From the NCBI RefSeq assembly GCF_001270745.1, contig NZ_KQ434758.1:124001-188000 (forward strand): DNA of 64,000 nt. Reading direction: 5' to 3'. The position numbers were made by a program, and so were the translations under genes. Within the stretch, counting starts at the first letter, position 1, and every line of letters begins with the position of its first letter. The notes beneath the pieces were generated by a model. The model worked only from the letters and a program-made list of their open reading frames with translations. It had not been told where the DNA came from and did not search any database. This DNA is from Jiangella muralis (lineage in GTDB: Bacteria; Actinomycetota; Actinomycetes; Jiangellales; Jiangellaceae). This document shows positions 1 through 64,000 of the stretch, one piece after another.

Positions 1-18
1 CTGGCAGCAGAACCCGTC

Positions 19-303
19 GTGAATCCGGGTGAGATCTGGCGGCTCGAGGACGGGTCGCTGCGGATCGTGCTGAGCAACGCGATCTACAACTCCAGCCAGT
101 TGAACCAGGTCATCACGGCTGTCGTCGGGCCGCCGGCGGAGCAGTTCGAGCCGTTCGCCGTCAGCACTGACGCGGGGACGGTGTTCGCCGACCGGCTGGC
201 CATGCACCCGCGGCATTGGCTCACCCAGCATGTCGCGACGCTGACGGCGCGGCAGCTGGCCGACGCGCGCCGGCACCTGACCTTCCTCCTGCACGACGAC
301 TGA
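19..303 (+). CDS. Small MazF/PemK-like protein
   Basis: A 94-aa protein from a GTG start 18 bases into the window, so an upstream start cannot be excluded. The N-terminus (GEIW, then a basic stretch and the segment IVLSNAIYN) and the middle (VITAVVGPP) resemble the strand pattern of MazF/PemK-fold endoribonuclease toxins, where G-x-I-W and R-x-V-L-V-L-S recur. The R-P-V core is degenerate here (RIVLSN), so nuclease activity is uncertain. The C-terminus (LTARQLADARRHLTFLL) fits the last helix of that fold. A partner antitoxin, if there is one, would lie upstream, outside the window. The fold assignment is inference from pattern. Confidence 0.5.
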   Translation: MNPGEIWRLEDGSLRIVLSNAIYNSSQLNQVITAVVGPPAEQFEPFAVSTDAGTVFADRLAMHPRHWLTQHVATLTARQLADARRHLTFLLHDD

Positions 304-397
304 AGGCGCGGCGCGCGCGACAGCCCCCTGCCCCGACGCGGGCACCGAGCACCGAAGACGACAGCGGGGCGCGCGACAACCCCGCGCCGGCACCCCC

Positions 398-442
398 TTG
401 ACCGCACGCAGCTAACGGTTATAGTCGTGGCTAACGGTTATA
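398..442 (+). promoter_or_regulatory. PadR-type promoter with two direct-repeat operators
   Basis: TTGACC (398-403), a 17-bp spacer and TATAGT (421-426) form a good sigma-70-type promoter reading into the PadR gene. The 13-mer GCTAACGGTTATA occurs twice, at 411-423 and 430-442, exactly 19 bp apart. Its core TAACGGTTA is nearly palindromic. The copies straddle the -10 and the likely start of transcription, as expected for PadR autorepression. A GGAGG ribosome site follows at 444-448. The rest of the 149-bp gap (304-397) shows nothing else. Confidence 0.7.
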
Positions 443-452
443 TGGAGGTCCG

Positions 453-977
453 ATGCAGCAGGAAGTCGTCCTCGCGCTGCTGGCGAAGGAGCCGTCGCAC
501 GGTTACGAGATCCGCGCGAGACTGCGCAGCGCGCTCGGCCCGATCGGCGACGCGATGAACGCTGGTCAGGTGTATGTGGTGCTGACCCGGCTGGAGAAGG
601 CCGGCCTCGTCACCACCGAGAGCACAACCACCAAGGACTCGTCCGACCGCAAGACCTACGTACTCACCCCGAAGGGGCAGCAGCGGGTCGCCGAGTGGCT
701 GACCGAAGTGAGCTGGCCCAGACCCGACCTCGCCGAGTTCCACCTGAAGCTCGTGGCCGCCGCGGCCGCCGGGCTGGCCGACCCGCTGAGCATCGTCGAC
801 ACGCAGCGACGCGAGCTGCTGCGCCGGCTGCGGGACGCCCAGCGAGCGGCGATGGCGGAGGAGGACGGGGCCGAGGCGGGCCTGCTGCTGGAGGGCATCG
901 TCCTCCGCCTGCAAGCCGATCTGCGCTGGCTGGAGGCCTGCGCCCGAAGCTGGACGACCCGAAGGAGCACCACGTGA
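453..977 (+). CDS. PadR family transcriptional regulator
   Basis: A 174-aa regulator with an N-terminal PadR winged helix (QQEVVLALLAKEPSHGYEIRARL, then the wing near GQVYVVLTRLEKAGLV) and a C-terminal dimerisation helix rich in Arg, Leu and Ala. ATG follows a GGAGG site by 4 bases. The stop overlaps the GTG of the ABC ATPase by 4 bases, and the permease follows, so this is one operon. Such PadR proteins usually repress an adjacent efflux or antimicrobial-peptide ABC transporter until an inducer binds. The paired TAACGGTTA elements at its promoter are the likely binding sites. Confidence 0.9.
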   Translation: MQQEVVLALLAKEPSHGYEIRARLRSALGPIGDAMNAGQVYVVLTRLEKAGLVTTESTTTKDSSDRKTYVLTPKGQQRVAEWLTEVSWPRPDLAEFHLKLVAAAAAGLADPLSIVDTQRRELLRRLRDAQRAAMAEEDGAEAGLLLEGIVLRLQADLRWLEACARSWTTRRSTT

Positions 978-1702
978 GCATCCTCAGCACCCGCGGCCTC
1001 ACCAAGAGCTACGGCGACGGCGAGAGCCTGGTCCGCGCGGTCGACGGCGTCGACCTGGAGGTGGAGAGCGGCGAAACGGTCGCCATCATGGGGCCGAGCG
1101 GTTGCGGGAAGTCGACGCTGCTGCACCTGGTCGGCGGGCTGGACCGCGCGAGCGGCGGCGAGATCCACCTCGCCGGCCGGCGCGTGGACCAGCTGACGGA
1201 ACGGGCGCTGGCCAGGCTGCGCCGCACCGACGTCGGCTTCGTCTTCCAGGCCTTCCACCTGATGGACGAGCTCACCGCGCTGGAGAACGTCGAGCTGCCG
1301 GCCCTGCTCGCCGGGCACTCGCCGCGCGCGGCGAAGGCACGGGCGGCCGAACTGCTCGACCGGGTGGGGCTCACGACGAAGGCCGGCGCCCTCCCGACGA
1401 CGCTCTCCGGCGGCCAGCGGCAGCGGGTCGCCGTCGCGCGGGCGCTGAGCAACGAACCGGTCCTCGTCCTGGCCGACGAGCCGACCGGCAACCTCGACAG
1501 CGCCGCCACCCTCGACGTGCTGCGGCTGTTCGAAGACCTGCACGACGCCGGGCAGACGCTGGTCATCGTCACCCACGACGAGCGCATCGCGGCGACGGCG
1601 GACCGCCTCATCACCATGCGCGACGGCGCGTTCGTCGACGAGACGCGGCTGACCGGCGGCTCCACCGGAAACCTCGGCGCGCTCGCCGGGCTGGAGGGCT
1701 GA
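974..1702 (+). CDS. ABC transporter ATP-binding protein (MacB/LolD type)
   Basis: A 242-aa ATPase starting at a GTG that overlaps the PadR stop. Walker A is GPSGCGKST (residues 40-48), the signature is LSGGQRQR, Walker B is [13 protein letters not shown], and the H-loop is VTHDER. The DEPTGNLDS form is typical of the MacB/LolD/FtsE group that works with FtsX-like permeases. The permease starts 5 bp downstream. Together they should form an efflux or mechanotransmission ABC system controlled by the PadR upstream. The substrate is unknown. Confidence 0.93.
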
Positions 1703-1707
1703 CGGCG

Positions 1708-3528
1708 ATGGGCCGGCTGCTGCTCATCGTCCGCCTCGCCGCCCGTGACCTGCTCCGGCGCCCCGCGGAGGCGGCGCTGCTGCTGCTCGCCATCGCCGCC
1801 GCCACGACGACGCTGACCGTCGGCCTGACGATCCACGGCGTGGCCAGCGACCCGTACGCGAACACCCGCGAGGTCACCGCCGGGCCCGACGTGGTCGCGA
1901 CGATCCTGCCCGACCCCGAGGGAGGCGCCGACCCCGACCCCGCGGCCCTCGAATCGATCGCCGCCGCCGACGGCGTGACCGACCACAGCGGCCCGTTCCC
2001 GGTCGCCGGCGCCGCGCTGGAGCTGGGCGAGCGGACGATGGACGTGCAGGCCATCGGGCGCGACGCCGAGCCGGCCGACGTCGACCGGCCGGCGGTGACG
2101 GACGGCGACTGGGTGCGCGACGGCGGCATCGTCGTCGAGGCCGCGTTCGCCGAGGCCGCCGGCCTCCACGTCGGCGACCCGGTCACGCTGGCGGGCCGCG
2201 AGTTCGAGGTCGCCGGCATCGCCGTCACCGCGGCCCTGGTGCCCTACCCGTGGACGAGCTGCCTGGTCCACTGCATGCTGGGCGAGGCGCCCGAGGGCAT
2301 GCGGCCCGCCGACGGCGCGCTGCACGATCCCGGCACCGTCTGGCTCACCGTCGCCGACGTCGAGGAGATCGCGTCCGCGCCGCTGTCATACGTCATGAAC
2401 CTGAAGCTGGCCGACCCCGACGACGCGCAGGCGTTCGTCCTCGCGCACGGCGAGGAGCGCCCCGGCCTGCCGAACCTGCTGTCGTGGAACCACACGTTGG
2501 AGCAGGTCACCCACCTGGAGCGGAACACGCAGCGGCTGCTGACGACGGGCGGCACGCTGCTCGGCATCCTGGCCGTCGCGAGCGTCGCGGTCCTCGTCGG
2601 CGGCCGGATGGCCGACCAGACCCAGCGTGTCGGGCTGCTCAAGGCCGCGGGCGCGACGCCGGGGCTGGTGGCCGCCGTCCTGCTGGCGGCGTCGGTGACG
2701 GTCGCGCTCCTCGCGTCGGCCGTGGGGCTGGTGGCCGGGCGGTTGACGGCGCCGTTGTTCACCGAACGCGCGCCCGGACTGCTCGGCGCCGCCGGCGAAC
2801 CCGCGCTCACCGCGTCGGCCGTCGCGATCGTCACGGCGGTCGCCCTGGGGGTCGCGGTCGTGGCGACGCTCGTCCCGGCCGTCCGCGCGGCCCGCACCAG
2901 CACCGTCGCCGCGCTGAACGACGCCGCCCGGCCGCCGCGGCGGATCGGCTGGCTGATCGCGCTGTCCACCCGCCTGCCGCCGGCCCTGCTGATCGCGCTG
3001 CGGTTGGCCGGACGGCGGCCGCGGCGGGTCGTGCTGAGCGTCGCCAGCGTCACCGTCACCGTCAGCGGGGTGGTCGCGGCGATGGCGGCCAACGCGCAGC
3101 TCGCCGGCCAGCCGCTGGTCGACGCCGACACCGAGACGCAGCGGCTGAGCGACGTGCTGCTGGTCATCACCGTCATGCTGATCGCGCTGGCCGCCGTCAA
3201 CGCCGTCGTCGTCACCTGGGCGACGGTCCTCGACGCGCGGCACGCGTCGGCCGTGACCCGGGCGCTCGGCGCCACCCCGGCGCAGCTCAGCGCGGGCCTG
3301 TCGCTGGCCCAGATGCTGCCGGCGTTCGCGGGCGCCCTGCTCGGCGTCGGCGGCGGGCTGGCCCTCTACACCGCGATCGACCCCGACGAGGTGCCGATGC
3401 CGTCGACCTGGTCGCTGGTCGTGCTGGTGCCCGGCGTGGTGATCGCGGTGGCGGCGCTGACGGCGATCCCGGCCCTGCTCGCGGCACGCCGTCCGGTCGC
3501 GCCGTCGCTGCAGGCCGAGCTGGCCTGA
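1708..3528 (+). CDS. FtsX-like ABC transporter permease
   Basis: A 606-aa membrane protein. A first membrane helix near residues 22-45 is followed by a roughly 230-residue extracytoplasmic MacB-PCD-like domain, then a bundle of helices (about 285-400) carrying FtsX features ([27 protein letters not shown]). A second FtsX-like helix set (about 430-600, with [12 protein letters not shown]) ends the protein, giving the duplicated-core layout common in actinobacterial FtsX permeases. It belongs to the PadR-ABC-FtsX operon. The ACT gene converges on it with a 10-bp gap. Confidence 0.9.
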
Positions 3529-3538
3529 CCGGGCCGCG

Positions 3539-3925
3539 TTAGACGACGGCGTTTCGGAGCACGGTGGCGGCGGCCTCCTGGTCGTCGACGCACAGGACGG
3601 CGACGAACCGCGAGTCGGAGACCCGCACGGGCAGGAACACCTCGACGTTCACCCCGGCGTCGGCGAGCCTGCGGAACGTCGCAGCGCCGGCGCCGGGAGT
3701 GTTCTTCAGCCGCACGGTCAACGCGTCACGCTCGGTCGCGTCCAGCCCGGCGTCCTGCAGCGCCGACCGCGCCGCCGCCTCGTCGTCGGCGATGAACGCC
3801 ACCGTGCCGGCGTCGCCGTGCGCGACCCCGCAGATCACCAGGTTGACGTCGCGCGCGGCCATCACCTCACACAGGTCGGCGAGCCGCCCGGGCTGGTTCT
3901 GGAACTCGATGATGAAGGCGCTCAT
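3539..3925 (-). CDS. ACT domain-containing protein, tandem ACT
   Basis: A 128-aa protein built of two ACT modules: residues about 3-65 (FIIEFQNQPGRLADLCEVMAARDVNL) and about 70-128 (VRLKNTPGAGAATFRRLADAGVNVEV). ACT domains bind amino acids or other small ligands and regulate enzymes. A stand-alone pair like this may be an amino-acid sensor. The ATG at 3925 is preferred over a GTG at 3934 because the AGGAGG site lies 8 bases before the ATG and overlaps the GTG. The LLM oxidoreductase lies 50 bp upstream on the same strand. Confidence 0.85.
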   Translation of the reverse strand: MSAFIIEFQNQPGRLADLCEVMAARDVNLVICGVAHGDAGTVAFIADDEAAARSALQDAGLDATERDALTVRLKNTPGAGAATFRRLADAGVNVEVFLPVRVSDSRFVAVLCVDDQEAAATVLRNAVV

Positions 3926-3975
3926 GGCGCACACCTCCTACGACAGGAGCCTCGCGCCCAACGTACTCCCCGGCG

Positions 3976-4815
3976 TCAGCCGATCGACCGCAGCCGCGGC
4001 AGCAGTTCGGCCGCCGCGGTGGCCTGTGCCTCGGCGGTGCCGGCCTGCGTGATGAGGATGACGTCGTCGGCGCCGGCCCGGACGTACGCGTCGACCTGGG
4101 CGAGGACGTCGTCGGGCCGGTCGCGGAGCACCAACTGGATCGTCCGCCGGATCTGCGCGGGGTCGCGCCCGACGTCGGCGCAGTGCGCGTCGAGCACCCC
4201 GGACAGCTCGGCGAACGTCTCCGGGTCGACGTCGGCGCTCGCGTTCCAGGCGTCGGCGTGCTGCGCGGCGATGCGCAGCGTCCGCTTGCGCCCGGTGCCG
4301 CCGATCCAGATCGGCGGGTACGGCGACTGGACCGGCTTCGGCTCGGCGACGGCGTCGTCGATGCGGTAGTGCTTTCCGGCGAAGGTGGTGCGCTCCCGCG
4401 TCCACAGCGAGCGGATGATCTCGCAGGCCTCCTCGAGGCGGTTCAGCCGCTCCCCCGCGGTACCGAACTCCAGCCCGAACATGGTGTGCTCGTACTCCGC
4501 CCACGCCGCGCCGAGCCCGAACTCCAGCCGTCCGCCGGACAGGTGGTCGACGGTGACGGCGAGCTTGGCCAGCACGCCGGGGTGGCGGTACGTGTTGCCG
4601 GTGACCATGCAGCCGATGCGCACCCGCGACGTCGTCTCGGCCATCGCCGCGAGCAGTGCCCACGCGTCGAAGATGTCGCCGGTGACGTCGCCGCCGATGG
4701 TGGCGAAGTGGTCCATGTTCCACACGTGGTCGAAGCCCGCGTCGTCGGCGACCCGCCACACCGCGCGGTACTCGTCGATGGGGGCCCGCTGGCTCAGCTT
4801 CAGTCCGTAGCGCAC
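3976..4815 (-). CDS. LLM class F420-dependent oxidoreductase
   Basis: A 279-aa luciferase-like monooxygenase-fold protein (TIM barrel). Typical elements are YRAVWRVADDAGFDHVWNMDHF near the start, RIGCMVTGNTYRHPGVLAKLAVTVDHLSGGRLEFGLGAAW in the middle, and PPIWIGGTGRKRTLRIAAQHADAWN in the C-terminal half. In actinobacteria these features mark the F420-using branch. The substrate cannot be told. The chosen start is a GTG giving VRYGLKLSQ, which matches the family N-terminus; the open frame extends upstream to 4917 but that part looks non-coding. Confidence 0.87.
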   Translation of the reverse strand: MRYGLKLSQRAPIDEYRAVWRVADDAGFDHVWNMDHFATIGGDVTGDIFDAWALLAAMAETTSRVRIGCMVTGNTYRHPGVLAKLAVTVDHLSGGRLEFGLGAAWAEYEHTMFGLEFGTAGERLNRLEEACEIIRSLWTRERTTFAGKHYRIDDAVAEPKPVQSPYPPIWIGGTGRKRTLRIAAQHADAWNASADVDPETFAELSGVLDAHCADVGRDPAQIRRTIQLVLRDRPDDVLAQVDAYVRAGADDVILITQAGTAEAQATAAAELLPRLRSIG

Positions 4816-4885
4816 CGCGCCAGTCAACCACGTCCGGCCGCGGAGCAGTGCGTTCGAAGCCGGCGGCTGAGAGCCACTCCGCCGG

Positions 4886-4914
4886 TTGCGAGGCGGACGT
4901 GTGTTCGATAAGAT
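4886..4914 (+). promoter_or_regulatory. Possible promoter for the HNH gene; gap 4816-5120
   Basis: TTGCGA (4886-4891), a 17-bp spacer and TAAGAT (4909-4914) form a plausible promoter in the 305-bp gap between the divergent LLM and HNH genes. The implied 5' leader is about 200 bases. Nothing else recognisable was seen there. The region is slightly less GC-rich around 4900-4935. Confidence 0.35.
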
Positions 4915-5120
4915 CATCTTCAGTTGATCACGTCGTCACCGGGAGCGGCAGTAATGGGTTCCCGGGCATCGAAGAGGGCATCACACCAGGTGTCCCGCCT
5001 CGTCCACGGTCGCAGCAGGGGTCTGTCTGCGGTCGTCCACCCCGGCCCGACGGGCTCATGCGGGTGGCCCGCGCTCGAACCTCGGGCGCCCCCTCACCGT
5101 GGACGAGAAGGGACCGTGTG

Positions 5121-6596
5121 ATGTCCGATCCGATCGACCTCCTGGCCGCGGCGCCACCGGGCGCCGAACTCGCCTCCCTGCTCGCATCCGTCGACGTCAC
5201 TCGACTGCCCCCGTCCGACCTGATCGCGGTGGCGCTGGCGCGGCAGCGGCAGATCGCGCACGAAGAAGCCGCACTGCTCCACGTGTTCGCCGAACTGGCA
5301 GCCCGCCCGCAATACCAGCACTGCGGCGCCCCGGACGACCTCGCCGCCGGGCATACGCATCGGGCGATCGAGGCCGCCGGCGACGAGGTGTCCCTGGCGT
5401 TGCGCTGGACCCCCGGCCGGGCCACCGCACGGGTCGCGCTCGCGGTCGAACTGCTCACCGACCTCCCCGACACCTTCGCCGCGCTCGACACGGGCCGCAT
5501 CGACGCCGACAAGGCACGACTGATCGCCGACCGCACCCGCTGCCTGCCCGACCCCGCGGCCCGCCGCCGCGTCGAAGCCGCCGTGCTACCCGACGCGCAG
5601 ACACGCACCCGGCACGCACTGGACCAACGACTGCGCCGCGAGGTCATCACCGCCGACCCCCACGGCGCCGAGCACCGGCGCCGCCGCGCCGCCGAGCAGC
5701 GCCACATCAGCCGCCCCGAACCCGCCGCACCCGGCGGCGAGGACGGTATGGCCACCCTCACCCTCTGCGGGCCCGCCGAAGACCTCACCGCGCTATGGAC
5801 CGCCACCGACGCCGCCGCCCGCCACGCCCGCTCCGGAGGCGACCCCCGCACCCTGGGTCAACTCCGCTTCGACCTCCTCACCGGCCTGGGCTGGACCGCG
5901 CTCGAGTCCGGGCACCTCGGCTGCTGCCACCCCACCTGCACCAGCCACCCACCCACCGACGCCCCGGCAGACACGAACGAACCGGTCCACACCCACCCAG
6001 GCGATCCCGGCACGCTGAGCACTACCGCCGGGCCACTGGTGCTCGGGCGACGCCGCGGCCGAGCAGCCACCGTGCACGTCACCGTGCCGATCGACGCCCT
6101 CACCGGCACCAGTCAGACGCCGGGCGAGCTCGACGGCTACGGCCCCATCACCGCCGGCACCGCCCGCAGCATCGCCGCCGACGCCACCCTGCGCTGCCTG
6201 CTCACCGACCCCACCGACGGCCGGCTGCTCGAGTACGGCCGCACCACCTACGCACCACCGGCCAGCCTCGCCGCACACATCATCGCCCGCGACCGGACCT
6301 GCCGCTTCCCCACCTGCCACCGACCCGCCACCGAGTCCGAGATCGACCACCAGTTGCCCTACGCACACGGCGGCACCACCAGCCCGGACAACACCTGGGC
6401 ACTGCACACCAGGCACCACCGGGCCAAAACCTGGCACGGCTTCACCATCACGACCGACCCGCGCGGCACTACCTGGTGGACCACCCCGGCAGGCCGCCGC
6501 TACCCGGTCGAACCCGAGATCATCGGCTCGATCCGCGGCCGATCACCCGAACGACGGCCGGCCGGAGACAGCCACCACGGCTTGGTGCCGTTCTGA
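5121..6596 (+). CDS. DUF222 and HNH endonuclease domain protein
   Basis: A 491-aa protein with an N-terminal DUF222 region (about residues 20-330, including the helix GRIDADKARLIADRT) and a C-terminal HNH nuclease domain. The HNH core reads RDRTCRFPTCHRP, then EIDHQLPYAHGGTTSPDNTWALHTRHHRAKT, supplying the Cys pair, the central D-H, the N and the final H-H. These proteins occur in many copies in actinobacteria and have been linked to mobile or domesticated homing-type elements. The role here is unknown. The start is ATG 5121; a GTG three bases earlier is possible. It converges on the flavin monooxygenase with a 24-bp gap. Confidence 0.88.
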   Translation: MSDPIDLLAAAPPGAELASLLASVDVTRLPPSDLIAVALARQRQIAHEEAALLHVFAELAARPQYQHCGAPDDLAAGHTHRAIEAAGDEVSLALRWTPGRATARVALAVELLTDLPDTFAALDTGRIDADKARLIADRTRCLPDPAARRRVEAAVLPDAQTRTRHALDQRLRREVITADPHGAEHRRRRAAEQRHISRPEPAAPGGEDGMATLTLCGPAEDLTALWTATDAAARHARSGGDPRTLGQLRFDLLTGLGWTALESGHLGCCHPTCTSHPPTDAPADTNEPVHTHPGDPGTLSTTAGPLVLGRRRGRAATVHVTVPIDALTGTSQTPGELDGYGPITAGTARSIAADATLRCLLTDPTDGRLLEYGRTTYAPPASLAAHIIARDRTCRFPTCHRPATESEIDHQLPYAHGGTTSPDNTWALHTRHHRAKTWHGFTITTDPRGTTWWTTPAGRRYPVEPEIIGSIRGRSPERRPAGDSHHGLVPF

Positions 6597-6620
6597 TCCG
6601 TGATCGCCGTCGTCGGGAGA

Positions 6621-7682
6621 TCACGCGGCCGGGCGAGCGGTGGCGGACGCGAGCAGCTCCTTGATCTCCAGGGCGGCGGAGCGGCCGGCGCGGTTGGCGC
6701 CGACGGTGCTGGCGGAGGGGCCGTAGCCGACCAGGTGGACCCTGGGGTCACGCACGACGCGGGTGGCGGACATGCGGACGCCGCCGCCGGGTTCGCGCAG
6801 GTGGAGCGGGGCGAGGTGGCCCAGGGCGGCGCGGAAGCCGGTCGCCCACACGATGACGTCGGCGGGCACGACGGACCCGTCGGCGAACTCCACGCCCGAG
6901 GGGACCAGCCGGGTGAACATCGGCCGCGGGTTCAGCACGCCCTTCTCCATGGCCTCGCGGACGACGGAGGTGTAGCCGAGCCCGGTGACGGCGACGACGC
7001 TGAGCGGCGGGAGGCCGGCCCGGACCCGGGCGTCGACGTCGGCGATGACGGCGCGGCCGTCGGCCCGCGTGAACTCGCCACCACGGAAGTCCGGCGGCCG
7101 CCGCGTGACCCAGGTGACGGACGCGGCGACGTCGGCGATCTCGGAGAGGACGTGCGCCGCGGAATGCCCGCCACCGACCACGACCACCCGCAGACCGGCA
7201 ACGAAAGCAGGCCCGCGGTACTGCGAGGAGTGCAGCTGCCGGCCCCGGAACGAGGCCGCGCCCGGGTAGTACGGCCAGTGCGGACGGGTCCAGGTGCCGG
7301 TCGCGTTCGCGACGGCCCGCGCCGTCCACGACCGGCCGTCCGCGGCAGCGACCGACAGCCGGCCGTCCGGCAACGACGACACCGACGTCACCCGCACCGG
7401 CCGCAGGACGGGCAGCGAGAACCGCCGCTCGTAGTCGGCGTAGTACCGCCCGACCACCTCGGACGCGGGCGACGAGGACTCGTCGGCGACGGCAGCACGA
7501 TGCGCGCCGGGCAGGTCGAACACCCCGTGCACCTTGGCCATGGTCAGCGTCGGCGGCCGCGACGCCCACGCCCCACCGGGCCGGGCGGCGCCGTCGAGCA
7601 CGACGAACGACAGGCCCAGCCGGCGCAGGTGGTACGCCGTCGACAGCCCGGCCTGGCCGGCCCCGATCACCACCACGTCCAC
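6621..7682 (-). CDS. Flavin-containing monooxygenase-like protein
   Basis: A 353-aa FAD/NAD(P)-binding protein. The FAD Rossmann motif GAGQAG is at residues 7-12, and a second dinucleotide motif, VVVGGGHSAAH, lies near the middle. The segment VIVWATGFRAALGHL is the usual C-terminal FMO/YUCCA-type ATG motif. Members oxygenate soft nucleophiles or act as ketone monooxygenases. The substrate is unknown. It is the last gene of the long lacI operon. The GTG at 7682 gives the standard VDVVVIGAG start; an in-frame ATG at 7715 would overlap the epimerase by 26 bases and has a ribosome site too close to be useful. Confidence 0.82.
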   Translation of the reverse strand: MDVVVIGAGQAGLSTAYHLRRLGLSFVVLDGAARPGGAWASRPPTLTMAKVHGVFDLPGAHRAAVADESSSPASEVVGRYYADYERRFSLPVLRPVRVTSVSSLPDGRLSVAAADGRSWTARAVANATGTWTRPHWPYYPGAASFRGRQLHSSQYRGPAFVAGLRVVVVGGGHSAAHVLSEIADVAASVTWVTRRPPDFRGGEFTRADGRAVIADVDARVRAGLPPLSVVAVTGLGYTSVVREAMEKGVLNPRPMFTRLVPSGVEFADGSVVPADVIVWATGFRAALGHLAPLHLREPGGGVRMSATRVVRDPRVHLVGYGPSASTVGANRAGRSAALEIKELLASATARPAA

Positions 7683-7689
7683 GACAGCA

Positions 7690-8571
7690 TTAACCAGCGG
7701 CGGGCCCGGAACCATCCTCGAAGGGATACCGAGCCTCGAAGGGGAACTGAGCGACGAAGCCGAACAGCCGCCGCGCCGCCGACGTGTCCACCGGCACCGA
7801 CCGCCCGGGCAGCGGCCGCCGCACCTCCACGTCCGGCAGGTACCGCCGCAGCAGCTCCGACGTCGGCACCGGCACCAGCGTCTCCGGCGCCGCCACCAGC
7901 ACGACGTGCGCACGACCGTCATCGACGCCCAGCGCCGAGAGCGCGACCAGCGCCGCGTCGCGCACGTCGAGGTACGACCACAGCTCCCGCACGCCGCGCG
8001 CGGGATCGTCCGTCACCGCTCGCGCGTGCGCGGCCAGCCGCTCCTCCACCCCGCCGACGAACGGGTACCGGACGGCGACGACGGTGAGCCCGTGCCGCCG
8101 CGCCATCATCGCCGCGGTCAGCTCGTCGGTCTGCTTGGACAGGCCGTACGGGTCCTCGACCGGGCTCGGCAGCGCCTCGTCGACGGGCAGGTACGCGGGC
8201 GGCAAGAACTCGCGCGCCCAGGGCAGCCCGTTGGCGCCGTAGGAACTGGCGATCACGGCCCGCCGCACCCCCGCCGCCCCGGCGCACTCCAGCACGGTGA
8301 ACGTCGCCCGGGTGTTCTCGGCGAACACCTCGAACGGCGTGCCGCTGGTCGGCGCCGGCCGGGCGGCCAGGTGGACGACGGCGTCGACTCCGGCCAGCGC
8401 GTCGGCGACGACGGACGGATCGCCGGCCGACCCGACCACCACCCGCGACGCCGCCAGGTCGCCCGGGTCGTCCAGGACCAGCGCCGTCGCCCCGATCCCG
8501 CGGGAGTCCAGCAGCGCGAGCACCGCCCGCCCGATCCGCCCGGCGGCGCCGGTCACCAGCACGTGCCTCAC
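7690..8571 (-). CDS. NAD-dependent epimerase/dehydratase (extended SDR)
   Basis: A 293-aa protein with the N-terminal nucleotide-binding motif TGAAGRIG (residues 7-14), the ASSYGANG segment and the catalytic Y-x3-K in DPYGLSK. This pattern places it in the extended short-chain dehydrogenases that act on sugar nucleotides or free sugars. The GTG start overlaps the stop of the FAD oxidoreductase by 4 bases, so the two are translationally coupled and probably act on successive intermediates. Exact chemistry is not inferable; oxidation of a sugar or lactone (as in uronate dehydrogenase) is one option. Confidence 0.87.
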   Translation of the reverse strand: MRHVLVTGAAGRIGRAVLALLDSRGIGATALVLDDPGDLAASRVVVGSAGDPSVVADALAGVDAVVHLAARPAPTSGTPFEVFAENTRATFTVLECAGAAGVRRAVIASSYGANGLPWAREFLPPAYLPVDEALPSPVEDPYGLSKQTDELTAAMMARRHGLTVVAVRYPFVGGVEERLAAHARAVTDDPARGVRELWSYLDVRDAALVALSALGVDDGRAHVVLVAAPETLVPVPTSELLRRYLPDVEVRRPLPGRSVPVDTSAARRLFGFVAQFPFEARYPFEDGSGPAAG

Positions 8572-10769
8572 GGTGCGTAGGCCCGCAGCGCGACGACGTG
8601 CGCGTCGGGCGCGCCGTTGGTCGCCGTCACGACCACCCGCAGCGCGGTGCACGTCACCGGCGACGACAGCTCGTGCACCCGCCGACGCTTCCGGTTCTCG
8701 GTGACCGCCGCGACGGACACCCACGCGCCGTCCACCAGCGCCTCGACCACGTAGTCGCGGACCAGCGGCGGCGGCACCGGGAACGGCGTGCGGTGCCGGT
8801 GCAGGTTGATCAGGTCCTCGTCGATGTCGTCGTCGCCGATCAGCTCGACCCGGCCGATCGTCACCGGCGACTCCCACGTCAGCCGCAGCCAGGCCGGCAG
8901 CCCCGACGACACCCACGTGTGCGGCCCGGCGAACGGCCGCAGGTACCCGTCGACGGCCTGCGCGGGCGCGAAGGCGGCGGTCGAACCCGCCCGGAAGCAG
9001 AACGTCCGCCGCAGCAGTTCGCGGTTGGTCCATTCGCGCAGCGGCTGCGGCCGTTCGTCCTGGGGCCGCAGCGGCCGCCGGGTGAAGCTCAGCACGCCCG
9101 GCACCGGCCGGTCGGCCAGGTACAGCGACACCCCCGCAGCCGCCCGGACCAGCACGAACGCATTCCGGGGAGTGTCCGGCGCCCACGACAGGTCGAACCG
9201 GACCCACTGCTTCGACCCGGCGGCCACGGGCACCGTCACCGTCGACACCAGCGACCGCGGGACGTAGTTCTGCCCCGGCCCCGGGTCGTGCAGCTCCACG
9301 GTCAGCGACGTGTCGGCGGCGGCGTCGACCAGCAGCTCCAGCACCGGCAGCGACGGGTCCACCGGCAGCACCAGCCCGGCGTCCGCGTCCAGCGGCCAGA
9401 GCGACGACCCGTCCGCGACCGACAGCGCCGCCAAGGAACCCGACGCGGACACCGTGGTAGACGCGGCCAGGTCCGAGGGATCGACCAGCGGCAGACCGAC
9501 GATCGATGCGTCCTGCCGCAGCAGCGTCCGCTGCAACTCCCCGACGTCGACGGCCCGCGGCGGGACGCCCGAAGCGACGGCGAGCGCCGCCGCCGTGCCG
9601 GCCGCCTCGCCCATGACGGCGGTGGTGGCCTGCACCCGGGTGGTGCCGAACGCGACGTGCGACGCGGACACGTTGCGCCCGGCCAGCAGCAGGTTCGTCA
9701 CGTTCGTCGAATACAGCATGCGGTACGGGATGTGGTAGATCCCGTCGGCGTAGCGCTGCTTCGCGCCCTCCTCCTGCGCGTACATGCCACCGGGCGGGTG
9801 CAGGTCGATGGACCAGCCGCCGAACGCGACCCGGTCGTCGAACTCGGTCTGCCCGAGCACGTCGTGCTGGGTGAGCACGTAGTCGCCGACGAAGCGCCGG
9901 TACTCCCGCTTCCCCGGCACCGACCCGACCCACTCGAGGGTCAGCCGATCCACGTCGGCGAACTCGCCCGAGTTCTTGATGTGGTCCCAGATCCCGTAGA
10001 CAACGGCCCACAGTTCGTCGCGGATCGCCTCGTTGTCGTGCACGGTGTCCAGCTCGCCGCCGAACTCGATCCACCAGTACGCGCACCCGTTGTCCGACGC
10101 GCGGATGACGCGGCGCGACGGGATCGACGTCGCCGCGATGTCCTTGGTGAAGTCCGGCGGCACGAACCGCACGGGCTCGCCGGCGTCCTTGGAGTGGAAC
10201 AGCAGCGTGCTGCCGAGCGTGATCTCGTCGGCCACCTCGGGCGCCCACGGCTCGTCGTACTCCGACCGCGCCTCCCGCCCGATCCGGAACTCCGCCCCGG
10301 CCAGCGCGCCGACCAGCCCGTCGCCGGTGCAGTCGAGGAACACCGGGCCGGTGAACGTCGTCAGCAGCTCCGACCCCATGGTCCAGCCGGTCACCGACTC
10401 GATCCGGCCATCCGACGCGGCCACCGACCGCACGTCCGTGTTCAGGTACAGCGAGATGTTCGGCTCGGCCCGGACGGCGTCGAGCACCACCGCGTCCCAG
10501 TAGTACGGGTTGCCCTCGGGATTGCGGTACTGGTTCTCGACGAACAGCTCGCCCATGATGCCGGTCTCGCGGGCGTGGTGGTTGCGGCCGTGCGCCGTCG
10601 CGCCGACCACCCACACCCGGATCTCGCTGGACGAGTTGCCGCCCAGCACCGGGCGGTTGTTGATCAGCGCGACGGACCGCCCGAGGCGGGCGGCGGCGAT
10701 CGCGGCGCACACGCCCGCCAGCCCGCCGCCCACCACGGTCACGTCGTGCCGGACCTGCTGCTCGCGCAT
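8568..10769 (-). CDS. FAD-dependent oxidoreductase (FAD_oxidored/PF12831 type)
   Basis: A 733-aa protein with no signal peptide. The FAD-binding start VVGGGLAGVCAAIAAARLG lies at residues 12-30, followed by GGNSSSEIRVWVVGA, the conserved motif of the PF12831 family, and LLLAGRNVSASHVAFGTTRVQATTAVMGEAAGTAAAL near residues 350-400. The C-terminal 290 residues are beta-rich and may form one or two jelly-roll or discoidin-like carbohydrate-contact modules. PF12831 members often sit in polysaccharide or glycoside loci, but few have known reactions. The ATG overlaps the stop of the upstream gene by one base (TGATG). Oxidation of a sugar hydroxyl is an inference from context. Confidence 0.85.
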   Translation of the reverse strand: MREQQVRHDVTVVGGGLAGVCAAIAAARLGRSVALINNRPVLGGNSSSEIRVWVVGATAHGRNHHARETGIMGELFVENQYRNPEGNPYYWDAVVLDAVRAEPNISLYLNTDVRSVAASDGRIESVTGWTMGSELLTTFTGPVFLDCTGDGLVGALAGAEFRIGREARSEYDEPWAPEVADEITLGSTLLFHSKDAGEPVRFVPPDFTKDIAATSIPSRRVIRASDNGCAYWWIEFGGELDTVHDNEAIRDELWAVVYGIWDHIKNSGEFADVDRLTLEWVGSVPGKREYRRFVGDYVLTQHDVLGQTEFDDRVAFGGWSIDLHPPGGMYAQEEGAKQRYADGIYHIPYRMLYSTNVTNLLLAGRNVSASHVAFGTTRVQATTAVMGEAAGTAAALAVASGVPPRAVDVGELQRTLLRQDASIVGLPLVDPSDLAASTTVSASGSLAALSVADGSSLWPLDADAGLVLPVDPSLPVLELLVDAAADTSLTVELHDPGPGQNYVPRSLVSTVTVPVAAGSKQWVRFDLSWAPDTPRNAFVLVRAAAGVSLYLADRPVPGVLSFTRRPLRPQDERPQPLREWTNRELLRRTFCFRAGSTAAFAPAQAVDGYLRPFAGPHTWVSSGLPAWLRLTWESPVTIGRVELIGDDDIDEDLINLHRHRTPFPVPPPLVRDYVVEALVDGAWVSVAAVTENRKRRRVHELSSPVTCTALRVVVTATNGAPDAHVVALRAYAP

Positions 10770-13087
10770 CAGCCCTCCGCCGGCCGGTGGACGATGGACG
10801 AGACGCGCCGCTCCGGCTGGTCACCGAGGCCGTAGTAGACCCGGGGAGTGCCGTCCAGCACGACGCCGACGGTGCCGCGCGACGCGGTGACGGTCCGCTC
10901 GCGGCCGAGCACGTCGACCTCGCGCAGCCGCGCGCCGAGGAACGCGACGTCGGTCTTGGTGGGCCAGTCGTCCTCCCACGCCTCCGGGTGCGCATAGTAC
11001 GGCTGGTCGCCGTGGTCGGCGTTGAGGAAGTAGCCGTCCGTGCGGGTCCACAGGATCGACATCGGGCCGTCAGGGGTGTCGAACTGCAGCCCCTTCACGT
11101 CCTCGTCGTCGAACGACAGCCAGCGGACGAACTCGGCGCCCTCCAGCAGCCGGGTCGCGGTGGCGTACGCGAGCAGCGACGGCTTCGCGCTGGTGTCGCG
11201 GTTCATCAGCCCGAAGTGGTACTCCGGGTTGGTCGGGTTCGCCTTCTGCGGCTGGTGGATGATGCTGTCGTGCAGCTGGTACCAGTTGACGCCGTCGACC
11301 CCCTCTGACCGGCACAGCGCGAGCGTGAGCAGGACGTTCTCGGCCGACTGGCGCATGGTGTCGTTCCACCAGTGGTTCGGGCGGGTGCACGAGTACGCCT
11401 CGGTCAGCCACAGCTCCTTGTCGCCACCGTACTCGTCGACCCGGCGGCGGGCCTCGCGCAGGCCGCCGAGGAAGTTCCAGTAGCTGCCGTTGCTGCCCTG
11501 CTCCCACTCCTCCGGCGGCGGGGCGTAGTCGGGGGTGAAGTTGCCGCGGCCGGGGTGGAACGCGAACACGTCGATGAGGTCCCAGCCGCCGTTGGCGTGG
11601 AAGTTGTCCAGCCAGTTGACGTCCATGCCGCCGAGGCCGGTGTTCATCACCTTGACGTCGGAGCCGACCTCGGCCAGCCGCTCGACCACCGGGCGCAGGC
11701 CGTCGCGGATGTACTCCTCGGTGAACTTGCCGGACATCCACGGCTGGTTGCGCTCGTTGTCGACCTCGAAGTAATGCGCGCCGGCGTCGACGACGACGTC
11801 CACCAGCTCGGCCGCCCAGGCCTTGACCTCCTCCGGCGGCGCGTCGAACACGACGTCGCCGTGCTGGATGTTGGGCATGATGCCCATGGCCTCGAGCTCG
11901 GCCGGCGCGATGCCCGGCGCGCCGTTGTAGGCGATGCGCACCGACGCGACGCCGATCCGCTTCAGCAGCGCGGCGACGTCCTCCTTGCTCGGCTGCAGCA
12001 GCCACGGGTAGTTGGCGATGCCGACCCGGCCGCCCGGCTGGTACTCGTACGGGCGCAGCGACGCCAGCGTGGTGCGCGCGAACGCCTCGTCATCGCCGGC
12101 GGCGACCCGGACCTCGACGAACACGATGCCCTGCTCCGGCGACGGGAACTCGACGGTGCGCTCGCCCACCCCGCCGGCGGGCAGCCGCAGCGTCTCCTGG
12201 CCGCTGGCGACGACGGCGCCGTCGAAGTCGCGGCCCCACCAGCTCAGCTCGACGTCGCGGGCGGCGGCGCCGCCGTTGACGGCCTGCGCGTGGACGGCCA
12301 TCGCGTGCCCGGCGCCGGACCACAGGTTGAACGGCTGGTCGGTCCAGATGTCGACGCCCAGCGGACGGGCCTGGGCCAGCGCGTTCGCCGCGGCCGGGCG
12401 CAGGTCGCCGATCACGACGTCGACGTCGTGCACCAGCACGTCGCCGTCGTACTTCCCGGCGACGTGCACCCACTCGCCCGCGCTCCACGCCGGGTTGCTG
12501 TCGGCGATCCGCAGGAACCCGGCGGTGTCGGGCCAGCTGCGCGCGTAGATGACGCCGTCGTTGGTCTCGTACGGCACGCCGCCGCCGCTGTCGCGGTTCC
12601 ACCGGGTCAGCGCGCGGGTGCTCTCCGGGCCGGCGTCGCCGAGGGCCACGCGGTGGAACTGCGAGTTGAGGTACATCTGGTTGCCGCTGGTGGCTTCCCA
12701 GCGCACGTGCAGCCGGTGCGCGGTGACGTCGAAGGTGCCGCTGACGGCGATGCCCACGCCGGTGCTGCCCATCCGGTAGTCGACCCGGATCGCCGGGCGG
12801 CCGTCCGGCAGCGTGATCGCCGACGGCGTGCCGCCGAAGGTGCGCTGCTGCCCGAGCACGGTGTCCTTGACCGTGAAGTGCGCCAGCTGCAGCCGCTGCA
12901 CGCCCGCGCCGTCGGCGACCGTCACGGCGCCGTCCGACCCCGCGGTGACGACGATGCCGTCGGCGCCGATCGTGACGGGCTCGGCGGCGGCCGCCTGCGC
13001 GACCACACCCGGCAGCAGCCCGGCGCCGACGGCCACCGATCCCGCGGCGCCGACGAACGTCCGGCGGGTCAGGTGGAGTTCTCCCAT
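10769..13087 (-). CDS. Tat-exported clan GH-A-like glycoside hydrolase, paralogue 1
   Basis: A 772-aa protein with a Tat signal (TRRTFVGAAG, then a hydrophobic stretch ending AQAAAAEP near residue 36). An N-terminal beta-rich half (about 40-350) precedes a likely TIM barrel (about 360-650) and a C-terminal beta domain. The motif EVDNERNQPW supplies a candidate acid/base E445 in the N-E pair of clan GH-A, and KELWLTEAY supplies a candidate nucleophile E563. The layout recalls GH39/GH5-type enzymes, but no family can be named. It probably releases the sugar that the adjacent importer takes up. It shares its whole plan with the next gene upstream; the ATG has a GAGG site. Confidence 0.75.
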   Translation of the reverse strand: MGELHLTRRTFVGAAGSVAVGAGLLPGVVAQAAAAEPVTIGADGIVVTAGSDGAVTVADGAGVQRLQLAHFTVKDTVLGQQRTFGGTPSAITLPDGRPAIRVDYRMGSTGVGIAVSGTFDVTAHRLHVRWEATSGNQMYLNSQFHRVALGDAGPESTRALTRWNRDSGGGVPYETNDGVIYARSWPDTAGFLRIADSNPAWSAGEWVHVAGKYDGDVLVHDVDVVIGDLRPAAANALAQARPLGVDIWTDQPFNLWSGAGHAMAVHAQAVNGGAAARDVELSWWGRDFDGAVVASGQETLRLPAGGVGERTVEFPSPEQGIVFVEVRVAAGDDEAFARTTLASLRPYEYQPGGRVGIANYPWLLQPSKEDVAALLKRIGVASVRIAYNGAPGIAPAELEAMGIMPNIQHGDVVFDAPPEEVKAWAAELVDVVVDAGAHYFEVDNERNQPWMSGKFTEEYIRDGLRPVVERLAEVGSDVKVMNTGLGGMDVNWLDNFHANGGWDLIDVFAFHPGRGNFTPDYAPPPEEWEQGSNGSYWNFLGGLREARRRVDEYGGDKELWLTEAYSCTRPNHWWNDTMRQSAENVLLTLALCRSEGVDGVNWYQLHDSIIHQPQKANPTNPEYHFGLMNRDTSAKPSLLAYATATRLLEGAEFVRWLSFDDEDVKGLQFDTPDGPMSILWTRTDGYFLNADHGDQPYYAHPEAWEDDWPTKTDVAFLGARLREVDVLGRERTVTASRGTVGVVLDGTPRVYYGLGDQPERRVSSIVHRPAEG

Positions 13088-13098
13088 GTCAGGTCCTC

Positions 13099-15396
13099 TC
13101 AAACGGGGTACGTGGCGGTGGTGGTCAGATCGAGGCCGACGAAGATGCGCGGCGCGCCGTCGAGGGTGACGGTGACGCGGCTGCCGGCGGCGGTGTGCAG
13201 GGTCTCCTGGCCGATCGCGTTCAGCTCGCGGACGGTGGTGGTCGCGGCCGGGGTGGGCAGCGACACCGGCGTCTTCGTCGGCCACGGGTCCAGCCACGGC
13301 TCGGGGTGCGGATGGTAGGCGCCCTCGCCGTGACCGGCGTTGAGCACGTAGCCGTCGCGGCGGGTCCACAGCACCGAGAACCGGCCGGTGGGCGCGTTGA
13401 ACAGCAGCCCCTTGACCTCGGGGTCGCTGAACGTGACCCGCCCGGCGTATGTCGCCTGGTCGAGGAAGCGGGCGGCGGTGGCGAAGGCCAGCAGCGACGG
13501 CTTCGGGCTGCGGTCGCGGACCAGCAGGCCGAAGTGGTACTCGATGTCGGCGGGGTCGGCCTCGCGCGGCTGCTGCTCGATGCCGTCGTCGAGCGTGTAC
13601 CAGGTGACGCAGCGCACCCCGTGCGCCTTGGCCAGCATCAGCTGCAGCAGCACGTTCTCGGCGGCGTGCCGGTAGGTGTCGGTCCACCAGCGGTTCGGCA
13701 ACGTCGACGCGTACGCCTCGGTCAGCCACAGCTCCTTGCCGCCGTTGACGGTGCGCGCCTCGTGCGCCTTGCGCAGTGAGCCGATGAAGTTCCAGAACAC
13801 CGGCTTGCGGTCCCCGTTGGGCTCCAGCCACGGCTCCGGCGGGGCGTAGTCGGCGACGTAGTTGCCGCGGCCCGGGTGGTAGGCGAGCACGTCCACCTCG
13901 CTCCACCCGCGGGCCGCGCCGAACCCGTCCAGCCAGACCGAGTCCAGGCCGGCGAGTCCGCAGGTCATCACCTTGAACGTGGCGTCCGGCCGGGCCGCCA
14001 TGGCGGCGCGTAGCGGGCGCAGCGCGGCGGTGACGTACTCGGCCGGCGTACGGGTGGTCTCGGTGAGGTTCAGCTCGTTGCCGCACTCGTAGTAGCGGGC
14101 GCCGGCGGCGACGCAGCGGGCGACCATGCCGTCGGCCCAGGCGCGCTGCTCGGCCGGGGTCTTGCCGTACGGGAGACCGCCGAGCTGGACGTTGTGCAGC
14201 AGCCCGTGCCGGTCGAGGTCGGCCGGCGGGATGCCGGGCGCGCCGTCGTAGGCGGTACGGACCCACTTCATGCCGATCAGCTTCAGCAGCGCCGCGGTCT
14301 CGTCCGGCCCCGGCCCGCTGAGCAGCCACGGGTAGTTCGAGACACCGAACATGCTGGTGTCGGCGGCCTGGTACGTGAACGCCGACAGCGCGGCGAGGTT
14401 GGTGCGCGAGAACGCCGTGACGGCCGGGGCGGCGGCGTCGGTCACCACGGCCTCGACGAACGCGATGTCGCGGCCGCCCAGCGTGACGTCGAACGACGTG
14501 TTCCACACCGCCCGCGCGGCCACCGTCACCGGGCCGGCCGACCCGCTCTGCACCGCGCCGGACCAGGTCCGTGCGGTCCAGACGAGCCGCACCTGCCGGT
14601 CCGTCGTCTCCGAGTTCACCACCTGCGCGTTCACGGTCTTCGCGCCGCCGGTCGGCCACACGTGGAACGGCTGGTCGGCCCACAGCTCCACGCCCAGCGG
14701 GGTGACGATGTCGCGGGCGATGACGCCGGCCGCGTGCGGTCGCATGAGGCCGGGCACCAGCACCGCCTCGGTGACGTAGCCGGTGCCGGACGCGACGCCC
14801 GGCGCATGCAGCCAGGTGGCGTCGCCGAAGCCCGGCGTGCTCTCGCGCAGCCGCAGCAGCAGCCGGTTGTCCGCGTACGTCAGCGCGTAGCCGGCGCCGT
14901 GCGAGGTCTCGTACGGGATGCCGCCGCCGGCGTCGCGGTTCCACAGCGCCACCGGCCGGTACGTCTCGGTGCCGTTCACGACGGTGTGGTGGACGGCGAA
15001 CTGGTCCGGCACCGCCTCCGCGCCGCTGACCTCCCAGCGGATCCGCGCCTTGCGCAGCCCGGCGACGACGATCGCGCGCACCGTCACCGACGGGTGCTGG
15101 GTGACGTAGTCGACGTGCAGCTCGGTCGGGCCGACCGCGGTCACCGACGACGCGCCGAACGTGCGGGCGGCGTTCGAGTACTTGACGTGCGTGATCGTCA
15201 GCCGGTGCAGGCCACCGGCGTCGAGCACGCGGATCGCCCCGCTGGTCTGGTCGACGGCCAGCGCGACGGTGCCGGCCGGGTCGGCGGCGGTGAGCTCCGC
15301 GGCGTGCGCCGCGCCCGGCAGCGCCGTGGCCAGCAGGCCGGTGCCGCCGGCCGCGAGCGAGCCGCGGACGAACGTGCGTCTGGACAGTTCGGGCAT
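13099..15396 (-). CDS. Tat-exported clan GH-A-like glycoside hydrolase, paralogue 2
   Basis: A 765-aa protein with a Tat signal (SRRTFVRGSLAAGGTG, cleavage after GAAHA near residue 32) and the same three-part layout as the gene 11 bp downstream. The two share WNRDxGGGxPYETxxG, NYPWLL, FHPGRGN/YHPGRGN, NHWW/NRWW and KELWLTEAY. The candidate catalytic pair is E441 (ECGNELN) and E560 (WLTEAY), so both copies keep the residues. An AAGGAGGG site sits just before the ATG. The pair arose by tandem duplication and has diverged well, which suggests different linkages or substrates. Confidence 0.75.
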   Translation of the reverse strand: MPELSRRTFVRGSLAAGGTGLLATALPGAAHAAELTAADPAGTVALAVDQTSGAIRVLDAGGLHRLTITHVKYSNAARTFGASSVTAVGPTELHVDYVTQHPSVTVRAIVVAGLRKARIRWEVSGAEAVPDQFAVHHTVVNGTETYRPVALWNRDAGGGIPYETSHGAGYALTYADNRLLLRLRESTPGFGDATWLHAPGVASGTGYVTEAVLVPGLMRPHAAGVIARDIVTPLGVELWADQPFHVWPTGGAKTVNAQVVNSETTDRQVRLVWTARTWSGAVQSGSAGPVTVAARAVWNTSFDVTLGGRDIAFVEAVVTDAAAPAVTAFSRTNLAALSAFTYQAADTSMFGVSNYPWLLSGPGPDETAALLKLIGMKWVRTAYDGAPGIPPADLDRHGLLHNVQLGGLPYGKTPAEQRAWADGMVARCVAAGARYYECGNELNLTETTRTPAEYVTAALRPLRAAMAARPDATFKVMTCGLAGLDSVWLDGFGAARGWSEVDVLAYHPGRGNYVADYAPPEPWLEPNGDRKPVFWNFIGSLRKAHEARTVNGGKELWLTEAYASTLPNRWWTDTYRHAAENVLLQLMLAKAHGVRCVTWYTLDDGIEQQPREADPADIEYHFGLLVRDRSPKPSLLAFATAARFLDQATYAGRVTFSDPEVKGLLFNAPTGRFSVLWTRRDGYVLNAGHGEGAYHPHPEPWLDPWPTKTPVSLPTPAATTTVRELNAIGQETLHTAAGSRVTVTLDGAPRIFVGLDLTTTATYPV

Positions 15397-15432
15397 GGTG
15401 CGTCCCTCCTTCTTCGTCGAAGTGCGGACGTG

Positions 15433-16302
15433 CTACCCCTTGACCCCCGTGAAACCGAGGCCGGCGACGATCTGGCGCTGGAAAGCCAGGAAGACGAGCA
15501 CCGGCGGGACCAGCGCAAGCACCATCGCGGCGATCAGCTGGTCCTGTGGCGCCTGGCCGGCCAGCACCGTCAGCGCGACGGCGATCGGCTGCTTCTGCGG
15601 GTCGGCGATCGCGACCAGCGGCCAGATGAAGTCCTTCCACGAGTGCATGACGGCGAGCAGGCTGATGACGGCGAGGATCGGCCGGCTCATCGGCAGCACG
15701 ATGCTCCACAGCAGCCGCCAGGTGCCGGCGCCGTCGACCTTCGCCGCGTCGAACAACTCCTTCGGCAGCGCGTCGAAGAACCCCTTCGCCAGCAGCACGT
15801 TGAACGCGTTGGCGCCGGCCGGCAGCCAGATCGCCCAGTACGTGTTGGCGATGTTGATGCCCAGGATCGGCAGGTCGATGATGGTGAGGAACAGGCTGAC
15901 CATCGACACCGTGTACGGCACGAACATCGTGGCCAGGATCGCGCCGTACACGTACGGGCCGATCCGCGGCCGCAGCACCGACAGCGCGAACCCCGCCGTC
16001 GCCGCCACGAACAACTGCACGGCCCACGAGCCGAGCACGATCCAGAAGCTGTTCAGCACGTACCGGCCGACCTGCAGGTCGTCCCACGCCAGCGAGAAGT
16101 TGGCCCACCGCGCGTCGGCCGGCCACAGCGCCAGCGGGTTCGTCACCAGTTCGGTCGGCGACGACACCGCGCCCTTGGCCGCCCAGTACAGCGGGCCGAG
16201 GCCGATCAGCACCAGCGCGATCAGGGTGAGGCCGTGGACGGTGAACAGCGCGCGGCGGGTGCCCGGCCGGCGCCGGCTGGTCTCGGAGACGAATCCGCTC
16301 AT
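15433..16302 (-). CDS. Carbohydrate ABC transporter permease (MalG type)
   Basis: A 289-aa inner-membrane permease with six predicted helices. The conserved EAA loop reads FDAAKVDGAGTWRLLWSIVLPMSRP. The ATG overlaps the stop of the MalF-type permease by 4 bases. With the binding protein and MalF-type subunit it forms a CUT1 sugar importer. The gene for the hydrolase (paralogue 2) follows after 36 bp. Confidence 0.93.
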   Translation of the reverse strand: MSGFVSETSRRRPGTRRALFTVHGLTLIALVLIGLGPLYWAAKGAVSSPTELVTNPLALWPADARWANFSLAWDDLQVGRYVLNSFWIVLGSWAVQLFVAATAGFALSVLRPRIGPYVYGAILATMFVPYTVSMVSLFLTIIDLPILGINIANTYWAIWLPAGANAFNVLLAKGFFDALPKELFDAAKVDGAGTWRLLWSIVLPMSRPILAVISLLAVMHSWKDFIWPLVAIADPQKQPIAVALTVLAGQAPQDQLIAAMVLALVPPVLVFLAFQRQIVAGLGFTGVKG

Positions 16303-17246
16303 GACTTGCTCCAGCTCCGGGTGGCCCGCAGGTACACCGCCGACATCAGGGCGAGCGCGAGGGCGAGCAGGAAGGCCAGCGCCGCGGCCTGCCCGTAATT
16401 GCCCTGCTGGAACCCGTAGCGGAAGATCAGCAGGAGGACGGTGGTGGTGGAGTTCTGCGGCCCGCCGCCGGTGAACACGTACGGCTCGGTGAACACCTGC
16501 ACGGTGTTGATCAGCTGCCAGAGCAGCAGCAGCGCGATCACCGTCCGCAGCTGCGGCAGCATGACGTGCCAGATCCGCTGCCACAGGTTGGCGCCGTCGA
16601 TCTCGGCCGCCTCGTACAGCTCCTGCGGGACGCCCACCATCGCGGCCAGGTAGATGAGGACGGTGCCGCCCATGCCGGCCCACGTCGACTCCAGGACGAG
16701 GCTGAGCATCGCGGTGTCCGGCGACTCCAGCCACGGGTACGGTCCCAGCCCGACCTTGCCGAGCAGCTCGTTGAACAGGCCGGCGCCCGGGTCGTAGAAC
16801 CACTTCCACAGCAGCACCGACACCACCGGCGGGATCACCACCGGCAGGTAGACGAGGAACCGGTACACCCCGCCGAGCCGGCGCACCGTCGACAGCACCG
16901 ACGCCAGGATCAGCGGCGCCGGGAACCCGATCAGCACGCCCAGCCCGACGAACAGCAGCGTGTTCTGCACCGCCGTGCCCAGCAGCGGGTCGGCGAACAG
17001 CGCCTGGAAGTTGTCCAGGCCGACCCACTCGCTGCTGCCCATCAGGTCGGTCCGCTGGAAGCTGATGATCAGCCCGCGGACGATCGGCCACCACGCGAAC
17101 AGGCCGAAGATCGCAATCGCGGGGAGCAGGAACACCAGCCCGATGAGCTCCCTGCGCCCGCCGGCCCGCCACCGGCGGGAGCGGGCGGCCCGGACCTGCC
17201 GGTCCGCCTGCTCCTCGTCCGGACGGGTGACCGTCGCCGTCGTCAC
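16299..17246 (-). CDS. Sugar ABC transporter permease (MalF type)
   Basis: A 315-aa permease with an N-terminal basic tail, a first helix at about residues 34-55 and the EAA loop YEAAEIDGANLWQRIWHVMLPQL. The GTG start has GGAGG 9 bases upstream. It begins 16 bp after the binding-protein stop. It pairs with the MalG-type subunit downstream; no ATPase gene lies in the operon, so a shared MsiK-type ATPase is implied. Confidence 0.93.
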   Translation of the reverse strand: MTTATVTRPDEEQADRQVRAARSRRWRAGGRRELIGLVFLLPAIAIFGLFAWWPIVRGLIISFQRTDLMGSSEWVGLDNFQALFADPLLGTAVQNTLLFVGLGVLIGFPAPLILASVLSTVRRLGGVYRFLVYLPVVIPPVVSVLLWKWFYDPGAGLFNELLGKVGLGPYPWLESPDTAMLSLVLESTWAGMGGTVLIYLAAMVGVPQELYEAAEIDGANLWQRIWHVMLPQLRTVIALLLLWQLINTVQVFTEPYVFTGGGPQNSTTTVLLLIFRYGFQQGNYGQAAALAFLLALALALMSAVYLRATRSWSKS

Positions 17247-17262
17247 TGTGTGATTCCTCCGG

Positions 17263-18654
17263 CTACTGGGCGGCTTCGAGCTGCCGGTTGGCCTCGTCCT
17301 CGGCGGCCGCGAGCAGCGCGTCGACGTCGGCGTCGGGGTCGGTCAGCACGGCCTGCACTACCGGGTCGAGCACCTGGTAGAGCCCCTGCGCGTTGAGCGG
17401 CGGCTCCGGCTTCAGCTCCAGTTCCGGCGTGCCGGCGAGGTACGGCTGGAAGTTCTCCAGCTCGACGTTGACGAACGGCGCGACCGCCTCGTTGATCAGC
17501 TGCTGCTGCGCGTCGTCGAACATCGGCAGCACCGGGACGCCGACGGCGGCGGCCGGGTCCTGCGCCAGCGCCTCGGCCTCGGCGGCCGCCGTCTCCGGGT
17601 CGTACTGCGGCTCGGCGTAGTAGAACACCATCCACTCGACGGCGGCCGCGGCGCGGTCCTCCGGCACCGACGCCGGGACCATGAAGATCTCGCCGCCGCT
17701 CATCGTGGCGTCGCCGCCGGCCTGCGGCATCGACGTGACGCCGTAGTTCGCGGTGTCCTCCATGCCGAAGTTCTGCTTCGCCAGCCGGTAGGTGCCCGGC
17801 GTGCCCATGAACATGCCGACCTGACCGGCGGCGAACTGGCGGATGACGTCGTCCTGGTTGAGCAGCTGCGTCTCGCCCATCGACTGGTCGGTCCAGCGCA
17901 TCTCGCGCAGCAGCCCGAGGGAGTCGCGGACGGCGTCGTTCTGGAAGTCCGCGACGTAGCTGTCGCCGTCGGCCTTCTCCAGCTCGCCGCCGTGCGCGTA
18001 CGCCAGCATCGTCAGCTGCCAGCCGCCCTGGCCGTCCTTCGACTCGTGCACGAACCCGGCCACGCCGGTGGCGGCGCTGATCGCCTGCGCGGCGGTACGA
18101 ACGTCGTCCCAGGTCGCCGGCGGGGTGTCCGGGTCGAGGCCGGCCTGCTCGAACAGCGCCCGGTTGTAGACCAGGCCCAGCGCGAACGGCGAGCGCGGGA
18201 TGCCGTAGACGTCGCCCTCGCCATCGGAGATCGGCTCCAGCACCTGCGGGTTGATCTCCTCGGCGTGCTCCCACTCGTCGAGGTACTGCGTGATCGGCTG
18301 CACCTGGCCGCGCTGGATCAGGCCCTGCGGCTCGGTCAGCGGCACCCGGATGACGTCCTCGACGCCGCCGCCGGCCAGCAGCGCGGAGAACGTCTGCGGG
18401 TCGTACTCGTTCGTCGACGCCTCGATCTCGATGTCCGGGTGCTGCTCCTCGAACTCGGCGATCTTCGCGTTGAACTGGTCCTGCCCGGCCTGGTCGGTGC
18501 CCGCCGGCAGGCCCTGGACGCGGATGGTGACGGTGCCGCCGTCGCCGCCGCTGCCGCCGGCGTTGTCGTCGCCGCCGCAGGCGGTCAGCAGAGCGATGCC
18601 GCCGAGCAGCAGCGCGCCGAGGCGAAATGGGCGTGGTCTGGCCATGGATGTCAT
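17263..18654 (-). CDS. Sugar-binding lipoprotein of CUT1 ABC importer
   Basis: A 463-aa family-1 extracellular solute-binding protein. A lipoprotein signal ends in LLTACGG, so the mature N-terminal Cys is lipid-anchored outside the membrane. The body shows the class I segments EFEEQHPDIEIEASTNEYD and VYGIPRSPFALGLVYNRALFEQAGLDPDTPPATWDD. Three in-frame ATGs exist (18666, 18654, 18645); 18654 is chosen because GGGAG lies five bases before it. It begins 58 bp after the LacI gene, so LacI and the importer can be co-transcribed. Confidence 0.92.
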   Translation of the reverse strand: MTSMARPRPFRLGALLLGGIALLTACGGDDNAGGSGGDGGTVTIRVQGLPAGTDQAGQDQFNAKIAEFEEQHPDIEIEASTNEYDPQTFSALLAGGGVEDVIRVPLTEPQGLIQRGQVQPITQYLDEWEHAEEINPQVLEPISDGEGDVYGIPRSPFALGLVYNRALFEQAGLDPDTPPATWDDVRTAAQAISAATGVAGFVHESKDGQGGWQLTMLAYAHGGELEKADGDSYVADFQNDAVRDSLGLLREMRWTDQSMGETQLLNQDDVIRQFAAGQVGMFMGTPGTYRLAKQNFGMEDTANYGVTSMPQAGGDATMSGGEIFMVPASVPEDRAAAAVEWMVFYYAEPQYDPETAAAEAEALAQDPAAAVGVPVLPMFDDAQQQLINEAVAPFVNVELENFQPYLAGTPELELKPEPPLNAQGLYQVLDPVVQAVLTDPDADVDALLAAAEDEANRQLEAAQ

Positions 18655-18712
18655 GTGCGCTCCCAAGGACTTCCTCGTACCTGGAGATGGGAACCGGCGA
18701 AGTGCCGGCGGA

Positions 18713-19705
18713 TTACTGCTGCGGATCGCGCCGGGCCGGCCCGGTCGTGCCGCGCGGGATCAGCCGCGACCCGACCTGGACCACCGGCGTGGCGGGCGGC
18801 CGGTCGTGCACCAACCCGATGAGCAGGTCGACCGCCCGGCTGGCGATCTCGTCCGGGTCGATGCGGATGGTCGTCAGCGACGGCGTGGACACCGACGCCA
18901 GCAGCGTGTCGTCGATGCCGACCACGCTGACGTCGCCCGGCACCGCGGCGCCGAGCGCGGCCAGCTGGTGCAGCACGCCCATCGCGACGAGGTCGTTGTG
19001 CGCCAGCACCGCCGTCGCCTGGTGGGCGAGGACGAGCGGCGCGGCGTGTACCCCGGTCTCGAACCGGGCCTCGTACGGACCGATCTCGATCAGCGACAGG
19101 TCGTGCGCGTCGAACGCCGCCCGGATCGACTTCGACCGCGACTGGTCCGGCCGGTTGCCGTTGCCGTCGACGAAGACGCACCGCTGGTGGCCGTACGCCT
19201 TGAGGTGCTCGGCCGCCTGCGCCATGCCGTCGGTGAGCGAGACGTGCACCTCGCTGACGCCCGGCACCTGGCGGTTGACCAGCACGACGGGCATCCGCTC
19301 GGCCAGCTCGGCGAGGCGGTCCTCCGACAGCATGGACGCCCAGAGGACGAGGCCGTCGACCTTCTTCGACACCGCGGCGATGGTCTCCAGCTCGTCGGCC
19401 TCGCGCTCGTCGCTGTCGGCGACCAGCAGGGTGTAACCCAGCCGCTTGGCCCGCTCCTGCATCGCCTTGAAGATCGGCGGGAAGAACGGGTTGGTGATGT
19501 CCGGGATCAGCAGCCCCAGCGTCTCGGTGCGCCCGTCACGCAGCGAGCGCGCCGCCGGGTTGGGCGAGTAGCCCAGCCGGTCGGCCGCGGCCACGACCCG
19601 CTCCCGGGTGGTGGCGTTGACGAGCTCCGGCGTGTTCAGCGCGCGGGACACCGTCGAGACGGAGACGCCGGCGGCCTTGGCGACCGAGCCGATCGTGACG
19701 GCCAT
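18713..19705 (-). CDS. LacI family transcriptional regulator
   Basis: A 330-aa repressor. The N-terminal LacI helix-turn-helix and hinge read VTIGSVAKAAGVSVSTVSRALN to about residue 24 and RLGYSPNPAARSL near 55. The rest is a periplasmic-binding-protein-like sensor (LLIPDITNPFFPPIFKAMQERAKRLGY). ATG 19705 has AGGAGG six bases upstream; a longer frame to 19747 is not needed. It heads the minus-strand sugar operon and probably controls it, together with the divergent dehydratase, through the site at 19747-19760. The ligand should be a sugar or sugar acid from that pathway. Confidence 0.92.
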   Translation of the reverse strand: MAVTIGSVAKAAGVSVSTVSRALNTPELVNATTRERVVAAADRLGYSPNPAARSLRDGRTETLGLLIPDITNPFFPPIFKAMQERAKRLGYTLLVADSDEREADELETIAAVSKKVDGLVLWASMLSEDRLAELAERMPVVLVNRQVPGVSEVHVSLTDGMAQAAEHLKAYGHQRCVFVDGNGNRPDQSRSKSIRAAFDAHDLSLIEIGPYEARFETGVHAAPLVLAHQATAVLAHNDLVAMGVLHQLAALGAAVPGDVSVVGIDDTLLASVSTPSLTTIRIDPDEIASRAVDLLIGLVHDRPPATPVVQVGSRLIPRGTTGPARRDPQQ

Positions 19706-19746
19706 GCGGTTCCTCCTCGACGCTGGGTGAGTACGCGGCGGCAGCA

Positions 19747-19772
19747 TTGCAAACGTTTCTGAAGTATGTCAA
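19747..19772 (-). promoter_or_regulatory. LacI-type operator inside the lacI promoter
   Basis: On the minus strand TTGACA (19772-19767) starts a promoter whose 17-18-bp spacer contains the LacI-like element TTGCAAACGTTTCT (19747-19760, plus-strand reading) with the central AACGTT of LacI-family sites. The right half-site is imperfect. A repressor here would block its own operon and probably also the divergent dehydratase gene, whose weaker -10 (TACGAT, 19800-19805) lies about 40 bp away. Confidence 0.65.
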
Positions 19773-19875
19773 GAGGTGTCTTCGCAGTGAACTCGCGCAT
19801 ACGATACGGTGCTGACCGCCGCGATGAGTGATTTGCGGGATCGTTTTCACAGCAAGCGAAGGGACGCCGAAGCCC

Positions 19876-21015
19876 ATGAAGATCACCGGGTGCGAAGTGC
19901 TCACCCTCCCCGACCACGGCGACAGCATGATGCTGGTCGCGGTCGACACCGACGAGGGCATCCACGGCCTGGGCGAGGTCGGCATCCGGACCCGGCAGCG
20001 CGCGGTCGCCGGGGGCATCGAGCACCTGGCCGAACTGATCGTCGGCGAGGACCCCACCCGCATCGAGCACCTGTGGCAGGTCATGTTCCGGCGCGGCTTC
20101 TTCCCGTCCGACCGGTTCCTCTCCGCCGCGATCGCCGCCATCGACGTCGCCCTCTGGGACATCCGCGGCAAGGCGCTGGGCGTACCGGTGTACCAGCTGC
20201 TCGGCGGTCAGGTCCGCGACGCGGTGCCGTGCTACGTCCACGTCGGCGACGAGTACCGCGAGCTGCCGGCGTTCCTGGACCGGTGCCGGCAACTGGTCGA
20301 GGACGGCTGGCGGCACCTGCGCTTCGCCGCCCCGCACGACGACGGCGTCCTGGACCAGCGGGCCAGCATGCGCGCGTCGATCGCGATGATGCACGCGGCC
20401 CGCGAAGCGCTGGGCGACGAGATCGAGTTGATCCTCGACGTGCACACCCGGCTGGACCCGCCGGAAGCGGTCACGCTGTGCCGCGAGATCGAGGCGGCCC
20501 GGCCCTACTTCGTCGAGGACCCGCTGCGGTCGGAGTCGCTGGACAGCTACCAGATGCTGCGGCTGCGCACCGGCGTGCCGCTGGCCACCGGCGAGGTGTA
20601 CGGGTCGAAGTGGGAGTTCCAGCGGCTGATCGAGCGCGACCTCATCGACTACGCGCGGGTCGACGTCGCGGTGGCGGCCGGGCTGACCGAGGCGAAGAAG
20701 ATCGCCGCGCTGGCCGAGACGCACTACGTCAAGCTGGCCACCCACAACCCGCTCGGCCCGGTCACGGCGGCCGCGTCGCTGCACCTCAACCTGGCCTGCC
20801 CGAACGTCGGGGTCCAGGAGCACCAGGTGGCGCCGGAGCCGGCGACGGCCGCGCTGTTCACCGCCCGGCCGACGGTCCGCCCGGGCTGGGTGGAACGCAG
20901 CGAGCTCCCCGGCCTCGGCGTCGACATCGACCGCGCGGCCGCCCGCAAGCTGCGGGCCACCCCCGCCGAACGCCCGCACCTGCGCACCCCGGACGGCGCG
21001 TACACGAACTGGTGA
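19876..21015 (+). CDS. Enolase-superfamily sugar-acid dehydratase (DgoD/ManD-like)
   Basis: A 379-aa member of the mandelate racemase group. Metal ligands are D188 (ILDVH), E214 (FVEDP) and E240 (ATGE). Candidate catalytic histidines are H190 and H290 (ATHNP). These five keep the spacing of E. coli galactonate dehydratase (D183, E209, E235, H185, H285) with an offset of five. The reaction would be dehydration of an aldonate to a 2-keto-3-deoxy acid in the cytoplasm. The true substrate is not known. It diverges from lacI and shares its control region, tying it to the oxidoreductase/epimerase pathway. Confidence 0.87.
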   Translation: MKITGCEVLTLPDHGDSMMLVAVDTDEGIHGLGEVGIRTRQRAVAGGIEHLAELIVGEDPTRIEHLWQVMFRRGFFPSDRFLSAAIAAIDVALWDIRGKALGVPVYQLLGGQVRDAVPCYVHVGDEYRELPAFLDRCRQLVEDGWRHLRFAAPHDDGVLDQRASMRASIAMMHAAREALGDEIELILDVHTRLDPPEAVTLCREIEAARPYFVEDPLRSESLDSYQMLRLRTGVPLATGEVYGSKWEFQRLIERDLIDYARVDVAVAAGLTEAKKIAALAETHYVKLATHNPLGPVTAAASLHLNLACPNVGVQEHQVAPEPATAALFTARPTVRPGWVERSELPGLGVDIDRAAARKLRATPAERPHLRTPDGAYTNW

Positions 21016-21042
21016 CGCGCGGCGGCCCGCACACCACCACGC

Positions 21043-21702
21043 TCACAGGCTGTGCGCGGTGATGTTGCCGGTGATCGTGGTGGCCCGGATGGTCAGGCCG
21101 GTCGCGCCGTCGTTCTTCAGCGAGTTCTCGATCCGGCCGACGGTGGTGCCGGCGTCCAGCGAGGCGGAGACGCCGGGAGCGGCGCCGACGGACAGGTCAC
21201 CGACCTTGGTGGAGAGCACGACCGTGCCGTTCTCCGCCTCGGCGATGCGGATGTCGCCCTTCGCCGTGCTGATCTCGGCCGAGCCGGTGAGGTGGCCGAC
21301 CGACACGTCACCGGCCTGGACGGTGAGGCGGACGTTCGCAGCCTCGTCCAGCTTGAGGTCGCCGGCCGCGCCGTCGACGGTGACGTCGCCGAGGCGCCCG
21401 ACACCGCGGACGTCGACGGCGGCCGCCGTCGCCTCGACCCGGGAGCCCGCGGGCAGCTGGACCGTGACCTCGATCGAGCCGGAGGGGCCGAGGATCCGGT
21501 GCTTCGGCACGTCGACGCGCAGGACGCCGTCGGCGTAGCCGACCGTGGTCTGCTCCGCCAGCTTCACGTCGCGGTTCTTGGCGGGGTCCATCGGCCGGAC
21601 GTCGACGGTCGTGTCGGCGCGGTCGGCGGCGATGAGCTGGACGCGCCCCGCGGAGATGTCGAGGACGGCGGAGATCGGGGTGGGGGTGTCGAAGGTCTGC
21701 AT
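21043..21702 (-). CDS. DUF4097-type beta-repeat protein
   Basis: A 219-aa protein of short, regular beta-strand repeats with a G-D-x-x-x-G-x-x cadence (VDVRGVGRLGDVTVDGAAGDLKL, VTVQAGDVSVGHLTGSAEIST, KGDIRIAEA), the pattern of DUF4097/adhesin-like right-handed beta folds. It has no signal peptide or membrane helix, so it is probably cytoplasmic. The function is unknown. Its promoter (TTGCCA 21770-21765, TAGCGT 21747-21742) faces that of the divergent MarR-type regulator, which probably represses it. An AGGAG site lies nine bases before the ATG. Confidence 0.85.
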   Translation of the reverse strand: MQTFDTPTPISAVLDISAGRVQLIAADRADTTVDVRPMDPAKNRDVKLAEQTTVGYADGVLRVDVPKHRILGPSGSIEVTVQLPAGSRVEATAAAVDVRGVGRLGDVTVDGAAGDLKLDEAANVRLTVQAGDVSVGHLTGSAEISTAKGDIRIAEAENGTVVLSTKVGDLSVGAAPGVSASLDAGTTVGRIENSLKNDGATGLTIRATTITGNITAHSL

Positions 21703-21731
21703 GCTGCTCAGCTCCTGTGCTCGTTGTTTCT

Positions 21732-21763
21732 GATAGTGGAAACGCTACGTTGCGTTCACTATC
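21732..21763. promoter_or_regulatory. Inverted repeat across the DUF4097 promoter
   Basis: GATAGTG (21732-21738) and CACTATC (21757-21763) are exact inverse copies flanking the -10 of the DUF4097 promoter, and the match extends inward with AACGC/GCGTT after a one-base bulge. The element could be a second operator or a hairpin at the start of the transcript. Confidence 0.45.
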
Positions 21764-21766
21764 TTG

Positions 21767-21859
21767 GCAACATGTTCGTTGCACCTGAGCGGCGTCATTG
21801 CAGGTCGATGCCGGAATATCGTTGCAACGGTCGTGGAACTAACGCAACATGCGCGTTGC
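21767..21859. promoter_or_regulatory. Twin operators GCAAC-N6-GTTGC between divergent genes
   Basis: Two copies of the same inverted repeat, GCAAC-N6-GTTGC, occur at 21767-21782 and 21844-21859, both with ATG as the first three spacer bases. A shorter palindrome, CGTTGCAACG, lies between them (21820-21829). The left copy overlaps the -35 of the DUF4097 promoter. The right copy overlaps TTGCAA (21856-21861), the -35 of the regulator's promoter (TATGGT at 21880-21885). The geometry predicts joint repression of both genes. Confidence 0.65.
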
Positions 21860-21918
21860 AATGATTGACGAATGAACGCTATGGTTCGGGGGACGAGGAC
21901 GGCACGAAGGAGGCCACG

Positions 21919-22635
21919 ATGCCGGGAGGCAGGCTCACCCAGCGGGAACGCCAGCAGATCGCGCTGGGCCTGGCCGACGATCTCGCCTACGCCGAGATCG
22001 CCCGCCGGCTGGACCGGCCGACGTCGACCGTCACCCGCGAGGTCATGCGCAACGGTGGCCCGGCCGGCTACCGCGCCGAGGCCGCCCACCGGGCCACCGA
22101 GAAGCGCGCCCATCGCAGCAAGCCGGCCGCGTCGCCAGGGCCGCAGGCGCCGCCGCCGGTGCACGGGCGCGACCCGGCCGCCGTCCGCGCGTACGAGGAG
22201 ACGTTCACCGCGCTGCTCATGCGGCAGGGCCTGCCGCGCATCGCGTCGCAGGTGCTGACCTGCCTGTTCACCACCGACGCGGGTAGCCTCACCGCGCCCG
22301 ACCTGGCGCAGCGGCTCCAGGTGAGCCCGGCGTCGATCTCGAAGGCCATCACCTTCCTGGAGGGCCAGGGCCTCGTCGTCCGCAAGCGCGATGAGGGCCG
22401 GCGGGAGCGCTACGTCGCCGACAACGAGGTCTGGTTCCACTCGATGATCGCGGCCGCCCGCAGCAACGCCGAGCTGGCCGAGGCCGCGCGGCAGGGCGTC
22501 GGCGTGCTCGGTCGCGGCACCCCGGCCGCCGTCCGGCTCGAGAACGTCGCCCGGTTCATCGACTTCGTCGGCGAGAGCATCGCCCGCGCCGCTGAGCAGG
22601 CCCGCGAGGTGCTCGGCCCTAATCCAGCGCCGTGA
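21919..22635 (+). CDS. IS30-type HTH plus MarR/GbsR winged-helix regulator
   Basis: A 238-aa DNA-binding protein. Residues about 5-65 (LTQRERQQIALGLADDLAYAEIARRLDRPTSTVTREVMRNGG) resemble the N-terminal HTH of IS30-family transposases (HTH_38). Residues about 90-200 form a MarR/GbsR-like winged helix (LTAPDLAQRLQVSPASISKAITFLEGQGLVVRKRDEGRRERYV). No transposase catalytic domain is present. ATG 21919 has AAGGAGG seven bases upstream, so the frame's earlier ATG at 21865 is not used. The divergent DUF4097 gene and the twin operators suggest it represses that gene and itself. Its last 17 bases overlap the M50 gene tail to tail. Confidence 0.85.
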   Translation: MPGGRLTQRERQQIALGLADDLAYAEIARRLDRPTSTVTREVMRNGGPAGYRAEAAHRATEKRAHRSKPAASPGPQAPPPVHGRDPAAVRAYEETFTALLMRQGLPRIASQVLTCLFTTDAGSLTAPDLAQRLQVSPASISKAITFLEGQGLVVRKRDEGRRERYVADNEVWFHSMIAAARSNAELAEAARQGVGVLGRGTPAAVRLENVARFIDFVGESIARAAEQAREVLGPNPAP

Positions 22636-23362
22636 GCACCGAGGCGACGTTGAACCACGCGCACGCACCGATGACCAGCGCGAACGTGAACAGCCAGACG
22701 CCGCCGGGGACGACCGTGCGGCGGCCCATGAGGTACGCGTCGGACTGCTGGACGCCGCGGCCGCTGGTGTGCGCCCGGACGACGGCCCACAGGCCGCGCA
22801 CCGCGCCCACCGTCAGCAGCCAGGCGAACGCGTACACCACCACCGTGCACAGCCACGCCGACCCGTACCAGCCGACCAGCCCGAACCCGACGCCCGTCGT
22901 GAGCACGACGGCCACCGTCAGCCAGCTGCGCGACAGCAGGAACACCAGCGCGAGGCAGGCCACCAGGACGCCGAGCGCCAGCCGCGCCCACCCGTGCGTG
23001 GCCGACCACACCAGCGCCGACCCGACGACGGCCGGCGCCGGGTAGCCCCACCACATCGTCCAGAGCGTGCCGGGCGTGCTGTGCGACCAGAAGTTCGTCG
23101 CGCCGGAGAGGTCGCCGCGCACCGTCACGCCGCGCAGCCGGAACCCGGCCGTCAGCGCGGCGACGACGTGGCCCAGCTCGTGCACGATCGTGACCGGATA
23201 CCCGGCCAGCCGCCAGGCCGGCCCGTACACCGCCAGCACGACGCCGGCCAGCGCGAACCCCAGTACGACCGACGGCGGCATGGTCGCCAGCGTCTCGTCG
23301 ACCCGGACGTCCGCGAACCAGCCACGTACGCCGTCGGTCGTCCCGCCGCTCGCCTCCGCCAT
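22619..23362 (-). CDS. M50-type membrane metallopeptidase-like protein
   Basis: A 247-aa membrane protein with a zinc-protease HELGH motif (H61, E62, H65) in the segment YPVTIVHELGHVVAALTAG. About six or seven hydrophobic helices surround it. This matches the M50B-like actinobacterial membrane proteins related to site-2 proteases, although the third ligand (an N/D-P-G type motif) is not clear. The start could be the ATG at 23362 or the one at 23365. It follows the membrane PH-like protein by 10 bp and ends the second sugar operon by position; a role in that pathway is doubtful. Confidence 0.75.
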   Translation of the reverse strand: MAEASGGTTDGVRGWFADVRVDETLATMPPSVVLGFALAGVVLAVYGPAWRLAGYPVTIVHELGHVVAALTAGFRLRGVTVRGDLSGATNFWSHSTPGTLWTMWWGYPAPAVVGSALVWSATHGWARLALGVLVACLALVFLLSRSWLTVAVVLTTGVGFGLVGWYGSAWLCTVVVYAFAWLLTVGAVRGLWAVVRAHTSGRGVQQSDAYLMGRRTVVPGGVWLFTFALVIGACAWFNVASVLTALD

Positions 23363-23375
23363 CACCCGCCCGACC

Positions 23376-24752
23376 CTAACCCGTCCCCTCCCAGAGGTCG
23401 TCGAAGCCGTGGCACAGGTCCCGCCGGAAGGCCAGCAGCGCCGGCCGGAGCTGGTGCGGCGGCATCCGCACCGGCGACCCGTCGCCCGGCGCCTCGGCCC
23501 ACCGCGAGCGGCCGCGCGGCTCCAGGTCGTGCCGGTAGGTCAGGCGCAGCCGGATCGCCGGGTAGCTGACCAGCCGCCCGGTGCCGATGGCGTCCGGTCC
23601 CGCGTGCCCGGACGCCACGACGTCGGCGCCGACGCCGGGCAGCGGCACCGGCAGCGGCGGGTTCTCGTGCAGGTAGAGGTCGACGACGCGGCGGCGACCG
23701 GCCGGCGCGGGGACGGCGTCGAAGGCGCGCCGCGTGACGGCGGCCTGCACCCGGTCCCAGCCGACGGCGGTCCGTTCCAGCGCCCGCGGCCGCCACCGCC
23801 GCTTGCGGACGATCTCCAGGCCCTCGGCCGACACCAGGATGCCGACGCCGGTCGTCGCCCGCGGCAGCATCCACAGCGTGACCGGCAGCGTGAGGCAGCA
23901 GAACAGCACCGGCACCAGCAGCACCAGCGCGATCAGCCCGGCCGCCACGGCCGGCAGCCCGAACGGGTCGCCCATCAGGTAGACACCACCGGCCAGGACG
24001 GCGACCTGCGCCGCGAGCGCGAGCAGCAGCCGCGGCCACGGCTCGCCGTGGTCCAGCCAGACCGGCCCGGCCGGACGCGGCAGCTCCGGCGGTGCGCTGC
24101 CCGGCTCGACGGATCCGGCCGGGCCCGGGAGCGCGACGGGGCGCGGCCCGGCGGCCTGCGGCGGGGTGAACCACTGGTCCACCCCGGTGCCCGCGTAGAA
24201 CAGGTCCGGGCGCCACGCCGCCACCGCCTCGGCCACCTCCCGGGAGACCGGCTCGCCCAGCCGCAGCCGCGGCGCCGGGACCCGGACGCCGTCGATCTGG
24301 GTGTCCGCCTCGACGGCGACCTCAGTCGCGGCGAACGCGGGCAGGCCGGGCAGGTCGCGGCCGAGGTACAGCTCGAGCAGCTCGCCGGGACCGGGCGCGT
24401 TGACGACCTGCACGTCGTCCCAGCCGACCCGGGCCCGGCCGCCCCGGTGCCACCACTTCGAGTGCTCGACGACGTCCACGCCCTCGGCCCCGACGATCAG
24501 CTCCCGCCGGGTCGTCGCGCCCGGCAGCCCGTGCACCGTCCGCGCCGTCAGCACCACCAGCAGCAGCCCGAACGCCGCGGCGGCGATCGCCAGCGGGCGG
24601 GTGCCGGAGTCCCACAGCTCGCCGCGGTCCCAGCCGGTCAGCGACCCCAGCGGCGCCGCCAGCAGCAGGCAGACGACCGCCAGCAGCACCAGCCAGCCGA
24701 TGCGCCCGGCGACACCGGGCGCCGCCACCGGCACGGTGCGGGCGTCGGGCAT
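23376..24752 (-). CDS. Membrane protein with duplicated PH-like halves, unknown function
   Basis: A 458-aa protein made of two similar halves. Each has a pair of hydrophobic helices (about 15-75 and 255-305) followed by a soluble stretch with the shared pattern of an Arg-rich strand, V-x-A-E-G-L/V-x-V, and a W-D-x-V-Q segment (VGWDDVQVV; VGWDRVQAAV). This suggests a bacterial PH-like domain repeated twice. The linker (about 195-245) is Pro/Gly-rich. No family was recognised with certainty. It begins 8 bp after the SIS gene, so it can be translated from the same mRNA. Confidence 0.7.
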   Translation of the reverse strand: MPDARTVPVAAPGVAGRIGWLVLLAVVCLLLAAPLGSLTGWDRGELWDSGTRPLAIAAAAFGLLLVVLTARTVHGLPGATTRRELIVGAEGVDVVEHSKWWHRGGRARVGWDDVQVVNAPGPGELLELYLGRDLPGLPAFAATEVAVEADTQIDGVRVPAPRLRLGEPVSREVAEAVAAWRPDLFYAGTGVDQWFTPPQAAGPRPVALPGPAGSVEPGSAPPELPRPAGPVWLDHGEPWPRLLLALAAQVAVLAGGVYLMGDPFGLPAVAAGLIALVLLVPVLFCCLTLPVTLWMLPRATTGVGILVSAEGLEIVRKRRWRPRALERTAVGWDRVQAAVTRRAFDAVPAPAGRRRVVDLYLHENPPLPVPLPGVGADVVASGHAGPDAIGTGRLVSYPAIRLRLTYRHDLEPRGRSRWAEAPGDGSPVRMPPHQLRPALLAFRRDLCHGFDDLWEGTG

Positions 24753-24760
24753 ACGGGCTC

Positions 24761-25510
24761 CTAGGGCTCGATCGGGCGCACCCGGTCCTGATAGCGCTCC
24801 AGGATCTTACGGTTGTGGCCGTCGCCCGCCGCCAGGTTGGCCGAGATGTAGACCGGCGGCTGCTCACCCCGCTCCAGCAGCTCCCGGCAGATCAGCTCGG
24901 TCAGGATCTGCGCCGCCAGCACCCCGGTCAGCGACGACACCGCGCCGATCCGTACCCCGGAAGCCAGCTCGATCGCGGCGTCGCCCTCCGGCGCCCCGTT
25001 GTCGATGACGACGTCGGCGAGGTCGGCCAGGCGCGGGCCGGCCGCGCTGCGGGCCGCCGCCGACCGGGTGTGCGCCAGCGACGTGATCGCGATCAGGCCG
25101 TGCCCGCGCTCGCGCGCCAGCTGGGCCATCTCGACGACCGCCGCGTTGAGGCCGGAGTTCGACACGATGAGGAACACGTCCTCCGGCCGCGGCCGGGCCA
25201 GCGCGTAGATCCGGCCGGCCAGGCCGGACTCGCGCTCGTAGGTCGGGTCGAGGATCGCTGCGGGATCCTCGCCCCCGAACATCACCAGGTCCTTCACCGC
25301 GAGCATGCCGACGGGGACCAGCCCGCCCGCGCGGCCGGCCAGCTCCAGCGTCACGATGCGGGAGTGCCCGGTCCCGAACGCCTGCAGCACGCCGCCGGCC
25401 GCGACCGACCCGGTCACCATCGCGGCGGCCTCCCGCAGGGCCGGCAGCTGCGTCTCGACGACGTGCTCGACCAGCCCGGCGGCCCGGGTGGCGTACTCGG
25501 ATGCGATCAC
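24761..25510 (-). CDS. SIS domain sugar-phosphate-binding protein (UPF0309-like)
   Basis: A 249-aa protein with an SIS fold: GGVLQAFGTGHSRIVTLELAGRAGGLVPV, DVFLIVSNSGLNAAVVEMAQLARERG, then LIAITSLAHTRS and DVVIDNGAPEGDAAIE. These stretches are the hallmarks of the UPF0309 group. SIS domains bind phosphosugars and act as isomerases, as etherases such as MurQ, or as regulators. It is coupled by a GTGA overlap to the ceramidase-like gene, and the kinase upstream would supply a phosphosugar. An isomerase or deaminase step on an amino-sugar phosphate is an inference. Confidence 0.88.
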   Translation of the reverse strand: MIASEYATRAAGLVEHVVETQLPALREAAAMVTGSVAAGGVLQAFGTGHSRIVTLELAGRAGGLVPVGMLAVKDLVMFGGEDPAAILDPTYERESGLAGRIYALARPRPEDVFLIVSNSGLNAAVVEMAQLARERGHGLIAITSLAHTRSAAARSAAGPRLADLADVVIDNGAPEGDAAIELASGVRIGAVSSLTGVLAAQILTELICRELLERGEQPPVYISANLAAGDGHNRKILERYQDRVRPIEP

Positions 25511-26712
25511 GTGCTCTCCTCCGCGGCTGCGACGATCCGCGCCACCTGGACGGCGACGTCGGCGACCCGCTCGCCGCTGCCCGGCCGGACCGGGCTGACG
25601 AGCGTCTCGTATGTGGGCGGCGTATCGCGGCTGGGCAGGTAGCCGAGGTAGCCGTTGGTGTAGCCGAGGACGATGACGTCCGGCCCGGCGGCCGCACGGA
25701 TCGCCTCGCCCAGCTCCAGGAACAGCTCGCCGGGGACCGCCACCAGCGTCACGCCGCCGAGCCGGACCGCCTGGACGTCGACGTCGTACGGCTCGCCGCG
25801 GGCCGCGAGCTCGCCGGCGATGCGCCGGCCCTGCTCGAACACCTGCCGGGCGCGCGCATCGGCGCCGCCGGCGGCGGTGGCCCGGGTCGCGGCGGCCACC
25901 TCGGCCGCGGTCTTCGGTTCCAGCCGGACCTGCCGCGACACGGGCAGCCGGACGGCGTCCGGGCCGGGCTCGCCGGACGGCGCCAGCGGCAGCTCGGCGG
26001 CGACCAGCGACGCCAGCCGGGCCAGTTCGGCCGGGCCGCGGCCGCGGCGGGTGTGCCGGGTGCTGATGTCGCCCGCGGCTCCGGTCGCCGCGACCGCCCA
26101 GCGGCCCGGCGCCTCGAGGGCGCGCCGGATCGCGCCGTTGAGGTCCCCGGAGATGTCGCGGTTGGCGGCCGGCAGCACCGTCGGGTGCACCGGCGAGACC
26201 GTGACGACGCCGGCGACGCCCGCCGCGGTCGAGACGACGAGCGCGTCGACCGGCACGTCCAGCCGTTCGGCGGCGCCGGCGATCCGGCGCCCGGCCAGGC
26301 CCGGTACCTCCACCCGGACGCTGGTCAGCGCCGCGTCCCGCTCGTCGACGATGGCCGCCCTCGCCGCGCTGACCGCAGCCGCGACCAGCCGCCGTCCGAC
26401 GTCCGGCGGGGTCGGCCGGCCGCCCGGCGTGCAGCCGCTCTCCGGGCTCGCGTGCGTGTGCGTGGCCGCGACCCAGCAGTCGTCGATCCGCAACTCCCGC
26501 AGGGCATCGCGCACCTGCCCGGCGGCGTCGGTGTTCACGCAGACGAGGTCGGCCACGACCAGCGCGAACCGGTGCCGGCCGGCGGCGAACGTCACGACGT
26601 GCACCTCCAGCGGGTCCAGCACGCCTCCGGCCCCGTGCGCCCGGTCGGCGTAGCCGCCCATCGGCTCACCCGGCCGGACCTCGAACAACTGCTCCCCGTG
26701 TCCGATCCTCAC
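25507..26712 (-). CDS. Neutral/alkaline ceramidase-like hydrolase
   Basis: A 401-aa protein resembling the N-terminal catalytic domain of neutral ceramidases: AATHTHASPES for the T-H-T-H zinc motif, VSPVHPTVLP for the H-P-T-V-L motif, and ATGAAGDISTRHT for the G-D-V/I-S motif. Neutral ceramidases are zinc amidases that cut N-acyl bonds, but they are normally exported. This one has no signal peptide and lies between a sugar kinase and an SIS gene, both joined by 4-base overlaps. That context suggests a cytoplasmic N-acyl sugar amidase or esterase. The GTG start overlaps the kinase stop. Confidence 0.82.
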   Translation of the reverse strand: MRIGHGEQLFEVRPGEPMGGYADRAHGAGGVLDPLEVHVVTFAAGRHRFALVVADLVCVNTDAAGQVRDALRELRIDDCWVAATHTHASPESGCTPGGRPTPPDVGRRLVAAAVSAARAAIVDERDAALTSVRVEVPGLAGRRIAGAAERLDVPVDALVVSTAAGVAGVVTVSPVHPTVLPAANRDISGDLNGAIRRALEAPGRWAVAATGAAGDISTRHTRRGRGPAELARLASLVAAELPLAPSGEPGPDAVRLPVSRQVRLEPKTAAEVAAATRATAAGGADARARQVFEQGRRIAGELAARGEPYDVDVQAVRLGGVTLVAVPGELFLELGEAIRAAAGPDVIVLGYTNGYLGYLPSRDTPPTYETLVSPVRPGSGERVADVAVQVARIVAAAEEST

Positions 26713-27644
26713 CCGTCGTCCCCCACCTGTTCCCGTAGCCGTGCCAGCACGCGCGTGTACGGCGCCGCGCCGCGCAGCAGCGTCAGGCCGCCGTCCAGCG
26801 ACGACCCGGCCGGCTCGGCCGGCTCCAGCCCGTGTGCGCGCAGCCCGTCGCCGAGCCGCCCCTGCAGCGGCCCGCCGGCGTCGAGCAGCCGGCCGGACCA
26901 CGACACCCGCGGCCCGGCGTCGGGCTGCCGACGCGCGGCCGACGCCGCCAGCGCGACGAGGTCGTCGACCGCCGCGGCGCAGATCGCCCGCGCGACGGCG
27001 TCCGACCCGGCCGCCTCGACGACCACCGGCGCGAAGCCGGCGATGCGCGCGATCAGCTCCGGGTCGCGGTAGAAGCGCTGCAGCGCGGCCAGGCCGGCGC
27101 CGCCGACGGCGTCCGGCAACCGCTCGGTCAGCGCGGTGTCCGGGCCGACGCCGTCCAGCGCCGCCGTCGCCGCGCGCAGCCCGGCCAGCCCGATCGCGTA
27201 GCCGCTGCCGCGGTCGCCGAGCGCCGGGCCCCAGCCCTCCACCGTCGTGTACTCCCCGCCGGCGCCCATGGCCAGCACGTTCGTGCCGGTGCCGAGACAC
27301 AGCACCGTGCCCGGACCGGCCAGCGCGCCGGCATGCGCGAGCTGCACGTCGACGGTCACCAGCGCCGGGCCGCCCAGCTCCGCGCCGATCCGCCGGGCCA
27401 GCTCCCGCCGCGGGCCGGGCTCGCCGGGCACCGCCGTCAGCCCGGCGATCACGCCGGCCACGCGGTCCGGCAGCTCGACCCCGGCGGCCGCCGCCCGCAC
27501 GGCCGCGACCGTCCGCTCGACGCCGTCCTCCCCCGGCCGGTAGCTCATGCCCGGCCCGGCGCCGACCTGCCGCCGCTCGCCGGTCACGGCCAGCAGCCGC
27601 AACGCCGACTTGCCCCCGTCGATGCTGATGAACGTGTCCGTCAC
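26709..27644 (-). CDS. BadF/BadG/BcrA/BcrD-type kinase, N-acetylglucosamine kinase-like
   Basis: A 311-aa ASKHA-fold ATPase. It has the phosphate-1 motif ISIDGGKSALRLLAV near the start, LCLGTGTNVLAMG for phosphate 2 and GDRGSGYAIGLAGLRA next to it, the G-D-x-G-S-G-Y/A pattern of N-acetylglucosamine and N-acetylmuramic acid kinases. It should phosphorylate an imported amino sugar or its N-acyl form in the cytoplasm. The GTG start overlaps the permease stop by 4 bases and its own stop overlaps the ceramidase-like gene. Confidence 0.88.
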   Translation of the reverse strand: MTDTFISIDGGKSALRLLAVTGERRQVGAGPGMSYRPGEDGVERTVAAVRAAAAGVELPDRVAGVIAGLTAVPGEPGPRRELARRIGAELGGPALVTVDVQLAHAGALAGPGTVLCLGTGTNVLAMGAGGEYTTVEGWGPALGDRGSGYAIGLAGLRAATAALDGVGPDTALTERLPDAVGGAGLAALQRFYRDPELIARIAGFAPVVVEAAGSDAVARAICAAAVDDLVALAASAARRQPDAGPRVSWSGRLLDAGGPLQGRLGDGLRAHGLEPAEPAGSSLDGGLTLLRGAAPYTRVLARLREQVGDDG

Positions 27645-28534
27645 CGCGACATCCCCGCCGTCAGCCCGCTGATGATGTGCTTGGTCGCGAACGCGAACAC
27701 GATCGCCAGCGGCACCAGCGCGATGACCAGCCCGGCGAACAGCGTCGCGCGGTCGGCCGCGAACTCGCCGAAGAACCGGGTCAGCCCGACCGGCACGGTG
27801 TACTTGTCGTCGCTGCGCATCAGCACCAGCGGGTAGAAGAAGTCGTTCCACGTCGGCGCGAACTGAAACACCGTGACGACCGCCAGCGCCGGGCGCATGA
27901 GCGGCAGGACGACGGAGACGAACATCCGCCCCTCATTGGCGCCGTCCAGCTTGGCCGCCTCCTCCAGCTCCGTCGGGAGCCCGCGCATGAACCCCATGAT
28001 GACGAAGATCGAGAACGGGATGCCGCTGGCCGCGTAGAGCAGCACCAGTCCGACGCGGCTGTCGATCAGCCCCAGCGACTGGTACATGTAGAAGACCGGC
28101 AGCAGCCCCAGCTTCGCCGGGATCATCAGCCCGGAGATGAACAGCGCGGCCAGCAGCGCCCGGCCGCGGAACCGCCACCGCGACAAGGCGTAGGCGGCCA
28201 TCGCCGACACCGTCACGCACAGCGTCACCGAGGCGACGGTGACCAGCACCGAGTTCACGAAGTACGTCCCGAGCGACGCGGTCTCCCACGCCCGCTGGTA
28301 GTTGTCCAGGCCCAGCGACGTCGGCAGTCCGACCGGCTGGCGCAGGATGTCGGCGTTGTCGCGGAACGAGCCGATCAGCACCAGCACCAGCGGGCCGAAC
28401 GCGAGCGCGGCGTAGAGCCACAGCAGCAGCTGCACACCGGCCCGGCGCAGGCCGGTGCCCGCCTGGGCCGTCCGCGGTCCCGGCGCGGCCGGCGACGAGC
28501 GCGTGCGCCGCTGCGGGGTCAGGGTCGACGTCAC
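27641..28534 (-). CDS. Carbohydrate ABC transporter permease (MalG type)
   Basis: A 297-aa permease with six predicted helices and the EAA loop EEAAKLDGANEGRMFVSVVLPLMRP. The GTG start overlaps the MalF-type stop by 4 bases. With the lipoprotein and the MalF-type subunit it forms the second CUT1 importer. The N-terminal 35 residues are polar and disordered. Confidence 0.93.
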   Translation of the reverse strand: MTSTLTPQRRTRSSPAAPGPRTAQAGTGLRRAGVQLLLWLYAALAFGPLVLVLIGSFRDNADILRQPVGLPTSLGLDNYQRAWETASLGTYFVNSVLVTVASVTLCVTVSAMAAYALSRWRFRGRALLAALFISGLMIPAKLGLLPVFYMYQSLGLIDSRVGLVLLYAASGIPFSIFVIMGFMRGLPTELEEAAKLDGANEGRMFVSVVLPLMRPALAVVTVFQFAPTWNDFFYPLVLMRSDDKYTVPVGLTRFFGEFAADRATLFAGLVIALVPLAIVFAFATKHIISGLTAGMSR

Positions 28535-29466
28535 GAGGCCACCTCCCGGCGTCGCAGCAGCCGTTCGAGCACGATCGCGACGCCGAAGATCAGCACGAAG
28601 ATCATCATGGCCAGCGCCGACGACTCCCCGATCGCGTTGGTGCCGCCCTCGAAGGCGGTGCGGTAGTAGAGCAGCCCGAGCACGTCCATGGCGCCGCCGG
28701 GGCCGCCGTCCGACCCGCCCAGTGCGTAGACCAGATCGAAGATGTTGAAGCAGCCGATGAACGTGAGCACGGTGATGACGCCGACGGCCGGCATCAGCAG
28801 CGGGAAGCGGACGCTCCAGAACGCGCGCGCCGACGACGCGCCGTCCAGCGCCGCGGCCTCCTCCAGCTCCCGCGGGATGCCGCCGAGCGCGGCGAGGAAG
28901 ATCAGCATCGGCCCGCCGATCCACTGCCACGCGTTGACGAGGATCAGCACCGGCAGCGCGGTGTCCGGGTCACCCAGCCACGGCCGCGCCCACGAGTCCA
29001 GGCCGACCGACTGCAGCACGTAGTTGACCGGGCCGAACGACGGGCTCAGCAGCAGCGACCACAGGTAGCCGACGATCAGCGGGCTGATCAGGTACGGCAG
29101 CGAGAAGACGGTCTGGAAGAACCGCTTGCACCGCGGGTTGCGGTAGAGCAGCACCGCGAGGCCGAGGCCGACGGTGTTCTGGATCGCCATCGTGCCCACG
29201 AAGAACAGCACGTTGTGCCAGAGCGCGACCGGGATCTCGTCGCCGAGCGGGTACCGGGTCAGCACCTCCTGGTAGTTGCCCAGGCCCGCGAACCCGGCCC
29301 GCTGCGTGCCCTCCCAGTGGAAGAAGCCGTAATAGAACGCGGTCACCAGCGGCACGACGATGAGCAGGCTGTACAGCAGCAGCGCCGGCAGCGTGAACCC
29401 GGCGATCCAGCCCAGGCCGGTGCGGCCGGCGCGGTATCGCGCCGGCCGCCGCGGCCCGGACGTCAC
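28531..29466 (-). CDS. Sugar ABC transporter permease (MalF type)
   Basis: A 311-aa permease. The first helix (GWIAGFTLPALLLYSLLIVV) lies near residues 20-40 and the EAA loop is EEAAALDGASSARAFWSVRFPLLMP. The GTG at 29466 overlaps the binding-protein stop by 4 bases and gives the usual basic N-terminal tail; the frame is open upstream to 29577 but that part is the shadow of the previous gene. No ATPase lies nearby. Confidence 0.92.
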   Translation of the reverse strand: MTSGPRRPARYRAGRTGLGWIAGFTLPALLLYSLLIVVPLVTAFYYGFFHWEGTQRAGFAGLGNYQEVLTRYPLGDEIPVALWHNVLFFVGTMAIQNTVGLGLAVLLYRNPRCKRFFQTVFSLPYLISPLIVGYLWSLLLSPSFGPVNYVLQSVGLDSWARPWLGDPDTALPVLILVNAWQWIGGPMLIFLAALGGIPRELEEAAALDGASSARAFWSVRFPLLMPAVGVITVLTFIGCFNIFDLVYALGGSDGGPGGAMDVLGLLYYRTAFEGGTNAIGESSALAMMIFVLIFGVAIVLERLLRRREVAS

Positions 29467-30755
29467 GACTGCGGTTCGAACCACTGGCTGACGCCCTGCT
29501 GGATGTGACCGGCGGCCTCCTCGGCGGTGGCACCGCCGAGGACGAAGTCGGACAGCGACTCGGAGGCGAGGTCCCACGCCGTCGGCTGGTCACTGGAGAA
29601 GTAGGCGTACGTGACGTACGGGCTCGGGTTGGCCAGGTGCGCCTCCAGCGCCTGGGCCAGCAGCTCGTCGGCCGGCTCGACGCCGGGGACCGCGCTGATC
29701 TGGCGCAGCTCGTCGGTGAACGCCTGGCCGAACTCCTCGGAGGCCATCCAGCGGACGAGGTCGAGGGCGGCCTCCTGGTCCGGCGACGCCGCCGAGACGC
29801 CGAACGAGCCGTCGACGTAGCCGGGCACCAGCGTCTCCTGGACGGCGGCGCCGGGCGGCGGCGGCACGTTGAAGATGCCCAGCTCGAGGTCGGGGTTGGC
29901 CTGCGCGAACACGGCCAGCTCCCAGATGCCGCCGGGGAACATCGCCGCCTGGCCGGAGGTGAACAGCGCCTGCGCGTCGGCGTACGTCACGCCCTGGAAC
30001 TGCGGCGCCCAGAACTCGCTGGTGCCCTGCCAGGCCGTCATCGAGTCGACCCACGGCTGGCCGGTGAAGTCGGCGGTGCCGGCCAGCAGCTGGTCGAGGT
30101 AGTCGTAGCCGCCGTACGTGCTGGCGCCGAAGATCTCGTGCTGGATCGGCAGCATCCAGGTGTCCGCGACGGTCGCCGCCAGCGGCGTGACCCCGGCGGT
30201 CTTCAGCGCGGTGAACGCCGCGATCATGTCGTCCCACGTCTGCGGCGGCGTGAGGCCGTGCTCGTCGAACAGCGCCTTGTTGTAGATGACGTGCAGCGTC
30301 TGCAGCGCGAACGGCACCCCGTAGAGCTGGCCGTCCGCGACGCCGCGGGCGCCGTCCATCAACTCGTCCGGGAAGTCGGCCAGCGCCTCGACCTCGTCGT
30401 CCAACGGCACCAGGCTCTCGGACGCGACCAGCGGCTGGAGCAGCCCGTACGACCGCAGCTGTGCGACGTCCGGCCCGCTGGCGTCGCCCAGGCCGGTGCG
30501 CAGGATGGTGTCGTACTCGTCGGCCTTGTACGGGACGTACTCGACGGTCACGCCCGGGTTGGCGTCCTCGTAGAGCTGGAAGATCTTCTCGTAGGCGGCG
30601 ACGTCCTCCTGCCGCCAGCCCCAGACCTCCAGGGTGACCTCATCGCCGTCGCCGCTGGTGCCGGAGTCGCCCTCCGAGGCGCTGGGACTGCACGCCACGA
30701 GGCCGAGCGTCAGCGTGCCGAGGAGGGCGAGCACGCCGCTTCGTCTGCCGATCAT
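29463..30755 (-). CDS. Sugar-binding lipoprotein of second CUT1 importer
   Basis: A 430-aa family-1 solute-binding protein. The lipoprotein signal ends LGLVACSPS, giving a lipidated Cys near residue 22. The class I pattern follows: EVWGWRQEDVAAYEKIFQLYEDANPGVTVEYVPYKADEYD and LYGVPFALQTLHVIYNKALFDEHGLTPPQTWDDM. The ATG has AGGAG six bases upstream. It is the first gene of the operon and is read from the promoter at 30834-30806 with the DasR-like site in its spacer, so it should be induced with amino-sugar availability. Confidence 0.93.
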   Translation of the reverse strand: MIGRRSGVLALLGTLTLGLVACSPSASEGDSGTSGDGDEVTLEVWGWRQEDVAAYEKIFQLYEDANPGVTVEYVPYKADEYDTILRTGLGDASGPDVAQLRSYGLLQPLVASESLVPLDDEVEALADFPDELMDGARGVADGQLYGVPFALQTLHVIYNKALFDEHGLTPPQTWDDMIAAFTALKTAGVTPLAATVADTWMLPIQHEIFGASTYGGYDYLDQLLAGTADFTGQPWVDSMTAWQGTSEFWAPQFQGVTYADAQALFTSGQAAMFPGGIWELAVFAQANPDLELGIFNVPPPPGAAVQETLVPGYVDGSFGVSAASPDQEAALDLVRWMASEEFGQAFTDELRQISAVPGVEPADELLAQALEAHLANPSPYVTYAYFSSDQPTAWDLASESLSDFVLGGATAEEAAGHIQQGVSQWFEPQS

Positions 30756-30805
30756 GTGGGTCTCCTGGTCGGGTGAGCTGACGGATGTGAGACTGTGAGA
30801 CGCAG

Positions 30806-30834
30806 ACCGTAATACTGGTCTATACCGCTGTCAA
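30806..30834 (-). promoter_or_regulatory. Promoter with DasR-like operator for second sugar operon
   Basis: On the minus strand TTGACA (30834-30829), a 17-bp spacer and TACGGT (30811-30806) form a strong promoter. The plus-strand 16-mer ACTGGTCTATACCGCT at 30814-30829 fills the spacer. It matches 14 of 16 positions of the DasR consensus ACTGGTCTAGACCACT as I recall it. The divergent GntR gene begins at 30912, so the site can also control that gene. Confidence 0.75.
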
Positions 30835-30911
30835 TCCCCGGCGCGTCTACCTGCATCGTTCGGTGGCGGTCCGTAAGATGTCGTCAATCAGGTGAGCAAG
30901 GGAGCCGCACC

Positions 30912-31679
30912 GTGCCAAGGCCGCGACACGAGCCGAACGACGTCGCGCCGGACGTGTTCACGACCGGGGACCGCGCGAAGGGCGCCCACATCAAGGACGT
31001 GCTAGGGGCGCTGGTGCAGCGGTCGCGCGACGGGTCGCTGCTGCCGTCCGAGCGGGTGCTGGCCGAGCGGTTCGGGGTGGCGCGGATGACCGTCCGCGGC
31101 GCGATCAACGAGCTGGAGGCGCGTGGGCTGGTGCGGCGGGTGTCCGGGCGGGGCACGTTCGTGCAGCGGCCGACGCTCACCCATTCGGAGATCTTCCGGT
31201 CGTTCAGCCAGGACATGCGCAACCGCGGCATGACGCCGGGCTCGCGCAGCTACCGGGCCCGCACCCGCCCCGCGACCCGCGACATCGCCGAGCGCCTGGG
31301 CGTCGAGACCGGCGCGCCGGTGCACTCCATCGAGCGCATCCGCACCGCCGACGGCACCCCGATGGCGCTGGAGCGGACCAACCTGCCGGCCGCACGGTTC
31401 GGCACTCTGCTCGACGTCATGAACCGCGACGAGTCCCTGTATGACGTGCTGGCCAAGGTGTTCGGCGTGCGGCTGGAGTCGGCCGAGCAGACGGTGTCGA
31501 TCGCGCGGCTCAGCCCGGCCGAGGCCAAACGCCTCGAGGTCCCCGGCTACGACCCGGCCTTCCTCATCGAGCGCCGCTCGGTCGACAACATGGGCAACGT
31601 GGTCGAGTTCGGCCGCTCCCTCTACCGCGGCGACCGGTACGCCATCCAGATGCACGTCAGCCGCCCGGCCAGCGGCTGA
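30912..31679 (+). CDS. GntR family regulator, HutC/DasR type
   Basis: A 255-aa regulator with an N-terminal GntR winged helix (LLPSERVLAERFGVARMTVRGAINELEARGLVRRVSGRGTFV, residues about 38-82) and a C-terminal UTRA ligand domain (about 95-250) of the HutC group. DasR, in the same group, senses glucosamine-6-phosphate. The GTG start follows a weak purine-rich site. Divergent from the sugar operon and next to two DasR-like sites, it is the probable local controller of both flanking units. It could instead be a paralogue that competes with a global DasR. Confidence 0.92.
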   Translation: MPRPRHEPNDVAPDVFTTGDRAKGAHIKDVLGALVQRSRDGSLLPSERVLAERFGVARMTVRGAINELEARGLVRRVSGRGTFVQRPTLTHSEIFRSFSQDMRNRGMTPGSRSYRARTRPATRDIAERLGVETGAPVHSIERIRTADGTPMALERTNLPAARFGTLLDVMNRDESLYDVLAKVFGVRLESAEQTVSIARLSPAEAKRLEVPGYDPAFLIERRSVDNMGNVVEFGRSLYRGDRYAIQMHVSRPASG

Positions 31680-31941
31680 CCGCCGGCGGCTGGCCGGCGG
31701 CTGGCCGCCCTCGGCGGCGGCGCCACTGCCGGCTGCCCAGTCGTCGCCGCGCCAGTTGACGTCAGCGCCAACCGTTGGCACCCACGTCAACAACCCCCGA
31801 GCATCCCCACCCACCCCGGCACCACCGGCCGCACACCCGCACCCGCCTGAACGGCCCGCGCGCGCCCCGCACACGCCCCGCGGGCGAGCCGCCGCCCCTC
31901 TGGTCAACTCCGTCACACCCTGTTACGCTCCCGGCCAAAAT

Positions 31942-31957
31942 ACCGGTCTAGACAGGA
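31942..31957. promoter_or_regulatory. Second DasR-like operator
   Basis: ACCGGTCTAGACAGGA contains the full palindromic core GGTCTAGAC of DasR-type sites. It lies 20 bases before the GTG of the secreted endonuclease/phosphatase-fold gene, probably in the 5' leader or over the promoter (TTACGCT near 31923-31929 could be the -10). The rest of the 298-bp gap 31680-31977 is GC-rich with a short CCGGCGGCTGG repeat at its start and no visible gene. Confidence 0.6.
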
Positions 31958-31977
31958 ATCCAGACCCTGGAGGCGGA

Positions 31978-33027
31978 GTGAGGATCACGCTCGTAGCGCT
32001 GGCGGCAACCGCCTGCACAGCCCTGATCGCACCGCTCGTGGCCACCGCCGCGGAGACGCCGTCGGCGCCGGCGACGACCACGGCGCGGCAGGAGACGAAC
32101 GTCCGCATGCTCGACTTCAACTTCGCCGGCAACGGGTTCAACGGCGGCGACACCGGCGCGCCCGTGACCGACGCGGTGAGCAAGGTCGTCGAGCAGCAGG
32201 CGGAGATCGTCGGGCTGAACGAGATGTGCTACACCCAGTGGGTCGCGATGCGCGACCAGTTGAAGGCGCGGCCCGGATACGAGAACCTGACCGAGCACGT
32301 CGTCGTCACCAACTACGACATCCCGAACTGCTACGACCCGGTCGTCAACCCCGGCGGCTGGTACGTGATGGGCCTGTTCAGCAAGTACGAATCCGAGCAG
32401 GTGATGTTCGGCGACACCCCGTACCTCGACCTCGGCTACCACTACCGGCAGCGGTTCCGGAAGCTGGTCTGCGGCGACGTCGCCATCCCCGGCGCCACCG
32501 CGGTCCGCGCCTGCGTCACCCACACCGAGGTGCCGCTGCCGCTGATCAACGAGACGTCGTTCCCGGACGACCCGGACATCGCCGACGACCCGCTGTACGG
32601 GCGGTCGATCAACTACGCGCAGGCGAAGGTCATCGCCGAGGCGATCACGCCGATGGCGGACGAGCTGCCGGTGGCGCTGATGGGCGACCTCAACGAGCTG
32701 CCGTTCCTGCCGTCGCTGGACTTCTTCTACCGCCGCTGCGGCGGCAACGGCGTCTTCGAGGAGGTCGACGGGCGCGACGAGCGCTGGCCGGTGATCCGCC
32801 GGTTCAACCTCGGCACCGAGGCGTGCCCGCACCGGCAGGGCGAGTGGACCATGGGCGCGGAGGGCCGCCCGGACGTCTACGACAAGCCGTACGAGAGCAA
32901 CCGGAAGATCGACTACATTTTCGTCGACACCCAGCACTTCGTGGTCGGCCCGGACTCCGGCCGAGTGATCTCGACGCCGTTCTCCGACCACCGCATCGTC
33001 GTCGGCGACGTCACCCTGGTGCACTGA
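31978..33027 (+). CDS. Secreted endonuclease/exonuclease/phosphatase-fold protein
   Basis: A 349-aa exported protein with a signal peptide (RITLVALAATACTALIAPLVATAAE, about residues 1-27). The EEP fold shows VRMLDFNFAG at the start, IVGLNEM (the metal-binding Glu), ALMGDLNELP (catalytic D and N), KIDYIFVD and the final FSDHRIVVGD (D-H pair). Secreted members include DNases, sphingomyelinases and lipid or sugar phosphatases. The GTG has GGAGG about five bases upstream. The metallophosphoesterase follows after 11 bp, so the pair forms one operon under the second DasR-like site. Confidence 0.87.
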   Translation: MRITLVALAATACTALIAPLVATAAETPSAPATTTARQETNVRMLDFNFAGNGFNGGDTGAPVTDAVSKVVEQQAEIVGLNEMCYTQWVAMRDQLKARPGYENLTEHVVVTNYDIPNCYDPVVNPGGWYVMGLFSKYESEQVMFGDTPYLDLGYHYRQRFRKLVCGDVAIPGATAVRACVTHTEVPLPLINETSFPDDPDIADDPLYGRSINYAQAKVIAEAITPMADELPVALMGDLNELPFLPSLDFFYRRCGGNGVFEEVDGRDERWPVIRRFNLGTEACPHRQGEWTMGAEGRPDVYDKPYESNRKIDYIFVDTQHFVVGPDSGRVISTPFSDHRIVVGDVTLVH

Positions 33028-33038
33028 GAGGAGCGACC

Positions 33039-34835
<1,797 letters not shown>

Positions 34836-34855
34836 GCGTCGGGCCGGGCCGGTGA

Positions 34856-35998
34856 TCACCGCGCCGGCTCGGCCCTGAGTTCCGGATAGGGATCGTGCAG
34901 CGGTTCGCGCGACGCTCGTGCCGCGGCCCGGACCACGTGCAGACGCCCCGCCGCGACGTAGTAGCGCCCGCGGGTCGCCCCGCGCGTCTCCAGCAACCCG
35001 ACGTCGACGAGGCGGCTGAGGTCGCGGGTCGCGGTGCGCTCCTCCAGGCCGGTCTGTTTGAGATAGGTGGAGCGCCGGAGGCGATATCCCAGGACCGCCT
35101 CGTACAACAACTCGGTCACCCGCTCGGGCAGGTCGTCCATGCTGACGAGCTGGTCGAGCATCTCCCAGATCGAGGCGGCCTCGTGCAACCGCCGCTCGGC
35201 CGTCTGCGCCTGCATGTGGTGGGCACGCAGCATGAAACGCATCCACGGCGTGGCGTCGTTCGCGGGTTGCCAGTGGCCCTGACCGGTCGCCGCGAGCACC
35301 CGGTAATAGTGCTCGGTGTTCTCGCCGAGCCACTCTTCGACGCTGGAGAACGACGGTTCCACGATCTCCTCGCGTGCCAGCACCAGGGTCTGCAGCGCGC
35401 GAGCCATGCGTCCGTTGCCGTCGCGGAACGGATGGATCATGACCAGATTCAGGTGCGCCATGGCCGCCCGTACGATCGGGTCGGCTCCGTCGCCGTGGCG
35501 CAGGCCGTCGACCAGTTCGTTCACCAGTTCGGGCACGAGCCGAGCGTCCGGGCCCTCGTAGACGACGCGGTCGTCGTGGTCGTCGCGGACGTAGATCGGG
35601 CCGGAGCGATACTGGCCCGGGCTCTTCGAAAAGGCATGCGACAGCATCATGAAGTGCATGCTCCGGATGGCCGACTGGTCCAGGACGAAGTGCGGGTCGG
35701 CGGCCATCTGCAGGACGTAGCCCAGGGCTTGCCGGTAGCCCCGGATCTCCGCGAACGTCTGCTGGTCGGCGCTCAGCGGCGCGTCGTCGTCCAGCGCCGC
35801 CGCGGCGTCGTCGATCTCGACGTCGTAGCCCTCGATGCTGTTCGAGCCGCGGATGGCGCGGGCGAGCATGGTGCGGCGCAGGCCGCCCTGCCAGCGCCGA
35901 GGGGTCCTCAGCACATCGGCGAGACGGCCACGCGATGCGTGAATCTCCCCGAGGACCTCAATGTCCTCGGGGCTCGGCTCCGGCTGGTGAAAGATCAT
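34856..35998 (-). CDS. Fic family AMPylator-type protein, class II
   Basis: A 380-aa protein. The Fic motif HPFRDGNGR lies at residues 189-197. An inhibitory motif S52-x-x-x-E56-G57 (GSNSIEGYD) sits N-terminal to the core, which defines class II, self-inhibited Fic proteins. A C-terminal winged helix (about 300-350, RLRRSTYLKQTGLEERTATRDLSRLVDVGLLETRG) suggests DNA binding. Fic enzymes AMPylate or otherwise nucleotidylate target hydroxyls. The paired inverted repeats just upstream (36012-36063) fit autoregulation. It lies 85 bp after gatB, with its own probable promoter. Confidence 0.93.
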   Translation of the reverse strand: MIFHQPEPSPEDIEVLGEIHASRGRLADVLRTPRRWQGGLRRTMLARAIRGSNSIEGYDVEIDDAAAALDDDAPLSADQQTFAEIRGYRQALGYVLQMAADPHFVLDQSAIRSMHFMMLSHAFSKSPGQYRSGPIYVRDDHDDRVVYEGPDARLVPELVNELVDGLRHGDGADPIVRAAMAHLNLVMIHPFRDGNGRMARALQTLVLAREEIVEPSFSSVEEWLGENTEHYYRVLAATGQGHWQPANDATPWMRFMLRAHHMQAQTAERRLHEAASIWEMLDQLVSMDDLPERVTELLYEAVLGYRLRRSTYLKQTGLEERTATRDLSRLVDVGLLETRGATRGRYYVAAGRLHVVRAAARASREPLHDPYPELRAEPAR

Positions 35999-36011
35999 GG
36001 CGATGTCCTGA

Positions 36012-36063
36012 TGTCTCTATCATAAGGACACCCACTCTATCAGGTGTCTCAATAATAGAGACA
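36012..36063. promoter_or_regulatory. Paired inverted repeats upstream of fic
   Basis: TGTCTC-N7-GAGACA at 36045-36063 is a perfect inverted repeat, and TGTCTC-N7-AGGACA at 36012-36030 is an imperfect second copy, 33 bp away centre to centre. The stretch is AT-rich compared with its surroundings and lies in the 85-bp gap before fic. The Fic protein carries a C-terminal winged helix that may bind here. Confidence 0.6.
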
Positions 36064-36083
36064 TTAGGACATCGGGCGAGCGG

Positions 36084-37583
36084 TCAGCTCTGCAGCCGCT
36101 CCAGGATGAGCTCGCGGGCGCGCTTGGCGTCGGCCTGGCCCTTGGTGGTCTTCATGATCGCGCCGATCAGCGCGCCCACCGCGCCCAGGTTGCCGCCGCG
36201 GATCTTCTCGGCGACGTCGGGCTGGGCGGCGATGGCGTCGTCGACGGCGGCGCCCAGGGCGGCGTCGTCGTTGACGAGGACCAGGCCGCGGGCGGCCACG
36301 ACCTCGTCGGGCGTGCCCTCGCCGGCCAGCACGCCCTCGACCACCTGGCGGGCCAGCTTGTCGTTCAGCGACCCGGCGGCGATCAGCTCCTCCACCCGGG
36401 CGACGTCGGCGGCCGAGATGCCCGCGTCCTCCAACGCCACGCCGCGCTCGTTGGCGACCCGCGCGACCTCGCCGAGCCACCACTTCTTGGCGCCGCCCGC
36501 GGACGCGCCCGCGTCGACGGTGGCGGCGACCAGGGCCACCGCGCCGGCGTTGACGACGTCGCGCATCTCGAGGTCGGTGAAGCCCCAGTCGGCCTGCAGC
36601 CGGGCCCGGCGCGCGGCCGGCGGCTCCGGCAGGGTGCCGCGCAGCCCATCGACCCACTCGCGCGACGGTGCCATGGGGACGAGGTCGGGCTCGGGGAAGT
36701 ACCGGTAGTCCTCGGCCTCCTCCTTGACGCGGCCGGCGGTGGTCTCGCCGGTGTCCTCGTGCCAGTGCCGGGTCTCCTGGATGATGGTGCCGCCCGACGA
36801 CAGCACCGCGGCCTGACGGCGGATCTCGTGCGTGACCGCGCGCTCGACCGACCGCAGCGAGTTGACGTTCTTGGTCTCGGTGCGGGTGCCGAGCGGGTCG
36901 CCGGGCAGCCGCAGCGACACGTTCGCGTCGCAGCGCAGCTGGCCCAGCTCCATGCGCGCCTCGGAGACACCGAGCGCGCGGATCAGCTCGCGCAGCTCCG
37001 TCACGTAGGCCTTGGCGACGGCCGGCGCGACTTCGCGCGGCACGTAGATCGGCTTGGTGACGATCTCGATCAGCGGGATGCCGGACCGGTTGTAGTCGAG
37101 CAGCGAGTGGCTGGCGCCGTGGATGCGGCCGGTGGCGCCGCCGACGTGCAGCGACTTGCCGGTGTCCTCTTCCATGTGCGCCCGCTCGATCTCGATGCGG
37201 TAGGTCTCGCCGTCGGCCGTGACGTCGAGCCAGCCGTCGAACGCGATGGGCTCGTCGTACTGCGAGGTCTGGAAGTTCTTCGGCATGTCCGGGTAGAAGT
37301 AGTTCTTCCGGGCGAACCGGCACCACTCGGCGATGCTGCAGTTCAGCGCCAGGCCGATGCGGATGGCCGACTCGACGGCGGTGCGGTTGACCACCGGCAG
37401 CGAGCCGGGCAGCCCCAGGCAGACCGGGCAGACCTGCGAGTTGGGCTCGCCGCCGAACTCCGTCGAGCAGCCGCAGAACATCTTCGTGGCGGTGCCGAGC
37501 TCGACGTGCACCTCCATGCCCATGACGGGCTCGTACGTCGCGATGGCCTCGTCGAACGAGGGCAGCGCCGTGGTGACGGTCAT
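36084..37583 (-). CDS. gatB: Aspartyl/glutamyl-tRNA amidotransferase subunit B
   Basis: A 499-aa GatB, the kinase and tRNA-binding subunit of GatCAB, which converts Glu-tRNA(Gln) or Asp-tRNA(Asn) to the amidated form. Signature segments are [19 protein letters not shown] near the start, [37 protein letters not shown], and the C-terminal YqeY-like tail. The CGC and CPVC cysteines of the zinc site are present. The ATG overlaps the stop of the 73-aa ORF by 4 bases. Gene order is gatC, gatA, orf, gatB. Confidence 0.98.
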
Positions 37584-37801
37584 TCGTCGTCCTTCAGCTC
37601 GACCAGCGGCTTGTCGTCGTTCTGCGCCTCGCGGATCTCGCGCACGACGATCGCGACGGTGATGGCGACCGACAGGATGCTGAGGACGGCGTCGACCATG
37701 CGCAGCTTGTCGCCCTCGCGACGCGCCTTGGTGAGGCTGCGCGCGGCGCCCACCGCGCCCAGCGCCGAACCGCCGAACTTGGCCAGGTACTTGACGTTCA
37801 C
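37580..37801 (-). CDS. Small membrane-anchored protein between gatA and gatB
   Basis: A 73-aa protein with GTG start. It has a basic N-terminal stretch ([31 protein letters not shown]), one hydrophobic helix ([19 protein letters not shown], about residues 35-53) and an acidic tail (LVELKDDE). Both ends overlap their neighbours by 4 bases (GTGA with gatA, ATGA with gatB), so it is translationally coupled inside the GatCAB operon. A small ORF at this place also occurs in streptomycetes as I recall. No function is known. Confidence 0.85.
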
Positions 37802-39327
37802 GGTGCGATTCCCTCCAACGCGGGTGCCTGTTCCAGCAACGTTCCCCCCCATTGGGCGGCGTATGCGGCCTCGACCGCCGCGCCGACGAGGTACAGGCGG
37901 TCGTCGGCCATGACCGGCGCCATGACGTGCAGGCCGACCGGCAGGCCGTCCTCGTCGGCCAGCCCGGCCGGGAACGACGCCGACGCGTTGCCGGCGAGGT
38001 TGCTCGGGATGGTGCAGAGGTCGTTCATGTACATGGCCAGCGGGTCGTCGACCTTCTCGCCGATGGGGAACGCGGTGGTCGGCGTCGTGGGCGACACCAG
38101 CACGTCGACCTGAGCGAACGCGGCCTCGAAGTCGCGCGCGATGAGCGTGCGGACCTTCTGCGCCTGGCCGTAGTAGGCGTCGTAGTAGCCCGACGACAGC
38201 GCGTACGTGCCGAGCATGATGCGCCGTTTCGCCTCGGCGCCGAAGCCCTGGCCGCGGGTGAGGCTCATGACCTCCTCGGCGCTGCGGCTGCCGTCGTCGC
38301 CGACGCGCAGGCCGTAGCGCATGGCGTCGAACCGGGCCAGGTTCGACGACACCTCGCTGGGCAGGATGAGGTAGTAGGCGGGCAGGCCGTACTTGAAGTG
38401 CGGGCACGACACCTCGACGACCTCGGCGCCCAGCTTCGACAGCAGCGCGACGGCATCGTTGAACCGCGCCTCGACGCCGGCCTGGTAGCCCTCGCCGCCG
38501 AGCTCCTTGACGACGCCGACGCGCAGGCCGCTGAGGTCGCCCTCGGCGCCGCGCCGGGCCGCCGCGACGACGTCGGGCACCGGCTGGTCGATGCTGGTGG
38601 AGTCGAGCGGGTCGTGACCGGCGATGACGGTGTGCAGCAGCGCGGCGTCGAGCACGGTGCGCGCGCACGGGCCGGCCTGGTCGAGGCTGGACGCGCAGGC
38701 CACCAGGCCGTAGCGGCTGACCCCGCCGTACGTCGGCTTCACACCGACGGTGCCGGTGACGGCGGCCGGCTGGCGGATCGAGCCGCCGGTGTCGGTGCCG
38801 ATGGCCAGCGGCGCCTCGAACGCGGCCAGCGCCGCGGCCGACCCGCCGCCGGAGCCGCCCGGGATGCGGGTGAGGTCCCACGGGTTGCGGGTGACGCCGT
38901 ACGCCGAGTTCTCCGTGGACGAGCCCATGGCGAACTCGTCGAGGTTGGTCTTGCCGAGGATGACGATGCCGGCCTCGCGCAGCCGCCGGGTGATGGTGGC
39001 GTCGTACGGCGGCTGCCAGCCCTCGAGCAGCTTCGAGCCGACGGTCGTCGGCATGTCGGACGTGACGATGACGTCCTTCAGCGCCAGCGGGACGCCGGCC
39101 AGCAGGCCCAGCTCCTCGCCGGCCGCGCGCTTCTCGTCGACGGCGGCGGCCGCGGCCAGCGCGCCGTCGGCGTCGAGGTGCAGGAACGCGTGCACGCCGG
39201 CCTCGGCGGTGCCGTCGACCGCGGCGATGCGGTCGAGGTGCGCCTGCGTGACCTCGACGGCGCTGACCTCGCCATCGCGGACGGCCGCGGCCAGCTCGGA
39301 AGCTCTCGCGCGGGTCAGACTGTTCAT
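37798..39327 (-). CDS. gatA: Aspartyl/glutamyl-tRNA amidotransferase subunit A
   Basis: A 509-aa amidase-signature enzyme that hydrolyses glutamine and passes ammonia to GatB. The Ser-cisSer-Lys triad is K84 (LALKDVI), S159 ([12 protein letters not shown]) and S183 (DTGGSIRQP), an offset of five from the S. aureus numbering (K79, S154, S178). The ATG follows the gatC stop by five bases. Length and motifs are normal. Confidence 0.98.
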
Positions 39328-39332
39328 GCCGG

Positions 39333-39632
39333 TCACCCCTCCTCCCCAAGGATCTGCGGCACCCGGAACCGGCCGTCCTCGGCGGCGGGCGCGGCGGCCA
39401 GGACGGCCTCGGCGGGCAGGCACGGGCGCGGCTCGTCGGCGCGGAACACGTTGGTCAGCGGCAGCGCGTGCGACGTCGGCGGGATGTCGTCGGCCGCGAC
39501 CTCGGTGACCTGCGCGACCGCACCGAGGATCTGGTCGAGCTGGCCGGCCAGATGGTCCAGCTCGTCGGGGGCGAGGTCGAGGCGAGCGAGGTGCGCGAGG
39601 TGCGCGACCTCCTCGCGGCTGATCGAGGGCAT
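39333..39632 (-). CDS. gatC: Aspartyl/glutamyl-tRNA amidotransferase subunit C
   Basis: A 99-aa GatC, the short subunit that wraps GatA and GatB. It shows [33 protein letters not shown] and the C-terminal [32 protein letters not shown], the family hallmarks. ATG 39632 has GGAG six bases upstream; an earlier ATG at 39644 has no good site. It is the first gene of the operon. Confidence 0.96.
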
Positions 39633-39816
39633 GGCGGACTCCATGGTCGGGAACGGGTCCGATCCTATGGCTCCAGGTCGGGCCCGCGCTTGCCAGGTTC
39701 GAGGTTGCACCGCGGACGTCGGTGAATACGTGCTGAAGCAATTCTGAAGCACCCCACGACCCACGATCGTGACCGTCGCCTCGACACCGGGGTGAGCATC
39801 GATCACGGGAGAGCCC

Positions 39817-40224
39817 ATGTCCATCAAGGACGTCATCCGGAAGCGCGCGCTGTCCGGCCTCGCGGCCGTCGTTCTCGCCACCGCGGCGCTGGCCGCGGCC
39901 CCGGCGGCGACCGCCACGGCCGCCCAGACCACACAGACCGCGGAGACGAAGGCCGGTTGCTACAAGAAGCAGAACTACACCGGCGGCCGCTGGCTCAGCG
40001 TGAACTTCTGCGCGGGCAAGGTGCACGGTAGCTCCGGCTTCGTCGAGCGGGAGATCTGGCTGGACCGCGCCCGCAGCTCGCGGCCGTCGACGTGGACGCC
40101 CCGGCTGGGCCTGCGCCGCTACAGCTACTACACCTCCGACGTCTCGAACTCGGCCGGCTCGTACTGGCGCACCTGCATCCTCGACAACAGCAGCCGCATC
40201 TACTGCACCGCCTGGCACCGCTGA
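39817..40224 (+). CDS. Small secreted protein, Cys-containing
   Basis: A 135-aa protein with a signal peptide ([35 protein letters not shown], cleaved near residue 36). The mature part of about 100 residues has four cysteines (one each in AGCYKK, NFCAGK, RTCILD and IYCTAW), so two disulphides are likely. It also has many Ser, Tyr, Trp and Arg residues ([18 protein letters not shown]). No family was recognised. GGGAG lies about 6 bases before the ATG. It converges on kdpE with a 5-bp gap. Confidence 0.75.
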
Positions 40225-40229
40225 CGGCG

Positions 40230-40913
40230 TCACGGCTCGAACCGGTAGCCCATGCTCGGCTCGGTGATGAGATGCACCGGGTGTGACGGGTCGGGCTCCA
40301 GCTTGCGCCGCAGCTGCGCGGTGTAGACGCGCAGGTAGCCGGTCTCCTTCGAGTACGCCGGACCCCAGACCTCCCGCAGCAGCTGCTGCCGCGACACCAG
40401 CGTGCCGGCGTTGCGCACCAGCACCTCCAGCAGGTGCCACTCGGTGGGGGTCAGGCGGACGTCGGCCCCGGCCCGGGAGACCTTCTTCCGGGCCAGGTCG
40501 ATGGAGAGCTCGCCGGCGGTGACGACGGAGTCACCGCCGGCCACGGGCAGCGAGCGGCGCCAGGCGGCGCGCAGCCGGGCCAGCAGCTCCTCCATGTCGA
40601 ACGGCTTGGTGACGTAGTCGTCGGCGCCGGCGTCGAGGGCGCGCACCTTGTCCGCGGAGTCCTGCCGCGCGGACAGCACGATGATCGGCACGCTGGTCCA
40701 GCCGCGCAGCCCGGCGATCACCTCGATGCCGCTCAGGTCCGGCAGCCCGAGGTCGAGCACGACGACGTCGGGGTGACGGCGGGCGGCGGCCTCCAGCGCG
40801 CCCCGTCCGTCGGCGGCGGTGACGACGTCCCAGCCGCGGGCCCGGAGGTTGATCGCCAGCGCCCGGGTCAGCGCCGGGACGTCGTCGACGACGAGGACGC
40901 GCGGGCCGGTCAC
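40230..40913 (-). CDS. kdpE: KdpE response regulator
   Basis: A 227-aa OmpR-type regulator. The receiver has D54 (VVVLDLGLP) as phosphoacceptor and the T/K residues VLSARQD and DYVTKPFD. The C-terminal winged helix reads [31 protein letters not shown] and [17 protein letters not shown], which matches KdpE closely. The GTG start overlaps kdpD by 4 bases. It should activate kdpFABC under potassium limitation; the phased direct repeats at 48067-48119 are candidate sites. Confidence 0.95.
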
Positions 40914-43408
40914 GGCTGCTCCAGCGGCAGCCGCAGCACCATCGTCAGCCCGCCGCCGGGGGTGTCGTCGGCCGTCAGGGTGCCGCCGAGCGCCTCGACG
41001 AAGCCGCGCGCGACCGCCAGCCCCAGCCCGACCGACCCGCCGGTCCCGGCCGGGCTGTCGCCGAGCCGCTGGAACGGCCGGAACATCGCCGCCTTGTCCG
41101 CCTCACCGATGCCCGGGCCGCGGTCGGCGACGCGGATCTCCACCTCCGACCGGATGACCGCTGCCGACACCGTCACCGGGACCCCGTCGGGCGAGTAGCG
41201 CACCGCGTTCTCGACGACGTTGGCCAGCGCCCGCTCCAGCAGCCCGGCGTCGGTCGTCAGCAGCGGCAGCGACTCCGGCACGTCCAGCACCACCGTCTCC
41301 ACCGGCACTCCACCGACCGCCCGCGGCACCACCTCGTCCAACGCGGCCGGCCGCGCGACCGGGCGGACGGTGTCGGTCTCCAGCCGCGAGAGGTCCAGCA
41401 GGTTGTCGATCAGCCGCTCCAGCGAATCCGTCGCCGTGCCGACCGTGGCCAGCAGCTCGGCCTGGTCGCCGGGGTCGAACACGACGTCGTCCTGGCGCAG
41501 GCTGGAGACGCCGGCCTTGATCGCCGCCAGCGGGGTGCGCAGGTCGTGCGAGACGGCGGCCAGCAGCGCCGTGCGGATCGCGTCGCCCTCCTCCAGCCGG
41601 CGCGCCTCCTCGGCCCGCTCGCGCAACCGCTCGCGGTCCAGCACGACGGTGGCCTGCGCCGCGAACGCCTCCAGCATGCGGCGGTCACCGGCCTCGAGCA
41701 CGGGCCCGCGCAACGCGAGCGCCAGCGTGTCCGAGATCATCACCTCCGACGAGCCCTCCTCCGGCGACGCGCACGGCCGCCCGCCCGCGCACTCGATCGT
41801 CGTCCACCGCTCGTGCGAGTCGTGCCGCTCCAGCAGCGTCACCGACTCCATCCCGAACCGTTCGCGCAGCCGCTCCAGGATCGCCAGGACGGTGTTCTCG
41901 CCGCGCAGCACCGACCCGGCCAGCGCGCTCAGCGTCTCCGCCTCCGAACTGGACCGGGCGGCCTGGATCGTCCGCCGGGCCGCGAGGTCGACGACGGACG
42001 CCACCCCGACCGCGACCAGCAGGAACACCAGCAGCGCGAACGCGTTCTGCGGGTCGGCGATGGTCCACCGGTAGTACGGCGGGGTGAGGAACCAGTTGAG
42101 CAGCAGGCTGCCGACCACGGCCACCGTCACCGCCGGCCACAGCCCGCCGATCAGCGCGACGCCGACCGTCAGCGACAGGAACATCATGATGTCGATCGGC
42201 AGCTCGTGGATCTCGCGCAGCACCACCAGCACCGCGGTCAGCGCGACCGGCCCGACCAGCGCCGCCACCCAGGCCAGCACCCGCCGGTTCCGGCTGAGCA
42301 CCTCGGCCCGCTGCGGCAGCGTGCCCTGCCCGGCCCGCTCGTGCGTGACGACGTGCACGTCGATCGGCCCGGACTCGCGGACGACGCGGGCGCCGACGCC
42401 CTCGCGCATGGACAGCAGCCAGCGCGGCCGCCGGCTCACGCCGACGACGATCAGGGCGGCGTTGACGCCGCGGGCGAAGTCGAGGATCGCCTCGGCGACG
42501 TCCTCGCCGACGACCTGGTGGAACGTCCCGCCGAGCGTCTCGGCGAGCGCGCGCTGCTTCTCCAGCGCCCCCGGCGGCGCGCCGCTGAGGCCGTCGCTGC
42601 GGGACACGTGGACGGCGACCAGCTCGCCGCCGGCGCCGCGGTTGACGATGCGGGCGGCTCGGCGCAGCAGCGTCTCGCCCTCGGGCCCGCCGGTCAGCGC
42701 GACGACGACGCGCTCGCGGGTGTGCCACGGCGCCTCGATGCCCTCGTCGACGCGGTACTTCTCCAGCGCGTCGTCGACCCGGTCGGCCAGCCAGAGCAGC
42801 GCCAGCTCGCGCAGCGCCGTCAGGTTGCCGACCCGGAAGTAGTTCGCCAGCGCCGCGTCGACCTTCTCCGCCGCGTACACGTTGCCGTGCGCGAGCCGCC
42901 GGCGCAGCGCCTCCGGCGACATGTCGACCAGCTCGATCTGGTCGGCCCGGCGCACCACCTCGTCCGGGATCGTCTCGCGCTGCGGCACGCCGGTGATCGA
43001 CGCGACGACGTCGTTCAGCGACTCCAGGTGCTGGATGTTGACCGTCGTGATGACGTCGATGCCGGCGGCCAGCAGGTCGTCGACGTCCTGCCAGCGCTTC
43101 GCGTTCGCCGAGCCGGGCACGTTGGTGTGCGCCAGCTCGTCGACGAGGGCGACCTCGGGGCGGCGGTGCAGGATCGCCCCGAGGTCCATCTCCTCGAACT
43201 CGGTGCCGCGGTAGGTCACCGTCCGCCGCGGGATCGCCTCGATGCCGTCGAGCAGCTCGGCCGTGTGCGGCCGGCCGTGCGTCTCGACCAGCCCGGCGAC
43301 GACGTCGGTGCCGCGCGAGCGGCGCCGGTGCCCCTCCGAGAGCATGTCGAACGTCTTCCCGACGCCGGGGGCGGCGCCGAGGTAGACCCGCAACCGTCCA
43401 CGCGTCAT
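40910..43408 (-). CDS. kdpD: KdpD sensor histidine kinase
   Basis: An 832-aa sensor. The N-terminal KdpD domain has Walker A GAAPGVGKTFDML and PRRTVTYRGTEFEEMD, then a Usp-like domain (about 245-360), four membrane helices (about 385-490), a GAF-like region, HisKA with H621 (AVSHDLRTPLAAI) and HATPase_c with N-box NVVENAVRYS and G-box GGSVGLGLAVARGF. It senses potassium status and phosphorylates KdpE. The ATG overlaps kdpC by 4 bases. Confidence 0.97.
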   Translation of the reverse strand: MTRGRLRVYLGAAPGVGKTFDMLSEGHRRRSRGTDVVAGLVETHGRPHTAELLDGIEAIPRRTVTYRGTEFEEMDLGAILHRRPEVALVDELAHTNVPGSANAKRWQDVDDLLAAGIDVITTVNIQHLESLNDVVASITGVPQRETIPDEVVRRADQIELVDMSPEALRRRLAHGNVYAAEKVDAALANYFRVGNLTALRELALLWLADRVDDALEKYRVDEGIEAPWHTRERVVVALTGGPEGETLLRRAARIVNRGAGGELVAVHVSRSDGLSGAPPGALEKQRALAETLGGTFHQVVGEDVAEAILDFARGVNAALIVVGVSRRPRWLLSMREGVGARVVRESGPIDVHVVTHERAGQGTLPQRAEVLSRNRRVLAWVAALVGPVALTAVLVVLREIHELPIDIMMFLSLTVGVALIGGLWPAVTVAVVGSLLLNWFLTPPYYRWTIADPQNAFALLVFLLVAVGVASVVDLAARRTIQAARSSSEAETLSALAGSVLRGENTVLAILERLRERFGMESVTLLERHDSHERWTTIECAGGRPCASPEEGSSEVMISDTLALALRGPVLEAGDRRMLEAFAAQATVVLDRERLRERAEEARRLEEGDAIRTALLAAVSHDLRTPLAAIKAGVSSLRQDDVVFDPGDQAELLATVGTATDSLERLIDNLLDLSRLETDTVRPVARPAALDEVVPRAVGGVPVETVVLDVPESLPLLTTDAGLLERALANVVENAVRYSPDGVPVTVSAAVIRSEVEIRVADRGPGIGEADKAAMFRPFQRLGDSPAGTGGSVGLGLAVARGFVEALGGTLTADDTPGGGLTMVLRLPLEQP

Positions 43409-43995
43409 GAGCCGCCGCGTTCCTCCAGCGCGAGGTTCAGCTCGAGCACGTTGACCCGCTCGCCGCCGAGGAAGCCGAGCACCCGGCCCTGGGTGTGCTC
43501 GTCGACCAGCGCCCGGACGTCGGCCGGGTCCAGGCCGCGAGCCCGCGCCACCCGGTCCACCTGGATGCCGGCGTAGGCCGGCGAGATGTGCGGGTCCAGC
43601 CCGCTGCCCGACGCGGTGACGGCGTCCGGCGGCACGTCCGCGGGGTCGACGCCGTTCGCCTCGGCGACGGCGGCCCGCCGCTCCTCGACGGTGGCCAGCA
43701 GCTCGGCGCTCTCCGGGCCGAGGTTGGAGCCGCCGCTGGCGAGCGTGTCGTACCCGTCGCCGGCCGCCGACGGGCGCGGGTGGAACCACTGCTCGCCGTC
43801 GAACGGCTGCCCGATCAACGACGACCCGACGACCTCACCGTCGTGCGTCACCAGCGAGCCGTCGGCCTGGTCGCCGAAGGCCAGCTGTGAGACGCCGGTG
43901 ACGGCCAGCGGGTACGCGATGCCGAGGATCACGGTGAACAGCAGCAGGACACGCAGCCCCGCCCAGCTCTGCCGGACCAGTCCACTCAGATTCAC
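43405..43995 (-). CDS. kdpC: K+-transporting ATPase subunit C
   Basis: A 196-aa KdpC with one N-terminal helix (LRVLLLFTVILGIAYPLAVTGVSQLAFGDQADGS) and a periplasmic domain containing FHPRPSAAGDGYDTLASGGSNLGP and DAVTASGSGLDPHISPAYA, the signature segments. It stabilises the KdpA-KdpB complex. The GTG start lies seven bases after the kdpB stop. Confidence 0.97.
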   Translation of the reverse strand: MNLSGLVRQSWAGLRVLLLFTVILGIAYPLAVTGVSQLAFGDQADGSLVTHDGEVVGSSLIGQPFDGEQWFHPRPSAAGDGYDTLASGGSNLGPESAELLATVEERRAAVAEANGVDPADVPPDAVTASGSGLDPHISPAYAGIQVDRVARARGLDPADVRALVDEHTQGRVLGFLGGERVNVLELNLALEERGGS

Positions 43996-44002
43996 AGCCC
44001 AC

Positions 44003-46105
44003 TCACCCGATTCCAGGGATCGCCGACACCAGCAGGTCGACGAGTTTGATGCCGATGAACGGGACGACGATGCCGCCCAGCCCGTACACCAGCGCGTTGC
44101 GTTGCAGCATCGCCGCCGCGGACAGCGGCCGGTACCGGACGCCGCGCAGCGCCAGCGGGATCAGCGCGACGATGATCAGCGCGTTGAAGATGACCGCCGA
44201 CAGGATCGCCGACTGCGGCGTCGCCAGCCGCATGATGTTCAGCGCGTCCAGCTGCGGGTACACCACCGCGAACATCGCCGGGATGATCGCGAAGTACTTC
44301 GCGATGTCGTTGGCGATGGAGAACGTCGTCAGCGCGCCGCGCGTGATGAGCAGCTGCTTGCCGATCTCGACGATCTCGATCAGCTTCGTCGGGTCGGAGT
44401 CGAGGTCGACCATGTTGCCGGCCTCTTTGGCCGCCGACGTGCCGGTGTTCATCGCGACGCCGACGTCGGCCTGGGCCAGCGCGGGCGCGTCGTTGGTGCC
44501 GTCGCCGGTCATCGCGACCAGTCGGCCGCCGCCCTGCTCGCGCCGGATCAGCGCCATCTTGTCCTCGGGCTTGGCCTCGGCGAGGAAGTCGTCGACGCCG
44601 GCCTGGTCCGCGATGGCCTTGGCCGTGACCGGGTTGTCGCCGGTGACCATGACGGTGCGGATGCCCATCGCGCGCAGCTCGTCGAACCGCTCGCGCATGC
44701 CGTGCTTGACGACGTCGGCGAGGTGGATGACGCCGAGGATGTGCGCCTGGTCGTCGCGCAGCTCCGCCACGACCAGCGGGGTGCCGCCGGCCGCCGCGAC
44801 GCCGTCGACCACGGTGTCGACGCCGAGGTCCGGCTTGCCGCCGTGGTCGCGGACCCAGGCCAGGACGGCGCCCGCGGCGCCCTTGCGGACCTGGTGGCCG
44901 TCGGCGAGGTCGACGCCGGACATCCGGGTCTGCGCGGTGAACTCGACGAACGTCGCGCCCGGCAGCTCGCCGGTGTGCCGCTCGCGCAGCCCGTAGCGCT
45001 GCTTGGCCAGGACGACGACGGAGCGGCCCTCCGGCGTCTGGTCGGCCAGGCTGGCCAGCTGCGCGGCGTCGGCCAGCGCGGCCTCGTCGACGCCGCCGAC
45101 CGGCAGCAGCTCGACCGCCTGCCGGTTGCCGAACGTGATCGTGCCGGTCTTGTCCAGCAGCAGCACGTTGACGTCGCCCGCGGCCTCGACCGCCCGGCCG
45201 GACATCGCCAGCACGTTGCGCTGCACCAGCCGGTCCATGCCGGCGATGCCGATGGCCGACAGCAGCGCGCCGATGGTCGTCGGGATCAGGCAGACCAGCA
45301 GCGCCACCAGCACGATCATCGACTGCAGCCCGCCGGAGTAGCCGGCGAACGGCTGCAGCGTCACGACCGCCAGCAGGAAGATGATGGTCAGGCTGGCCAG
45401 CAGCACGTTCAGCGCGATCTCGTTCGGCGTCTTCTGCCGCGACGCGCCCTCGACCATCGCGATCATCCGGTCGACGAAGCTCTCGCCCGGCTTCGCGGTG
45501 ATCTCGACGACGATGCGGTCGGACAGCACCTTGGTGCCGCCGGTGACGGCGCTGCGGTCGCCGCCGGACTCGCGGATGACCGGGGCCGACTCGCCGGTGA
45601 TGGCCGACTCGTCGACGCTGGCCACGCCCTCGACGACGTCACCGTCGCCGGGGATCACCTCGCCCGCCTCCACCACGACGAGGTCGCCGAGCGTCAGGCT
45701 GGAGCTGCTGACCACCTGCTCGACGCCGTCGACGAGGCGCCGCGCCGGGGTCTCCTGCTTGGTGGCCCGCAGCGTCGCCGCCTGGGCCCGTCCGCGCCCC
45801 TCGGCGACGGCCTCGGCCAGATTGGCGAAGAGCACGGTGATCCACAGCCAGACGGCGATCCACCACGAGAACGTGCTCGGGTCGGTGATCGCCAGCACGG
45901 TGGTGAACACCGCGCCGATCTCGACCACGAACATGACCGGCGACTTGAGCATCCGCCGCGGGTCGAGCTTGCGGACCGCGTCGGGCAGCGAGGCCACCAG
46001 CTGGCGAGGGTCGAAGAGACCGGCGCCGACCCGCGGCGCGCTCCCGGCCGGTGGGGCCTGGACGGTCGTCACTGTGTGCGTCCTTTCGGATCCGGGGTCG
46101 CTCAT
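44003..46105 (-). CDS. kdpB: K+-transporting P-type ATPase subunit B
   Basis: A 700-aa P-type ATPase. The phosphorylation site is D318 in [10 protein letters not shown]. Other motifs are ITGESAPV (actuator TGES), [19 protein letters not shown] (hinge) and a C-terminal membrane bundle. It hydrolyses ATP to drive potassium import through KdpA. The first 40 residues are a variable tail. The ATG overlaps kdpA by 4 bases. Confidence 0.98.
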
Positions 46106-47763
46106 GCGAGCGCCACGGCGATCGGTCCCAGCGCCAGTGCCGGGAAGAAGGTCAGGCCGGCCACGATGATCACCGTCACCGAGTGCAGGCCCACGAAGAG
46201 CGGACGGTGCGTCGGCAGCGTCCCGGCGGTCACCGGGGTGGGCCGCTGCCGGGCCAGGGCGCCGGCCAGCGCGAGCACCAGCACCATCGTCGTGAACCGG
46301 CCGATCAGCATGGCCAGCCCGAGCGCGGTGTTGTAGTACTCGGTGTTCGCGGAGAGCCCGGCGAACGCGCTGCCGTTGTTGTTCGCGCCGGAGGCGAACG
46401 CGTACAGGATCTCGGACAACCCCTGCGGCCCCTCGTTGAGCAGCGACGCCCGGGTGGTGTCGAACGACGATGCAATGGCCGCACCGATGAGCAGCGCGAA
46501 CGGCATCGCCAGGATGTACAGGGCGACCAGCGAGATCTCGTACCGGCCGATCTTCTTGCCCAGGTACTCCGGCGTCCGCCCGACCATCAGGCCGGCCAGG
46601 AAGACGGCGAGGATGGCCAGGACGACCATGCCGTACAGGCCACTGCCCACCCCGCCGGGCGAGACCTCGCCCAGCATCATGTTGAGCATGACCATGCCGC
46701 CGCCGGCGCCGGTGTAGCTGGCGTGCATCGAGTTGACCGCGCCGGTGGACGTCCCCGTCGTCGAGTTCGCGAACAGCGCCGACGCCCAGACGTCGAACCG
46801 GACCTCCTTGCCCTCCAGCGACGCGCCGGCCGCCTGCGGGACCGTCCCCGAGTGGTTCACCTCGGCGGCGGTGACGGCGACCAGCGCGGCGCCCCAGAGC
46901 ACCGCCATCGCGGCCAGCACCGCGTAGCCCTGCCGCTTGTCCTTCACCAGGACGCCGTACGTGCGGCACAGCGCCACCGGGATCACCAGCAGCAGGAAGA
47001 TCTCCAGCAGGTTGGTGAGCGCGTTCGCGTTCTCGAACGGGTGCGCCGAGTTCGCGTTGAAGAAGCCGCCGCCGTTGGTGCCGAGCAGCTTGATGGCCTC
47101 CTGCGAGGCCACCGGCCCGCCGATCAGGGACTGGACGGCGCCGCCCAGCGTGGTGACGTCGTGCGGCTCGGACAGGTTCTGCACGACACCGCCGGCCACC
47201 AGCACCAGCGCGAACAGGAACGCGATCGGCAGCAGGACGCGGACGACGGCACGGGTGAGGTCGACCCAGAAGTTGCCGAGCCGGTCGGTGCGGCGCCGGG
47301 TCAGCCCGCGGATCAGCGCGATCGCGACCGCGAGGCCCACCGCCGCGGACAGGAAGTTCTGCACCGTCAGGCCGGCCATCTGGGCGGTGTAGCCGAGTGT
47401 GGACTCGCCCGCGTACGACTGCCAGTTGGTGTTCGCGACGAACGACGTCGCGGTGTTGAAGGCGAGGTCCGGGGCCATGCCGTCGAAGCCGAGCGACAGC
47501 GGCAGCAGGTCCTGCAGCCGCAGGATCGCGTACAGCAGCAGCACCGACACCGCGGAGAAGCCCAGCACCGAGAGCAGGTACGTGCTCCAGCGCTGGTCCG
47601 CCTCCGGGTCCACCCGCACGATCCGGTAGAAGGCGCGCTCGACGGCGAGGTGCCGCGTCGAGGTGAACACCCGCGCGATGTGGTCGCCCAGCGGCCGGAA
47701 CGCCACGGCCAGCAGGACGAGAAGCAGGACGATCTGCAGCAGGCCCGCCGCGGTGGCACTCAT
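46102..47763 (-). CDS. kdpA: K+-transporting ATPase subunit A
   Basis: A 553-aa ten-helix channel-like subunit that binds and translocates potassium. Selectivity-filter motifs are visible: [37 protein letters not shown] and [11 protein letters not shown]. The ATG shares one base with the kdpF stop (TGATG). Length is normal for the family. Confidence 0.98.
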
Positions 47764-47852
47764 CAGAACCGCTCCGGGAAGAGCAGGGCCGCGAGCAGGT
47801 AGCCGACCAGCAGCACGGCGACGATCAGGCCGGCGACGTTCTCGGCGGTCAC
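47763..47852 (-). CDS. kdpF: KdpF small accessory subunit
   Basis: A 29-aa single-helix peptide (GTG start, [18 protein letters not shown] then [10 protein letters not shown]), matching KdpF, which stabilises the Kdp complex in the membrane. It shares one base with kdpA, and its GTG overlaps the stop of the 44-aa ORF by 4 bases. At 30 codons it is too short for most gene finders. Confidence 0.93.
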
Positions 47853-47983
47853 TGGCCGGCCTCCGGCTGCGTCGCGTCGGCGTCGACGCCGTGGCGCCGG
47901 CCGAGCCGGTCAACGCCCGCACCGAGAAGGGCCATCACGACGAAGAAGAGCACCGTGAGGCCGATGAAGGCGACGTCTTGCAT
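47849..47983 (-). CDS. 44-aa membrane peptide upstream of kdpF
   Basis: A 44-aa ORF (MQDVAFIGLTVLFFVVMALL) with one hydrophobic helix and a charged tail ([20 protein letters not shown]). It opens the kdp operon, and its stop overlaps the kdpF start by 4 bases. AGGGG precedes the ATG. Small membrane ORFs occur at this place in other actinobacteria as I recall; the function is unknown. It could be an additional Kdp subunit or a leader peptide. Confidence 0.75.
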   Translation of the reverse strand: MQDVAFIGLTVLFFVVMALLGAGVDRLGRRHGVDADATQPEAGQ

Positions 47984-48005
47984 GGACACCCCTGGGGGAA
48001 GCTCA

Positions 48006-48024
48006 GGCCCCGCCGATCGGGGCC
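48006..48024 (-). promoter_or_regulatory. GC hairpin in the kdp leader
   Basis: GGCCCC (48006-48011) and GGGGCC (48019-48024) are exact inverse arms with a 7-base loop, about 22 bases before the ATG of the first kdp ORF. A smaller ACCTG/CAGGT hairpin lies at 48042-48057. They may influence translation or early termination. Confidence 0.35.
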
Positions 48025-48066
48025 AGCATGGGTACACAACCACCTGAAAGGGCAGGTCATCGCCTG

Positions 48067-48119
48067 CTTAGCGGCCTCTTAGCGGCTGCGGGCCGGTCTC
48101 TTCACACCCCGTTAGCGCC
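48067..48119 (-). promoter_or_regulatory. Phased direct repeats upstream of kdp (candidate KdpE sites)
   Basis: On the plus strand CTTAGCGGC occurs at 48067-48075 and 48078-48086, and GTTAGCGCC at 48111-48119. The starts are 11 and 33 bp apart, so all three face the same side of the helix. Direct repeats with one-turn spacing are how OmpR-family dimers bind. They lie 84-136 bp upstream of the first kdp ORF. The exact promoter was not resolved. Confidence 0.5.
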
Positions 48120-48124
48120 GCGAC

Positions 48125-48251
48125 GGGGGTAGGGACAGCCCCACCGCAATGTTGATCTTGGAGATACCGCGGAACCAATCCGGCATTTCGCCCTGGAACT
48201 CCGCAGTTACTCCAAGATCAACGCTGTGGGGGTGGGGCTGTCCCCACCCCC
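48125..48251. repeat. Long interrupted inverted repeat (two-part stem-loop)
   Basis: Outer arms 48125-48145 and 48231-48251 are near-exact inverse copies (GGGGGTAGGGACAGCCCCACC and its complement with one change). Inner arms GTTGATCTTGGAG (48151-48163) and CTCCAAGATCAAC (48210-48222) are exact. The loop contains a further GCGGA/TCCGC pair. As I recall, GTTGATCTTGGAG/CTCCAAGATCAAC elements recur between genes in several actinobacterial genomes, so this looks like a REP- or MITE-like unit. It separates kdp from the divergent membrane-protein gene. Confidence 0.7.
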
Positions 48252-48272
48252 GAGAGGGGAGCAGGCTGCGCT

Positions 48273-49271
48273 GTGCCGGCGGCCCGCGACGACCAGGCTG
48301 GGATCGTGCCCTCCACCGCCCCGCCGGCCCGGTTCGCGACCGTGCTCGGCCTGGCCGCGGTGGCGTTCGTCGTCGCCCTGCACTGGGTGCTGCCGGTCAC
48401 CGACCCGCAGTCCGGCCGGGTGACGACGGCGACCGCGGCGGCCCTCGTGCTCGCGGCGCCGCTCGCGCTGTTCGCGGCCGGCATCGCGGGGTGCGGCGGG
48501 CCGGCCTCGCTCGCGCGGGCGGCGCTGCCGTTCGCCGTCGTCGCGGTGCCGCTGATCGACGGCGCGGCCCGGCTGCTGTGGCTGCCGGCCGCGCTAGCGG
48601 CGCTGACGGTGCTCCGGCCGGCGCTGGTGCGGCTGCACGCGCGCTGGCGTGGCGCCGAGCTGGCGGCGACGGCGTCGGCGGCCGTGCTGGCCGGCCTCAC
48701 CGGGTCGCCGGTGGCGGTGGTCGCGGCGGTGTGGCTGGCGGCGTACCAGACCGGGCTGCTCGTCCGGGCCGGGGCGCTGGACCGGCTGCGTCCGCGTCAC
48801 GCGCTGATGGTGGCCGCGGCGGGCGCGACGGTGGGGGCGTGCGGCCTGGTGCTGGCGGCGTTGCCGGACGCCGCGGCCGGGCCGGTCCCGTCCGCGACGG
48901 TGCTGCTCGGGTGCACCGCCGCGCAGCTGGGACTGGCGCTGGCGGCCCGGCCGCCGATCGACCGGTGGACGGCCGGCGCGCCGGTGGCCGGCGGGCTGGC
49001 CTGGCTGGCGCCGCGGCTGGTCACCGTCCACCTCTGGCAGCTGCCCGCGGTCGCGCTGGTGGCTGCCGTCGCCGTCCGCGTCGCCGGGTACGACCCGCCG
49101 GTGACGTTCGACCCGCGCTGGCGATCGGACCTGCCCTGGTGGCTGCTCTCCTGTGCCGTCGCGCTGGCCCTGGCGGTGCGCCTCATCGGCCGGGTGGGGA
49201 CAGCCCTACCTCGCACTCACCGGGTGTCCGGCTCGTCTACCCTGCAAGCACACGGAAGGCTGGAGGCATGA
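48273..49271 (+). CDS. Multi-pass membrane protein, unknown function
   Basis: A 332-aa, Ala/Leu/Val-rich protein with about eight predicted membrane helices (for example TVLGLAAVAFVVALHWVL, AAALVLAAPLALFAAGIA, LALAARPPIDRW and LLSCAVALALAVRLI). No conserved motif was recognised. The GTG start has a GAGAGGGGAG stretch upstream, somewhat far; a GTG at 48306 is an alternative. Its stop overlaps the first histidine kinase by 4 bases, so it may be an accessory sensor for that kinase. Confidence 0.65.
   Translation: MPAARDDQAGIVPSTAPPARFATVLGLAAVAFVVALHWVLPVTDPQSGRVTTATAAALVLAAPLALFAAGIAGCGGPASLARAALPFAVVAVPLIDGAARLLWLPAALAALTVLRPALVRLHARWRGAELAATASAAVLAGLTGSPVAVVAAVWLAAYQTGLLVRAGALDRLRPRHALMVAAAGATVGACGLVLAALPDAAAGPVPSATVLLGCTAAQLGLALAARPPIDRWTAGAPVAGGLAWLAPRLVTVHLWQLPAVALVAAVAVRVAGYDPPVTFDPRWRSDLPWWLLSCAVALALAVRLIGRVGTALPRTHRVSGSSTLQAHGRLEA
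49192..49210. repeat. Third copy of the GGTRGGG-ACAG-CCCYACC palindrome
   Basis: GGGTGGGGACAGCCCTACC repeats the palindrome found in both outer arms of the 48125-48251 element (GGTAGGGACAGCCCCACC and GGTGGGGCTGTCCCCACC). It lies inside the 3' end of the membrane-protein gene, 58 bp before the first histidine kinase start. Confidence 0.6.
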
Positions 49272-50566
49272 ACACGCAGATCACCGACCGGCCGCGAGCC
49301 GGCTGGCGGCAGGTCCCCCGCGACCTCGCGTACCTGCTGCCGGGGCTCCCCATCGCCATCGCCTCCTTCACCATCATGGTGACCGGATTCGCCCTGGGCG
49401 CCGGGCTGTTCGTGCTGGCGTTCCTCGGGCTGATCGTGTGGATCGCCATGCTCGGCGCCGCCCGCGGCTTCGCCGTCGCCGAGCGGGCCCGGGTGGGGCT
49501 CATGGAGGACCGCCCGGTCGGCCCGGCCTACCACCGGCCCGCCTCCGGCAAAGGCCTGGCCCGGCTGTTCAGCTACCTTCGCGACCCGCTGGCCTGGCGC
49601 GAGTGGGGCTTCGGCATCCTCATCCTGCCGATCCGCTGCTTCACCTGGAGCATGACCATCGCGTGGACGGCCGCCGCGCTGGGTGGCACCACGTACGTCC
49701 TGTGGGAGTGGTCGCTGCCACGCGACGACGCCGAGAACGAGACGCTCTCCGAGCTGATCGGCCTCGGCAGCAGCCGGTTCGCCGACGTCGCGCTGAACAC
49801 CGGCATCGGCCTGGTCTTCCTGGTCACGCTGCCGTACCTGCTGCGCGCGTTCGCGCTCACCGAGTCGTCGCTGGTCTGGGCCATGCTGACGAACGAGAAC
49901 GCGGCGCTGCGGGCCCGCGCCGACGAACTGAGCCGCAGCCGCACGGCGGTCGTGCAGGCCGAGGCCGACACCCTGCGCCGGGTCGAGCGCGACATCCACG
50001 ACGGCCCGCAGCAGCGCCTCGTCCGGCTCACCATGGATCTCGAGTCCGCCCAGCGCCGCTTCGACGACGACCCCGACGCCGCGCGGCCGCTGCTCGAGGG
50101 CGCCGTCACGCAGACCAAGGAGGCGCTGGCCGAGCTGCGCGCCGTCTCCCGCGGCATCGCCCCGCCCATCCTCACCGACCGCGGCCTGGCGGCCGCCCTC
50201 GCCGCGGCGACCGCCCGGTGCCCCGTCCCGACCACCCTCGACGTCGGCCCCGACCTCGCCGAGCGGCTGCCGTCGGCCATCGAGAACGCCGCCTACTTCG
50301 TCGTGACCGAGTCGCTGACGAACGTGGCGAAGCACTCGCAGGCGTCGCGGTGCGCGGTCTCGGTCGTCCGGGTCGACGACGTCCTGCACGTCCAGATCGC
50401 CGACGACGGCCGCGGCGGCGCGCACCTCGGCAAGGGCCACGGCCTGGCCGGTCTCGCCGACCGCCTCGCCGGTGTCGACGGCCGCCTCGACGTCGTCAGC
50501 CCGCCCGCCGGCGGCACCACCGTCAGCGCCGAGCTGCCCATCCCGGCCCCGAGCACCGCCCGATGA
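49268..50566 (+). CDS. NarL-type sensor histidine kinase 1
   Basis: A 432-aa kinase. The N-terminal half is a membrane sensor domain of the Sensor/PF13796 type (YLLPGLPIAIASFTIMVTGFALGAGLFVLAFLGLIVW, then further helices to about residue 205). HisKA_3 has H244 in RRVERDIHDGPQQRLVRLTMDLESAQ. HATPase_c reads FVVTESLTNVAKHSQAS and GRGGAHLGKGHGLAGLADRL. It overlaps its neighbours by 4 bases on both sides and is paralogous to the next gene. No response regulator lies directly beside it. Confidence 0.92.
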   Translation: MNTQITDRPRAGWRQVPRDLAYLLPGLPIAIASFTIMVTGFALGAGLFVLAFLGLIVWIAMLGAARGFAVAERARVGLMEDRPVGPAYHRPASGKGLARLFSYLRDPLAWREWGFGILILPIRCFTWSMTIAWTAAALGGTTYVLWEWSLPRDDAENETLSELIGLGSSRFADVALNTGIGLVFLVTLPYLLRAFALTESSLVWAMLTNENAALRARADELSRSRTAVVQAEADTLRRVERDIHDGPQQRLVRLTMDLESAQRRFDDDPDAARPLLEGAVTQTKEALAELRAVSRGIAPPILTDRGLAAALAAATARCPVPTTLDVGPDLAERLPSAIENAAYFVVTESLTNVAKHSQASRCAVSVVRVDDVLHVQIADDGRGGAHLGKGHGLAGLADRLAGVDGRLDVVSPPAGGTTVSAELPIPAPSTAR

Positions 50567-51774
50567 GTGACGACGCGCCCCGGCCCCGGGTGACCTGGCG
50601 GCAGATCGGCCGTGACCTCGGCTACCTGCTGCCGGGCCTGCCCATCGCCATCGCCTCGTTCACGCTGATGGTGGTCGGGTTCTTCCTCGGCATCGGGCTG
50701 ATCGTGCTGGCCTTCGTCGGCCTGATCATCCTGATGGCGATGCTGCTGACGGCGCGCGGCTTCGCCCGGGCCGAGCGGGCCCGGGTCGGCCTGATGGAGC
50801 GGCGCGAGGTCGGGCCGGTGTACTACCAGCCGGCGACCGAGCGCGGGCTGTCCCGCGTACTGGAGGTGCTGCGCGACCGGCAGTCGTGGCGCGACTGGCT
50901 CTACTGCGTGCTGATCCTGCCGGTGCGGGTGTTCACCTGGTCGGTCACGATGGTGTGGCTGGGGCTGACCATCGGGCTGTCGCCGCTGATCGCGCTGTCG
51001 TGGGTGATCGCCGGCGGCGGCGGGTTCCGCGGGCTGCCGCTGGCGCTGGCGCACATCTTGCGCGGGGTCGCCGTCCTGGAGTCGTCGCTGGCGTGGGGCC
51101 TGCTGACGAACGAGACGGCGGCGCTGCGGGCCCGCACCGAGCAGCTGAGCCGCAGCCGTCAGTCCGTCGTCGCCGCCGAGGCCGAGATGCTGCGCCGGGT
51201 CGAGCGCGACATCCACGACGGGCCGCAGCAGCGCCTCGTCCGCCTCACCATGGACCTCGAGTCCGCCCAGCGCCGCTTCGACGACGACCCGCAGGCCGCG
51301 CGGCCGCTCGTCGAGGAGGCCGTGCAGCAGACCAAGGAGGCGCTGGCCGAACTCCGTGCGGTGTCGCGCGGCATCGCCCCGCCCATCCTCACCGACCGCG
51401 GCCTGCCCGCCGCCCTGGCCGCCGCCACCGTCCGCTGTCCCGTCCCCACCACCCTCGACATCGACCTCCTCGACGGCGAGCGGCTGCCGCCGGCGATCGA
51501 GAACGCCGCCTACTTCGTGGTGACGGAGTCGCTCACCAACGTGGCCAAGCACGCCGACGCGTCCGCCTGCTCGGTCTCCGTGCTCCGCGCCGGCGACGCC
51601 CTGCACGTCCAGGTCACCGACGACGGCCGGGGCGGGGCGCACCAGGGCAAGGGCCACGGCCTCGCCGGGCTGGCGGACCGGCTGGCCGGGGTGGACGGGC
51701 GGTTCGACGTCGCCAGCCCGCCCGGCGCCGGCACGACGGTGTCGGCCGAGCTCCCCCTGCCGGTCGCCGACTGA
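50563..51774 (+). CDS. NarL-type sensor histidine kinase 2
   Basis: A 403-aa paralogue of the preceding kinase, with the same WRQIGRDLGYLLPGLPIAIASFTLMVVGF sensor start, H218 in the HisKA_3 motif RRVERDIHDGPQQR, and an HATPase domain ending VSAELPLPVAD. The sensor loop after the second helix pair is shorter than in kinase 1. The ATG overlaps the kinase 1 stop. The two arose by tandem duplication and may form hetero- or homodimers acting on one regulator. Confidence 0.92.
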   Translation: MSDDAPRPRVTWRQIGRDLGYLLPGLPIAIASFTLMVVGFFLGIGLIVLAFVGLIILMAMLLTARGFARAERARVGLMERREVGPVYYQPATERGLSRVLEVLRDRQSWRDWLYCVLILPVRVFTWSVTMVWLGLTIGLSPLIALSWVIAGGGGFRGLPLALAHILRGVAVLESSLAWGLLTNETAALRARTEQLSRSRQSVVAAEAEMLRRVERDIHDGPQQRLVRLTMDLESAQRRFDDDPQAARPLVEEAVQQTKEALAELRAVSRGIAPPILTDRGLPAALAAATVRCPVPTTLDIDLLDGERLPPAIENAAYFVVTESLTNVAKHADASACSVSVLRAGDALHVQVTDDGRGGAHQGKGHGLAGLADRLAGVDGRFDVASPPGAGTTVSAELPLPVAD

Positions 51775-51775
51775 C

Positions 51776-52912
51776 TCAGGGGGTGGCGGCGTCCGGGGTC
51801 GGATCGGGCTCGATGGCCAGGACGACGGCGGGCAGCAGGGCGTGCGGCACGTGCGGCCGCGGCGTCCGGGCGGTACGGCGCCGGTCGCGGGCCGCGGCCA
51901 GCAGCCGGACGACCACCCAGGCCGCCCCCATGAGGGCCGCCGCGAGCACCGGCGCGACCAGCACGACGGCGCGGAACAGGAAGACGACGGGCAGCGCCTC
52001 GCCGAGCCCGGCGCCGGCCAGCATGAGCGCGCCGATCAGCGCGGTCTCGGCCGAGCCGATGCCGGCCGGGGTCGGGGTGGCGGCCGACAGCGCGGTGCCG
52101 GCGAGGTACGCGGCCATGCCGACGCCGATGCTGATCTCGACACCGAAACCGACCGCGGCCAGCGCGAAGCCGGTGGCCAGGCAGGCCGCGGCGGTCAACT
52201 GGGCGCCCAGCGCGGCCAGCGCCAGCACCGGCCGGGCCCGGACGGCGGCGACGACGTCGTGCACGGTGGCCCGCAACCGCTGCAGCTTGGTCTGACGGCT
52301 CGGCGGCAGGGTCGTGACGGACGCGGTGACGGGGCGGTCGGCCCGCCTGGCGGCCCGCCGCGCCGCCAGCCGGCGGACCAGGAAGCGCACCGCGAACACC
52401 AGCACCGTCGCCACCACGATGACGGTGAGCAGCCCGCTCCAGCCCTCGCGCAGCCAGGCGACGCCGAGCAGCAGGCCGGACCCGTGCGCCAGCGCACCCG
52501 CCACCGCCCACAGCGCCACGACGCCCGCGGCCGCCGTGTTCGAGGCGCCGCCGCGATGCAATGCCGCGACGAACACCCCGGCCGCGCCGACGCCGGCCGG
52601 GACGACCCGGTTGGCGACGGTGCCGCCGATGTGCGCCGTGGCCGCGCCGGACCACGTCAGGTAGCCGGAGGCGATGGCCCGCTTGCCGGCGATGGCCGCC
52701 ATCGTCGCCATGATCCAGAACATCGCGACCAGCAGCGGGACGTACGGGTTGCGGCGCATGGACGTGATCAGGTTGGGCAGCACCGAGGGCACGATGAGGA
52801 AGCCCACGACCACCAGGATCGCGAGCACGGCCAGCAGACCGACGACCCGGCGCGTGCTGCCGAACATCGCACGCCGCCGGGTCCGTGTGGTGGTCCGTTC
52901 ATCGATCGCCAC
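51776..52912 (-). CDS. Lysylphosphatidylglycerol synthase TM-region/flippase-like membrane protein
   Basis: A 378-aa protein with about eight helices. Segments such as GGTVANRVVPAGVGAAGVFVAAL and YLAGTALSAATPTPAGIGSAETALIGALMLAG match the P-x-G-I/V-G motifs of the UPF0104/AglD (PF03706) family, which flips or modifies lipid-linked groups. The catalytic synthase domain is absent. The GTG start is preferred; an ATG at 52867 is an alternative. The gene converges on kinase 2 with one base between the stop codons. Confidence 0.82.
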   Translation of the reverse strand: MAIDERTTTRTRRRAMFGSTRRVVGLLAVLAILVVVGFLIVPSVLPNLITSMRRNPYVPLLVAMFWIMATMAAIAGKRAIASGYLTWSGAATAHIGGTVANRVVPAGVGAAGVFVAALHRGGASNTAAAGVVALWAVAGALAHGSGLLLGVAWLREGWSGLLTVIVVATVLVFAVRFLVRRLAARRAARRADRPVTASVTTLPPSRQTKLQRLRATVHDVVAAVRARPVLALAALGAQLTAAACLATGFALAAVGFGVEISIGVGMAAYLAGTALSAATPTPAGIGSAETALIGALMLAGAGLGEALPVVFLFRAVVLVAPVLAAALMGAAWVVVRLLAAARDRRRTARTPRPHVPHALLPAVVLAIEPDPTPDAATP

Positions 52913-53029
52913 GCCCCTATGGTGACCTACCGAAACGTCCACAGTCTGTAGTAGAGACGTACAAGTGACCTCGATCTGCCCTCTCACCTGCACCGTTGAC
53001 GCGGAAAATTTGTCCGCCGGAGCTCCGAG

Positions 53030-55822
53030 TCAGGCGTCGCGAGTCAGCGTGGACGCGACGGTCATGCGGCGCAGCGCGGCGACCGGGACCAGGCTGGCCA
53101 GCACCGGGACCAGGGTGCCGCCGGCCACCGTCATCGCGGCGGCCGCCAGGAGCTCGGCGCGCAGGTCACCGGCCAGTCCGGCGGCGATGGCCAGCCCGGC
53201 GACGGTGCCGCAGACGGCGCCGGTGCAGCCGATCAGCGCGGCCTCGGCCAGCACCACCCGGCGCACCCGCCCGTCGCCCCAGCCGACGGCCTGGAGAACG
53301 GCGAGCTCGGCCCGGCGGTCGCGCACGTTGAGGAACACGACGTCGGCGACCGCGATGCTGGACAGCAGGATCGTCACCAGCACCGCGACGTAGTCGATCT
53401 CGCGGGCCCGCACGGAGACCGCGTCGCCCAGCACCGACCCGACGACGGCGCCGTTGAACGCCAGCGTGATGCCGAGCAGGGCCGTCAGCGCGGCGCACCC
53501 GAGGGCCACCGCGAGCACGCCGAGCCCGGTCCGCCCGGGTGAGCGGACCACGTTGGCCACCGCCAGCGACCGCACCCCGCGCACGACCGGCGACCGCTGG
53601 CCGGGCCGCAGCCGCGACTGCTGCATCCCCGTGATTGACGGCTTCGACGCCCGCCACGCCGGCCACGCCGCGGCCACCAGCGCGACGAACACCGCCACCG
53701 GCACGGCGACAAGGGCGCGCGTCAGCGTCACCTCCAGGCCGGTGATCCAGCCGGTCGCCACCGCGACCAGCGCGCCGGCGATCCCCGCGGCGCCGCCGAC
53801 CAGCAGCACCTCGGCCAGCAGCAGCCGCAGCAGCAGCCCGCGGCTCCAGCCGATCCGGCTCAGCACCGCCAGCTCGCCCCGCCGCGACCGCGCCGACGCG
53901 GCCGACACGTTCGCGACGAACAAGGTGCTCACGGCCAGGACCAGCACGAACAGCGCCACGCTCTTGTGGTCGACGGCCTGCATGACGGCGGCGACGACGC
54001 CCTGTTGCATCCAGGTCTCGGCGACCGCCAGGCCCGGGCGGCCGTGTGCGCCGGGCGGCAGCTCGACGGTCTGCTCGGTGGCGGTGCTGCCGAGGACGAT
54101 GTCGACGTCGAGGCCGGTGGTGCGGCGGATCTGGTCGGCCACCAGCCGGACCCGTTCGCGCTCGACCGGGCTGACGCCGGTGACGCCGGCGACCTGGACC
54201 CGGATCGCGCTGATCGGCGCCTCCGGGTCGGCCAGCTCGATGCCCGACCCCGTGAACGTGTCGAGGTCGGACAGCCGCATGAACGCCGTCGGCGGGCCCA
54301 GGTGGTAGGCGGCCGGGCTGCCGGACGGGAGCAGCGTGCGGCCGCCGAGCAGCGCCGTGCTGCGTGCGTCGGCCGCGGGCAGGCCGCTGGCGCCGTCGAA
54401 CCCGGCGGCCTCGAAGTCGCTGGGCTCGAAGACGCCGACGATGCCCAGCTGCGGCAGGTCGCCGGCCTGCGAGTTCGCCGAGCCGGGGTGCGGGCGGACC
54501 TCGCGGAACCCGGTGTCGGCGGCGAGCGGCGGCGTCGGCACGTAGCCCTCGACCCGCACCGATGAGCGCCAGGCGTCCCGCGGGTTGTCGACGGTGCGCG
54601 GCTTCAGCACCCCGCCGGCGCCGACGTCGTAGGCCGTCGGCTCGGTCGTCCAGAAGCTGTCGACGAAGATGTCGACCGGGCTCTCCGTCGCCTGCCCGAT
54701 CAGCTCCTGGTAGGCGCGGTCGGCGGTGACGGTCTCGGTGGCGACCACCGGGCCGGGCGTCGCGAGCAGCCCGTCGATCTGGGCCAGCCGCAGGCCCGCG
54801 GCGAACCGTGCGGCCGCGTCATCGGGCAGCCGCCGCACCGTCACCTCGGCCTGCGCGTCGACATGCGGCTGTGCCGCCACGACGACCGGGACCGGCCGGC
54901 TGCCGGCGCCGGTGGCGGGCGCGGGGCCGGCCAGCGCCCGCAGCGACGCCGGCACGTCGTCGCCGCCGAGCGCGGCCTCCTGCGCGGGGTCGACCGCGGC
55001 GACCAGCACCGGGAACGACCACTCGAGCATGACGGTGCGCCGCTGCGGCGCCTGCAGGGTGCGGGTGACGGGGTCACCCCCGGGGCGGGTGGTCCAGCAC
55101 TTGCGGCTGCGCTCGCGCGCCGCGGCGGCCGGCGAGTCGGCGATGCCGCCGCCGAACTGGCGGTAGGGGCAGACCACCACGGTGGAGCCGTCCGGCATCG
55201 TCTCGGCCTCGCCGTACGGCTCGCCGCTCTCGTTGGGCTGGCCGAGCACCGCGACGGTGTTCGGGGTGACGTAGGAGTACGAGGCGGACGGCTGCTCGAT
55301 CCGGGTCAGCCCGCGGTCGCTGAGGTAGGCGACGTCGGCGACCAGCAGCTCACGGCCGGCGTCCGTCCGCGGCCCGACGTCGATCGCGACCTGCGTCGCC
55401 TTCATGACGTAGCCGACCATCGCCACCGGCGCCGCCACCTCGACGCCGCCGAGCGCGCGGATGGCGTCGTAGTAGGCCATCGAGATGCCGCCGAACTGGC
55501 CGGACAGCTGGTAGGGGCGGACGAGGCCGCGCTCGGCCTCGAGGTCGCTGCGGGTGCCGGGCGGACGGACGAGGATGTGGTACGGGCTCGGCGCGGCGGC
55601 GACCACGCCGCGCAGCTCCAGCCGTTCGACCTCCGACGCGCCGGTGAGCACGGTGAACACCGACGTCGCCGCGACGACGCCGAGGCCGAGCGCCAGCGCG
55701 CGGCCCCAGTGGGCGCGCAGCTGGGCCCACACCAGCGGCGCGACGCCGGCCGGGCCGTTCCCGCCGCGGCGTCGGAGTCTGCGGAGGGTCCGGCCGAGGG
55801 CTCGGTCAGCGGGCGGCGGCAC
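53030..55822 (-). CDS. Large FtsX-like ABC transporter permease
   Basis: A 930-aa permease with a first helix near residues 40-60, a very long extracytoplasmic region (about 65-610) and four helices (about 620-780), followed by a second FtsX core (about 780-930, AVLQAVGWGDGRVRRVVLAEAALIG). The motif ELAVLSRIGWSRGLLLRLLLAEVLLVGG lies at the start of the first bundle. It works with the ATPase whose stop lies 66 bp upstream. The GTG start has GGGGGG seven bases before it. The substrate is unknown; the extracytoplasmic part is larger than usual. Confidence 0.9.
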   Translation of the reverse strand: MPPPADRALGRTLRRLRRRGGNGPAGVAPLVWAQLRAHWGRALALGLGVVAATSVFTVLTGASEVERLELRGVVAAAPSPYHILVRPPGTRSDLEAERGLVRPYQLSGQFGGISMAYYDAIRALGGVEVAAPVAMVGYVMKATQVAIDVGPRTDAGRELLVADVAYLSDRGLTRIEQPSASYSYVTPNTVAVLGQPNESGEPYGEAETMPDGSTVVVCPYRQFGGGIADSPAAAARERSRKCWTTRPGGDPVTRTLQAPQRRTVMLEWSFPVLVAAVDPAQEAALGGDDVPASLRALAGPAPATGAGSRPVPVVVAAQPHVDAQAEVTVRRLPDDAAARFAAGLRLAQIDGLLATPGPVVATETVTADRAYQELIGQATESPVDIFVDSFWTTEPTAYDVGAGGVLKPRTVDNPRDAWRSSVRVEGYVPTPPLAADTGFREVRPHPGSANSQAGDLPQLGIVGVFEPSDFEAAGFDGASGLPAADARSTALLGGRTLLPSGSPAAYHLGPPTAFMRLSDLDTFTGSGIELADPEAPISAIRVQVAGVTGVSPVERERVRLVADQIRRTTGLDVDIVLGSTATEQTVELPPGAHGRPGLAVAETWMQQGVVAAVMQAVDHKSVALFVLVLAVSTLFVANVSAASARSRRGELAVLSRIGWSRGLLLRLLLAEVLLVGGAAGIAGALVAVATGWITGLEVTLTRALVAVPVAVFVALVAAAWPAWRASKPSITGMQQSRLRPGQRSPVVRGVRSLAVANVVRSPGRTGLGVLAVALGCAALTALLGITLAFNGAVVGSVLGDAVSVRAREIDYVAVLVTILLSSIAVADVVFLNVRDRRAELAVLQAVGWGDGRVRRVVLAEAALIGCTGAVCGTVAGLAIAAGLAGDLRAELLAAAAMTVAGGTLVPVLASLVPVAALRRMTVASTLTRDA

Positions 55823-55888
55823 CGGACGGCCCCCCGCGGCGCGGCAGGCGGGACGGTGAACGTGACGCCACGCGGTACCGGCGCATGC

Positions 55889-56677
55889 TCAGCCGAGACC
55901 GGTCGCCCGGCGCAGTGTCTCGTCCGGCTGCGGATCCCACAGCGCGTGGTCGGCGACGACCATGCCGTCGCGCAGGCTGATCAGCCGCGAGCACTGGGCC
56001 GCGACCGCCGCCTCGTGCGTCGCCAGGACCAGCGTCATCCCGTGGTCGGCCTGCACCTGCGCCAGCAGGTCGAGCACCTCGTCGCCGGTGCGGGAGTCCA
56101 GCGCGCCGGTGGGCTCGTCGGCCAGCAGCAGCTTCGGCCGGGCGACCAGCGCGCGGGCGATCGCCACCCGCTGCTGCTCTCCGCCGGAGAGATCGGCGAC
56201 GCGGGCGGCGGCGCGGTCGCCGAGCCCGACCGCGTCGAGCAGTTCACGGGCCCGCTCGTGCCGGTCGAAGTCGACCTGGATCGGCATCAGCGGCACCACG
56301 ACGTTGTCGAGCGCGCTCAGCTGCGGCAGCAGATGGTAGTGCTGGAAGACGAAGCCGACGCCGCGCCGGAACGCCGCCGCCGCGCGCCGCGACAACTGCT
56401 CGACCCGGGTGCCGCCGACCATGACGGTGCCGGAGTCGGGCCGGTCGATGCCGCCGATGACGTGCAGCAGTGTCGACTTGCCGGACCCCGACGGGCCGAC
56501 GACGGCGACCGTCTCGCCGGCGCGGACATCGAGCGTGACGTCGACGAGTGCGGGCACCTGCGCGCCGCCCTGGCGGTAGAAGCGGGTGACGTCGTGCAGC
56601 GAGATGGGCGCACCCGGGAACCGGTCGTGTCCGCCCGACCGGACGTCCGCAGCGTCGCTGGGACCCTGCCGTCTCAT
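55889..56677 (-). CDS. ABC transporter ATP-binding protein (MacB/LolD type)
   Basis: A 262-aa ATPase with Walker A GPSGSGKST, signature LSGGEQQRVAIARAL, Walker B LLLADEPTGALDS and H-loop ATHEAAV. The start ATG 56677 gives a 28-residue N-terminal tail; the frame is open further but has no better start. It diverges from the PadR gene with a 229-bp gap and forms an efflux or lipoprotein-type ABC system with the large permease. Confidence 0.92.
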   Translation of the reverse strand: MRRQGPSDAADVRSGGHDRFPGAPISLHDVTRFYRQGGAQVPALVDVTLDVRAGETVAVVGPSGSGKSTLLHVIGGIDRPDSGTVMVGGTRVEQLSRRAAAAFRRGVGFVFQHYHLLPQLSALDNVVVPLMPIQVDFDRHERARELLDAVGLGDRAAARVADLSGGEQQRVAIARALVARPKLLLADEPTGALDSRTGDEVLDLLAQVQADHGMTLVLATHEAAVAAQCSRLISLRDGMVVADHALWDPQPDETLRRATGLG

Positions 56678-56894
56678 CTGATCATCATGACCTTCGGCTC
56701 GGCACGACAAACGGCCAGGGCTGATTCTCTCACCACCGCGCAACCCCCACGTGTCCCGGACGGCGCCCGCCACGGCGTGTCCCGGACCGTCGAACCGGTC
56801 TCCGACCTGCTCCGAGGCGCTGCGCGGTGACATGACAGTCGCCACGACCACGGATTACGTCACGCGAATGTCGATGGAACGAGCAGTTCACCCT

Positions 56895-56907
56895 TACAGT
56901 GTGAGTG
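56895..56907 (+). promoter_or_regulatory. Probable leaderless promoter of second PadR gene
   Basis: TACAGT at 56895-56900 looks like a -10. Transcription about seven bases later would begin at or next to the GTG at 56907, the preferred PadR start, with no leader. The -35 is weak (CGATGG near 56872). No ribosome site is visible before the GTG. Confidence 0.4.
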
Positions 56908-57503
56908 TGCCGCTTCAGCATGCCGTTCTCGCCCTGCTGGCCGACGGACCCAGCTACGGGTATGAGCTCAAGGCGAACTTCGAGAAGGCCGTCGGACCCC
57001 AGTGGGGTGGGCTGAACATCGGCCACGTGTATCAGATCCTCGACCGGCTGCATCGCGACGGCATGGTCAGCTCGCACACCGTCCCGCAGGACTCCCGGCC
57101 CGACCGAACCGTCTACCTCATCACGTCGGCCGGGCGCAGCGACCTCGACGAATGGCTGGCGACGCCCACCACGCGCACGTCGGGCTACCGCGACGACTTC
57201 ATCCTCAAGGTGCTCGCCGCCGGCCGGCGCGGTCCCGACGCCATCCGCGAGGTCTGCCGCATCCAGCACGACGCGCGGCTGGCCGAACTGCAGACACTGC
57301 GCACCAGCCGGCGCACCCACCAGCACGACGCGCTCGCGGCCCTCACCATCGAGGCGGCCATCCTGCACACCCAAGCCGACCTCAAGCTGATCGAGGCGGT
57401 CGAGTCGCGCGCCGACGAGCCACTGGAGACCGTCGGACAGGCCCCCGGCGCCCAGGTCAAGAACGTCGACGACCAGGACCGCAAGGCACGGCACGCCTCC
57501 TGA
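56907..57503 (+). CDS. PadR family transcriptional regulator
   Basis: A 198-aa PadR protein (PLQHAVLALLADGPSYGYELKANFEKAVGPQ, then NIGHVYQILDRLHRDGMVSSHTVPQD) with a C-terminal helical arm. It diverges from the ABC ATPase and large permease, as many PadR repressors of efflux systems do. The GTG at 56907 gives the family-typical N-terminus; an ATG at 56832 would add 25 atypical residues. Confidence 0.88.
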   Translation: MPLQHAVLALLADGPSYGYELKANFEKAVGPQWGGLNIGHVYQILDRLHRDGMVSSHTVPQDSRPDRTVYLITSAGRSDLDEWLATPTTRTSGYRDDFILKVLAAGRRGPDAIREVCRIQHDARLAELQTLRTSRRTHQHDALAALTIEAAILHTQADLKLIEAVESRADEPLETVGQAPGAQVKNVDDQDRKARHAS

Positions 57504-57601
57504 CCACCGCACCACGCACGGTCCCGGCCGGGTGACTCTAGGTCCGCCGCAGGACACCCGCGAGGCGCTGTGGATCGGGCCGTGGACAGACCTGGCATGC
57601 T

Positions 57602-58255
57602 GTGCGGGTGCGCGTCGTACTTGCCGAGGACTCCCTGCTGCTACGTGAAGGACTCGTCCGCCTGCTGGGCGAGGCCGGAGCCGACGTGGTCGACGCCGTC
57701 GGCGACGGCGAAACGCTGGTGCGGTCGGTGCAGGAGCACCGCCCCGACGTCGCGATCGTCGATGTCCGCATGCCGCCGACGTTCACCGACGAAGGGCTGC
57801 GGGCGGCGTTGTCGGCGCGGTCGGCGGTGCCCGGGACCGGCGTGCTGGTGTTGTCGCAGTACGTCGAGGAGTCGTACGCGGGTGACCTGTTGGCCGACGG
57901 CGCGGGCGGGGTCGGTTACCTGCTGAAGGACCGGGTGTCGGCGCTGGCCGACCTGTCCGACGCGCTGGAGCGGGTGGCGTCCGGCGGGACCGTGCTGGAC
58001 CCGGAGGTCGTGGCGCAGCTGTTCGCGCGGCGCCGTCGCGACCCGCTGCAGACGTTGACGGCGCGGGAGCGCGAGGTGCTGGCGCTGATGGCGGAGGGCC
58101 GGACGAACGTCGCCATCGCGCGGCTGCTGGTCGTCACGCAGGGCGCGGTCGAGAAGCACATCTCGTCGATCCTCACCAAGCTCGACCTCCCCCCGTCCGA
58201 CGACGACCATCGGCGGGTGCTGGCCGTGCTGGCGTGGCTGCGGTCCGAGCACTGA
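57602..58255 (+). CDS. NarL/LuxR-type response regulator
   Basis: A 217-aa response regulator. The receiver has D-D pair VVLAEDS, the phosphoacceptor in VAIVDVRMPP and the switch residues SQY and LLKDRV. The C-terminal LuxR HTH reads LTAREREVLALMAEGRTNVAIARLLVVTQGAVEKHISSIL. GTG at 57602 or 57608 may be used. It is the kind of partner expected for the two tandem kinases at 49268-51774, but lies 5.8 kb away, beyond four other genes. Confidence 0.92.
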   Translation: MRVRVVLAEDSLLLREGLVRLLGEAGADVVDAVGDGETLVRSVQEHRPDVAIVDVRMPPTFTDEGLRAALSARSAVPGTGVLVLSQYVEESYAGDLLADGAGGVGYLLKDRVSALADLSDALERVASGGTVLDPEVVAQLFARRRRDPLQTLTAREREVLALMAEGRTNVAIARLLVVTQGAVEKHISSILTKLDLPPSDDDHRRVLAVLAWLRSEH

Positions 58256-58302
58256 CGCCGGTCCCGGCGGCAACACGGTCGTGACAGGATCTGTGTCACT
58301 CT

Positions 58303-59013
58303 GTGCGGGTGTCGTTTCTCATGCGTGTGGTCGTACCGGACCGTCCCGGTTCCCTCGGAGCCGTCGCGACGGCCGTCGGCGCCGCCGGCGGTGACATCGT
58401 CGGTGTCGACGTCGTCGAGAACCGCGGCGACGGCTTCGTCGTCGATGACTTCCTGGTCGACCTGCCGGGCGGGCGGCTGCCGGACTCGCTGGTGACGGCC
58501 TGCCGGACGGTGCCCGACGTGACGGTGGAGTTCATCGGCCACTACAGCCCGGGCGCCAGCCTGCACCGCGACCTCGAGGCCGTCGAGGCGATGACGGACG
58601 AGCCCGACCGCGCCGAGGAGATCCTGCTCGACCTCGTTCCCGGCATCTTCCGCTCCGGCTGGGGCCTGCTGCTCCCGGCCGCCGGCTCGACGCTGAAGGT
58701 GCAGCGCGCCAGCGGCGGCGCCCCCGAGGACGACGGCTACGAGGCGCCCTGGCTGCCCCTCACCGAACCGACCCGCATCGCCATCGGCCCCGACGCCCCC
58801 GAACCCTGGCAGGACGTCGTCGCGGTGGGCGTCCCGGTCGACGACACCGGCCAGGCCATCGTCTACGGCCGCGACGGCGGGCCGCGCATCCTCGACTCCG
58901 AGCTGGCCCGGCTGGTGCACCTGGTGGCGCTGGCCCAGGTGATCCGCCGCACCGCGCCCGTCCTGGGCTCCGTGCCTGCCATGGACTCCGCGGACGACGC
59001 CGCCACCGGCTGA
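58303..59013 (+). CDS. ACT domain amino-acid-binding protein
   Basis: A 236-aa protein with an N-terminal ACT domain (VVVPDRPGSLGAVATAVGAAGGDIVGVDVVE, residues about 8-80) and a GAF-like C-terminal part (about 95-215). The GTG at 58303 or 58309 is the start; neither has a ribosome site. A similar gene lies near gatC in streptomycetes as I recall, in line with an old gatCAB-ACT-ligA neighbourhood. Confidence 0.82.
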   Translation: MRVSFLMRVVVPDRPGSLGAVATAVGAAGGDIVGVDVVENRGDGFVVDDFLVDLPGGRLPDSLVTACRTVPDVTVEFIGHYSPGASLHRDLEAVEAMTDEPDRAEEILLDLVPGIFRSGWGLLLPAAGSTLKVQRASGGAPEDDGYEAPWLPLTEPTRIAIGPDAPEPWQDVVAVGVPVDDTGQAIVYGRDGGPRILDSELARLVHLVALAQVIRRTAPVLGSVPAMDSADDAATG

Positions 59014-59027
59014 CCGGCCCACGTCTA

Positions 59028-59180
59028 GTTCCCCGTGTTGCGGCCTGGTCCCCGGTCGCGGCCTGGTTCCCCGTCGCGTCCTGGTCTCTCGTCACGTCCT
59101 GGTTGCTCGTCACGCCGAACGCGCCATTCGGCCTCGACAACGCGACGTCAGACCAGGACGCAACGCCAGACCAGGACGCG
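59028..59180. repeat. 18-bp tandem repeats facing inverted copies
   Basis: About five degenerate copies of an 18-bp unit (like GTTCCCCGTCGCGTCCTG) run from 59028 to about 59117. Two copies of the opposite orientation (core CAGACCAGGACGC) lie at 59149-59180. The arrangement could fold into a large hairpin between the convergent ACT and RecQ genes. Unit size and edges are approximate. Confidence 0.6.
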
Positions 59181-59186
59181 ATGCCC

Positions 59187-59320
59187 GCACGGCCCACCGC
59201 TCGCCGCTCACCGGCCACGGCTCACTGCTCACGGCTCACCGCTCACCGGCCACGGCCCACCGCTCACGGCCCACCACTCACGGTCTACGGCCCACCGCTC
59301 GCGGCTCGCCGCTCACCCGC

Positions 59321-59325
<5 letters not shown>
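59187..59325. repeat. Short degenerate tandem repeat, CACGGCYCACCGCTC type
   Basis: About a dozen imperfect 10-14-bp units of the form CACGGCTCACCGCT fill the space up to the RecQ stop. The open frame seen here has no sensible protein. It may have arisen by slippage. Confidence 0.6.
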
Positions 59326-61432
<2,107 letters not shown>

Positions 61433-61567
61433 GCCTGCGACGCTAGCGGCCGGATCGGGCCGGTCGCCACCGCGCTCGGGCTGATTGTGGACAACTCGGC
61501 GAAGTCGTGAGGGCTGTGGACGGGACGGTGGAGGTGGTCGCGGATCTCAACGACCACGAGCGCGAGG

Positions 61568-62369
61568 TCAGGCGGCCTCCGAACCCAGCGACACGAGGGT
61601 GGCGGCGACGGCCGGGTCCATGAGCTCGCTGGTGGTGACGACGGGGACGTCGACCAGGGCGCGGCCTCGCGGGCGGCCAGCGGCGACGACGTGATCTTGC
61701 CCGTGACGGCGGCGACCCGCAGGTGCCACGAGCGCAGCAGGTTCACCCCGGACAGGGCGCCGAGCGCGTCGCCGGCCGCGAACAGGACACCGCTGAGCGT
61801 CGCCCGCACGGCGGGGTCGGCGAGCAGCCGCGCGGTCTCGACGTGCGCGACGCCGTCGGCGATCTCGATGACCACCGTGTCGGGCTCGGCCGCCGCGACC
61901 GCGGACAGCAGCCCGAAGTACGTCGCGACGAGGTCGTCTGGCGCCACGAGGTGGGTCGACGGGAACCCGGCGTCGGTGAAGTCGAGCACCGGCGCGCCGC
62001 CGGCGTCGACGAGATGCCAGCGGTCGTTGCCGGCCCCGGATCATCTGGCACGGCACCCTCGTAGGCGTCGGTGGCATACCGCGCGCCGTACGCGACGATG
62101 ATCTCGTCGCCCGCGAACAGCCGCGCCTTGCGGCCGTCGGGGCGTTCGATCCAGTCGTGCGCGCCGATCGACTCGACCCGCGCCAGGATGACGTCGCCGG
62201 CCGCCGGGATGGTCGCCGGCGCCAGCACCAGCTCGTCGCCGGACGGCACGAGATCGATGACGTGCCGGGTGATGTAGGAGGTCTTGGCCGCTCCGAGCCG
62301 GCGCGGCCACGGGGCCGCGACCGGAAAGAGCTCCGCCGCTGGAGCCACATGCTCAGCGAAAGAGGTCAT
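61568..62369 (-). pseudogene. Broken gene of P-loop/DUF1611-like family, two frameshifts
   Basis: Three frames join into one protein: TSFAEHVAPAAELFPVAAPWPRRLGAAKTSYITRH to VPDDPG (from ATG 62369), then GNDRWHLVDAGGAPVLDFTDAGFPSTHL to TSSPLAARE, then ALVDVPVVTTSELMDPAVAATLVSLGSEAA to the stop at 61568. The frame changes at the C4 run 62034-62037 and again near 61657-61672. The 802-bp length needs two added bases to be in frame. The family normally carries a P-loop (GKTT) between the first and second parts; that segment is missing. A GAGG site precedes the ATG. This is decay, or less likely two sequencing errors plus a real deletion. Confidence 0.7.
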
Positions 62370-62570
62370 GGGAACCTCACTCCGGGACGGGCGCAGAGGT
62401 GGCACGGACGATGGTGTGACCACCGGGTGTTTCTGCGGCGAGATGTGCCTTATCGACGCAAGGATGCATGAGCGGACGCCCCTCGCGCCAGACCCCGGCA
62501 CGGACTTTTTTCGTGAACCTGTATCCGCAGGTGAAACCGGGTAAACGGCGCATACGGGGAACCCCCTTGA

Positions 62571-62586
62571 CCGTCCATCAGGACGG
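62571..62586 (+). promoter_or_regulatory. Hairpin before a tiny ORF
   Basis: CCGTCC (62571-62576), loop ATCA, and GGACGG (62581-62586) form a perfect six-pair stem eight bases upstream of the ATG at 62594. It could mask the ribosome site. A TTGACC at 62567-62572 may be a -35. The stretch 62370-62566 shows no gene. Confidence 0.3.
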
Positions 62587-62593
62587 AACGATC

Positions 62594-62692
62594 ATGGAGG
62601 GACAACTCAACACTGGAGTCCCGCTCGGGGCACCGGCACATCGTCTGGTTCCCGAGCGGTCGTACGACGACCCTGTGGAACCTCGTCAGTAG
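62594..62692 (+). CDS. Doubtful 32-aa ORF
   Basis: ATG at 62594 opens 32 codons (MEGQLNTGVPLGAPAHRLVP, then ERSYDDPVEPRQ). It is followed after 14 bases by the next tiny ORF. It has no recognised family and a weak ribosome site. A leader peptide is possible. Codon third positions are only moderately GC-rich, so it may be random. Confidence 0.25.
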   Translation: MEGQLNTGVPLGAPAHRLVPERSYDDPVEPRQ

Positions 62693-62706
62693 CGAGAGGA
62701 CCTCTC

Positions 62707-62823
62707 ATGAGTCGTCAGCACGGACGGAGACACCTCAGCCGGCTCCATCCTGGCCGGTACCTCGCCAAGTTGCGGCTGCAGGCCTACGCCGCGGTCGCGG
62801 GCCGGTTCTCGGCCAGGGCGTAG
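62707..62823 (+). CDS. Doubtful 38-aa basic ORF
   Basis: ATG at 62707 opens 38 codons of a very basic peptide (SRQHGRRHLSRLHPGRYLAK then LRLQAYAAVAGRFSARA) with a GAGAGG site eight bases before. The site lies inside a 13-bp palindrome GAGAGG-A-CCTCTC (62694-62706). No family was recognised. It could be a small DNA- or RNA-binding peptide or chance. Confidence 0.35.
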   Translation: MSRQHGRRHLSRLHPGRYLAKLRLQAYAAVAGRFSARA

Positions 62824-62895
62824 AGGACTCCGATCTCCGGTTCCACGGAGCAGCTCGTGTCGCGCCTCCGGGCGCGGACGAGTCTTCCTGGACAC

Positions 62896-62923
62896 GAAGG
62901 GTCTGGCATTCGCCGGGCCCTTC
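62896..62923. terminator. Bidirectional hairpin terminator between tiny ORF and ligA
   Basis: GAAGGGTCTGGC (62896-62907) and GCCGGGCCCTTC (62912-62923) pair along 12 positions with two G-U-type pairs and a 4-base loop. It lies 12 bp beyond the ligA stop. No U-tract follows, which is usual in actinobacteria. Confidence 0.65.
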
Positions 62924-62935
62924 GCGCGTCCGCCC

Positions 62936-64000
<1,065 letters not shown>

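Follow-up and report, generated by a model that had tools for sequence, protein, structure and literature searches.

A conserved box array between a DUF4097 gene and the gene of an HTH_38–MarR-type regulator in Jiangella muralis: a probable operator related to IS30-family repeat ends

The window analysed here is a 64,000-nt stretch of DNA from Jiangella muralis (assembly GCF_001270745.1, contig NZ_KQ434758.1, positions 124,001–188,000 of the forward strand), in which all coordinates below are counted. On the minus strand, positions 21043–21702 encode a DUF4097 (Toastrack) protein of 219 residues (Pfam PF13349, 36.3 bits; cutoff, 22.9), and on the plus strand, positions 21919–22635 encode a regulator of 238 residues comprising an HTH_38 head, a probable flexible linker, and a GbsR/MarR-like winged helix with long helices. 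The two genes form a divergent pair with a control region of about 150 bases between them, the short boxes of which are nearly constant in spacing in many soil bacteria. The immediate neighbours of the DUF4097 gene encode the regulator, an enolase-superfamily enzyme, and an M50B peptidase. The gene of the M50B-like membrane peptidase (22619–23365, minus strand) is in tail-to-tail orientation to the regulator gene and overlaps its 3′ end.

A strict consensus promoter scan of 21600–22000 finds no promoter, so both promoters are assigned from their position and from spacing kept in relatives. The putative DUF4097 promoter comprises a –35 element TTGCCA (21770–21765, minus) and a –10 element TAGCGT (21747–21742, minus) with a 17-bp spacer. 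The putative regulator promoter comprises TTGCAA (21856–21861, plus) and TATGGT (21880–21885, plus) with an 18-bp spacer. Spacers of 17 bp for DUF4097 and 17–18 bp for the regulator recur in relatives.

In profile searches, the regulator contains an HTH_38 domain at residues 5–45 (55.4 bits) and a MarR-type winged helix at residues 104–160 (MarR_2, 40.5 bits; cutoff, 27). The predicted structure has a mean pLDDT of 83 and a pTM of 0.57, and residues 57–78 fall under 50, which suggests a flexible linker. No sequence relative is found in the PDB at an E value of 0.01. Similar to the GbsR family (GbsR, OpuAR, and Mj223), the C-terminal half of the model resembles 4nb5 (E = 1.9e-7, TMt 0.83) and Mj223 (1ku9; E = 9.7e-6, TMt 0.71), with about 145 of the 238 residues aligned. 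A study of this family describes Mj223 as the template used for GbsR models, GbsR-like regulators as having one DNA-reading head and a dimerization domain, and GbsR-type repressors as having divergent target genes in some cases (PMC6207618). Unlike those proteins, the regulator carries an additional N-terminal HTH_38 head, which is extra to the MarR/GbsR-like half and is conserved in 34 aligned sequences, and it adjoins a long array rather than the short site of the GbsR family. Among 72,556 plasmid records, 84 contain a match to the regulator, which in 75 cases covers at least 80% of its length; 74 of the 84 are from Streptomyces, several from strains of one species. No phage record has a match. 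In open-licence PubMed Central papers, a scope outside which most subscription journals lie, no description of the regulator, the array, or the regulon was found.

The DUF4097 protein is modeled with a mean pLDDT of 92 as a β-helix, for which the best fold matches are 4qrk and 3pet (TM 0.45–0.58), and no credible sequence relative is found in the PDB. An assignment as LiaG of the Lia/PSP envelope-stress system receives 16.8 bits against a cutoff of 285, and there is no PSP partner among the immediate neighbours.

The original prediction for this locus held that a GCAAC-N6-GTTGC element overlaps the –35 box of each gene, that a GATAGTG/CACTATC repeat brackets the DUF4097 –10 element, and that the mirror-image operators place both genes under joint control. 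The first element is present without mismatch at 21767–21782 and 21844–21859, overlapping TTGCCA (minus) and TTGCAA (plus), respectively. These two are the only occurrences in the window, in which 100 shuffles average 0.02 occurrences and never contain two; the whole genome has 10 in 7.27 Mb, compared with 1 for a reversed-pattern control. Elsewhere in the genome, on contig C5 (L003:1501–1550), two copies with starts 34 bp apart precede an open reading frame that is SRPBCC-like by eye, at a locus without a match to the regulator or DUF4097; this pair was set aside as probably an unrelated operator.

Relatives for comparison came from three sources: 22 family genomes, 396 phylum genomes, and, from named genomes, 467 candidate loci of which the best 80 were used. 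From 111 loci, 89 with complete copies of both genes were kept, 21 having been dropped because the regulator or DUF4097 match was missing or partial and L008 because it is a second copy of the window; omission of a duplicate (L032) leaves 88 distinct intergenic regions, including that of the window. L065 and L088 are misanchored in this placement, which is superseded for both by the placement in the 115 arrays discussed below.

The half-sites of the two GCAAC-N6-GTTGC elements (site 1 at 21767–21782, site 2 at 21844–21859) are conserved in relatives with the same gene pair, the comparison on which the original prediction had said it would stand or fall. Of 82 spacing-matched regions, 58 retain both CAAC and GTTG at site 1, which is imperfect in the other 24, and exact GCAAC/GTTGC occurs in 44 of the 82. 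At site 2, the half-sites are kept, but the N6 gap is exact in the window species only. Comparison thus gives good support to joint control of the two genes by the regulator next to them, whereas the identical mirror pair is a peculiarity of the window species. The GATAGTG/CACTATC repeat is exact in the window (21732–21738 and 21757–21763) but is not conserved in relatives: of the 88 intergenic regions, only that of the window itself has it without mismatch, and one more matches at 6 of 7 positions. Its mean arm match is 2.43 of 7, compared with 2.27 for shuffled partners (reached by 42 of 1000 shuffles), and a match with up to two mismatches in the window is reached by 3 of 100 shuffles. This repeat is therefore unconfirmed as a functional element and is rejected as an operator. 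The two GCAAC-N6-GTTGC elements are real and beyond chance, yet by comparison of the intergenic regions they are fragments of a larger operator, which has boxes also between the two promoters and copies also before other genes, away from the regulator.

The larger operator includes several words that the original prediction did not name. At the inferred DUF4097 –10/start region lies GTTTC-N8-GAAAC (21726–21743), of which GTTTC is the conserved arm: TTTC is present in 88 of 88 regions and the leading G in 91%, and both arms are perfect in 45 of 88. Box E1, AAACGCTACGTTGCGTT (21740–21756, plus), contains the minus-strand sequence GAACGCAACG and the putative DUF4097 –10 element and has 0–1 mismatch to the consensus in 87 of 88 regions; its AACGC-N6-GCGTT (21741–21756) is perfect in 29 of 88, and the left arm varies at the third base only. 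E2 (21766–21782) corresponds to site 1 and lies 26 bp from E1 in 84 of 88. The best columns of E3, TCATTGCAGGT (21795–21805, plus; with TGCAGG at 21799–21804), are T, G, C, A, G, and T with 1.6, 1.3, 1.9, 1.8, 1.9, and 1.7 bits, respectively, in the 82 spacing-matched regions. E4, ATCGTTGCAACGG (21818–21830, plus; with CGTTGCAACG at 21820–21829), is located between the two promoters, 52 bp from E2 in 84 of 88, and resembles IS30-family repeat ends. The left half of site 2 is E5, TAACGCAAC (21840–21848, plus; 0–1 mismatches in 78 of 88), and the right half is E6, CGTTGCAATG (21854–21863, plus; 0–1 mismatches in 83 of 88), which contains the putative regulator –35 element TTGCAA. E7, TGAACGC (GAACGC at 21874–21879), is followed directly by the regulator –10 element (together 21873–21885, plus); as placed, its distance from E6 is 19 or 18 bp in every one of the 88 regions, corresponding to a promoter spacer of 18 or 17 bp.

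The distances of 26 bp between E1 and E2 and 52 bp between E2 and E4 occur together in 82 of 88 regions. Across 114 columns of these spacing-matched regions, whose mean pairwise identity is 63%, 41 columns have at least 1.5 bits and 38 have less than 0.5. The flanking distances vary, from 34 to 108 bp between E1 and the DUF4097 start (24 values) and from 4 to 71 bp between E7 and the regulator start (25 values). Exact E1 is a single copy in the J. muralis genome, and the E4 pattern is likewise unique at 0 mismatches. The observed arm match of GTTTC/GAAAC and AACGC/GCGTT is reached by 777 and 983 of 1000 shuffles, respectively; since these arms do not covary, they are best described as conserved words and not as proven dyads. 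Site 1 fares slightly better, with 18 of 1000 shuffles reaching the observed match.

Where the spacing does change, it mostly does so by about 10 bp. This comparison covers 115 distinct arrays in which E5 and E6 are well defined, omitting 9 duplicates, L034, L035, L045, and L057 (no match to the E1 pattern), L202, and L056, L064, and L076 (weak E6). The E1–E4 distance is 82 bp in 103 arrays and 71–73 bp in nine; 79, 81, and 83 bp occur once each and 74–78 bp never. The E5–E6 gap is 14–17 bp in 101 arrays, 5–7 bp in 13, and 3 bp in one, with none of 8–13 bp; the 3-bp gap, outside both usual size classes, is that of Kutzneria sp. 744 (L110). Nine arrays before P450-like genes are about 10 bp shorter at both E1–E4 and E5–E6. 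The window and L011, L012, and L015 of the same genus are short at E5–E6 only, and in L013 and L014 of that genus this gap is long. Such steps, close to one helical turn, are compatible with a protein complex that is sensitive to helical face. They stem from few lineages (the P450-type arrays and some Jiangella) and from a small number of independent events, and L110 is an exception to them.

Occurrence of the array follows that of the regulator gene. Among the 22 family genomes, E1 with at most one mismatch is present in 8, the same 8 that have the regulator (that of J. muralis included). In the phylum sample, exact E1 is found in 10 of 396 genomes, all of them among the 14 with the regulator (again including J. 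muralis), and the reversed pattern is found in none. Of 343 Streptomyces genomes, 204 carry exact E1 and 241 the regulator (E values up to 1e-40); both are present in 199, E1 only in 5, the regulator only in 42, and neither in 97 (Fisher p = 9e-45, ancestry ignored), where the 42 of 241 regulator-bearing genomes without E1 are counted for exact E1 and not for one-mismatch forms.

The boxes also change with the regulator. A sister group of divergent regulators, approximately 52–55% identical to that of the window (L031, L139, L140, and L142), stands before other genes, and the proteins encoded divergently to those of L031, L139, and L140, the three that were scanned, match no Pfam or NCBIfam family. 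In the arrays at these four loci, CAAC or CAAT again lies 26 bp from E1, and the other distances are almost unchanged (79–81, 20, 23–24, and 18 bp). In these arrays, GTTGC and GCAAC are replaced by TTTGC (once CTTGC) and GCAAA, jointly in E4, E5, and E6. Most of the array is retained in L017, which adjoins an ABC ATPase gene, and in L024 and L028. L027 has no recognisable boxes; in L141, E1 and E2 are kept and the remaining boxes were not found as searched.

Copies of the array also stand away from the regulator. Some Streptomyces genomes have several exact E1 copies, for example four in G373, five in G713, and six in G614. The phylum and Streptomyces searches, a non-random sample, yield 43 E1 loci besides that of the window, of which 42 were classified and one (L202) was omitted because it is at a contig end. 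The leftward gene at the 42 loci matches DUF4097 in 28, a P450-like protein in nine (L169, L178, L181, L189, L191, L197, L199, L200, and L204) and a GtrA-like protein in three (L165, L176, and L190), these twelve all in Streptomyces genomes, an ABC ATPase in one, and none of these in one. A regulator match starts 100–400 bp rightward in 23 loci and is absent beside 19, including 9 of the 12 P450-like and GtrA-like arrays. Pfam assigns one P450 with 117.7 bits and one GtrA-like protein with 26.3 bits, against a cutoff of 26.1.

The DUF4097 arrays provide a natural deletion comparison, with 10 lacking the regulator gene and 18 retaining it. Mismatches to the regulator –10 element average 2.9 without the regulator gene versus 1.06 with it (Mann–Whitney p = 0.002). 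For the other elements there is no clear difference between the two groups: 0.1 versus 0.44 for E4 (p = 0.11), 0.2 versus 0 for E5 (p = 0.06), 0.4 versus 0.33 for E6 (p = 0.75), and 0.1 versus 0 for GAACGC (p = 0.21). Persistence of E4–E6 while the regulator –10 element decays indicates that these boxes are kept for the leftward gene and not only for the promoter of the regulator itself.

Both the head of the regulator and the boxes are reminiscent of the IS30 family of transposable elements. Residues 6–70 of the regulator are identical to residues 59–123 of the Escherichia coli K-12 IS30 transposase at 26 of 65 positions (40%). At an E value of 0.001, 1,387 plasmid records match the HTH_38 head, 1,311 of them at under 60% identity; many of the 60 listed records bear an annotation as IS30-family transposase. 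An N-terminal HTH_38-type domain is thus common to the IS30 transposases and the regulator. Unlike the transposases, the regulator is fused to a MarR/GbsR-like half and has no catalytic transposase domain among the Pfam and NCBIfam families listed, NF033563 reaching only 16 bits against a cutoff of 80. Because its head resembles the DNA-binding part of the IS30 transposase, the regulator may represent a transposase part serving as a gene switch.

The ends of E. coli IS30 are TCAACGCAACA and TCAATGCAACA, and box E5 is TAACGCAAC or TAATGCAAC; the ends, which terminate in GGTCAACGCAACA and TGTCAATGCAACA, contain AACGCAAC and the variant AATGCAAC, both of which are E5 forms. The closest end is that of ISLxc3, an IS30-family element of Leifsonia whose repeats are described as ending in GGTCGTTGCAACA (PMC2516522); ISLxc3 ends TCGTTGCAACA where box E4 ends TCGTTGCAACG. 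This element came from a literature search for the box sequence TCGTTGCAA and was excluded from a matrix built of 12 ends of the eight IS30-type elements described next. These eight were picked by their transposase and not by their ends. GCAACA is found at the inner edge of both repeats in five of them (L210, L213, L215, L216, and L217) and of one repeat in L212; the other two are without such a repeat, L214 having none above shuffles and L218 an unrelated one. With the 12-end matrix, 13-mers of the array rank 2, 3, 4, 13, 15, and 19 of 127,976 in the window, whereas with reversed ends they rank no better than 59. In 32 of 89 intergenic regions, no more than 1 of 100 shuffles attains the best score, compared with 4 regions for reversed ends; when ISLxc3 is added, the numbers are 42 and 2. 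The boxes of the array resemble IS30-family terminal repeats at their inner end. Against this likeness, the plain pattern TCNNYGCAACR has two occurrences in the window, both of them inside the array, but shuffles average 1.9; the likeness resides mainly in GCAAC, and the boxes beside divergent regulators are of the GCAAA type. Unlike terminal repeats, the boxes form a spaced array between two promoters and not two ends of an element.

The genes behind DUF4097 bear on a possible function. A DrrA-like ATPase gene lies 16–165 bp behind DUF4097 in 29 of 71 named loci (the 80 named loci minus 6 without a DUF4097 match and 3 with fewer than 300 bases behind DUF4097), and one of these ATPases receives 310.1 bits for TIGR01188, just below the cutoff of 312.45. 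Unlike these relatives, which in this regard are similar to DrrAB-type exporter operons, the window (where a convergent gene ends at 21015 and DUF4097 has no ABC genes behind it) and six family relatives (L131–L136) have no DrrA-like ATPase or permease gene behind DUF4097. On large linear Streptomyces plasmids, the gene pair is found six times (L128–L130, L138, L143, and L144), with annotated ABC transporter genes behind DUF4097 in four. In the lunaemycin cluster, the ABC genes lun25–26 (DrrA family) adjoin the DUF4097 gene lun27 (PMC9866976), and the likeness to the loci studied here is one of gene adjacency. Toastrack domains have been proposed to help in assembling sub-membrane signalling complexes (PMC11237479). 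In Listeria, the PadR-type regulator LltR represses the DUF4097 gene lmo0601, and the related LftR represses an antibiotic efflux pump, lieAB (PMC6624303). The regulator analysed here would similarly be a repressor controlling a DUF4097 gene; unlike it, LltR and LftR belong to another regulator family, the Listeria DUF4097 protein is a hypothetical exoprotein whose gene lies downstream of that for the repressor, and the passages concerned with them describe no comparable array (PMC6624303). The DrrA-like exporter genes after DUF4097 in 29 of 71 loci hint at a drug-responsive switch, and a drug or metabolite signal for the regulator is plausible.

Taken from these comparisons, 21726–21885 is probably one operator array of the adjacent regulator, whose transposase-type head would read the repeat-end-like boxes in a complex that silences both promoters. 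The regulator is expected to be a dimer, probably formed via its C-terminal helices, with two DNA-reading heads per subunit: the IS30-type N-terminal head on a flexible linker and the GbsR/MarR-type winged helix. The transposase-type head would read the GCAAC boxes, and several dimers would assemble on E1–E7, with the helical phase preserved by the spacing. Such a complex would cover the –35 and –10 elements of both divergent promoters, so that both genes would be held down until a ligand, presumably a small molecule and perhaps a drug, loosens it. In some relatives, the same complex would form on the array copies before other genes. Its action would be that of a MarR/GbsR autorepressor combined with the way in which a transposase represses itself, on an operator of unusual length and rigidity.

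Several other explanations were weighed against this repressing complex. The same array and regulator might mainly activate one promoter, for example by bringing E4–E6 to the DUF4097 promoter, and the retention of E4–E6 where only the leftward gene remains, about 80–130 bp from E1, is consistent with this; the explanation is nevertheless unlikely, because E1, GTTTC, and E7 overlap the inferred –10/start regions, and such overlap is typical of repressor sites. Two ordinary independent operators, with one MarR-type dimer at each –35 box and unimportant boxes between, would account for two N6 palindromes that are exact in the window and rare. They are a distinctly unlikely arrangement, however, given that the N6 form of site 2 is limited to the window species, that E3 and E4, although part of neither promoter, are conserved at a fixed distance, and that arrays without the regulator gene retain E4–E6.

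The 19 of 42 array loci without an adjoining regulator gene could also mean that another, wider regulator reads the array and that the neighbouring HTH_38–MarR protein is merely one of its targets. This is very unlikely: E1 is nearly confined to genomes with the regulator (199 of 204 in Streptomyces and 10 of 10 in the phylum sample for exact E1, and 8 of 8 in the family with at most one mismatch), sequence-diverged relatives of the regulator have jointly changed boxes, and the boxes fit an IS30-type head. It is scarcely credible that the conserved stretch acts as RNA, either a leader or a small RNA, or as a small coding sequence. With 40 of the 82 aligned rows as input, the RNAalifold energies are –8.3 and –5.6 kcal/mol for the two strands, below all 60 column shuffles in each case, but inverted repeats in DNA give the same signal and shuffling destroys them, so this result is uninformative. 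Against these roles, E2–E5 lie upstream of both inferred starts, no Rfam family is matched at its threshold, and the changes in spacing, at about 10 bp, do not come in multiples of three.

Beyond the array as an operator, a broader proposal is offered tentatively, with slightly less than even confidence: a fusion of the DNA-binding domain of an IS30 transposase with a GbsR-type winged helix may form a phased complex of several subunits on an array that is portable and about 150 bp long, head and site having been co-opted together from a transposable element, and the array may have spread with plasmids and come to stand before exporter-linked DUF4097, P450, and GtrA-like genes, giving a small, probably drug-related actinomycete regulon. 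That head and binding site were taken over together is suggested by the boxes still looking like IS30-family ends, and horizontal spread is read from two things only, the patchy occurrence of the array and its plasmids.

Most operators drift more freely than this array, whose box order and spacing persist for more than 100 bp in many genera, both next to the regulator and at a distance from it, and change mainly by about one helical turn. If the proposal is correct, a transposase domain and its target sequence have together been turned into a gene switch. The array also defines a testable regulon of DUF4097 proteins, DrrAB-type exporters, P450s, and GtrA-like proteins in antibiotic-producing bacteria, and it may provide a route to the role, and the releasing signal, of DUF4097 proteins without an evident membrane anchor.
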